The notes below the pieces were generated by a model. The model ran no database searches. It had not been told where the DNA came from and saw only the letters and a program-made list of their open reading frames with translations. Positions 1-44,627 of a DNA stretch of 44,627 nt are shown piece after piece (position 1 is the stretch's first letter; every line of letters starts with the position of its first letter). The position numbers and the translations under genes were made by a program. Origin of the DNA: Pedobacter sp. (GTDB lineage Bacteria > Bacteroidota > Bacteroidia > Sphingobacteriales > Sphingobacteriaceae); NCBI GenBank assembly GCA_004210715.1, contig SEDB01000002.1, positions 1 to 44,627 on the forward strand, in the 5' to 3' direction.

Positions 1-127
1 GGGTAATAAGGGCCAATGCGAGTAGAACAACGGGCAGAGGAAATTTTGAGTAAGTAAACTGACCAATAATTGCGAGAGCAACTATTTTTAGCAAAATCAA
101 GGGTACAGGTGATTTTATATTATCCAT
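1..127 (-). CDS. N-terminus of a membrane protein, truncated by window start (possible Wzy-type polymerase)
   Basis: Reverse complement reads MDNIKSPVPLILLKIVALAIIGQFTYSKFPLPVVLLALALIT, hydrophobic, in frame to the window edge, immediately downstream of the GT at 130..1365. Confidence 0.5.
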   Translation of the reverse strand, partial: MDNIKSPVPLILLKIVALAIIGQFTYSKFPLPVVLLALALIT

Positions 128-129
128 TA

Positions 130-1365
130 TCAGTTAATTTGACTCGTAATTTCTTGGTATACAAACTTATAATTCTCTGCCTGACCATCTATGCTGTAAT
201 CTTGTCCTATGGTTTTGGCGATCTGGTTTCTATTGAATTCGTTAAGTTGGTTAGCACAGTGTAAAAGTGATGCTTTTAGGCCTTGGGTGGTTAATTCATC
301 AGAGAGAAAACCATTTCGCCCATTCACGATTAGATCCTTTAAGCCTCCGATATTAAAACCGACTACTGGTGTGCCCGAAGCTAAACTTTCGAGCATCACG
401 TTTGGAAAATTATCTTCTATGCTTGGCAATAAGTATATATCCGCAGCGCTATATACTTTGCTGATTTCTACTTCCGAATGAATACTACCTAGATAAACAA
501 TCTTATCTTTTCGCTGAGTTTTCTTAATATTTCCAACCGCTACAAACTGAAATCTAGAAAAAACATCTTGATCTTCAACAAGTTCAAGAATATGGCTAAA
601 ACCTTTACGTATGCTTTTAACCGTTTCAGAAATAAATAGAACAGTTATTTTATTTCTATCCAACCCAAATTTGGTTTTTAACTCAGACTGATTTTTGAAA
701 TTGAAAATCTCGCTTTCTAATCCATTAGGAATATGAACATGTTTAAAGTTTCTTAAAATTTCAGAAGATCTTGCCTCATTCAGTAGCCATTTAGATGGTG
801 ATACGACGATCATTCTTGACAATGGTAAATTTGCTAATGAAGCGAGTTTACATAGATACTGTTCCTGGCTAATATCAAAAAGGTGTGGGTTTCTAAAATT
901 ATCTTCTTTGTAATGAAATCCACCCTGAAAAGCACTCATGTCATGCTGAGTCCAAACAATTGGCTTTTTTATATTTCTAAAAAACGACGGATAGTCAACA
1001 AAATTGGGAATCCAATGGAGATTAACTACATCACACTCCGTAACGAGGGGGTGTTCGTGCAAATTGATGAAGGAACTCCTTGCAAAAGAAAAATATTCAA
1101 ACTCACCTTTGAAGCCCTTATATAAATTATCATTTCTATGCTCCAGCGTTTGAGGCAACCCGATTTTCTTTAGCACCCTCAAAAACAAAATGAGATATTT
1201 GTTTTTCTTCGGGTATTCAAAAACTCCTGCATGTTGAGTTTTTTTCTCCAGCACTAAAATCTTACTCTGCAAACCAATATTAATTAGCCCCTTATGCAAT
1301 CTCAACGCTGCTGTCCCAGCACCTCCGCTGTCAGAAAATGTAATATGTAATATCTTTAATGCCAT
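130..1365 (-). CDS. Glycosyltransferase family 4
   Basis: 411 aa; N-terminal LHITFSDSGGAGTAALRLHKGL and C-terminal SIEDNFPNVMLESLASGTPVVGFNIGG typical of GT4. Confidence 0.9.
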   Translation of the reverse strand: MALKILHITFSDSGGAGTAALRLHKGLINIGLQSKILVLEKKTQHAGVFEYPKKNKYLILFLRVLKKIGLPQTLEHRNDNLYKGFKGEFEYFSFARSSFINLHEHPLVTECDVVNLHWIPNFVDYPSFFRNIKKPIVWTQHDMSAFQGGFHYKEDNFRNPHLFDISQEQYLCKLASLANLPLSRMIVVSPSKWLLNEARSSEILRNFKHVHIPNGLESEIFNFKNQSELKTKFGLDRNKITVLFISETVKSIRKGFSHILELVEDQDVFSRFQFVAVGNIKKTQRKDKIVYLGSIHSEVEISKVYSAADIYLLPSIEDNFPNVMLESLASGTPVVGFNIGGLKDLIVNGRNGFLSDELTTQGLKASLLHCANQLNEFNRNQIAKTIGQDYSIDGQAENYKFVYQEITSQIN

Positions 1366-2306
1366 TATACAGACCTACTTTTCACTTTAAACATCATTTT
1401 TGCAACTGTTGCATCGTAGAAAAGCTTCAACTTACTTCGCCCCTTCAGATAAAAATCCCGTCCGTGGTATTTATCGAATTCATAAAAAGAGTGAAAATAC
1501 TTAGGTGCAATCAATTTATCCTCCACCTCATCGCGTTGTCTATGATGAGCACTCGTCGTTTCACTAAAATGCACCCCAACATCTCCAATGTTGGTAACAA
1601 GATTCTTAACCGGCGTAATGCAAAGGCCGTTGTTTTTAAAAACAGCAAATTGCCACTGATAATCCCAAGTATGCTTTATTATCTGATTATAAAGGTTATT
1701 GAACATATATTCCCACCTTTTATAAAGGGGAAAATAGTTATCTAAGATATTATGTAGTAAGCCCTTTCTTTTGAAGTCGGGCCAATCCTCCATCAAAAAA
1801 TCATATTTTAGCCAGGCTCTTCTCCAAGTAGCCCAGCCCCAGATATGAGCATATTTGCTAAAAAAATAACTGCCACTATCTATCTCATATTCTTCATTCC
1901 AACGCGTACCAGCAATGTGCATTACACGGGTATCATCAGCATATTGAGTTAAAAGTTTATTACAAAAACCAAAAAAGGATTCTGAAGGAACACAATCATC
2001 TTCTAATATAATTAACTTCTCTTCACTTTGAAAGGCCCAACTAATCGCCCCAGATACACCAAGTCCACAACCTTGATTACTGTCCATAAAGCGCGTAATA
2101 AGGTTTCCCTCCCAATCGATAGATTCAACTAAATCTCTTGTTTGTTTAATCAGTAACATATCTTCAACCTTTTTATTTTCACGAGGACCATCAGAAAACA
2201 CATATAGTCGCTCAGGGTTATATTTTCTGATCGCTTCGATTACTGTCTTTGTGGTATCTGGTCTATTAAAAGTGATCAAAAGAACAGCAGTTTTATCTAT
2301 TTTCAT
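1365..2306 (-). CDS. GT2/GT-A-like glycosyltransferase
   Basis: 313 aa; VLLITFNRPDTTKTVIEAI start, LIILEDDCVPS acidic motif. Confidence 0.8.
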   Translation of the reverse strand: MKIDKTAVLLITFNRPDTTKTVIEAIRKYNPERLYVFSDGPRENKKVEDMLLIKQTRDLVESIDWEGNLITRFMDSNQGCGLGVSGAISWAFQSEEKLIILEDDCVPSESFFGFCNKLLTQYADDTRVMHIAGTRWNEEYEIDSGSYFFSKYAHIWGWATWRRAWLKYDFLMEDWPDFKRKGLLHNILDNYFPLYKRWEYMFNNLYNQIIKHTWDYQWQFAVFKNNGLCITPVKNLVTNIGDVGVHFSETTSAHHRQRDEVEDKLIAPKYFHSFYEFDKYHGRDFYLKGRSKLKLFYDATVAKMMFKVKSRSV

Positions 2307-2317
2307 AATGTAGTTGG

Positions 2318-3547
2318 TTAAAAATCAAATTGAAACCCAAGAAATTTTTTCAAAAAGAAATTAGATGCTCTATGAAAAAATTTAACTTTTAGTTTAACCC
2401 ATAGCAAAAATACCACAACCCCCTTATCAAAAGAATTAAAGTTTTTTAACCCCTCCAAAGAATTCAATTTGATTTTCTGAGAAATTGCGATACCATCTAT
2501 AAGATAACTTAAGCTTTGTTTAGCAATCTTTATTGAGTCATAAATTGAAATGATTCTTTCTCTACCCTTTGCCCCTAGTTCAGCTCTTAGTGATGGATCT
2601 TGGTAAAGCTTACGCATACATTTAAACATGTCTCGGTCGTTGTTAACGCAAAAGCCGCCGATTGCATCTCCTACAACCTCTGATTGCGAGTTATCAGCCC
2701 ATGGTGTATTTAATACGATGACTGGGGTTTCACACAAAAGAGATTCTGCTAGGACATAACCAAAACTTTCACCTTGACTCGAGGCATGAACAAACACATC
2801 TATACTAGAATAACAATCACACAATGATTTGTCTCCAGTGATTCTTTCTATGTGAATTACGTACTCGCTAAGTTTTCGTTCTTTAACATAGTTAAGGAGT
2901 TGCTGACTTGGACTAACCAAAATCAAAATCACCCTTGTCGACACCTTTTCAATAAACATCTCCAAGGTATCAACTAAATACCTCGACCATTTGCCTCCAA
3001 AACTTTGACCGATTTTGCCCAACACAAAGGTATCTTCAGGTATGTTATGGGATCTTCTAAAATTTGCACGGTCTTCAAGACTTGATTTTTTGAAGTTTAC
3101 AACGTCAACTGGATTAGGTAATATCAAAGACTTTTTTTCATTTCCACCTCTTGAAATATAAAGATAATTGCACCATTCAGAGAGTTGGAAAGAATATTTC
3201 AAAATGTCCTCTGGGTAATCAGACAATTCTGAAAAAACATTGGTTTCGATAAATATTGCAGATGGACATGTTTTCTTGATAGTCAAAATATCAATACCCT
3301 TTATAGCATGAGAGTGTACATGAATTACATCAGGAGACCAAATACTTAACTCAGATAAATAATCTTTTGAAATACCAACATTTACCTTGATACCACCGCG
3401 ACTCAAATCGATTTCTCTTTGCCCACCAGTGTACAATGCTAACATCCTGCTATCATTCCCTAATCTAAAATAGGCTTCACAAAATGTTTGCGCAGCCCTT
3501 TGAGTACCTCCTTGTTCGAGATTATAAACGATTGTAAGAATTTTCAT
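2318..3547 (-). CDS. Glycosyltransferase family 4
   Basis: 409 aa; LEQGGTQRAAQTFCEAY and SSQGESFGYVLAESLLCETPVIVLNTPWADN. Confidence 0.88.
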   Translation of the reverse strand: MKILTIVYNLEQGGTQRAAQTFCEAYFRLGNDSRMLALYTGGQREIDLSRGGIKVNVGISKDYLSELSIWSPDVIHVHSHAIKGIDILTIKKTCPSAIFIETNVFSELSDYPEDILKYSFQLSEWCNYLYISRGGNEKKSLILPNPVDVVNFKKSSLEDRANFRRSHNIPEDTFVLGKIGQSFGGKWSRYLVDTLEMFIEKVSTRVILILVSPSQQLLNYVKERKLSEYVIHIERITGDKSLCDCYSSIDVFVHASSQGESFGYVLAESLLCETPVIVLNTPWADNSQSEVVGDAIGGFCVNNDRDMFKCMRKLYQDPSLRAELGAKGRERIISIYDSIKIAKQSLSYLIDGIAISQKIKLNSLEGLKNFNSFDKGVVVFLLWVKLKVKFFHRASNFFLKKFLGFQFDF

Positions 3548-4869
3548 TAACTCTTCAATTTAAAAATATTTTTTGTCGGTATAAATAATATAGATTCAAT
3601 TCTCAAAAGATATATCCATCTTTCATTGTACAAGAAAAAACCAAAAAAGAACAATGAGGTATCAGCAATTAAGGTACTCAAAGAAGCCCCAACAGTTCCA
3701 AATCGAGGAATTAGAAATGTGTTAGCAACAATATTTATTCCTGCAATCAGCAATTGCCTGAACAATATAGTTTTGCTCTTGTTCAATTTTTGCAAAATAG
3801 TACTAGTCACTATGTTCAAATAGGTGAATGGTATTGTCCAAATTAGAATATTAACAACAGATATACTGTCTTCATATTTTACTCCATATAAAAGATTTAT
3901 GGCAAATGAGGAAAAAATATTTACCCCAACGGATAATAACACTAGCAAATAGAATATCGACCGTAGCATAAAAATCAGTTTACTTCGCTCTTTATTAAAA
4001 TCCATCTCTAAAATTTTAGGATATATAGATTGGCTTATGAGCATGGGAATGAATGTGAAAATTTCGGCGAATTTTACGCCAACGGCATAATATCCAACGT
4101 TGACATCATTCATGTAACTCTTGATCATAACTTGGTCGATCCGCATTCCAATTGAAATTGAAATACTTGACAATATCAAAGGCCAACTATCTTTCAATAA
4201 CATAAGGCAAATTCCTTTGTCGAAACTCCACGCTTTTATCGTTTCTTTATTTTTTTTATAAAAATAAATGAGGCCGATTGCAAGGACAATATTCTCAATA
4301 ACCGTTAATAAAGCGAATAATACTAATGGAGCCTTAAGTAGCAGAAAAAGCACTTTTAACACTGTTGACACTATCAACACCAAAATGTTAACATAAACTA
4401 CAAACTTAGACTCAACCTTTGATTGGAAATAAAAATCAATTACGTTAAAGCTTTGAAATATCGTGGATGATGCAACAATCAAAACAACAATTTTAGTATA
4501 GGAGTCACTTGGAATTATATTTATTGCGATAAATAAAAAAAGAAAAGTAACTGCGCCCCCGATCAATTTCATGATGAAAGACGTTCCCATGAGTAAATTC
4601 TTGTCGTAGTTTTTTTTGACAAGTTCTCTAATAACTATATTATTTAATCCAAGGGTAGCTAAAGCACTGAATAAGGCGACTAGGCTTTGCGCATAGTTTA
4701 AGATGCCAAATTTTTCCGGCCCCAGATACCTTGCGACCCAAACCCCAACCACAAGGCCGACACACATCCTGATGAGCTGTTCTGAAAAGAGCCAAGAGGT
4801 GTTAAACACATATTTTTTTATAGTCTTGTTTTCACCTAATAAGCGAATTCTTCGAACTAGTTCAGGCAT
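3547..4869 (-). CDS. Oligosaccharide flippase (Wzx/MATE-like)
   Basis: 440 aa; multi-TM, N-terminal NTSWLFSEQLIRMCVGLVVGVWVARYLGPEKFGILNYAQSLV typical of Wzx. Confidence 0.92.
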   Translation of the reverse strand: MPELVRRIRLLGENKTIKKYVFNTSWLFSEQLIRMCVGLVVGVWVARYLGPEKFGILNYAQSLVALFSALATLGLNNIVIRELVKKNYDKNLLMGTSFIMKLIGGAVTFLFLFIAINIIPSDSYTKIVVLIVASSTIFQSFNVIDFYFQSKVESKFVVYVNILVLIVSTVLKVLFLLLKAPLVLFALLTVIENIVLAIGLIYFYKKNKETIKAWSFDKGICLMLLKDSWPLILSSISISIGMRIDQVMIKSYMNDVNVGYYAVGVKFAEIFTFIPMLISQSIYPKILEMDFNKERSKLIFMLRSIFYLLVLLSVGVNIFSSFAINLLYGVKYEDSISVVNILIWTIPFTYLNIVTSTILQKLNKSKTILFRQLLIAGINIVANTFLIPRFGTVGASLSTLIADTSLFFFGFFLYNERWIYLLRIESILFIPTKNIFKLKS

Positions 4870-4916
4870 ATTGCTTTAATCGTTATATTAGATCTAAATA
4901 ATCTTTGGTCGACTAT

Positions 4917-7301
4917 TTAAAATCTACTCTTAAAATCACCAAATACAGGTTTCAAAAAGCTGGATTTAGTATTACTATAATATGAATCGTCATATTGATA
5001 TCCATATCCGTATTTTACTCGTTGCAATGAATTAAAAACGATACCTATGTTTGTTATCTGGCTTTGGCTCTGCAACTGCTTTAAAAACTTAAGTTCCTTC
5101 TTATCTGTATATCCCTGTCTTACAACATAAAGTGTAAGATCACTTAATCTCGATAAAATGATTGCATCAGGAACCAGGTGTGCAGGTGGACTATCAATTA
5201 TGATATCGTCAAAATCCTCCTTTAACTTTTCTATTAGCTGAGAAAGCTCTCTTTTCTCCAGCAATTCGGAAGGATTGTCAATGAGACTACCGCAACTGAT
5301 CAAACTGAGATTGTTATTTCCATCAACCTTCTGAATAATGTCGTCAATGTTTGCATTACCATTCAGATATTCGCTTAAACCCTTGTGCGATGCATTGAGT
5401 CCAAAATATTCAGCGATTTTTGGTTTCCTCATATCTAACTCCAGTATAACCGTTTTCTTAAAAGCTAGAGATAACGCCTTGCTAATGTTAGCACTGATGA
5501 AACTCTTACCCTCTTTCGATATGCTTGAAGTTACTAATGTTACCCTACCAGTTTCTTTTTTATCGTGTAGATAATAAAGTTTTATTCTCAAAGCACGCAA
5601 TTCCTCGCTTATGGCATTTTGCTTGTTTGAAGTAATCGTTGTAGACTCAGCTGACTTCTCATAAGGAAGTTCACCTACCACAGGAATATCAACTATTTCA
5701 GAAATATCGTGAGCTGAGATGACTTTTGTTGACATCGCCCCCCTTCCATAAACAACGCCGATCGGCAAACCCAATCCGAACACAAACGCGATGACATAGG
5801 TTAAGGCCTTTGGATCCTTTGGTTCTTCAGAGTAAGCATTATCAACTATTCTATTGTTTGACAGATTTGAAGCATACTTTACAGCGACCTCTTCTCTTTT
5901 TTGAAGCAGATAGGTATAAGTATTTTCCTTGCTAGATTGTTGCCTTTTGATATTTACGAACTGGCGTTCATCAGATGGAATATCTCTGATTGACGATTCG
6001 AATTTATTATTGTACAACTGCAATTTATTTCTAGTATCGAGCAAATTACTTTTGATATTTTTCACACTTTCTTTAATTTGTGCTCGTGTGGTTTTGATTT
6101 GTCGATTAATTGGATCAAACTCTGGATTACTTTCTGGCATATCAGCAGCCATTTTATCGTGAGTCAGTTGAAGGTTTGATAGTTTTTCGATTGAGCTGGA
6201 TAATGCAGCATCACTGATACCTATTGCTGAAGGAATTCGATTACTATTCGCACTAGAGTTCACGTAACTATCAATTCCGTTAATTACACTAAGTTGTAGA
6301 TTTGCTTCATTGAGTTTGGCGTCATTTGCCTGCAAATTCTCCAAACTGATTTTAGTCTGTGAACTGATATCTGTTAAGCCTTTACTGCTCTTGAAGCTTT
6401 CAATCCCTGACTCTGCTGTCGAAAGGTCGCCATTTAATGAGGCGAGTCTTTGATCTAAAAACTCCAAGGTATTTTTTAACTCACGATTTTTTTCATTCGT
6501 CGAAGATGCATAGTACTCTGAAATTAATCCGTTCAAAACATCCCTTCCACGTTTGTCATTAACATCAGAAACTGTTAAATCTATAGCGGTTCCCAGTTTA
6601 CTTGACAGACTTGCATCAATTGATTGCTGAAGTTCTAAAGTTTTTGTTTCAGGTTCAGAAATAGCCATGAATAAAACCTTATCTTTTGACTGAAGAATAT
6701 TATTGGAAGGAATGAGTTTCCAACTGCCAAAGGAGCTTTTGAATATTTCATTAAAGGTTGCAGTTCTCGTAGATTTATCAGGTAGATAAAGAGTAAATGA
6801 TTTTGCATCCAATATTTTTATCTTCACACCTTCATTGTCTAATTTTCCAGATTTCTTGACAAGTACAAATTTAACTGGCGAATCTTTGTACATATCAACA
6901 GAAGATAAGCCATCACTTTTGGTTAATAAACCATCTTTTCTATAATAGGTCACCCATAAACCTAAATCATTCACAATTTTATTAACAAGTTGTCTTGATT
7001 TCAAAACTTTTATCTCATTATCTATTAACTGAGAATTATTAGTCAATCCGATATCATCAAGCGGTTGTCCTTTAGAATTGGTTGATTTGCTATCATCTTT
7101 CACAATTAATGTCGCCTTGATTTCATACATAGGCTTGTAGCGTTTCAAATAGACAAATGCTAGTGCAAGAGTTAGAACCAATGCTATTAGAAATAATGGC
7201 CAGTGAAATAAATACCTCCCCAGAATTTCCTTCCAATTTTCCTCACTCTTCTTCGTTTCTCCTATTATATAGGTAGTAAACTGTGCTTGTTGTGTACTCA
7301 T
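4917..7301 (-). CDS. Wzc-type polysaccharide co-polymerase / BY-kinase (module 1)
   Basis: 794 aa; Wzz domain, Walker A SSISKEGKSF, A' ILELDMRKP, Walker B DDIIIDSPP, Tyr-rich C-terminus YGYGYQYDDSYYS. Confidence 0.95.
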   Translation of the reverse strand: MSTQQAQFTTYIIGETKKSEENWKEILGRYLFHWPLFLIALVLTLALAFVYLKRYKPMYEIKATLIVKDDSKSTNSKGQPLDDIGLTNNSQLIDNEIKVLKSRQLVNKIVNDLGLWVTYYRKDGLLTKSDGLSSVDMYKDSPVKFVLVKKSGKLDNEGVKIKILDAKSFTLYLPDKSTRTATFNEIFKSSFGSWKLIPSNNILQSKDKVLFMAISEPETKTLELQQSIDASLSSKLGTAIDLTVSDVNDKRGRDVLNGLISEYYASSTNEKNRELKNTLEFLDQRLASLNGDLSTAESGIESFKSSKGLTDISSQTKISLENLQANDAKLNEANLQLSVINGIDSYVNSSANSNRIPSAIGISDAALSSSIEKLSNLQLTHDKMAADMPESNPEFDPINRQIKTTRAQIKESVKNIKSNLLDTRNKLQLYNNKFESSIRDIPSDERQFVNIKRQQSSKENTYTYLLQKREEVAVKYASNLSNNRIVDNAYSEEPKDPKALTYVIAFVFGLGLPIGVVYGRGAMSTKVISAHDISEIVDIPVVGELPYEKSAESTTITSNKQNAISEELRALRIKLYYLHDKKETGRVTLVTSSISKEGKSFISANISKALSLAFKKTVILELDMRKPKIAEYFGLNASHKGLSEYLNGNANIDDIIQKVDGNNNLSLISCGSLIDNPSELLEKRELSQLIEKLKEDFDDIIIDSPPAHLVPDAIILSRLSDLTLYVVRQGYTDKKELKFLKQLQSQSQITNIGIVFNSLQRVKYGYGYQYDDSYYSNTKSSFLKPVFGDFKSRF

Positions 7302-7306
7302 AAGAT

Positions 7307-8056
7307 TTATCTATAAATATTTGAGAGAACAATAGCAATTATCGATAGGCCAGACAATACAAGAGTGGCGGTTCTATAACCACGATCTACAGTTGCATAT
7401 TTAGTGCGATCTGGCTGAACATATATCTCATCATTATTACGAACGTAATAATATGGTGATTCGAATATTTTTTTTGAGGTAAGATCAATAGGAATAAATT
7501 GTCTCTTGCCATCTTCTTCTCTAACCAGAATAACTGTTTTCCGCATTGCTGTTATATTTAAATCCCCAGCCATACTCAAAGCCTGGGTGATAGTCGTCCG
7601 TTCATTTTGAAGGCTATATACATTTGGACGCTCTACATCGCCATATACACTCACTTTGAAGTTTAATATTCGCACATTCACAACTGGGTCATTGTAGAAT
7701 TTCAATAACATTACGTTTAGCTTTTCCTGAAGCTCAGTTGTAGTTAACCCTTCTACTTTCACACTACCAATTACAGGCAAATGAACATTCCCTTTCGTAT
7801 CAACCTGATAGCCTGGAATTGCATTTTGCTGATTATTGGGTTCGTAACTAAAAATAGATGAAGACTCCGGCGTTCTGCTACTCACCTTTATTGCTAATAT
7901 ATCCGTTGGTCTAATGGTCAAGGGCGAAAAGTTTTTGACATCCTCAATTATCGCTTTACTACGATCAAGGTCTTGATAGTATGGGATATTTTTATACGAG
8001 CCACACGAGCTCAAGAAAAATAAAAATGCAATCAAAAAATAATAATTCTTATTCAT
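7307..8056 (-). CDS. Wza/OPX polysaccharide export lipoprotein (module 1)
   Basis: 249 aa; lipobox LSSCGSYKNIPYYQD, SLBB-like GDVERPNVYSLQNERTTITQALSMAGDL. Confidence 0.93.
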   Translation of the reverse strand: MNKNYYFLIAFLFFLSSCGSYKNIPYYQDLDRSKAIIEDVKNFSPLTIRPTDILAIKVSSRTPESSSIFSYEPNNQQNAIPGYQVDTKGNVHLPVIGSVKVEGLTTTELQEKLNVMLLKFYNDPVVNVRILNFKVSVYGDVERPNVYSLQNERTTITQALSMAGDLNITAMRKTVILVREEDGKRQFIPIDLTSKKIFESPYYYVRNNDEIYVQPDRTKYATVDRGYRTATLVLSGLSIIAIVLSNIYR

Positions 8057-8109
8057 GTTTGTTTTGAGATAAATGCAAGTAAAGGTGCTTTTGGTTTAAA
8101 TTAACAGTA

Positions 8110-8157
8110 CGAAAGTCCTGCATTTCGCCTTTCAAAGCAATAGCCCCATAGGGCTAT
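8110..8157 (-). promoter_or_regulatory. Dyad element A plus -7-like box upstream of wza (module 1)
   Basis: Sense ATAGCCCTATGGGGCTATTG (8157-8138; perfect ATAGCCC/GGGCTAT hairpin), 20 nt, then GACTTTCG (8117-8110); shared with five other sites. Confidence 0.7.
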
Positions 8158-8207
8158 GCCTAATATTCAACAGTTTAAATGTAGAATATATCATACAACC
8201 ATAACCC

Positions 8208-8251
8208 TGTCTGTTCATAAATATATCTTGTCTGTTCATAAATATATCTTG
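8208..8251. repeat. 21-bp perfect tandem duplication
   Basis: tgtctgttcataaatatatct repeated twice (8208-8228, 8229-8249). Confidence 0.95.
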
Positions 8252-8848
8252 GATTATTCAATAAAACGCATGCTTAAAATCAAGGCAGAAAGTTAAAAAA
8301 TCAAATAAAAGGACTTTAAAGACCGCTACAGAGATTCATCGTGGGAGAGGTATTCATCAATGTAACCGAACGATTATAAAAATGTGGTAATATTTGTTTC
8401 AACTAAACACTTTTATTTTGTTCCAAAAATTCCTGAAGAGTGAAATAAATTTTTGTAGCACCGGTTTTTTTTAACATATATTTGTCTTATCTAATTTTAA
8501 TGTTAAGAACGCAGTTCGGTTGATTTCAATTCCCAATCCTCTAAAACTACGATCTGTCTTTCCAGACGTCCAGCATATCTGATTGATATTTTAGGGAACT
8601 GTTTGCTCAGATATATTTTAATTGGAAAAGGGTTACAAAGTAAGGTTACTTGATTTAGGATTGACGTTTTGCTGGTCCAGCTCAGTAATGGATGATGAAA
8701 TAACTTCAAGTAATAAACTATGAAAAGAGTGTCAGCGTACTCTTCTATCATATATGTTGATTGAAGTAAATTTCCAAAAACAGGTATCAAATAAGATGTG
8801 ATTTGGAAGATCATCACAACCAAGAATTTTGACAAATAAGTTTAAACT

Positions 8849-9891
8849 ATGAATGTGCTATTCTATCATCGTTTTCTAAAACGTACAGATGCGGCCGCAG
8901 TACCTCGCCATTTTTTTTATGGTGTAATGCCACTTTGGGCAATCGAATGATCCTTGCCATAAAGCTTGCCTTTAAAATCCTTTTTTTAGATGAATCATAT
9001 GATATGATCTACGGATCTACTCCACATGGACTTGAACTATTGGTCTTTCTAAGGTCATTGTGCTTATATAACAAACCAATAGTTATCTGGCAACATCGTG
9101 CATTAAAGTCATCTACTAATCCAATCAGAAATTTATTTTTGAAATTCTACTATCGAGGATTTGATAAATTTATTATGTTTAGCGAGCTTCACATTAAAGA
9201 AACATTGTCAAATAAAACTACTCGAAAAAGTAAATTAGTTCAGATGCACTGGGGGCCTGACATCAATTATTTCGATAAAATTATTTCTGAGACTAAGGCT
9301 GAAATCGCCGGTAATTATTTCTGCTCGACCGGCAGAGAGAACAGAGACTTCCCCACTTTAATTCAGGGATTTGCAGCCTCTATAAATAGCTCGCTTAGAA
9401 TTTATACCACAAAGCAGCATGGCAAAATGAACAACGAAAAACTTTTACTCGATTATGGAGATAAGTATAACAACGTAGAGGTTTACATTATTGAAAATAC
9501 ACCGAACCTTAACCAGTTTTTATCCCAGGAAGTATATAAAAGCAAATGTGCCGTTATTTCTTGCCATGAGCATAATTACACCGTGGGGCTTACCTCGTTA
9601 TTAGAAGCAATGGCTTTGGGGAAAGCAGTAATCACTTCAGATAATCCATATTTCCCGATCGATGTCGAGAAGGAAGGAATAGGGATCAAAATTCCATATG
9701 GAGATCCCGCGGCATGGACAGAAGCTGTTGATTTTATTTCAAATAATCCAGAAATCTGCAAAGAAATGGGAAAAAAAGCACGAAAATTCATTGATGATAG
9801 ATGTAATTCTGACCTATTATCTTTTAACGTCGCCAAATGCTTATATGATGTAAGTAAAAGAAAATTCAATTACAGTTCAACAAACTCGTAG
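8849..9891 (+). pseudogene. Glycosyltransferase (GT4-like) with disrupted N-terminus
   Basis: ATG at 8849 gives MNVLFYHRFLKRTDAAAVPRHFFYGVMPLWAIE then TGA at 8948-8950; an overlapping frame (ATG 8947) continues MILAIKLAFKILFLDESYDMIYGSTPHGLELL... to 9891 with a GT4 C-terminal LTSLLEAMALGKAVITSDN. May instead be expressed as two ORFs. Confidence 0.55.
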
Positions 9892-10087
9892 CGAATTTTC
9901 CAATGACAATTTTGTAGTCAAATTGAAAAAATGAAATCTTGAAAATATTTACGTGTTTTTATAATATTTGAAATTTCATTTACAATAACCCCATAGTAAA
10001 CCACCAGATTCCCATTAATCCCTTATTATCGATATCCGCAAAAAACGATACCTCTTTTTACAATAACATGTATTCATCTTAATGAAG

Positions 10088-10135
10088 ATAGTCTAAAAGG
10101 GCTATTGTCCTACCCTTGAATATGGGATAATTTAG
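10088..10135 (+). promoter_or_regulatory. Dyad element D plus -7-like box upstream of rfbF
   Basis: ATAGTCTAAAAGGGCTATTG (10088-10107), 20 nt, TAATTTAG (10128-10135). Confidence 0.7.
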
Positions 10136-10343
10136 TGCTGCGCTCTAATGTTCAAGAAACCAGTCAGTATTATTTGTTTAACCTTTTTTAATACTTGTTA
10201 AAAAAGTGAATCTAACTAATATTAAAAGCCCATTCCTCAGCGTAACATAGTGTAAAATATACTGATGTGGCAACTGCTTTATTCTGTATGTGCCCCTCTG
10301 TAAGATTAGTGAAACTAACAAGAATTAAGAAAAAATATAATTT

Positions 10344-11159
10344 ATGAAAGCAGTGATTATGGCTGGTGGGTTAGGAACCCGAATCAGCGAGGAAAGTGGC
10401 GTCAGGCCCAAACCTATGGTTGAAATTGGTGGGAAACCAATTCTTTGGCACATTATGAAAATTTACTCGTGCCACGGAATTAATGATTTTATTGTTTGCT
10501 GTGGTTATAAGGGTCACGTAATCAAAGAGTATTTTGCAAACTACTGTCTAAATAACTCTGATGTCACGTTTAACATGAAAACAAATTCCATGGAGATTCA
10601 TAAGAATGAGACCGAGCCGTGGAAAATTACACTCGTAAACACCGGGCATAACTCCATGACGGGCGGTAGATTAAAAAGAGTAGAAAAATATTTAGATAAT
10701 GAAACATTTTGCATGACTTATGGTGATGGTCTAAGTGATGTTGATATTACTCAATCCATTGCTGCCCATCAGGCAACCGGAAAGTATGCCACACTAACCG
10801 CTGTCCAGCAACCAGGCCGCTTTGGTGTTTTCAATTTAGGAGAAGGCGAGAACACGGTACATTCATTCCAGGAAAAACCTGATGGATCTGAAATGCCTTG
10901 GATCAACGGCGGTTTTTTTATTTTGGAGCCTGAAATATTTAATTATATCGAGGATGATGATTCGGTTTGGGAAAAAGAGGCTATGGAAAATCTCGCAAAG
11001 GATGGGCAGTTGAATGCCTTCAAACACTCCGGATTCTGGCAACCAATGGATACCTTGAGAGACAAGACTTACTTAGAGGATATTTGGCAACAGGGAAAAG
11101 CCCCATGGCATTGGGAATCATTGTTACACAATATAGCTTTAAACAAAATCATTCTATAA
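10344..11159 (+). CDS. rfbF: Glucose-1-phosphate cytidylyltransferase
   Basis: 271 aa; [42 protein letters not shown] signature. Confidence 0.95.
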
Positions 11160-11178
11160 AGGCCTCATAAATCAATAA

Positions 11179-12264
11179 TTGATGAAAATATTAATAACAG
11201 GGAACATGGGTTATATAGGCCCAGAGGTTGTGGCAAATCTCCGTAAAAATCATCCTGAAGCTATACTGATCGGATATGACATGGGATATTTTGCATCTTC
11301 ACTTACTCATTCTGCATTTCTGCCGGAAAACCAACTTGATCAGCAAATATTCGGCGACGTAAGATCATTAAATCCCGCAATTCTTATTGGTATAGATAAA
11401 GTAATATATCTGGCCGCGATTTCCAATGATGCTATGGGGAATCGTTATGAAGAAGTAACTTATGACATCAACTATAAGTCTGCAATTAAAATTGCGGTTG
11501 AGGCAAAAAAAGCGGGTGCAAATTCTTTCGTGTTTGCATCAAGCTGTAGCATGTACGGTAAAGCTGATGGAGAGGCTAAAACGGAACAATCCCAACTTAA
11601 TCCACTAACTGCTTATGCTAAATCAAAGGTATATGCAGAACGCGATCTAGAAGAACTTGCTAATGAAGATTTCACCATCACCTGCTTAAGGTTTGCAACT
11701 GCATGTGGCATGAGTTCCCGACTTCGTCTTGATCTTGTATTGAATGACTTTGTCGCTGGAGCAGTTAGCAGCGGCAAAATTAAAATCCTGAGTGATGGAA
11801 GTCCTTGGAGACCTTTAATCCATATCAAAGACATGGCTAGGGCAATTAACTGGGCTATCCAAAGGCAAGCAACAGATGGAGGCCAATTTCTGGCAATTAA
11901 TGCGGGCAGTAGCCGCTGGAATTATCAGGTGATTGATCTGGCAAAGGCAGTGTCTTTAGCCATTCCAGGTGTAAAAATTGATCTCAATGAAAATGCGACA
12001 CCTGATGAGCGATCATACAAGGTCAACTTTTCACTGTTTGAATCGCTTGCTCCTGATGCTCAGCCACTCTGCAACCTGAATGATACCATCAGAGAACTCT
12101 ACGATGGTTTGATTGGTATGGAATTCGATAATATTAATTTTCACAATTCTCCATTTATGCGACTCAGGATTCTCAATGGTTTACAGGAAAAAAGTCTTAT
12201 CAATGAAGATCTGGAATGGACATTTAAGTTCTCACAGATTAAAGAAACCGAATCAACTAAATAA
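11179..12264 (+). CDS. SDR-family NAD-dependent sugar-nucleotide epimerase/dehydratase
   Basis: 361 aa; GNMGYIG Rossmann motif, FASSCSMYG, YAKSK (YxxxK), WRPLIHIKDMARAI. Confidence 0.9.
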   Translation: MMKILITGNMGYIGPEVVANLRKNHPEAILIGYDMGYFASSLTHSAFLPENQLDQQIFGDVRSLNPAILIGIDKVIYLAAISNDAMGNRYEEVTYDINYKSAIKIAVEAKKAGANSFVFASSCSMYGKADGEAKTEQSQLNPLTAYAKSKVYAERDLEELANEDFTITCLRFATACGMSSRLRLDLVLNDFVAGAVSSGKIKILSDGSPWRPLIHIKDMARAINWAIQRQATDGGQFLAINAGSSRWNYQVIDLAKAVSLAIPGVKIDLNENATPDERSYKVNFSLFESLAPDAQPLCNLNDTIRELYDGLIGMEFDNINFHNSPFMRLRILNGLQEKSLINEDLEWTFKFSQIKETESTK

Positions 12265-12277
12265 ATAGCAGCAAAGA

Positions 12278-12832
12278 ATGAACTTCACGGAAACTAAATT
12301 AAAAGGAGCCTTTATCATTGACATCAAGCCTTTGGCGGATGAAAGAGGTTTTTTTTCCAGATCCTATTGCAGCGACGAGTTCAAGGAATTCGACCTAAAT
12401 ACAAATGCAGTACAAAATAATATCAGCTACAACATCAAGAAAGGAACGCTAAGGGGAATGCATATGCAAAAAGCACCTTTTGAAGAAACAAAACTAGTAA
12501 GATGTACCCGCGGGGCAATCTATGATGTGATCGTCGACATGCGTGAAGAGTCAGAAACCTATAAACAATGGATTGGGGTAGAACTTACCGCTGATAATTA
12601 TCGCATGCTCTATGTACCTGAAGGATTTGCCCACGGCTTTATTACTTTGGAAGATCGTACCGATGTTACCTATCAGGTAACACAATTTTATACACCGGGA
12701 TTCGAACAATGTTTCCGTTGGGACGATCCTGCTTTCGCCATCCAATGGCCGATTGAGCCGGAAGTTGTATCCTCTAAAGACCAGTCTCACTCACTGATTG
12801 GTGATGGCGTCAATCAATCAAACAATGGATAA
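12278..12832 (+). CDS. RfbC-like (dTDP-4-dehydrorhamnose 3,5-epimerase family) cupin
   Basis: 184 aa; DERGFFSRSYCSDEF, GTLRGMHMQKAPFEETKLVRCTRGAIYDVIVDMR, YVPEGFAHGF. Confidence 0.93.
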   Translation: MNFTETKLKGAFIIDIKPLADERGFFSRSYCSDEFKEFDLNTNAVQNNISYNIKKGTLRGMHMQKAPFEETKLVRCTRGAIYDVIVDMREESETYKQWIGVELTADNYRMLYVPEGFAHGFITLEDRTDVTYQVTQFYTPGFEQCFRWDDPAFAIQWPIEPEVVSSKDQSHSLIGDGVNQSNNG

Positions 12833-12855
12833 ATCAAATCTTAACTTAACACACC

Positions 12856-14205
12856 ATGATCATAGTTGATAATGCCCTGGCAAAGCTTGCGGCTCAAAAT
12901 AAACCAATTAAAGTTGGCCTGGTAGGGGCTGGTTTTATGGGAAAGGGCATAGCCTTGCAGATTTGCAAATATGTACCAGGAATGGAATTGGTTGCCATCG
13001 CTAACCGAAATATAGAAAAGGCGAAGTTCGCCTATAATCAGGCCGGAATAGAAGAAAGCCACGAGGTGGACTCTACAGAGCAATTGGATAAAAACATCTT
13101 AAATGGACTATACAGTGTTACTACAGACGCAACTCTTCTTTGCAAAGCAGCAGGTATAGATGCCATCATCGAAGTTACCGGTGCAGTTGAATATGCGGCA
13201 AAAGTGGCAATGTGTGCTATAGAAAATAAAAAACATATTGTTCTTATGGATGCTGAACTAGATGGTACAGTTGGTCCGATCTTAAAAGTTTACGCAGACA
13301 AAGCTGGGGTAATAGTAACAAATGCAGATGGAGATCAACCTGGGGTCATGATGAACTTGTATCGCTTTGTGAAAACACTTGGCGTTAAACCTGTGTTGAT
13401 TGGAAACATTAAAGGGCTTCATGATCCTTACAGGAACCCTGAAACTCAAAGAGGATTCGCTGAAAAATGGGGTCAAAATCCAGTAATGGTAACATCATTT
13501 GCTGATGGAAGTAAAATTTCCTTTGAGCAGGCGATCGTAGCCAATGGAACGGGCATGCGTGTCGCTAAGAGAGGTATGATCGGGCCAACGGTACCTTCTG
13601 GTACTCACCTTAAAGATGTACTTGATAAATATCCGCTCGAAGAACTTACAAATGGCCCAGGCATTGTTGATTATATTGTTGGAGCTGAGCCATCGCCCGG
13701 CGTTTTTGTGCTTGGAACTCACGACGATCCTATTCAACAGCACTATCTGAATCTTTACAAATTAGGCGAAGGACCGCTGTATCTATTTTATACCCCATAT
13801 CATCTTTGCCACTTTGAAGTTCCACAAACTGTAGCCAGAGCTGTACTATTTAAAGATGCTGCATTGACTCCTCTGGATAAGCCATATGTTGAGGTAGTTG
13901 CTACGGCTAAAATTGATTTGATGGCGGGTGAAATCTTAGACGGAATTGGTGAATTTATGACTTACGGTCTCTGCGAAAATGCAGATACCACCCAGCTAGA
14001 AAACCTTTTGCCGATTGGCGTAGCGGAAAATTGCATTTTAAAACGTGATATACCGAAGGATCAAGTGTTAACCTATGACGATGTTATTCTTCCTGAAGGT
14101 AGGTTAATTGACCAGTTGAGAAAAGAACAGGTTGAATTTTTTAAAATGGATAAAGATCTGAACAAAACCGAAATTCAATCCAAAGAAGTGGTAGATGTAA
14201 TATAA
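12856..14205 (+). CDS. NAD(P)-dependent oxidoreductase with C-terminal SAF-like domain (homoserine dehydrogenase-like)
   Basis: 449 aa; KVGLVGAGFMGKGIALQI Rossmann fold, C-terminal LPIGVAENCILKRDIPKDQVLTYDDVILPEG SAF-like segment. Confidence 0.85.
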   Translation: MIIVDNALAKLAAQNKPIKVGLVGAGFMGKGIALQICKYVPGMELVAIANRNIEKAKFAYNQAGIEESHEVDSTEQLDKNILNGLYSVTTDATLLCKAAGIDAIIEVTGAVEYAAKVAMCAIENKKHIVLMDAELDGTVGPILKVYADKAGVIVTNADGDQPGVMMNLYRFVKTLGVKPVLIGNIKGLHDPYRNPETQRGFAEKWGQNPVMVTSFADGSKISFEQAIVANGTGMRVAKRGMIGPTVPSGTHLKDVLDKYPLEELTNGPGIVDYIVGAEPSPGVFVLGTHDDPIQQHYLNLYKLGEGPLYLFYTPYHLCHFEVPQTVARAVLFKDAALTPLDKPYVEVVATAKIDLMAGEILDGIGEFMTYGLCENADTTQLENLLPIGVAENCILKRDIPKDQVLTYDDVILPEGRLIDQLRKEQVEFFKMDKDLNKTEIQSKEVVDVI

Positions 14206-14239
14206 TTAATTGATTACAATCGAAAAAACTGGAAATAAT

Positions 14240-14306
14240 GGTTAAGATAAGCGTCTTAGAATGCACTTATCTTAACCCTATTAGAAATTTAGCTATTCTT
14301 AATAGG
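14240..14306 (+). terminator. Stem-loops after the rfbF operon, possible terminator
   Basis: Perfect 12-bp inverted repeat GGTTAAGATAAG/CTTATCTTAACC (14240-14251/14266-14277), followed by CCTATTA/TAATAGG; no clear U-tract. Confidence 0.55.
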
Positions 14307-14595
14307 CGTTCCTTAGTTTTTCCGGACAGCGAAATTTAGTTTTCTTCTTGATCTGCTTGGAATGATAAATTACATAAAAGGTATGGCATTGCATTTGGAT
14401 AGTATGCATGACAGCAAATCAAATCGCATTAACCCGCGCTGCTCCATGATTGACAAACCTTTATTGAACATTGGCTGGATTTATTAGAAATAAGTTCTAG
14501 TCAAAAAACGAATTTCTATTGATTTCCATTAAGACGGAAAGTTGAATAAGTGTATATCTAATCCGAATCAAAAATGTCTTAACCGATATGACCAT

Positions 14596-15486
14596 ATGAT
14601 AAAAGCCTATTTGATAATGGCACACAAAAATCCGAGACAGCTGGTCAGATTAGTATCCAGGTTAAACGATGGATCATCTCATTTTTTTATCCATATTGAT
14701 ATTAAAGCTGAGCTTAGATCTTTTGATGAGCTTAATCAATTTGATAAATTGACTTTTCTCGAACGCTTTCATGCTCGTTGGGGCAGATACGGAATAGTAA
14801 GACCACTTCTATCAGGATTGCAACAAATTAAAATGCAGGAAATTTTGTTTGATAGAATTATTGTCCTTAGTGGTCAAGATTACCCAATTAAAAGTAATAA
14901 AACGATTAATAAAATTCTATCGGAATCCCCAAAATCAGTATACGTAGATTTTACACCTCTCCCTAACTTTGAAAGGTGGCCCGGCGGAGATCGCGGTGGC
15001 CTCTACAGAATAGATAAATATTACTTTGGCGATAAATGGCATGAACGACTTTCCTCAAGAGCACTCAATTTGATTGCCGGATATTGCAAGACATTCACGA
15101 GAAAAACACCTTTAAATATGACCGGCTTTGCAGGATCAGCTTGGATGATCTTGGATATGTATGCGTTAAATTATATTTTGAATTTCCACGAGAAAAATTT
15201 AGATTACTTGAAATTTCATAGGAACACATTCGTAGCCGATGAGGTATTTATACACATGATTATCGGAAACTCCAGAGATACTATTCTACATTCCAGGACA
15301 AGCCAAAATAACCAGCATTTTATGATTTGGGAAACTCCTGAAAGCGCTCATCCTAAACTGTTCAATGCGGACGATTTTGAAAAAATATCCACTTCGCCAC
15401 ATTTATTTGCCAGAAAATTCGATGACACCATCGACAGCCTAATTCTTGATAAGATTGATGGTAATATTTTGATTGATGACTACTGA
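14596..15486 (+). CDS. Core-2/I-branching (GT14-like) beta-glycosyltransferase
   Basis: MIKAYLIMAHKNPRQLVRLVSRLNDGSSHFFIHIDIK, VLSGQDYPIKS, GFAGSAWMILD; ATG 14596 preferred over TTG 14542. Confidence 0.88.
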   Translation: MIKAYLIMAHKNPRQLVRLVSRLNDGSSHFFIHIDIKAELRSFDELNQFDKLTFLERFHARWGRYGIVRPLLSGLQQIKMQEILFDRIIVLSGQDYPIKSNKTINKILSESPKSVYVDFTPLPNFERWPGGDRGGLYRIDKYYFGDKWHERLSSRALNLIAGYCKTFTRKTPLNMTGFAGSAWMILDMYALNYILNFHEKNLDYLKFHRNTFVADEVFIHMIIGNSRDTILHSRTSQNNQHFMIWETPESAHPKLFNADDFEKISTSPHLFARKFDDTIDSLILDKIDGNILIDDY

Positions 15487-15696
15487 TCTGTAAAATCGCA
15501 ATTCTAAGCGCTGGGACTGATTTAAAATCAAAATGATGCAGACAGTTCTGGAACATGTGAAGTGAAAAGCTCATCACTCCAATTTGACTTTGTGATAATA
15601 TGAAGAACAAGAACTTACTGGAACAACACCGTTATCTTTTCGATATTGGTGATTGCTCCAGTGGATCTAGACTTGACGTATCCTAAGACCGTTAGA

Positions 15697-16149
15697 TTAC
15701 GATATTTTCTTAAGAGAGATCTCAACCCTCCGATTTTTTTGCCTGCCCGACTCTGTTTTATTAGAAGCAATCGGAATAGTGCTCCCAAAAGGTGTAGTCA
15801 CTACACGATCAGTTTTTACCCCTTTACTAACTAGGTAATCTTTAACACTAACTGCCCTTTTATCAGAAAGCACCCAATTGTACTTGTAAGCACCAATACC
15901 GTCAGCATGACCTCTAAGAGACACGACATAATTTTCACTCTTAACAGCATCAGCAAGTTCATCGAGTTTTTTATAATAGGCCGCTCTAACTGCCGGCTTA
16001 TCAAAATCATACTCTAGATTCTTAGTTAACTCCGATAAGGCTGCTGCATCATAAGTCTTTTTGTTTTTAATTTTGTTGATATCTCCGTCTGCTCTAAAGC
16101 CAAGAGATAAAAACAGCATAACCATAATACCCAATAATTTCGTTTTCAT
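15697..16149 (-). CDS. Small OmpA-C domain protein with signal peptide
   Basis: Start at MKTKLLGIMVMLFLSLGF; OmpA motif VVSLRGHADGIGAYKYNWVLSDKRAVSVKDYLVSKGV...GRQKNRRVEI. Confidence 0.88.
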   Translation of the reverse strand: MKTKLLGIMVMLFLSLGFRADGDINKIKNKKTYDAAALSELTKNLEYDFDKPAVRAAYYKKLDELADAVKSENYVVSLRGHADGIGAYKYNWVLSDKRAVSVKDYLVSKGVKTDRVVTTPFGSTIPIASNKTESGRQKNRRVEISLKKIS

Positions 16150-16300
16150 AATGATTTTATTTATTAATTCACTTAAAGTTAACAACTTGTAAATTAAAAG
16201 GTTTATGATAATCCTTATGGTTGTGTTGTTGTGAAGCAATAAAACCGGTGGGGGTAAAACTATACAGATTTGCACAATTTGATTCACACTTCCGCACATT

Positions 16301-17863
16301 TTATGGCGTAATTACAACATCGTTTTGAACAAGATTTGTAAAGCCCGCCGTTTCCACAATAGCACCATACACTTTATTACTTGTAAAATTACAGCGGTCA
16401 GGTTTACCACCGAGGTCACTCAAAGCCAATATTGGATGGTTTGCGGAATTGCGGTTGTTGTTTCCCTGGACAAATAGATTATTTACCGTCATGTGATCGG
16501 TGCGAATAACAAACCCAAAGTCCATCCCAGGCCCACCGGCAGCACTAACCGCATATTCAATACTATTATCAGCAGCGAAAACCATTTGCTTTGCCTCCCC
16601 AGGTTTAAATTTGGTATAACTAAAAAAAGCGAATCGATCAGCTTCAGTTTTTTTATCGAAAAAAAATTGATTATTTAGGATCCGAACTTCATATTCTTGT
16701 GCTCCTGACTCCAAGGAAATGGCCTTCGAAATGATGTCACGCAAAACATTATTCTCAATAAATATTCGGGCTTGGTAATCACCAAAAACATGAATTCCCT
16801 TTTCGCAATTCTCGATCAAATTTTTATGAACGTTAGCAGCATTCAAATTTATCTTGGGCTGGGCGAAAGTGAAATTAAGTATGATGCCCGTGGCAGAAGA
16901 ACTATTCTTGAGGATGTTGTTTGAAACTTCAATCCCATAGTTCCCTCGAGCTTCAATCGCGTAAATCTTACTATCAGTAACTTGGTTGTTCTTAATCAAA
17001 ACATTCACTCCGACAGCAGAAATCCCAATTCCATCGTGAGCTTGTGATGGATCAACGCCTGTACCTTCCAAACGGTTTCCATCTATCACAGTCCCATCTG
17101 TATTCCCCCAGTCTTCTATGCCCATTCTTCCTGCATTCAAGATAACGTTTTTCTTAATTTGAGATCCTAAAACCTCATCCCCTTTTTTATTGCCATTGCC
17201 AGTTATCGCATTAGAGTATGAATTGGTGATGGTGTTTTCTTCAACGATGGTAAAGTCTGCTCCATTCTCAGCATATTTAATCCCCAAAGAATGAATGTCA
17301 TTATTCCGAATAATATTATTCTTTGACTGAGAACCACTAACCCATACAGCCTCCATGCCAATTGAGGAGTAGGGGAATTTGAAATCAAATAAACAATCTT
17401 CTACTACTACATTTCTAGAATTGAGAATGAAAATACAGGCATTATTCCATTCGCTGAATTGAAAATCGACACTTTCACTTTTGAAATGTATATTTTTGAT
17501 TAGAACATCATCGCCTTCTATAGCAGATAAAAACCTCCCATTATAGAGTAAAGTATTACGCATTTCGCGACTTGCAACAATTATTGTTCCCTCCTGGCCA
17601 ATAAGCTGTACTCCAGCGGGTAATGAAATAGTCTCGGAGATTAAATAAATCCCCGCATGTAAATAAATAACTGATGAATCATTGACCAGTTTCTGTAGCC
17701 CTTTTGTGTCATCAGCCAAACCAGTCGCAGTCAGACCATAAGTTTGAAATCTGCCTTTAGGAGCGATAGAACCTGTTTTTTCGTTATCTTGACGAAGTAA
17801 TTTTTCCTTTGTGCAGCTCAACAGGCACAAGCTAAAACAAAAAATTATAAAAATCCGGGACAT
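16301..17863 (-). CDS. Right-handed parallel beta-helix lipoprotein (pectate-lyase-like fold)
   Basis: 520 aa; lipobox LCLLSCTKEK, many NN/N-I-x-N repeats. Confidence 0.85.
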   Translation of the reverse strand: MSRIFIIFCFSLCLLSCTKEKLLRQDNEKTGSIAPKGRFQTYGLTATGLADDTKGLQKLVNDSSVIYLHAGIYLISETISLPAGVQLIGQEGTIIVASREMRNTLLYNGRFLSAIEGDDVLIKNIHFKSESVDFQFSEWNNACIFILNSRNVVVEDCLFDFKFPYSSIGMEAVWVSGSQSKNNIIRNNDIHSLGIKYAENGADFTIVEENTITNSYSNAITGNGNKKGDEVLGSQIKKNVILNAGRMGIEDWGNTDGTVIDGNRLEGTGVDPSQAHDGIGISAVGVNVLIKNNQVTDSKIYAIEARGNYGIEVSNNILKNSSSATGIILNFTFAQPKINLNAANVHKNLIENCEKGIHVFGDYQARIFIENNVLRDIISKAISLESGAQEYEVRILNNQFFFDKKTEADRFAFFSYTKFKPGEAKQMVFAADNSIEYAVSAAGGPGMDFGFVIRTDHMTVNNLFVQGNNNRNSANHPILALSDLGGKPDRCNFTSNKVYGAIVETAGFTNLVQNDVVITP

Positions 17864-18072
17864 ATTTTTATTAACTTTATGAACAATTTGCTTTAAGGCA
17901 AAATGTAAAATGGAACGATATGTTTTTTCTGCAGGAAAACTAACTCTGTAAAATAAACGTATACTACCTAGACAGTCCCGTCATTTAATTTGTTGAATCC
18001 CTGGATTAAAGTTACGACTTTTTTCTAAGTATTTGATTTTAAACAAATTATTAATAAACTTAATTTAGTAAA

Positions 18073-18876
18073 ATGACAGGAACAACTTTTGGGATACGCG
18101 ATATTCTATCTAAAATCTCACTATTATTTGCAATTTTTTACTTGAGTTCATGCGCTAGCTCAAAAAAAACAGTTTACTTTATTGATCAGCAGGATGCCGT
18201 TCTAAAGGCGAGTAACTTATCATCAAAGAGTTTGGTGCAGCCTAATGATATTCTAAGTATTGCTGTGACAAGCTTAAACCCTACTGCTACAGAGGTCTTT
18301 AATAAGCCTAACAATTCTTTTGTAAGTACTTCTGGGGTAAATGGGGCTACCCTTCAATCCCCGGGTTACTTGGTAAATAACGAGGGAAATATTCAGTTTC
18401 CAATTTTAGGCCAGATGAAAATCAGCGGATTATCTACAAATGAAATACGCGAAAAAATCACCAAAGAACTGGTGGATAAAAAATTACTTGTAGATCCGAT
18501 TGTAATTGTTCGCCAATTAAACTTTAAAGTCTCAGTATTGGGGGAAGTAGGTCGGCCTTCAGTGGTCAACGTTCCAAATGAAAAAATTTCACTTCTTGAA
18601 GCACTTGGGCAGGCTGGAGACATTACGATTTATGGGAGAAAAGATAATGTAATGATTGTCAGAGAAGAAGATGGGGTTAAGAAAATCAAAAGAATAAATC
18701 TGAACTCCAATGAAATTTTCAGCTCAGATTATTATTATCTCAAATCAAATGATATAGTTTATGTTGAGGCGAATAAGGCTAAAGTTTCCAGTTCCACCCG
18801 CAGCTCAACACTGATCCCTATTTTATTAAGCGCACTCTCATTTGGAGCGATTCTAATTGACCGTATAGCAAGATAG
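18073..18876 (+). CDS. Wza/OPX polysaccharide export lipoprotein (module 2)
   Basis: 267 aa; lipobox LSSCASSKKTVYFIDQQD, SVLGEVGRPSVVNVPNEKISLLEALGQAGDI. Confidence 0.93.
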   Translation: MTGTTFGIRDILSKISLLFAIFYLSSCASSKKTVYFIDQQDAVLKASNLSSKSLVQPNDILSIAVTSLNPTATEVFNKPNNSFVSTSGVNGATLQSPGYLVNNEGNIQFPILGQMKISGLSTNEIREKITKELVDKKLLVDPIVIVRQLNFKVSVLGEVGRPSVVNVPNEKISLLEALGQAGDITIYGRKDNVMIVREEDGVKKIKRINLNSNEIFSSDYYYLKSNDIVYVEANKAKVSSSTRSSTLIPILLSALSFGAILIDRIAR

Positions 18877-18878
18877 TT

Positions 18879-21194
18879 ATGAACATCATTAGAAAAACTG
18901 AAGACACTTCAGGCAGCACAGGCGCCAGGGGACTTTTAATCTTTAGGCTACTACCCTACTGGCCTTTGTTTTTATCGCTTTTTATTGTTTCAATAATAGG
19001 AGCCTGGGTTTATCTTCAAATTACGCCACAATTGTATAGCGCTGAAGCAAAGATCTTGATTAACGAAAGGAAAGGTGCAGAGGAGACAAGTATTCAAGAT
19101 CCAATGTCCTCTACCCTTCCTAAAAAGAAAAGTGTCGACAATGAACGGGAGGTAATAGTTTCGAGTCCGATAATAAATCAGGTGGTAAACGATTTATCAC
19201 TATACGCGAGCGTTTATAAGGATAGTTTTTTAGCGAGCCGGATAATGTATGAGGATTCTCCAGTGAAAATCATAGTTCTCGATCCCAATGAAATCAAGCC
19301 CACAAAGGCCAAGATTGGTTTCAGTTGCACCAAATATGGCATCACTTTAGATAGCAAAACTTATGTCTATGACAAGTGGCATAAAACGCAGCATGGAACT
19401 TTAATGTTTCTTCGGAATCGAAAAGTTACAGTCGCTGAAAACACTGATTTTTCTTTTGCACTCACTTTACCTACAAAAGTTGCATCAAGAATTGCCGGTG
19501 GAGTAAAAGTGACCGAGGCTAACAAACTTTCTACAATTTTGGTAGTATCAATTTTAGATGAAAATCCAAAAAGAGCTGAAGATATTTTAAACGGCATTTT
19601 GCTGGTTTATAATAAAAATGCAATAGATCAATACAATCTTCTTGCGGCAAACACACAGAATTTTATTAACAGCCGGTTAATGACCGTTGAAAAGGAATTA
19701 CTTGATATTGAAAATAGGTTACAGAAATATAAATCGAACAACGGAGCGGTCGACGTTGGTACTCAAGGTAAACTATACCTTGAGAATGTCAGTGTGAACG
19801 ATCAAAAAATTGGTGAGATCAATATGCAATTATCCGTACTTAACCAAGTCGAGAATTATGTTCGCTCGAAAGATCTGACTGGTGGAATTGTTCCCTCTAC
19901 TGCTGGTATCAATGATCCTGGACTCACACAAATGGTTAAGGATATTTATGAACTTCAACTGAACGCAGAGAGTTTGAGAAAAACAACAGGAGAGAATAAT
20001 CCTGCAATGGTAGCGTACAATGATCAGATCAATAAAATCAAGCCTCAAATTCTGCAAAACCTCCGCAACCAGCGAAACAGCCTTTCCGCAAGCCGAAATA
20101 ACCTATCAGGTACCACCAGTAGCTACTCGTCGGCATTACAATCAATGCCGGAGACTGAGCGTAATTTAGTTGATATTACAAGGCAACAACAAATCAAAAG
20201 CGGGATCTATACATTCTTGCTACAGAAGAAAGAAGAAACGGCGTTATCTTATATCGCAAACGGGTCAGATAGCCAAATTGTTAGTAAAGCTGAATCATCG
20301 GAGTTTCCGGTTAGTCCGAAAAGAAAAATGATATACCTCGCAGCTATTTTCGGGGCAGGTATATTAGGTATTGCGTTTGTCACTCTAAAAGATAAGATGA
20401 GGCGCAATGTGATGTTTCAACACGAAATTGAATCGCTGACGAAACTTCCGGTAATCGCAGAGATCAGTACTAACTCCTCAGCTAAGCAAATTGTTATTGG
20501 TAGTAATCAACGAACTTTAATTGCTGAACAATTTAGGAGTTTAAGAACAACATTACACTATATTGGAGTTGGCAAGCAGAATAAAAGGTTAATGGTCACA
20601 TCAGCTATTTCTGGAGAAGGAAAAAGTTTTGTAGCCTCAAATTTAGCTGTTTCTCTGGCCATGACTGGTAAGCGGGTTGCGCTGTTGGATTTTGACTTAA
20701 ACAACCCATCCCTCCACCGAAAGTTTAGCGTGGAACAACGGATAGGAATTTCAGAGTTTTTACAAGGCAAGGCGTCAATTGAAGACATAATTGCCAATTC
20801 AATCGTAAATGAAAATCTCTCCCTTTTTCTTACAGGAAAGCTACCTGTTGACCCTGCAGAATTGATTTTAAACGGAAGAGTAGCAGAATTATTTTCAGAC
20901 CTCGGTGAGCAGTTCGATTATCTAATAATCGATGTGCCACCGATCGGCCCTGTTTCTGATGCGTACTCTATTGCACCAATGTGCGACGCTACACTTTTTG
21001 TAATCAGGCATGCGTACACGCCAAAGGTTTTTATCGATCGCATAGACGACAACATCAAATTGAATAATCTGCCAAATCCCGCAATTGTGTTTAATGCGGT
21101 ATCTCAACGTGGTTTTGGAAAAAACAACTATGGATATGGCTACGGATCGGGAATGGTATATGGCGGTAGCTATGACCCAAAATTAATAGAATAA
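18879..21194 (+). CDS. Wzc-type polysaccharide co-polymerase / BY-kinase (module 2)
   Basis: 771 aa; Walker A SAISGEGKSF, A' LLDFDLNNP, Walker B DYLIIDVPP, Tyr/Gly-rich tail NNYGYGYGSGMVYGGSY. Confidence 0.95.
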   Translation: MNIIRKTEDTSGSTGARGLLIFRLLPYWPLFLSLFIVSIIGAWVYLQITPQLYSAEAKILINERKGAEETSIQDPMSSTLPKKKSVDNEREVIVSSPIINQVVNDLSLYASVYKDSFLASRIMYEDSPVKIIVLDPNEIKPTKAKIGFSCTKYGITLDSKTYVYDKWHKTQHGTLMFLRNRKVTVAENTDFSFALTLPTKVASRIAGGVKVTEANKLSTILVVSILDENPKRAEDILNGILLVYNKNAIDQYNLLAANTQNFINSRLMTVEKELLDIENRLQKYKSNNGAVDVGTQGKLYLENVSVNDQKIGEINMQLSVLNQVENYVRSKDLTGGIVPSTAGINDPGLTQMVKDIYELQLNAESLRKTTGENNPAMVAYNDQINKIKPQILQNLRNQRNSLSASRNNLSGTTSSYSSALQSMPETERNLVDITRQQQIKSGIYTFLLQKKEETALSYIANGSDSQIVSKAESSEFPVSPKRKMIYLAAIFGAGILGIAFVTLKDKMRRNVMFQHEIESLTKLPVIAEISTNSSAKQIVIGSNQRTLIAEQFRSLRTTLHYIGVGKQNKRLMVTSAISGEGKSFVASNLAVSLAMTGKRVALLDFDLNNPSLHRKFSVEQRIGISEFLQGKASIEDIIANSIVNENLSLFLTGKLPVDPAELILNGRVAELFSDLGEQFDYLIIDVPPIGPVSDAYSIAPMCDATLFVIRHAYTPKVFIDRIDDNIKLNNLPNPAIVFNAVSQRGFGKNNYGYGYGSGMVYGGSYDPKLIE

Positions 21195-21205
21195 CGTCCA
21201 AATCA

Positions 21206-22753
21206 ATGAACAAGAAAATACTAAAGTGGAATTTCATCTTTCAGTATGGCTATGTGATAACCAATATTATCAATGCGCTTATTTTATTGCCACTCTACTT
21301 GCTTAAAATTGAGAGCGGAACTCTTGGACTTTGGTTAGCCACGGGCAACATTTTGGCATGGATGACGCTTGCAGATCCAGGAGTTGGAGATGTTCTACAA
21401 CAAAAAATAGCTCAACATTACGGCCAAAATATGCACGGAGAGGTCAATAAGACGATTGGCTCCGGCATAATGACATCGGCCGCTATCTTCGTACTGTCTA
21501 TATTGGCGGGTGTTGTGTTTTACATGCTAATTGGTACTATCATAAATAAGGACGTATCGAAATATGATGGGTTACAAACTGCATTGATGGTGTCGATAAT
21601 TGCTACCGGCCTTTCTTTACTGTCTTTCAGCCTTTCGGGCATTAATCAAGGGCTTCAAAATCCTTTCCATGTTGCGATCGCCTCAATCTCTGGCAATGTC
21701 GTTTTCCTAGCAACGAACATTACGTTTTTATTCCTGGGTTATGGCGTAATTTCAATTGCCATTGCCAACATGTTGCGAGCGCTTTACATTAATGTTTATA
21801 ATTACATGGCTTTGCGAAGCGTACTCAAAAAACTTCATCTTTTCATAGATTTTGATCGTTCTCATCTTAAAAAGTTCGTGAAGATTTTCTCATTTACATC
21901 AATATCCAGGATCATTAGCGGATTTTCCGCCTCCTTGGATATGATTGTCCTGGCTCGATTTGTTGCCCCTTCAATGATAACGCTCTTCGAAATCAACAAG
22001 AGACCAATTCAAATGTCCCAAACATTAATTGGAAGACATTCGGTTGCTCTGATGCCACTGATATCCCATGCTAATGGTAAAGGCGACAGAGGTCAAATAC
22101 AGTCATTGATCAACACTCAGTTTAAATACTATTACTATGCCGCGATTTTTATTGGGCTAATATTTTGCATTAATTATCACACCTTGATTACACTATGGAC
22201 AGGGCATGACAGATACATTGGAGATACAATAATTTTTTTATTAATAGGGAATTTCTTCTTTGCCCAGATCGGATACTTTATGGCCAACATGGGATACGCT
22301 TTAGGTGATATCAAGATGAATAGCTACATTAATATTTGTAAAGGAATAATCTCTGGCGTACTTTTCTATTTTGCCGGAAAATTTTATGGTATCACAGGCC
22401 TTATTATGGTAATGTTAATGGTCAGTATATTGGTAGACTTTACCTTCTTTTCTTATCGGTTGAACAAACTTGGATATTTGGGAAAGCAATTAATCGCCAA
22501 GATTTTAAAAAATTGGGTGTTGATCATCCCGTTTTCTATTTTGGCTGGGTGGATAATCAACAAGATAACAAGGCTCATAATTCCAGCTGAAATGAGGATG
22601 ATTAACCTGTTGATCAATGGAATTGGTTTTAGCATTTTTTATTTCGCACTGGTACTTATAACAGACACAGAAATACGTGAGCAACTTTGGAAGCTGCTTC
22701 CAATAAAGATGACAAAAGAATTTAGAAGAGAGAAAATTACGATTAAAACTTAA
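21206..22753 (+). CDS. Polysaccharide flippase (Wzx-like, module 2)
   Basis: 515 aa multi-TM; LPLYLLKIESGTLGLWLATGNILAWMTLADPGVGDVLQQKIA. Confidence 0.88.
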   Translation: MNKKILKWNFIFQYGYVITNIINALILLPLYLLKIESGTLGLWLATGNILAWMTLADPGVGDVLQQKIAQHYGQNMHGEVNKTIGSGIMTSAAIFVLSILAGVVFYMLIGTIINKDVSKYDGLQTALMVSIIATGLSLLSFSLSGINQGLQNPFHVAIASISGNVVFLATNITFLFLGYGVISIAIANMLRALYINVYNYMALRSVLKKLHLFIDFDRSHLKKFVKIFSFTSISRIISGFSASLDMIVLARFVAPSMITLFEINKRPIQMSQTLIGRHSVALMPLISHANGKGDRGQIQSLINTQFKYYYYAAIFIGLIFCINYHTLITLWTGHDRYIGDTIIFLLIGNFFFAQIGYFMANMGYALGDIKMNSYINICKGIISGVLFYFAGKFYGITGLIMVMLMVSILVDFTFFSYRLNKLGYLGKQLIAKILKNWVLIIPFSILAGWIINKITRLIIPAEMRMINLLINGIGFSIFYFALVLITDTEIREQLWKLLPIKMTKEFRREKITIKT

Positions 22754-22757
22754 GAGA

Positions 22758-23519
22758 ATGGCAAAATTTGTAATCATGTTACGGGTTAAGGATGGCATGT
22801 TTTTCGCAGAAGAATGGTTAGCTTGTTTTGAAAAAATAGCAGATGAAATCGTTGTATTGGACAATGGGTCAACTGATGGAACTTATGAAAAGTTAAAGTC
22901 TCATCCCAAAGTTGTTGACATCATTCAAACCGAAGGATATAATGAAGGTCGTGATAAAAATCTGTTATATCAAAGAGTGAGGTTAAGAAGACCTGACTGG
23001 TGCCTATGGATTGATATTGATGAAATATTCGAACCAGAATTGACTCGTGCAGACTTCGACAAGCTGATGAGCAGCAAGTTCTTTAATAAATTTGCTTTTC
23101 GCCGTTTTCATTTCATGGACCGCGAGCATTTTGCAGGATCCTTGTATCGTCTAAATTACTCGGCAGGACATGACAGGCTTATGTGGCGTGAAAATCCTAC
23201 TGGATATTTTCAGAATCTTATTATTGATTCGCCAAATGTTAAAGGTATTAAGGGGCTTAAATATAACACTGATTTCAGGTTAAAGCATCTGGGATATATC
23301 AATAAGGATCTTGTTGATAAAAAAGCGGATATCTATCGTCAGATAATTCCTGAAAAAGAAGATATTTTTCAAAGCATGTATCTCCAAGGAGAAAGGCCTA
23401 TTAAATGGATCGATGAGAGGAAACATGTTAAAACCGTTATGCTCAATCAAGTACTTAATGTTCTTCAAATGACACACATTATTCCAAAAGTAATTCGAAA
23501 AATAAAAAGTGCATTTTGA
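22758..23519 (+). CDS. Glycosyltransferase family 2
   Basis: 253 aa; EEWLACFEKIADEIVVLDNGSTDGTYEKLKSHPKV, WCLWIDIDEIFEPE. Confidence 0.88.
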   Translation: MAKFVIMLRVKDGMFFAEEWLACFEKIADEIVVLDNGSTDGTYEKLKSHPKVVDIIQTEGYNEGRDKNLLYQRVRLRRPDWCLWIDIDEIFEPELTRADFDKLMSSKFFNKFAFRRFHFMDREHFAGSLYRLNYSAGHDRLMWRENPTGYFQNLIIDSPNVKGIKGLKYNTDFRLKHLGYINKDLVDKKADIYRQIIPEKEDIFQSMYLQGERPIKWIDERKHVKTVMLNQVLNVLQMTHIIPKVIRKIKSAF

Positions 23520-24847
23520 TGGGCTACGTGATCCGGTTATTTAATTATGAATTTGAAGTAAAAGAACTGCTTTTGTTGTTTTTTTCCTTCTTCTTGATGG
23601 AGAACATTTTTTCCTGGCTAGTTTTACCTAATTCAGTGATTATACTGCTTTACGAAAAAATAACGAGTCTGCTGATTTATGCGCTTCTTCTTATCAGTTT
23701 TCAAAAACTCACAAAAAGCGAGCAAATATATCTAGGAATCGTTAGCTTTTTCGTGGCAAAATTAATATTTGAATCTATGCTTGATTATGGAACTGTATTC
23801 CAACAGTTAACGTTGTATACTATATTGTTCCCTGCAATATTCATTATATTTGTAAAAGCCTTGTGTCGCTCATACGATCTTAATATACTTGAATTTATAG
23901 CGAAATTCTATTTGGCTATTTACCTGATTTTTATGCTGATCTATGGTCGCGGTTTCTCCTTTAGCTTGAATAGCGTGGAAATGGATGATTATGGTCCATT
24001 CTCGGGCGACAGCAGAATTATTCATGCGCGAAGTATATTTATGATAATTCTTCCATTAATATGGTTTTTAAATAAATATCTTAAGGAAAAAGCAACAAAT
24101 GCACTCTTGTGTTTTTTGTTATGCGTAGTTATCATCGTGATTCATCAGCATCGTTCCGTTTGGGCAAGCAGTCTTTTTTCATTGGGAATTTATTTCTTTA
24201 TTGCAGTGAGAAATCGGATTATCTCTATACCAAAAACCGTAAAAATATTCATCTCGGCAGTTATAGGCGTTCTAGTACTGACTTTCATTGTTTCACAGTT
24301 ATTTCCCGGCATCTTAACATTTTTCGGGGAGAGGTTTAGTGAAATATTGGATCCTACAAGGGAGGACGGGACGGGAAAATTTAGGGCTGATCAAAGGAGG
24401 GTATACTTTCCAATGGTTTTAGAACGACCATTTTTTGGATGGACTTTTGAAGGCTTTGAAATGAAAAATCCATTAGTAGATTGGTGGCCTGAAAAAACCG
24501 GGCAACATTTTCATGAAGGGTTTATGGAGATGTTATTCTATCATGGATTTTTAGGTTTAATCCTAAAATACTTTTATTTGCTTTATTTAGGATATAAAGG
24601 TTTCTCTCGCAATATTGATGAAAAGTCAGGCATTTTGATTGCATTTTCTCTTGCGGGTTTAATTTTTTCCTTTAGCTATGTGCTTCCATTGATTTTTTGG
24701 GGAGTTATAGGCGTTTGTCTTTATTATCTCGAGCGGACAAAATCTGTTTTAAACACAAGAAATAATTTAAATGTTCAAATTAACAAAACACCTGATCAGG
24801 TATCGCAAACCCATCAGAAAACAATCGAATTAATCAATTATAACTAG
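23516..24847 (+). CDS. Wzy/O-antigen ligase-like polymerase
   Basis: 443 aa multi-TM; periplasmic-loop-like region with RAFFGWTFEGFE-like segment (RPFFGWTFEGFEMKNP) and HFHEGFMEMLFYHG. Confidence 0.82.
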   Translation: MMGYVIRLFNYEFEVKELLLLFFSFFLMENIFSWLVLPNSVIILLYEKITSLLIYALLLISFQKLTKSEQIYLGIVSFFVAKLIFESMLDYGTVFQQLTLYTILFPAIFIIFVKALCRSYDLNILEFIAKFYLAIYLIFMLIYGRGFSFSLNSVEMDDYGPFSGDSRIIHARSIFMIILPLIWFLNKYLKEKATNALLCFLLCVVIIVIHQHRSVWASSLFSLGIYFFIAVRNRIISIPKTVKIFISAVIGVLVLTFIVSQLFPGILTFFGERFSEILDPTREDGTGKFRADQRRVYFPMVLERPFFGWTFEGFEMKNPLVDWWPEKTGQHFHEGFMEMLFYHGFLGLILKYFYLLYLGYKGFSRNIDEKSGILIAFSLAGLIFSFSYVLPLIFWGVIGVCLYYLERTKSVLNTRNNLNVQINKTPDQVSQTHQKTIELINYN

Positions 24848-24853
24848 AAAAAA

Positions 24854-25897
24854 ATGAATTTTATATGTACTTGGATTTGTGTCGATGCCATTGGAGAAGA
24901 AAGCATCTATCCCCAGACAGGCGAGAAATCATCTGGACTTAAACATCAATATATCTATTGGCGATGTATACTTTTGTTTTTTGCTACAAGCAAACGATTC
25001 AACAAAACTCAAAAACATATCCTTTTCAGCAATACTCATGTTTTTCCTGTTGTAGATGGCAAAGAAATCAGAGCATCACTGCAAGAACTCGATGTTGAAA
25101 TCATCTACACTGAATTTAACTACAAAACGCCAAAGGGATATTTTAATATGTTCCAAAACCAGTTTTTTGAATTTTCTATACTAGAATATATTACTAAAAA
25201 CAACAAGAATTCGAACGATCAATATTTGATACTGGATTCTGACTGCGTATTTTCAAAAAACATTGATGAACTTTTTGAAATTGCTGCACCTTCGGGTTTC
25301 ATTTCTTTTGAAGACGATTGCAGCACTGACTTGGTCATTCATGGCCTGAGCAGGAAAGACATGAAGGAACTGTACCAAGACTTATCAGGAAAGAAAGTCG
25401 ATGAAATTCCAGGGTATCACTACGGAGAATTTTTTCTGGCCAATGTGAAAAATATCAATACTATCTTTGAAGATTTTACCAAATTGTGGCCAGAACTAAT
25501 ATCACGATACAATGCCGGCTTACCAAAATTTAACGAAGAAGCACAGACGCTAAGCTATATTTATCATAAAAACAATTTCGTTTCGAGTCCGCGTAAAGAC
25601 ATGATGAAAAGATTCTGGACTAATCCGGTATTCTACCGAAATGTGGAAAAACAGGATACAGAGGTAGCCATTTGGCATCTTCCATCTGAAAAGACATTTG
25701 GATTAGCTGACTTATATAAAACGCTAATTCTAAATCAAAATAATTATGGTCTAGATCTGAACAAAGAAGCATTTACCAAAATATTGAGAAATTCATTAGG
25801 CATTCCTAGGCTTACACTATCGAAATTTACAAAATACTATGCTGTGAGTTATTATAGAGCTGCGAGGAAAAAAATAAAAAAATTAATAACCGCCTAA
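24854..25897 (+). CDS. Putative glycosyltransferase of uncertain family (DxD-like)
   Basis: 347 aa; YLILDSDCVFSKNIDELFE resembles a GT-A DxD motif; sits in a GT operon. Confidence 0.6.
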   Translation: MNFICTWICVDAIGEESIYPQTGEKSSGLKHQYIYWRCILLFFATSKRFNKTQKHILFSNTHVFPVVDGKEIRASLQELDVEIIYTEFNYKTPKGYFNMFQNQFFEFSILEYITKNNKNSNDQYLILDSDCVFSKNIDELFEIAAPSGFISFEDDCSTDLVIHGLSRKDMKELYQDLSGKKVDEIPGYHYGEFFLANVKNINTIFEDFTKLWPELISRYNAGLPKFNEEAQTLSYIYHKNNFVSSPRKDMMKRFWTNPVFYRNVEKQDTEVAIWHLPSEKTFGLADLYKTLILNQNNYGLDLNKEAFTKILRNSLGIPRLTLSKFTKYYAVSYYRAARKKIKKLITA

Positions 25898-25994
25898 TTA
25901 CAAAAAACTTTTCATTTATGGATCGGGCATACTATCATGGGTAATTAGACAGATAGCCTTCATCTGAAAGGCATTTAATATAAAATTTAAAAAA

Positions 25995-26921
25995 ATGGAA
26001 AATTCATTAATCATTGGCGTGTTTTGCTATAATAGGGTATCAAAGCTTAAAAGGTGCATCGAAGCATTATTAAAAAATCCAGAATGCGCGAACTTGGATA
26101 TTATCTTTTTCAGTGATGGAGCAAAAGATGAGTCCGGTCAGAAATCGATCCAGGAAGTCCGTGATTATATTGATCAGTTGCATGGATTTAAATCCGTGAT
26201 TAAGCACTACAGAGAATACAATTATAGTACAGGTCCTAATTTCAGAACCGGGTTAACGTTCTTAAGCGAAAACTACGAGCGCTTTATTGTCGTTGAAGAC
26301 GATCTGATTGTAAGCCCCAACTACATTAAGTACCTCACTGATGCTTTGGATTTTTACAATAATGATGAATCTGTGTTCTGCGTAACCGCCTACGTGTTTC
26401 CCATTAAAAAAGGAGAATATCGTTATGATACAATCGTCTATAAGCGGTTCTGCTCCTATGGATGGGCCGGGTGGGCCAATCGTTTTCCCAAAGTTATTTG
26501 GGATAATCAGGAACTAGAAACAATGATGAACACCTCTCCCGGCTTTAAAAAACGTCTCAATGCCGAAGGCGCAGATTTGATACGATTACTTAGGAAACAA
26601 ATATCAGGCAAGATTTCTACTTGGGATATTCAGATGCAAACGCATGTGGCAGAAAACAGGTTAAAAGTTATCTACCCTACGCTATCTAAAGTGGCCAATA
26701 TTGGATTTGATGAAGAATCCACTAACACCTCAGGCGTTAACTACCTGATCACACCAGTAGATGATGGAAAAAATCGAGAATTTAGATTCTGTCCCACAAA
26801 TATCATTAGCCCAAAGCTTCAAGCGCAGATTAAAAGTCCTTATGATTTTTCTACTTTGGTTGTCCGTAAACTGAAAAATGATTTCCTCAAATTTACCAAT
26901 AACATAAGAAAAGCAGACTGA
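25995..26921 (+). CDS. GT2/GT-A-like glycosyltransferase
   Basis: 308 aa; GVFCYNRVSKLKRCIEALL, RFIVVEDDLIVSPNYI; same general family as 1365..2306. Confidence 0.82.
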   Translation: MENSLIIGVFCYNRVSKLKRCIEALLKNPECANLDIIFFSDGAKDESGQKSIQEVRDYIDQLHGFKSVIKHYREYNYSTGPNFRTGLTFLSENYERFIVVEDDLIVSPNYIKYLTDALDFYNNDESVFCVTAYVFPIKKGEYRYDTIVYKRFCSYGWAGWANRFPKVIWDNQELETMMNTSPGFKKRLNAEGADLIRLLRKQISGKISTWDIQMQTHVAENRLKVIYPTLSKVANIGFDEESTNTSGVNYLITPVDDGKNREFRFCPTNIISPKLQAQIKSPYDFSTLVVRKLKNDFLKFTNNIRKAD

Positions 26922-28096
26922 TGAGGATCTTGATTGTCCATACTTATTACAAAATGCATGGAGGAGAAGATGCTGTTGTTCAAAATGAGACAGAACTTCT
27001 GCAAAGTGATGGCCATGAAGTTGAGCTCATGGACTTCCGAAATGCTTCTTCTACTTTTTCAAAAGTGCTGCTGATGGCCTTTAATCCCAATGTCTATTTT
27101 AAGGTGATTAAAAAGATTAAGTTTTTCAGGCCCGATGTCGTTCACATTCATAACCTTCATTATGCCGGTACTGCAGCCGTATTGTATGCCGCAAGAAGAA
27201 TGAAGGTGCCCATTGTGATGACTATTCATAATTATCGCCTATTATGTCCATCTGGGAGTTTGTATTTTGATGACCAATTATTTTTGAAATCATTGGAAGA
27301 ATCCTTCTCTTGGTCTGCAGTTAAAAGAGGAGTATATCAGCAGTCAAAAGCCATTACTTTCTGGCTTGCCCTTACAAATTATCTGCACCGCAAAATAGGA
27401 ACATGGGGCTTGGTGGATTCTATGATCTTTTTAGGTGATCATAGTAAGAAGATTTTTGAGCAGTCTGGCTTATTAAATGTAAATACCAAAACATTTCTAA
27501 AGCCTAACTTCACAAATCAAAAGAAATTTGTTCATGCAAATGACACGGGCAACTATTACCTGTTTATCGGCCGATTGAGTGAAGAAAAAGGGATCAAAAC
27601 TTTACTAAAAGCTTTCGAAAATCATTCAGAAGCTCTAAAAATTGCTGGCACAGGTCCGCTCAGTGGGTTTGTTTTAGAGGCAGTAGAACGTTCAGCAAAT
27701 ATTGAGTATCTCGGTCAACTCTCAAAAACTGAAATAGAAAAAATGATTGATGGCGCTAAAGCACTTATTTTTCCTTCGGAATGGTACGAAACCTTTGGAA
27801 TGGTGATGATTGAATCTTTTTCTTTAGGAAAGCCAGTGATAGCTGCCGATCTTGGGAATGTCCCTTCGATTGTTAAAGATCAAATAAATGGTATTACATT
27901 TTTACCAGGCAATGCGCAGGAGTTAAGAGAAAAGCTTTTTGAGTTTGACAATCTTGATAATCAGGCTAAACAAAAATTGGCAAGTGGAGCACTTATGTCC
28001 TATAAAAAGTATTACACTCCTGAGGTTAATTTAAAAAGACTAATTCATATCTATTCTGATACGCTAACTAACAGAGAAACTGTTATGGGTAGATAA
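26921..28096 (+). CDS. Glycosyltransferase family 4
   Basis: 391 aa; HGGEDAVVQNETELL, FIGRLSEEKGIKTLLKAF, SEWYETFGMVMIESFSLGKPVIAA. Confidence 0.92.
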   Translation: MRILIVHTYYKMHGGEDAVVQNETELLQSDGHEVELMDFRNASSTFSKVLLMAFNPNVYFKVIKKIKFFRPDVVHIHNLHYAGTAAVLYAARRMKVPIVMTIHNYRLLCPSGSLYFDDQLFLKSLEESFSWSAVKRGVYQQSKAITFWLALTNYLHRKIGTWGLVDSMIFLGDHSKKIFEQSGLLNVNTKTFLKPNFTNQKKFVHANDTGNYYLFIGRLSEEKGIKTLLKAFENHSEALKIAGTGPLSGFVLEAVERSANIEYLGQLSKTEIEKMIDGAKALIFPSEWYETFGMVMIESFSLGKPVIAADLGNVPSIVKDQINGITFLPGNAQELREKLFEFDNLDNQAKQKLASGALMSYKKYYTPEVNLKRLIHIYSDTLTNRETVMGR

Positions 28097-28132
28097 TAAG
28101 ACCTTATTTTGACACTTTTAGCGATCACAAAT

Positions 28133-28867
28133 TTAAACGTTAAACTTCAGTCTGATTATATGATAGGCGTAGATTGGCCCATAATAAATATATCTTCTCC
28201 ACATCTTTTTTGGATTGCTCATTAAACGGCCCAACCACTCTAGCTTGTAACGAATAAAGAAATCGCTCGGGCGTTTAACTGTCTCTGAGTAAAAGTCAAA
28301 TACAGCCCCGATTGCGCATATCAACTTTGCATCTATTTGAGACTTAAATTGCCAGGACCATTTTTCCTGCTTAGGAGCTGTCAATCCAATAAACAATGCA
28401 TCAGTGCCAAAATCGTTAATTGCTGTTATCATTTTGATATTGTCTTCTTCACTAAAAACACTTTTAAAAGGAGGAGAATAGTAACCAACAACTATACTTG
28501 GAAACTCTTGCTTAATACGAGCCTTAATTTTCTTAAGTGTTTCATCATTTGCCCCTAGATAAAAGCATCTACCATTTTTTTTATTCAATGAATTTAAAAT
28601 ATGTTCATGGAGATCGGCACCGGAAATCTTGCTGATTTTTCTTCCTGTAAGAATTCGCTCTGCCAACACCACACCCTCTCCATCAGGCAATAAAATATCA
28701 GACCCTACAAGAGCGTCTCGAAACTCAGTATCTTCATTTGCTACACAATACGAATACTGATTGATGGTATTGATGACGGTTTTGGATTCAAGCGATAACT
28801 CATTCAAAGTCCCGGTATACAAATTGTAATTCATTCCCTTACCAGATTGACTAAATAGATTACCCAT
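28133..28867 (-). CDS. WecG/TagA/CpsF family glycosyltransferase (GT26)
   Basis: 244 aa; DILLPDGEGVVLAERILTGRKISKISGADLHEHIL, LFIGLTAPKQEKW. Confidence 0.93.
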   Translation of the reverse strand: MGNLFSQSGKGMNYNLYTGTLNELSLESKTVINTINQYSYCVANEDTEFRDALVGSDILLPDGEGVVLAERILTGRKISKISGADLHEHILNSLNKKNGRCFYLGANDETLKKIKARIKQEFPSIVVGYYSPPFKSVFSEEDNIKMITAINDFGTDALFIGLTAPKQEKWSWQFKSQIDAKLICAIGAVFDFYSETVKRPSDFFIRYKLEWLGRLMSNPKKMWRRYIYYGPIYAYHIIRLKFNV

Positions 28868-29267
28868 AATTCAAATCATTAAGACGCACATTATTTTATG
28901 CAACGTATATAGAAATATATACGTGTTTCTTAAGCTAATAGTTTTATCCAAGATACTTATTATCTTATAATTATGACTAATAAATCACGCTCATAAAACT
29001 TATTGAAGTAAAAAAGTTTAATATTCAAGATTCATCATTAATTAACAAAAAATCACATCATGTTTGGGTACGATTCTCCACTAAATCTCCAAAGAATAGG
29101 CGACAGTCATACTCCACCAAAATATGATTGAATAAACTATCTATTCAGAGAATAGTTGCAAAACGGTAAACTGCAGAAGTATTATCGCTTGAGCGCTTAT
29201 TTCTGCAAAAGTTATTCCAAGCCGGAGTTTCGTACAATCTTATGCACTGCATAATCCAGATTACAAA

Positions 29268-30674
29268 TCAGAACGCATTTTCTTCCCCACCGAGGGCATT
29301 AGTAATGGTCTTAATTATTATTTTTATATCCTTAATTAAAGTCCAGTTCTCCATATATGAAATATCATGCTTTACACGACCCAGCATTTGAGCATGCTCC
29401 TTCGTCTCTCCACGAAAACCGTTTACCTGAGCCTGCCCAGTAATTCCTGGCTTCAAAAATTGTCTGACCATGTATTTATCCACTATCTGTCTATATTCCT
29501 CAGTGTGTTTAAGCATATGTGGACGGGGCCCTACCACACTCATATCGCCAAAAAAAACGTTAAAGAACTGTGGCAGTTCATCAATACTTGTTTTACGCAT
29601 AAAAGCACCAATTCTGGTAACTCTTGGATCATTACGTTCCGCCTGCTTGGTATCACTGCTTCCATTTACTTCCATGCTCCGGAATTTAAAACAATAAAAG
29701 GGTTCATTATCTCTTCCTGAACGCAATTGCCTAAAAATTGGATTTCCTCTTGATTCTATCAAAATCAAAATCATCAATATTGGGAATAACCAGGAAAGAA
29801 CAAAGATGATGACTGCCATGCTGAAGATAATATCAAAACATCTTTTAACAATTCTGTTTCTAAGTCTAGTCAAAGGCTCTTTTCTACTGACTAATATCGG
29901 AATTCCATCATAGTAATTATTTAACTTATAGTTGGACATTTTAAGCGATCGCTGTTCCCTCTGGTAGTTCATAAAGGAGGTTACGAACTTGACCCTTACA
30001 CAATGCTGGTCTGCAAGTTCCACAATCTCATCAAGGGCATTACCCCTTTCCGGAAACTCAGTGATGTATACCTCATCCAAGTGATTTTCGATGGCGTATT
30101 TTATAGAATCTCGGACACCATCAGCCTGCAAAGTATTAGCTGAAACTTCCTCATGTTGGTAATTATATGACCCTGAGAAATTTACAGTTAACGGATTCGT
30201 TAAGAAAAATTTTTCGAGTCGGTTACCTAGATCGTTGTTACCAACAATGGCGATGTTCTTCCTGAATAAGTTCATTCTGACATAATATCTTTCGAAGACC
30301 TGGGTGGCTAAACGTATCACACTGAGCAAAAAAATCTCGACTACAAAAATTAAAAATATCCTCAGTGTAAAATGAACTGTAGGAGTCAATTGATTAACTA
30401 TTATTGAAAGTAAAATCACTTGCACCAAGAATGTGAGCAACACTTTTCTATAAAGCAATTCTTGTTTCTGTACATTCTTAAAAGTATAAGTTCCATTTAT
30501 AATCGCACCAGTCAGCCAAGTCAAATTAATAAGCACCAGAAATTGTGCAGCTCCACCTATGTCAGTTTGCTTTAAAAACCCGGAAAAATAAAAGATTGCA
30601 AATGAACTATTGATTGCCAAAGCATCTACAATTACCAATAAAGTAATTAATATAAAAACATGACGACTTTTCAT
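29268..30674 (-). CDS. Undecaprenyl-phosphate sugar phosphotransferase (WcaJ-type PHPT)
   Basis: 468 aa; KRCFDIIFSMAVIIFVLSWLFPILMILI, FRQLRSGRDNEPFYCFKFRSM, RKTSIDELPQFFNVFFGDMSVVGPRPHM. Confidence 0.95.
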   Translation of the reverse strand: MKSRHVFILITLLVIVDALAINSSFAIFYFSGFLKQTDIGGAAQFLVLINLTWLTGAIINGTYTFKNVQKQELLYRKVLLTFLVQVILLSIIVNQLTPTVHFTLRIFLIFVVEIFLLSVIRLATQVFERYYVRMNLFRKNIAIVGNNDLGNRLEKFFLTNPLTVNFSGSYNYQHEEVSANTLQADGVRDSIKYAIENHLDEVYITEFPERGNALDEIVELADQHCVRVKFVTSFMNYQREQRSLKMSNYKLNNYYDGIPILVSRKEPLTRLRNRIVKRCFDIIFSMAVIIFVLSWLFPILMILILIESRGNPIFRQLRSGRDNEPFYCFKFRSMEVNGSSDTKQAERNDPRVTRIGAFMRKTSIDELPQFFNVFFGDMSVVGPRPHMLKHTEEYRQIVDKYMVRQFLKPGITGQAQVNGFRGETKEHAQMLGRVKHDISYMENWTLIKDIKIIIKTITNALGGEENAF

Positions 30675-30743
30675 AATATCTTGACGTATATAATGTGGTT
30701 ATAACCCTAAATTAAGGCTTTAGGGTAACTCCGGGATGCAACA

Positions 30744-30791
30744 TAAATTGACAGATTTTATCCCATCGAATCAATAGCCCCAAAGGACTAC
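30744..30791 (-). promoter_or_regulatory. Dyad element B plus -7-like box upstream of WcaJ
   Basis: Sense GTAGTCCTTTGGGGCTATTG (30791-30772), 20 nt, TCAATTTA (30751-30744). Confidence 0.68.
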
Positions 30792-30820
30792 AGTTCCATA
30801 TACCACTGGTTTTCAACTCA

Positions 30821-31474
30821 TCAAGTAAAACTATAGACTGAAGTATTCATGTTATAATGATTGAATTTGTTGAGCGCTTCAACCTTATTCTGAACATGTA
30901 GCCTTTTGTAAATATTTTTGCAATGATTCTTTACTGTATTTGGACTTATATCTAGTTGATCTGAGATTTCCTTATATAACAAACCTTTGCTCAATAGAGA
31001 TAACACTTCAAGTTCACGATCGGTTAGACCCAAGGTAACTTGCTTTTCATGCTGCTTTCCGCTCAATAACCCGATAACTCTTTTAGCAATATATGGGCTC
31101 ATAGGCGCTCCACCTTCGGAAAGATCAATGATTGCAGCGTGAATTTCTTCCATACTTGACCCTTTTAGAATGTAACCAGAAGCGCCAGATTTTAGAGCAT
31201 TGAAAACATTTTCATCATTTTGATAACTGGTGCACATTAAAAATTGAGTGAATGCAAGATAAGATTTTGATTGACGGACAAAATCAATTCCAGAAAGCTT
31301 TTGTAACTTTATATCTACCAAGGCTACATCAGGTTTATCTAGATGCATTTTCTGGAGAGCTTCTTCTGCCGAAGAATAAACTCCTTTAAGAGTAAATAAG
31401 GGATTAACTTGGATAACTTTAACAAGAAGATTACGATATTGCTCGTGATCTTCAACAATGGAAACTGAAATCAT
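30821..31474 (-). CDS. NarL/FixJ (LuxR)-type response regulator
   Basis: Receiver SIVEDHEQYR, DVALVDIKL, K in GYILKGSS; HTH LTDRELEVLSLLSKGLLYKEISDQLDISPNTVKNHCKNIYKRL; alternative upstream start 31507. Confidence 0.93.
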   Translation of the reverse strand: MISVSIVEDHEQYRNLLVKVIQVNPLFTLKGVYSSAEEALQKMHLDKPDVALVDIKLQKLSGIDFVRQSKSYLAFTQFLMCTSYQNDENVFNALKSGASGYILKGSSMEEIHAAIIDLSEGGAPMSPYIAKRVIGLLSGKQHEKQVTLGLTDRELEVLSLLSKGLLYKEISDQLDISPNTVKNHCKNIYKRLHVQNKVEALNKFNHYNMNTSVYSFT

Positions 31475-31547
31475 AAAAACATTAATTAGAGAGTTATTAT
31501 TAAACAACTATACTCTATTCCCTTTAACGTTAATAAAACGGGCGCTT

Positions 31548-31564
31548 GTTGAATAGTATTCAAC
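31548..31564. repeat. Perfect 17-bp palindrome in the divergent RR/HK intergenic region
   Basis: GTTGAATA-G-TATTCAAC. Confidence 0.8.
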
Positions 31565-31816
31565 TTTTGGTAACGTATACGAAAGATAGAGACAACTTTT
31601 TGTAGGACTTCGGGACCGTCCTTAAAACACCGCTAATATACAACGGTTATTAATTGATTTTAAATTTTAGTATGTCCTTTTAAATCACTTATTTAGTAAA
31701 TGCTCAATGCACGTAACAGAAAATTATGAATACAGAAGAGTTAACCAAAATAATACAAATTAATCTACATAAAAATAATCTTAAGTATTATTTAACTTAC
31801 AAAATAAATCTTCGAA

Positions 31817-32665
31817 ATGAGTCCAATTTTTGATATTTTAGCTAACAATTCTGCTTTGCTTCTTTTCGACTATAATGACTATCGTCATGCCTTGTGGGTC
31901 TCCTTATTTGCTGTAATTTTATTACTGGCCTATGCTTTACGAATGATTTATATCAATCAACGTTTGAAACAGGTAGAGAGAAATGAGTACCTAGAACAGA
32001 GTAAGGCGATCAGATTAGAAAGACAGAGAATTAGCAGTGAACTTCATGACGAACTTGGCTCAGGTTTATCTGCTATAAAATTATATTCGGAATTAGCTAG
32101 TAAAAAACGAGGTGAAATTCCTGAATTTCAGGAGCTAAATGAGATGATAAAAGATATTTCTACAAAAATTAATGACATAATTTGGACGACAAGCACAGAA
32201 AACGATCAACTTGACAGTGTAATTTTCTTTATTCAAGAACAATTATCTAAATTATTTCTATATTCTGAGATAAAATTCAGTTCTAATCTACCAGAGAATA
32301 TCCCACAACTGAAAGCAAAGAGCGAAAGTAGACGTGATTTCTATCTTTTAGCAAAAGAAATTGCTCATAATGCGCTTAAACATTCCGAAGCGGACACAAT
32401 TCATCTAGAAATTAGCATTCTTAAAGACAGTATTACAATGACTATCAAGGATAACGGGAATGGTTTCGATCCGTTAAGAGTTGGGAATGTAGGAATGGGT
32501 CTTTCAAATATTAATATGCGTGTAGAGAGATTGAGTGGCAATTTGACAATAGAAAACTACAAGGGAACTAAAATATCGATAAGTATTCCGATACTTAACA
32601 ATTTCTACCAAGAGTTTGGCAATGGAAATATACTAATACAAAAAAAATGGTGGAAGCTTGGCTAG
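31817..32665 (+). CDS. HisKA_3-type sensor histidine kinase, one TM, minimal sensor region
   Basis: 282 aa; ERQRISSELHDELGSGLSAIKLYSELA, DNGNGFDP, GMGLSNINMRVERLSG. Confidence 0.92.
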   Translation: MSPIFDILANNSALLLFDYNDYRHALWVSLFAVILLLAYALRMIYINQRLKQVERNEYLEQSKAIRLERQRISSELHDELGSGLSAIKLYSELASKKRGEIPEFQELNEMIKDISTKINDIIWTTSTENDQLDSVIFFIQEQLSKLFLYSEIKFSSNLPENIPQLKAKSESRRDFYLLAKEIAHNALKHSEADTIHLEISILKDSITMTIKDNGNGFDPLRVGNVGMGLSNINMRVERLSGNLTIENYKGTKISISIPILNNFYQEFGNGNILIQKKWWKLG

Positions 32666-33222
32666 GTTGCAGGCGCTAGCGTGTCGTGTTCACCATACTC
32701 TGTCAAAGGATATTTATAAATCATTTTAAGAATTACAGCCGGATTTCCCCCAATAACGCAATGACTCTGAACATCTTTGGTAACGACAGAACCAGCCCCA
32801 ATAATAACGTGATCCCCTATTTTGATATCACCAATTATGGTTGCATTGACACCAATGTCAACATTATTACCAATCACAGGCGACGGACCGGAGGATCCAT
32901 CTTCTAGAATCTTGCAACCAATAGTAGTGAGATGGCGCAAAGTACAATTTTCACCTATATTGGCCGTACCATTAATTACTGACCCGTGTCCATAAACCAG
33001 TTTAAGCCCCTTACCAATGTTCACTTTTGAGCTAATCTCAATATTGAAAATCCAACCAATTATAAACTTATAGAGAAGTAAATACCAAAAAAACAAAACT
33101 TTCAAGAGTATGTTCCTTTCAATTATTGAAGCGCACCTGAAAAATGCCATAATCGCTCTGCCTTTAGCGTTATGATGGTTACTCTGCCAATCCTGAAAAA
33201 TATAATTTCTTTTAATAATCAT
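32662..33222 (-). CDS. Serine-acetyltransferase-like hexapeptide acetyltransferase
   Basis: 186 aa; NIGKGLKLVYGHGSVINGTANIGENCTLRHLTTIGCK, IIGAGSVVTKDVQSHCVIGGNPAVI. Confidence 0.9.
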   Translation of the reverse strand: MIIKRNYIFQDWQSNHHNAKGRAIMAFFRCASIIERNILLKVLFFWYLLLYKFIIGWIFNIEISSKVNIGKGLKLVYGHGSVINGTANIGENCTLRHLTTIGCKILEDGSSGPSPVIGNNVDIGVNATIIGDIKIGDHVIIGAGSVVTKDVQSHCVIGGNPAVILKMIYKYPLTEYGEHDTLAPAT

Positions 33223-34364
33223 TTAACTGTGATAATTCGTGCTTCTAATTGGTTGGTAACCGAAGAGTGAGCGTTCCGAGATGAAATGAGATAGTTTAAA
33301 TGGTTGATATGTTGATCAATAACTACTGACCAATTGTAAATTTCAACCGTTTTTTTACTATTACTATCGATTAACATACTATACTTTGACTTTTTAGCTA
33401 TAACTGATTCTAGTTGCTTAGCCACCTGGGCTGAGTTTGTAAAATAAAGAGCATCTCTACCTAGCACATATTGATTCGCGCTGCTTTCGAAAACAGAAAG
33501 CAAGCAGCTAGCAGCCATCGCCTCATAAAGCAAATATGTGGGCTCATCACGTCCATAATAAACAATTTCTGAGAAATAACGTAGGCAATCCAGTCTATTT
33601 TTATCATAAATACTTCCAATAAACTCAATCCGAGGACAATGGCTATACTTTTCTTTCAAATAACGGCCTATAGGTGTGGAATGATCTCCAACAACAATAA
33701 ATCGTTGTGAAGACGATGACATAACAAAGCCATCCAATATCATTTCGATCCTGTTATGTTTTTCTAAACTACCTATGTATAGGCTATATCGATGGGATTT
33801 AAGAGATTGTTGATCCAACCCTACTTGACACTTGACCCCCACTGTTTCCACTCCACAAGGAATAAATTTGACCCTTTTCTTATACCGGTCTCTTAAATAT
33901 GCACAGCTAAGGCTAGAATCTGAAATAATGGAATGGCTATAACGAACCGCAAGTTTTTCTGCTAATCCAAGGAATTTTGATGTCAACGTATTATATTTTT
34001 TAAGTTTCCATTCTATAGCTGATATGTTTGAGACCAAAATTACATTTTTTGGAAGCATCCAACTCCATATTCCGCTAGACGGGCCATATTGGATTACAAT
34101 GTCACATGTTCTATTTTTAAGATCTCTAAAACAAAAATAATCATAAAAGAAACTGCTAAAAGATCCAATTCTATATTCAGGGTCATGAATATGAATCAAT
34201 TTTATTCCCTGCCATTCTGTCTTTTGATAAGAATGATTATGAGCACAATAAACGGAAACCTCATGCCCTTTATCTGCTAAGCCACGAGCTAAAAATTGAG
34301 CACCCTTCTCGAATCCCCGGTAAAAGTCAGGTATCCCCCTTGTACCTACAATTACAATTTTCAT
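33219..34364 (-). CDS. Glycosyltransferase family 4 (DUF1972-like N-terminus)
   Basis: 381 aa; MKIVIVGTRGIPDFYRGFEKGAQFLARGLADKGHEVSVYCAHN. Confidence 0.9.
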   Translation of the reverse strand: MKIVIVGTRGIPDFYRGFEKGAQFLARGLADKGHEVSVYCAHNHSYQKTEWQGIKLIHIHDPEYRIGSFSSFFYDYFCFRDLKNRTCDIVIQYGPSSGIWSWMLPKNVILVSNISAIEWKLKKYNTLTSKFLGLAEKLAVRYSHSIISDSSLSCAYLRDRYKKRVKFIPCGVETVGVKCQVGLDQQSLKSHRYSLYIGSLEKHNRIEMILDGFVMSSSSQRFIVVGDHSTPIGRYLKEKYSHCPRIEFIGSIYDKNRLDCLRYFSEIVYYGRDEPTYLLYEAMAASCLLSVFESSANQYVLGRDALYFTNSAQVAKQLESVIAKKSKYSMLIDSNSKKTVEIYNWSVVIDQHINHLNYLISSRNAHSSVTNQLEARIITVK

Positions 34365-34435
34365 CAGATTTAGGCTTGAATAGTGTCGATAATTTTATGT
34401 CTATTTAACATATAGTATGTCAAAATTTAACTATA

Positions 34436-34483
34436 TAAAATTACCTTGACATCGGCCGCTTATCAATAGCCCTTAAATACTAA
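34436..34483 (-). promoter_or_regulatory. Dyad element C plus -7-like box upstream of the GT4/acetyltransferase operon
   Basis: Sense TTAGTATTTAAGGGCTATTG (34483-34464), 20 nt, TAATTTTA (34443-34436). Confidence 0.72.
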
Positions 34484-35156
34484 TAGCATTTTGAGTCAAT
34501 TCTAAATTATCAGGATTTAATCCGTTATAATACATTATTAGATTCTTTAATGAAAAACTTTGGTGTCATTAACATGGGGACGTAGATATCAGAGCGCCCG
34601 TTAAATTCAAGAACAAAAATATGATTCAAAACGATCAATGATGATCTGTTTTGGATGTAACCATAAGGGTGTTTTTTGATTTCTAAAAGTGCTCAATTAA
34701 ACACTTTGGTTATTGCTTTTAGCAGAGCCCTTGTTTCTTGGCGAACAAAATCGGCAGGACATTCCTTGTTTTAGTCTTAGCTAGCTGACGATGGATTAAT
34801 AGAGCCTGTTAGATATAACCTTTCACAAATGAACTATTTTAATAACAAGGGAATTATTTCTGCCCTGTGGTAATTATACTGTTGAAGATATACTGCCTTA
34901 CGCTGGCGCAATAGACATTTAAAGATATAGTTGGTTCATAACCAGCAACTATTCCTTTAGGTAAGGTAATGATGATATATATATTTGGTGATTTAAAATA
35001 TCAGTAGAATCGAATAGTGCCTATTATTTGTTGATGAATGGTGTTTTGTAATGTTAAGCTAAATTTGCAAAAAGTATTCTCCACAAAAAACTTTGATGAG
35101 TAAGAATTCAGAACGTAACATAGTTCAGGGATTCCCTCTATTTTTTTATCAGACCA

Positions 35157-35987
35157 TTATTTTATCAAACTATTCAGCGTTTTCGAAGCTTTTCTAAAGT
35201 CATTAACTTTTAATACTAAACCAACGTTCTTTATGCGTTGATTGGTAAAACTATTAACACCGGGAAAAACTTGAGATTTAGGGACCTTCGGTTTCTTAAT
35301 CAATATTTTACAAATTTTCCAGAAGGCAGTCATGCTTATATCGGTGTCAATCAATGACCAGAGTTCATAAAAATTCTTAAATGCAACAGCTTTATGATTT
35401 ATAGCAAAATTTAACATAGCTTTAGTTACCTCCTTTTGTCTCTCGACCCTAGCATGATCATCATATTTCGTTCCAGCTACACGAACCCTCGCATAAGCCA
35501 CTGCCTGATCTCCAGTAAGCGTTACTTCTCCGGTTTTTGTCAATGGTAAAACGGCCATACCTTTAACACTGGCCTGTTCAAGTATATATCCGTTGACATA
35601 TGGATAAATATCCTTGTCAACGTTTAGTTTTACACCTCCAAATTTATCAATCACTTCAGCAGTTTTTTTAAAATCTGTCACTATAGTGGAGGATAAGTCA
35701 GTTTTAAAGTTTGCATTGATAGTCCTGACTAGTAGATCCCTCCCGCCAAGTTTATAAGCTGCATTTAGTTTTTGATTACCATAACCTTTGATGTAAACAT
35801 ACGTGTCTCTCATAATTGAAGTTAGCTTTACCTCATTATCCTTAACAGTGATAATCATAATGACATCTGCATTCCCTCTTTTATTATTTTCTCTTGAATC
35901 TGAACCAATTAGTAAAATTTGATGAGCATTAACGGATATTGCTAATAAAAATGTGAAAAGAATGGAAAGAGTAAATTGCCGGATCAT
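35157..35987 (-). CDS. LytR-CpsA-Psr (LCP) family protein with signal peptide
   Basis: 276 aa; LLIGSDSRENNKRGNADVIMI, SIMRDTYVYIKGYGNQKLNAAYKLGG, DDHARVERQKEV. Confidence 0.92.
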   Translation of the reverse strand: MIRQFTLSILFTFLLAISVNAHQILLIGSDSRENNKRGNADVIMIITVKDNEVKLTSIMRDTYVYIKGYGNQKLNAAYKLGGRDLLVRTINANFKTDLSSTIVTDFKKTAEVIDKFGGVKLNVDKDIYPYVNGYILEQASVKGMAVLPLTKTGEVTLTGDQAVAYARVRVAGTKYDDHARVERQKEVTKAMLNFAINHKAVAFKNFYELWSLIDTDISMTAFWKICKILIKKPKVPKSQVFPGVNSFTNQRIKNVGLVLKVNDFRKASKTLNSLIK

Positions 35988-36017
35988 CGTTTAAATATTT
36001 GGTTAGAATTGACCCAA

Positions 36018-36065
36018 CAAAATTAAGCTTCGCGATAATTTCCGCATATAGCCTTTTTTCACTAT
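36018..36065 (-). promoter_or_regulatory. Dyad element F plus perfect -7 box upstream of the LCP gene
   Basis: Sense ATAGTGAAAAAAGGCTATAT (36065-36046), 20 nt, TAATTTTG (36025-36018; exact TAnnTTTG). Confidence 0.7.
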
Positions 36066-36319
36066 CGTAATAATTAATATTATATGGCTTGCAGTTATAA
36101 GCCTCATTCAATTTCCAAATCATTAAATTATTGGTTATCATTTTGTAGGTGAAATTTGCTTATTCACTATTGTGCGGAATGTGGCAAGAAGAGTTATATT
36201 CTTAAGATAAAAATTCGCAACCGATCTTAGCGACACCTGTCACTATTTGTCTGGGGTATGGTTATCTGATATATCAATAATCTAGAGAAGACAGGGTTGG
36301 AATTTTCAATTAAATATTT

Positions 36320-36688
36320 TTATTTGTCTGGATTAACTGCGAAAAATACATTACGCTGCAACAAAGATGACTTCTTTTTGGTTGGCTGGCATTTCCATTT
36401 TTGACTAGATAACCTAAAGCAATTATCTAGGGTTATATGGGATTGAATCGCAGCATTATCGAATTCGGATTTCATCACACTGATTTTAAATATTTTATCA
36501 TGATCAACGATACTATACCAAAAATAACCATTGTTGGTAAATTTGTCAACAAGCAGCCCCTTGACGATCTGACCACCAGGTCGTGTAGATTGACGAGGAT
36601 AAACACCCGATTGATATACCTTTTGAGCAAATGACGCCGTTGATAACATCATGAGAATTATTAGTAATTTATGTGAGTGAGGGTTCAT
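36320..36688 (-). CDS. Small secreted protein of unknown function
   Basis: ATG at 36688: MNPHSHKLLIILMMLSTASFAQKVYQSG... signal peptide; the longer ORF start (36790) would overlap element E, so the internal start is favoured. Confidence 0.7.
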   Translation of the reverse strand: MNPHSHKLLIILMMLSTASFAQKVYQSGVYPRQSTRPGGQIVKGLLVDKFTNNGYFWYSIVDHDKIFKISVMKSEFDNAAIQSHITLDNCFRLSSQKWKCQPTKKKSSLLQRNVFFAVNPDK

Positions 36689-36711
36689 AGATAATGGTGT
36701 TTGATCACTTG

Positions 36712-36759
36712 TAAATATTGCGACTTTGATAAGATCAATAAATAGCCTTTTCGTACTAA
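36712..36759 (-). promoter_or_regulatory. Dyad element E (degenerate) plus -7-like box upstream of the small secreted protein
   Basis: Sense TTAGTACGAAAAGGCTATTT (36759-36740), 20 nt, AATATTTA (36719-36712). Confidence 0.55.
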
Positions 36760-37044
36760 TTGCCAAACCCATTTTTCTTTTTTTCTCCAAAAAAAGTATT
36801 CATTGAAAACCTTGATGATCTCAGTTCCAACAATTGTATAAAGAAATGCGTATTACCAATATGCTACCTTTCTAAATGTGGGGTCTATAAGGAGGGTTTT
36901 GCTTCGCTTAGTTTGAAAGGCACTCCTACATCATCCGCCAGTTGGTTGAAAGGAATGTTTGTATTTCGCATCCTGTGTCATATATTTGCGGCGAAAAGAA
37001 TTTAGAATTAATAAATAATCGTCCCGAGATTAGTTATTTCAACT

Positions 37045-37077
37045 AGCAGGCAAATAATCACTGCCTGCTTTTTATTT
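37045..37077 (+). terminator. Rho-independent-type terminator
   Basis: AGCAGGC...GCCTGCT stem (37045-37051/37063-37069) followed by TTTTTATTT. Confidence 0.7.
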
Positions 37078-37610
37078 AAAAAAGCCCATCATTGCTGTCA
37101 GGCTCCCAATTGATAACCTATCGTCCCGAAAAGATTACCAAAACAAAAGTGTTAAGAATTTTATTAGTCCCAAATAGTACAATAGGACTAAAAGAAAAAC
37201 AAAACAAAATGGATCGAATATTATTGTGGCTACATAGCTATCGGTTAAAACCCTGAATTTTGAGATGTTGGATATCAGTTGCTAGCAGAGTGTGTAATCA
37301 AAAACTTTGACCGGCCTCCTTTGATTTCCTGGTCATCAATTTATTGTTAAAAAAGCATCAGCAGAATTTCAGTGTCCGAAACAGTCCCGCACGCATTCGA
37401 AAATATTTTTGATATCAAGAAAATGGTTCAATTTTTTATCATTTGCTTAAATTGGGACGATATATAAATTAAAAGCTATGTTTCGGTTGCTGCAATTGTA
37501 TAGGGATTGCGAACAAATAATGATTCTAATGGTTATATAGGACTAACAATGCGTTTTTGAAGAAATAACATGATTCCTAAGCCTTTGCTTCCAACGTACA
37601 CTATATTTTA

Positions 37611-39515
37611 ATGAGACTAAGGAATTTCGTTTTTTTGCTTCTGCTCGCAACAGTACTCAGACTTGAAGTAGCTGGACAACAATGCATGGGAGCTTTTGGA
37701 AATTCCGTGATTAACATAGATTTCAATCGTGGATCATCTGCTTTTGGGGAAGCATTAGGGAACACTACAACCTATAAATTTGTTTCAGGAACTCCGGATG
37801 ATGGTGAATATACGATATCCAAAAATACAATTGGAATGTATAATGAAACTTATGGCTGGCATCAAATAACTAACCATACTCCAAATGATTCCAATGGCTA
37901 TATGATGATTGTAAATGCATCAATCGATCCAGGAATCATTTATCAAACATCACTTCCTGCATTATGCCCAGGTACAACCTACGAATTTTCTGGCTGGATC
38001 ATAAATCTTTTAAACTATTCCGGCATAAAGCCAAATATCTCTTTTCAAATCGAGACGAAATCAGGCAAGATATTAAAAGAATACGCTACAAATGAGATAC
38101 CAGATGGACCAATTCAAGAATGGATAAGATATTCCACCGTTTTTACTGTTGGAGATGAAACTGAACTAACTTTGAAAATTATTAATTTGGGAAGAGGTGG
38201 CAGTGGTAATGATGTGGCTTTTGATGATATAATCTTCAGACCTTGCGGGCCTTTAGTGGCACAACAATTGAATTCTCAAAATGAATTAAATGAAAATTTA
38301 TGTGAAAACACTGATGGGAGGTATCGATTGGAGGCGAAGGTTTTAAATAATGTGTATTCTAATCCCGGATATCAATGGCAATCAAATAATGGTACTGGCT
38401 GGAATGACATCATTGGAGAGAATACTACAGCATTTAATGCAATATTTGAACGCGCCAAACCAGGAACTTATCAATATCGGCTGGTTTCCGCAGAAAAAAG
38501 CAATTTAAATTCCACAAACTGCAGGGTAGCATTCCCAACATTTACAATCAGGGTAAATGCAAGAGCAAGAGCAGAAAATTCCGGGCCTGCGTGTGTCGGT
38601 GAAAATATTCGATTGATTGCGGCCGATGCCGATTCATATCTTTGGGTCGGGCCAAATTTTTCCTCAACAGAACAAAGCCCTACTCTAGTAAACGCAACCA
38701 AAGAAGAGGCCGGGGATTACATTTTGACCGTTATGTCAAATGGATGTTCTACGAGCGATACCACTACAATTACTGTCCTGGACCCTTTGAAAATAATTAC
38801 TGGTTTTCAGGAAGCAACTATTTGCGAGGGAAATTCAATAGAGCTTTCGGCTTCAGGTGGAGGAACCTATGAGTGGACTCCTATTGAAGGGCTTTCTGAT
38901 CCACATGCTTCAAACCCAACCGCAACTCCTAGCGAAAATACAACTTATAGAGTCGCAGTATCAAATGGAGGTTGCACCGAGTATGCCTACATAGGCATTT
39001 CCTTAATTAAGAAACCAATCGTATATGCTGGAGAAAATGTAAAAATATTTGCTGGCCAATCAACTAGCCTACTAGGGAAAATAACGGGTAATTATAAAAG
39101 CTTTTATTGGACTCCATCGGATTATTTAGACGATCCTAAAAGTTTAAATCCGACAGCTACACCACCGACGGACATCAGTTACACATTAACAGCTACATCT
39201 GAACAGGGCTGTTTACCAAGCGTTGATAACATATCTATAAGTGTTTTTCCAAAGATAACGGTTCCAAATTCTTTTTCGCCAAATGGCGATGGGATAAACG
39301 ACATCTGGGAAATCCCTGCTGCCCATGCGTTTCAAAAAGTGTCGATCAAAATTCTTAACCGCAGTGGACAGGTAGTCTTTGAGAGCAATGGCCCTTTCAG
39401 ACCCTGGGATGGAACGACAAATGGGAAAGAACTTCCGTCAGCGGTCTATTACTACAGGGTTTATTTCAATGATGATTTGGAAACTTTCAGTGGATGGATA
39501 AATTTAATTAGGTAA
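37611..39515 (+). CDS. Secreted Ig/PKD-like protein with gliding-motility-associated C-terminal (T9SS type B sorting) domain
   Basis: 634 aa; signal peptide; C-terminal FPKITVPNSFSPNGDGINDIWEIPA...VVFESNGPFRPWDGTTNGKELPSAVYYYRV. Confidence 0.9.
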   Translation: MRLRNFVFLLLLATVLRLEVAGQQCMGAFGNSVINIDFNRGSSAFGEALGNTTTYKFVSGTPDDGEYTISKNTIGMYNETYGWHQITNHTPNDSNGYMMIVNASIDPGIIYQTSLPALCPGTTYEFSGWIINLLNYSGIKPNISFQIETKSGKILKEYATNEIPDGPIQEWIRYSTVFTVGDETELTLKIINLGRGGSGNDVAFDDIIFRPCGPLVAQQLNSQNELNENLCENTDGRYRLEAKVLNNVYSNPGYQWQSNNGTGWNDIIGENTTAFNAIFERAKPGTYQYRLVSAEKSNLNSTNCRVAFPTFTIRVNARARAENSGPACVGENIRLIAADADSYLWVGPNFSSTEQSPTLVNATKEEAGDYILTVMSNGCSTSDTTTITVLDPLKIITGFQEATICEGNSIELSASGGGTYEWTPIEGLSDPHASNPTATPSENTTYRVAVSNGGCTEYAYIGISLIKKPIVYAGENVKIFAGQSTSLLGKITGNYKSFYWTPSDYLDDPKSLNPTATPPTDISYTLTATSEQGCLPSVDNISISVFPKITVPNSFSPNGDGINDIWEIPAAHAFQKVSIKILNRSGQVVFESNGPFRPWDGTTNGKELPSAVYYYRVYFNDDLETFSGWINLIR

Positions 39516-40310
39516 AGTCCTATATCGCTTCATTATTTAATTTCCATAATACATTTCTCAAAACCAATATTTAAAGCAAATGAGAAGAGACACAAATTCG
39601 CGTGATCAAAAGTCTTATGGGCTCAGCCCAGCGCCATATTTTATCATCGAAAGCGTTGTATTGATATTTCGAATTTATAGTAGATTTTTGGATATTGCTC
39701 CATTTCTTTCTTTGTGCAATAGAGTCTAGCCATCTGAATACTCTGATACTGTGGTGGAGGGTGCTGAAATACTTAATCGAAATAAGCTGTGTAATCATTC
39801 GCTCTAAGCGATTAACTACAAACAAACTCAAATCCCTTAAACAAAAATTTAATGAGTGATCGGTTTTTTGTATGACTTAGCTCAAGAAATGGATTTGATA
39901 AAATTACTTTAAGCCATTGTATTTGTTCTCATTTGGGAAACAATGGACCATAATTATTGCTGCAAGTCAAAATAAATGGAGATATAGAGTAAGTAAAATA
40001 GGTTAAATATTAATGAGAAAATTTAGATGGACTGAAACTACTGAGCCAATGACATGCTCACTTTTGGACTAAATGTGGGTTACTTTTAATAAAAGTTAAT
40101 TACCCATTTGTCAAATCTATCACCTCAAACACCTAAATTTCAGCAAATAGAATCGCAACCTCTTGAAGAAACTTAAAAGTACTTTGATGAATGGATAAGA
40201 TATTACCAAGCGTCTATGTTTAAATTCAATAAAAATATCATTAAGCAACGAATCTATGTTAAACCCTTTTTTACGAAGCTTTTCTTGGCTATTACGAATG
40301 ATGTTAAATG

Positions 40311-40352
40311 AATAACGCCCACCCAATAATTTTGGGCAGGGCATAGGTTATT
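40311..40352 (-). terminator. Long imperfect hairpin downstream of the Wzi/RemB-like gene
   Basis: AATAAC-GCCC-ACCCAA-taat-TTGGGCAGGGC-atag-GTTATT, 12 nt past the stop codon; no strong U-tract. Confidence 0.5.
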
Positions 40353-40363
40353 ATTTAGTGACC

Positions 40364-41971
40364 TTAAAAGTCCGTATAGAGATTCCTGAATGAACTTCTC
40401 AATCCGAAGGTAATTAGCCCAGTATTATTTGTATTTAAAGCATTGCGTTCACTTCTGTATATTCCGCCTACTTCTAAACGAAGATTATATTTTGGATTGA
40501 TGATATAAGCCACCCTTCCTTCAGCGTAGTACAAATCGGTGCGTAATCCTTGAGAAGTGAAATTACCTGTTTGTTTAATGGCTTCAGAATAAGGAATACT
40601 CAAATCTAAACCGTAATCCTGGCCATTCAAACTCAAACCATATTTAGCATACTGCAATTGACCAGTAAAATCAAATCGCTTCCATGAATAGTTCACAATT
40701 CCTAATAATTCTCTAAAATTGGCGCCCAAACGATGTGCCAGCGGCTCAGCATAACCAGTATAGTTTACAATTTGAGTTCGTCCGGTGTAAGTGTAGGGCT
40801 TTGCTGTATTGTATTCGAGTAAATAATTTAGGTTTTCTATTTTAAAAATGTCAGCACCTCTAATACCCAGCTGCCATCCATATTTATTTCGTGGACTTCC
40901 ATTGCTTGAAAAGAAGTTACTTGCCTCAAACTCATCCAACGAAAATTGACCATATGCTACAATTTCTTTTGCAAACTTATATTTAGCCGTTAAACCAATC
41001 ATAGAGTTGTCAGGAGATCCGCTTGAAGCTTCAACGGGGCGAAGGAAAATGATCGGATTGGCATAACCCCAGTCAAATCCTCTTTCATTTCCTAAATCAT
41101 CTGTTTGTCCCCAGATTATGGAATCAAAAAAACCTAACGACAAACGATTATTCACATTCCAATCCAGGTAGTGGAAAACACCACCTTTTTTACGATTACC
41201 TGCTTCATAAGATAACTTAGGAACCGTAGGATCTTGCAGTGATGCCCAGAGCGCCATGTATTGAACATTGCCAAGATTACCGGTAAGTTTTAAAAAGGGA
41301 TAAGGAGAAGAAACATCAGATAAGAGCATCGAACGGTAGCCATCCCCAATAAAATTTTTATCATAACCAGCTGTTACGTTCAGGTATTTGGAAGGTGTAT
41401 AAGAAATTAATGCAGTTACATATGACCAATCTAGTGACATTTTTCCAGCATTAGATCCATAATCTCTATTATAAGATTGCCCTGGTACAACATTATTAGT
41501 TCTGGCATAATCGGTATAATACTTTGCAAATCTTCCTTGATTTTCAAATCCGCTGGTATAAAATGAAAACTTATTGCCAATAGTTCCGCCTACTTGATAT
41601 CCACGTGTATTTAACCAGAGGTTTTGTTTTCCAGAGAAATCCTTACCAATTTGAAAGTCAGGCAAGAAATCTGCGTAAAAGGTATATTCTGCCTTTTGAA
41701 TATCGATCAAGTGTTCATTGAATATTTTCCGGCTTACCCATGAATGCCTGGTAGAATCTATACCAATACTTAATAGCTGTTTTCCATGTTCAAATAATAA
41801 ACTATCATCAATGAAAAAAGGTTTCAGACTACTGTGGAAACGAGTGTCCGTATTGTAAACCTCTCTGTTTAACTTTTGATAAAATTGGTAAGAGTAAGGT
41901 TGGTATTGTGACTGAGCTTGAATTTGAGTGGCTAAAAACATCAAAAAGAGGGCTGTAAAAATTTTTTTCAT
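40364..41971 (-). CDS. Outer-membrane beta-barrel protein, Wzi capsule-assembly / RemB-like
   Basis: Start MKKIFTALFLMFLATQIQAQSQYQPYSYQFYQKLNREVYN; amphipathic strands ending SSFRNLYTDF; downstream of WcaJ. Confidence 0.75.
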   Translation of the reverse strand: MKKIFTALFLMFLATQIQAQSQYQPYSYQFYQKLNREVYNTDTRFHSSLKPFFIDDSLLFEHGKQLLSIGIDSTRHSWVSRKIFNEHLIDIQKAEYTFYADFLPDFQIGKDFSGKQNLWLNTRGYQVGGTIGNKFSFYTSGFENQGRFAKYYTDYARTNNVVPGQSYNRDYGSNAGKMSLDWSYVTALISYTPSKYLNVTAGYDKNFIGDGYRSMLLSDVSSPYPFLKLTGNLGNVQYMALWASLQDPTVPKLSYEAGNRKKGGVFHYLDWNVNNRLSLGFFDSIIWGQTDDLGNERGFDWGYANPIIFLRPVEASSGSPDNSMIGLTAKYKFAKEIVAYGQFSLDEFEASNFFSSNGSPRNKYGWQLGIRGADIFKIENLNYLLEYNTAKPYTYTGRTQIVNYTGYAEPLAHRLGANFRELLGIVNYSWKRFDFTGQLQYAKYGLSLNGQDYGLDLSIPYSEAIKQTGNFTSQGLRTDLYYAEGRVAYIINPKYNLRLEVGGIYRSERNALNTNNTGLITFGLRSSFRNLYTDF

Positions 41972-42063
41972 TAACATCGTTTTATAATTGAAATGATTTC
42001 GCAAAGGACGTAAAATTATTTGATTCACATCTTTTATTAGTTCAAATGTTATTTTGCCCCCTG

Positions 42064-43455
42064 CTAATTGGCCTTTTTATGGCCAAAAATAACCTGCCAA
42101 ATAGTTAAAAAGGTAATTTTAAGATCCAGTAACAGTGACCAGTTTTCTAAATACCATATATCTGATTTTACGCGTTCCTCCATTGAGCCATTTTCACGGG
42201 TTTCACCTCTAAAACCGTTAACTTGAGCCCAACCTGTAATTCCAGGTAGCAAAAAATGCCTAACCATGAATTGATCAATTAATGCCGAATATTCTGCGGT
42301 ATGCTGCAACATGTGCGGCCGCGGACCGACTACGGACATCTCGCCAAAAAGAACATTGAAAAACTGAGGCATCTCATCGATACTTCTCTTCCGCATAAAT
42401 GTCCCTAACTTCGTAACTCTAGCATCATTCGGGCTCGCTTGCCTTGAATCGGCATCATTATTTACCTGCATACTCCTGAATTTCAGGCAGTAAAAAGGCT
42501 GATTATTTTTACCAGACCGCAGCTGTTTAAAAAACACAGGCCCCTTTGAATCCAATTTGATTAAGATAGCCATCAGCGGCACCAGCCAACTCATCACAAA
42601 TATCACGATGAATAGGGAGAAAGTAATATCGAAAAGTCTTTTAATAATCTGGTTACTGAATATTTCAAGTGGCTCAGTACGTGGACTCAATACAGGTAAA
42701 TGCCCATATAACTGAACCATTACGTTTTTCTTAAAATAATCTTTTACATCGGGCACAAGCTTAAATCTAATTAAAGCCTTATCTGCCTGCCGCATTAAAG
42801 TGTCTATTTTTGAAAGTGCCCTATCGGGCAAAGCGCAATATATTTCGTTAACATTACTATTTCTAACATATTCAATACAATCACTTACCTTACCAAGGAT
42901 GTGGTTTAATCCCTGTTTTTCAGGTGCATCATCAAAAAAACCTATCACTTTGTAACCCAAATGTGTGTTCTTTTCTAAATGGTTTTTTAGATCCATACCC
43001 AAAGGACCAGCTCCCACAATAACAACTTTTTTATAATTGATAAGTTTTGACCTGCTCGATCGCCTTAAGAGCAGAAAAACGATTTTTCCGGTAAGAAATA
43101 GTGGCGCAAAAATAATAGCTGCATAAACAATTAGGCGAACTGAAACGTTAAAATCGCGAAGGTAAAACACTAAAACAAATATGATTACGCCTAAGATCAA
43201 AAGGCTCCACAATGATTGTTTAATGGTCGGGATAGCATCTTTGACAAACATATCCTGGTAAATTTTTGTGATTTGGGTAACGTTAAACCAAACAAAATTG
43301 ATGAGCAGAATATGCAAAAAATTGATACCTCTACCATCGGAAATACCAAGCGTATTGTAAGCTATCGCATAACCAATATAGCCAGATAAATTCACTAAAA
43401 GAAGATCTATAAGGATACTTATTGTCTTAAAATAAGTACTATTACTTTCAATCAT
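42064..43455 (-). CDS. Undecaprenyl-phosphate sugar phosphotransferase (second WcaJ-type)
   Basis: 463 aa; KRLFDITFSLFIVIFVMSWLVPLMAILIKLDSKGPVFFKQLRSG, RKRSIDEMPQFFNVLFGEMSVVGPRPHM. Confidence 0.95.
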   Translation of the reverse strand: MIESNSTYFKTISILIDLLLVNLSGYIGYAIAYNTLGISDGRGINFLHILLINFVWFNVTQITKIYQDMFVKDAIPTIKQSLWSLLILGVIIFVLVFYLRDFNVSVRLIVYAAIIFAPLFLTGKIVFLLLRRSSRSKLINYKKVVIVGAGPLGMDLKNHLEKNTHLGYKVIGFFDDAPEKQGLNHILGKVSDCIEYVRNSNVNEIYCALPDRALSKIDTLMRQADKALIRFKLVPDVKDYFKKNVMVQLYGHLPVLSPRTEPLEIFSNQIIKRLFDITFSLFIVIFVMSWLVPLMAILIKLDSKGPVFFKQLRSGKNNQPFYCLKFRSMQVNNDADSRQASPNDARVTKLGTFMRKRSIDEMPQFFNVLFGEMSVVGPRPHMLQHTAEYSALIDQFMVRHFLLPGITGWAQVNGFRGETRENGSMEERVKSDIWYLENWSLLLDLKITFLTIWQVIFGHKKAN

Positions 43456-43641
43456 TTATGAGGTAAATATTTTGCCAAATATAATCAGCTTGTGTTGTAA
43501 AAGGATAATTTGTTGGTTGTTTGAATAAAAAATCAGCGAAAACGGCATTAAATTCGTACGCTTAGCAACAAAAAACAAGCCAAGCTTACGCCTTGGGTAA
43601 AACATTTTAAAATGAGATAATGTATTTTTATTTATATAAAT

Positions 43642-44627
43642 TTGCCAAACATCTTCCAAAAAGTTTTGAAGCAAGTTCTATCAAATTTCATAAATGGTTT
43701 AAAGGAAACTAAAATAGTTTCGAATTTCTTCAATTTGAGTAGTATTCAAATTTCAAACATATTGCTTATCTTATTGATGTATCCCATCATTACCCGCATA
43801 ATAGGTATCGAAGCGTTTGGTATGGTCATTCTTGCAAACACTTTTTCCGGGCTATCATCCATTGTAATTAATTATGGAACCAACCAATCTGGCGTTAGGG
43901 ATGTGGCAACGTATGTGAATGAAACAAACAAATTAAACAAGGTGGTTTCCAGTACAATCTGGGTAAGAACCATCATATTTATCCTTTATCTAATCCTTAT
44001 TTTTTTACTACAATGGGCTAACATCCGTTACTATCAATTCATTCTTTTATCCTCTCCAATAGTTTTAGCAGAAGTTTTAAACCCATTATTCATTTTCCTA
44101 GGTACCGAAAAGTTAAAAGTTTACAACATAGCCAATCTGATATCTAAGGCTTTAGTAATTTTAGCGGTTCTGGCATTTATTAAAGGAATAAACGATTCAG
44201 AGTGGGTAAATTTTATTATTGGAGCAGCCAGCACGCTAGCTTATGCACTTTTGTTGGCTTATGTAATGATAAAATATAAACTAACGCTTCATATACCTAA
44301 TAAAGAAGAAATATTAAAAATTGGAAAGGACAACTTTTTCCTCACCGCTAATAATATTTCTGTTCACCTGCAGCAATCACTGATGATTTTTTCTCTAGCA
44401 AAATGGGGAAATCCATTCTGGTTGGGCGCATATTCCATTTGCGACAAAGTAATAGGTTCTTCCAGAATTCTGATCATTTCGGTATCAAATGCGATTTATC
44501 CTAAAGCAGCCCAGCTTTATAAAGAAAATATAAATTCCTGGAAAGCTTATAAAATCAAAATGGGAAAATTGATCGCACTTATGTTTTTAACATTGTCATT
44601 ATCGCTGTTCATCATGCCCGAATTTAT
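43642..44627 (+). CDS. Oligosaccharide flippase (Wzx-like), truncated by window end
   Basis: Frame from TTG 43642 (or TTG 43666): ...FNLSSIQISNILLILLMYPIITRIIGIEAFGMVILANTFSGLSSIVINYGTNQSGVRDVATYVNE, open to the window edge; not in the supplied ORF track. Confidence 0.85.
   Translation, partial: MPNIFQKVLKQVLSNFINGLKETKIVSNFFNLSSIQISNILLILLMYPIITRIIGIEAFGMVILANTFSGLSSIVINYGTNQSGVRDVATYVNETNKLNKVVSSTIWVRTIIFILYLILIFLLQWANIRYYQFILLSSPIVLAEVLNPLFIFLGTEKLKVYNIANLISKALVILAVLAFIKGINDSEWVNFIIGAASTLAYALLLAYVMIKYKLTLHIPNKEEILKIGKDNFFLTANNISVHLQQSLMIFSLAKWGNPFWLGAYSICDKVIGSSRILIISVSNAIYPKAAQLYKENINSWKAYKIKMGKLIALMFLTLSLSLFIMPEF

Follow-up and report, generated by a model that had tools for sequence, protein, structure and literature searches.

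Which regulator governs the EPS locus described here, and through which DNA site, is the question raised by a short inverted repeat that recurs in front of its genes. The window, meaning the whole 44,627-nucleotide stretch analysed, comes from Pedobacter, a soil bacterium whose nearest named relative is P. agri, with a response regulator (RR) 96% identical. Pfam and NCBIfam searches of the window proteins identified a Wzx/Wzy-type EPS locus around this RR and a histidine kinase. Genes at 130 to 8056 on the minus strand encode wza, wzc-like, wzx and glycosyltransferase functions, and the other EPS genes of the window include a second wza/wzc pair and genes for Wzy-like, WcaJ, WecG/TagA, acyltransferase and LCP-family proteins. 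The RR gene (30821 to 31474, minus strand) and the kinase gene (31817 to 32665, plus strand) are divergent, with a gap of 342 nt between them, and lie in the middle of the EPS locus, as the initial annotation had it. That annotation also placed a dyad just past the 3′ end of the RR gene and ahead of wcaJ, and the dyad TAGTCCTTTGGGGCTATTG does start 30 nt past the RR stop codon, 116 nt ahead of the wcaJ ATG. The comparisons reported below suggest that the RR very probably turns the EPS locus on via this palindrome in its promoters, the two having been acquired and lost in step over hundreds of related genomes.

The RR, the proposed reader of the dyad, is 217 amino acids long when counted from its ATG; the mechanical open reading frame begins at a TTG at 31507. 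It consists of a receiver domain (Pfam Response_reg, 4e-18) followed by a GerE/LuxR-type HTH domain (2.6e-18), both passing curated cut-offs, and is thus a member of the NarL/FixJ family, with VraR and DevR among its nearest solved relatives. The phosphorylation residues are intact in the translation (E8/D9, D54, T82 and K104), their types are kept at the corresponding positions in an alignment of RR orthologs, and the recognition helix NTVKNHCKNIYKRLHVQNK is near-invariant across 25 orthologs. One locus of P. frigidisoli (G264, L189-L190) encodes two RR-kinase pairs, and each pair has the conserved recognition helix.

Read toward the downstream gene, the motif is TAGYMYNNNNGGGCTATTG. A profile scan identified four strong copies in the window, with E-values of 2.5e-9 to 1.5e-7 when searched over the window, each ahead of a predicted target and each accompanied by a -7 box. 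The copy TAGTCCTTTGGGGCTATTG (30772 to 30790, minus strand; -7 box TCAATTTA, 30744 to 30751) lies in the promoter of the wcaJ-like gene, which encodes an initiating sugar-phosphate transferase (29268 to 30674, minus strand; Pfam and NCBIfam). Ahead of the wza-like export gene (7307 to 8056, minus strand, ATG at 8056; Pfam and NCBIfam), which heads the wza-wzc-wzx-glycosyltransferase run from 8056 to 130, lies TAGCCCTATGGGGCTATTG (8138 to 8156, minus strand; -7 box GACTTTCG, 8110 to 8117). The remaining two are TAGTCTAAAAGGGCTATTG (10089 to 10107, plus strand; -7 box TAATTTAG, 10128 to 10135), ahead of a nucleotidyltransferase gene starting at 10344, and TAGTATTTAAGGGCTATTG (34464 to 34482, minus strand; -7 box TAATTTTA, 34436 to 34443), ahead of a DUF1972/GT4 gene with its ATG at 34364. 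A dyad promoter is also found ahead of wcaJ in G048, G054, G264, G325, P. chinensis and P. agri, and the RR-adjacent site is kept within 150 nt 3′ of the RR gene in 9 of 23 loci, those of the Pedobacter EPS clade.

Weaker matches were scored by position weight matrix (PWM), for which one random site of at least 10 bits is expected per Mb per strand. The copy TAGTCCTATTGTACTATTT (37172 to 37190, minus strand; 19.0 bits) has CACTTTTG 20 nt on and no clear target gene, and TAGTACGAAAAGGCTATTT (36740 to 36758, minus strand; 11.1 bits) lies ahead of a 122-amino-acid open reading frame at 36320 to 36688. A marginal copy, TAGTGAAAAAAGGCTATAT with TAATTTTG (36046 to 36064, minus strand; 8.2 bits), could be a chance match; it stands ahead of the LCP (LytR-CpsA-Psr) family gene at 35157 to 35987 (minus strand), itself a member of an EPS locus in a Gram-negative organism. 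Outside the window, the best operator-like match in the same genome (E 0.003) is in L387 (G000:C581) at about 1366 to 1416, where TAGTCCAAAAAGGCTATTT, with ATCAATTTTATAA downstream, lies ahead of a 40-amino-acid lipoprotein-like open reading frame beginning MKKIIFSIVLLSFLASCAQK. A one-mismatch dyad in contig C449 (L003) of this genome lacks both GGGCTATTG and the -7 box and was taken as chance. A separate 9-mer, ATCGTCCCG, occurs twice in 110 nt, at 37018 to 37026 and 37120 to 37128, with 0.07 expected in the window, and also near other intergenic ends of the genome (L003, L389).

Alignment of 70 distinct copies from genomes that encode the RR (RR-positive) establishes that the motif belongs to a composite promoter of fixed geometry, in which the 7-2-7 site TAGYMYT-NN-RGGGCTA is followed by a TTG at -33, 20 bp and TAnnTTTG. 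The -7 box falls exactly 20 nt past the TTG although it was absent from the query, and its two core positions are T in 70 and 68 of the 70 copies, while its A is present in 60. The dyad divides as TAGCCCT-AT-GGGGCTA, inverted heptamers 2 bp apart, as do the 69 other copies. Together, the -7 box and the -33 TTG match the Bacteroidota sigma-A promoter consensus, which has TAnnTTTG at -12 to -5 (PMC9723704); with this element as the anchor, the TTG occupies -35 to -33 and the dyad, 16 bp long, extends from -51 to -36. The earlier view that repeats near -40 would fit the dyad is thereby refined to a centre at about -43.5 from the predicted start. Operators of NarL also have the 7-2-7 form, and a site used in NarL work, TACCCCT-AA-AGGGGTA (TACCCCTAAAGGGGTA; PMC4549865), is equal to the Pedobacter dyad at 12 of 16 bp, the third base of the heptamer being G in the Pedobacter site and C in the NarL site. 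NarL acts as an activator at napF, from a 7-2-7 site given as -40/-49, and at yeaR, from one given as -38/-47 (PMC4549865), and the centre of the Pedobacter site falls between those of the two. The resemblance of the motif geometry to that of the RR's own family backs the annotation's guess linking the RR to the dyad.

Confinement of the motif to RR-positive genomes was established in a family scan of 351 genomes, in which RR orthologs were called at 63% identity or above. The exact motif was present in 19 of 19 RR-positive versus 10 of 332 RR-negative genomes (Fisher 2e-24, before correcting for relatedness), and in these 10 it occurs once each, mostly inside open reading frames and without a promoter. 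Among 25 RR-negative matches examined, 20 lie inside long open reading frames and a single one has a -7-like box, and the wcaJ and ugd homologs of RR-negative genomes carry no motif. Among 100 relatives, close orthologs of the RR and kinase occur jointly, and divergently, in the same seven other Pedobacter genomes; the TAG form of the motif is restricted to those seven and the window's genome, and RR-negative Pedobacter have at most one TGG-form match each. Two of the RR-positive genomes, G299 and G349, belong to a genus other than Pedobacter. With a 52-nt profile, the best E-value per genome was between 5e-8 and 6e-5 for 21 RR-positive genomes and 0.0013 or higher for 21 RR-negative genomes; as this profile was built from RR-positive copies, its success there is partly by construction, and the independent count is that of the exact-pattern scan. 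Persistence of the motif in genomes lacking the RR ortholog, the outcome that would have spoken against the proposed link, was looked for across the 351 genomes and not found.

Relatedness was addressed with a gyrB tree covering 55 genomes; four were not parsed and one was omitted. At least 9 independent changes in RR presence fall on its supported branches, and the motif follows the RR in 9 of 9 independent transitions (sign test, median p about 0.004); in very close pairs such as G058/G031 and G043/G041, both traits differ together. Together with the exact-motif counts, the profile separation and the 7-2-7 geometry, these transitions lend sequence-level support to the RR-motif link that the annotation had drawn from proximity and family. 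Gene content was compared across 24 RR-positive loci, where the RR, which was the selection criterion, is the sole gene found in all 24, followed by a sugar transferase (23), the kinase (22) and an acyltransferase (22), with all others in 16 or fewer; no other regulator is common to the 24 loci. Some operators are distant from the RR gene. The RR of G048 lies at 3.65 Mb, with operators at 0.26 to 0.29 and 0.75 Mb, and in G054 an rfbB-like gene that has an operator is separated from the RR by about 200 kb. A test on ugd breaks linkage only partly, because the ugd genes that carry the motif are extra copies that belong to the EPS locus.

Remoter RR homologs (41 to 48% identity) have other recognition helices and differently spelled 7-2-7 dyads beside the RR gene, often spelled alike on both RR flanks and accompanied by correspondingly spaced TTG-like and -7 elements. 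These variant sites include TATAACT-TT-AGTTATA and TCTAACT-TT-TGTTCTA in Chitinophagaceae, TTCCACT-TA-AGTGGTA and TTCCACT-TC-TGTGGAA in G082, TACTACT-TT-TGTAGTA and TACTACT-AA-AGTGTGA in G066, and TACCACT-TT-TTCAGTA in g53. Variant dyads (7-2-7 plus -7, score of at least 12) were found at 6 of 26 RR flanks versus 12 of 367 control upstream regions (p 0.0005), a modest and post hoc enrichment, scored after examples had been seen. Strict palindromes counted over the whole loci of the remote homologs were not enriched overall relative to controls. The apparent covariation of protein and site in these homologs is supporting rather than decisive.

These observations suggest a mechanism in which the neighbouring kinase would phosphorylate the RR, and the phosphorylated RR would dimerise on the 7-2-7 site TAGYMYT-NN-RGGGCTA, the downstream end of which abuts the -33 TTG of the sigma-A promoter. 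Positioned at about -43.5, the RR would most likely recruit RNA polymerase by a contact at the adjoining -33 region, and EPS operons would thereby be switched on together, including the wza-wzc-wzx genes, nucleotide-sugar genes, wcaJ and glycosyltransferase genes, some of them at other chromosomal loci. The site, its promoter phase, its distribution over genomes and its targets are seen in the sequences, and from there we infer binding, phosphotransfer, activation rather than repression, and the pairing of kinase and RR. Counted against the RR-dyad model is the RR's own promoter, which is without a dyad in nearly all orthologs: a scan of 500 nt upstream of the RR in 23 orthologs, made for autoregulation via the dyad, returned a copy in G024 only, and the RR of the window is thus not obviously autoregulated. 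A different conserved element, GATTTAAAAGGACATA (31670 to 31686, minus strand), dissimilar to the dyad, is present in roughly half of the orthologs, about 200 to 245 nt 5′ of the RR start, which suggests that the RR may be controlled by another regulator. A 17-nt palindrome between the RR and kinase genes, GTTGAATAGTATTCAAC (31548 to 31564), was discarded as its palindromy is absent in P. agri.

That the RR is the transcription factor reading the dyad at the EPS promoters is, on balance, highly likely. Co-occurrence is a correlation, and another regulator encoded elsewhere could read the dyad with the RR as a co-inherited passenger; such a regulator would need to track the RR through 9 independent gains or losses, none is common to the loci, and the 7-2-7 geometry of the site is that of the family to which the RR belongs, remote RR homologs having variant sites beside their genes, so that this explanation is improbable. 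Less probable still is that the dyad and RR travel together as functionally unlinked parts of an EPS cassette. Most copies do lie no more than about 50 kb from the RR gene, and the ugd that bears the motif is an additional copy belonging to the EPS locus, but distant copies exist (G048 and G054), the RR and dyad stay while the gene content of the locus turns over, and the motif is strongly constrained with its promoter phase fixed.

The palindromic sequence, and the copy directly 3′ of the RR gene, might also be taken for an RNA hairpin, acting either as a terminator following the RR gene or in pausing or antitermination of the NusG/RfaH type. The strong copies all lie about 85 to 240 nt 5′ of a start codon and a fixed 20 nt before a -7 box, which puts them ahead of the transcription start. 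The dyad is not followed by a T-run, and no NusG-like domain was found among the window proteins scanned; the RNA-element reading is rejected as having almost no chance of being correct. Repression by a dyad-bound RR is unlikely, though the most probable of these alternatives; in its favour, the site touches the -33 element. NarL 7-2-7 sites at equal distance activate napF and yeaR, however, the NarL repression site at frdA being located at the start site (PMC4549865), and genomes without the RR also lack the dyads instead of keeping them unbound.

The proposed partner kinase, of 282 amino acids, is a HisKA_3 kinase by its Pfam domains (HisKA_3, 1e-8; HATPase_c, 4e-11), with H77 of the H-box within SSELHDELGSGLSAIKL and the catalytic core of DesK as its closest solved relative. 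Hydropathy analysis found one hydrophobic stretch above threshold, at residues of about 23 to 48, and no recognisable input or sensor domain was found in the protein, which has about 22 to 25 residues, one TM segment and a linker before its catalytic part and exposes hardly anything outside the membrane. A sensor domain is usual but not obligatory in HisKA_3 kinases. The short N-terminus and single TM segment noted in the initial annotation recur in 21 aligned full-length orthologs, so the layout is not a local truncation. In 22 of 24 RR-positive loci, the kinase gene lies next to the RR gene and is transcribed divergently from it; counting against the model, no kinase homolog was found in the examined DNA of G299 and G349, the two RR-positive genomes outside Pedobacter.

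A stand-alone receiver of about 134 amino acids (Pfam Response_reg, 1e-13) is a frequent dyad-headed gene in RR-positive relatives (L077, L071/L072, L074, L193 and others, for example G026:C1:3061371-3061772 and G058:C1:366935-367336). Its acid pair reads VDGG and a Ser takes the place of the phospho-Asp (SSLRMP), so that phosphorylation of this receiver is not expected; it was not found in the window's genome, and divergent versions are present in RR-negative genomes too. By analogy, it may be the counterpart of EpsW of Myxococcus, which acts on EpsZ (PMC12802240). Rather speculatively, and with little expectation of being right, the kinase might be no environmental sensor and might report through its membrane segment on the state of the EPS machinery, such as that of WcaJ or the use of undecaprenyl phosphate, with the non-phosphorylatable receiver feeding back on WcaJ as EpsW does on EpsZ, but without phosphorylation.

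Searches of an open-access library found no EPS regulator of this type from Pedobacter or Bacteroidota, and the regulon seems undescribed, although its parts are of known kinds: a NarL-type RR, a 7-2-7 operator, a HisKA_3 kinase and a sigma-A promoter. EPS control in Pedobacter is thus assigned a predicted transcription factor and a proposed DNA site for it, along with the geometry of the promoter and a list of targets in several operons. RcsB, or RcsAB, of enterics is a LuxR-type RR acting over a wza-wzc-wcaJ type locus for colanic acid capsule, and the Pedobacter arrangement is alike in this respect. RcsB differs in using a phosphorelay, often RcsA, and a different box, whereas Pedobacter has a single adjacent HisKA_3 kinase; no Hpt protein or hybrid kinase was found among the window proteins scanned, and the site is 7-2-7, not an RcsAB box. 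DesK/DesR, VraS/VraR and LiaS/LiaR similarly pair a HisKA_3 kinase having a small membrane part with a NarL-type RR. In kinases of the DesK, VraS and LiaS type, at least two TM segments serve to sense the membrane; the Pedobacter kinase is unlike them in having one, preceded by about 22 to 25 residues. Plain Bacteroidota sigma-A promoters differ in turn from those described here, which have a 7-2-7 operator joined to the -33 region and a spacer held at 20 nt. NarL and NarP of E. coli share with the Pedobacter RR a receiver with a LuxR-type HTH and inverted heptamers 2 bp apart; the Pedobacter system is unlike them in its Bacteroidota-type -33/-7 promoter, its EPS targets and its kinase without a nitrate sensor. 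Among related RRs, the site drifts in spelling but keeps its 7-2-7 geometry, a natural series that is useful for the study of DNA recognition in the NarL family.
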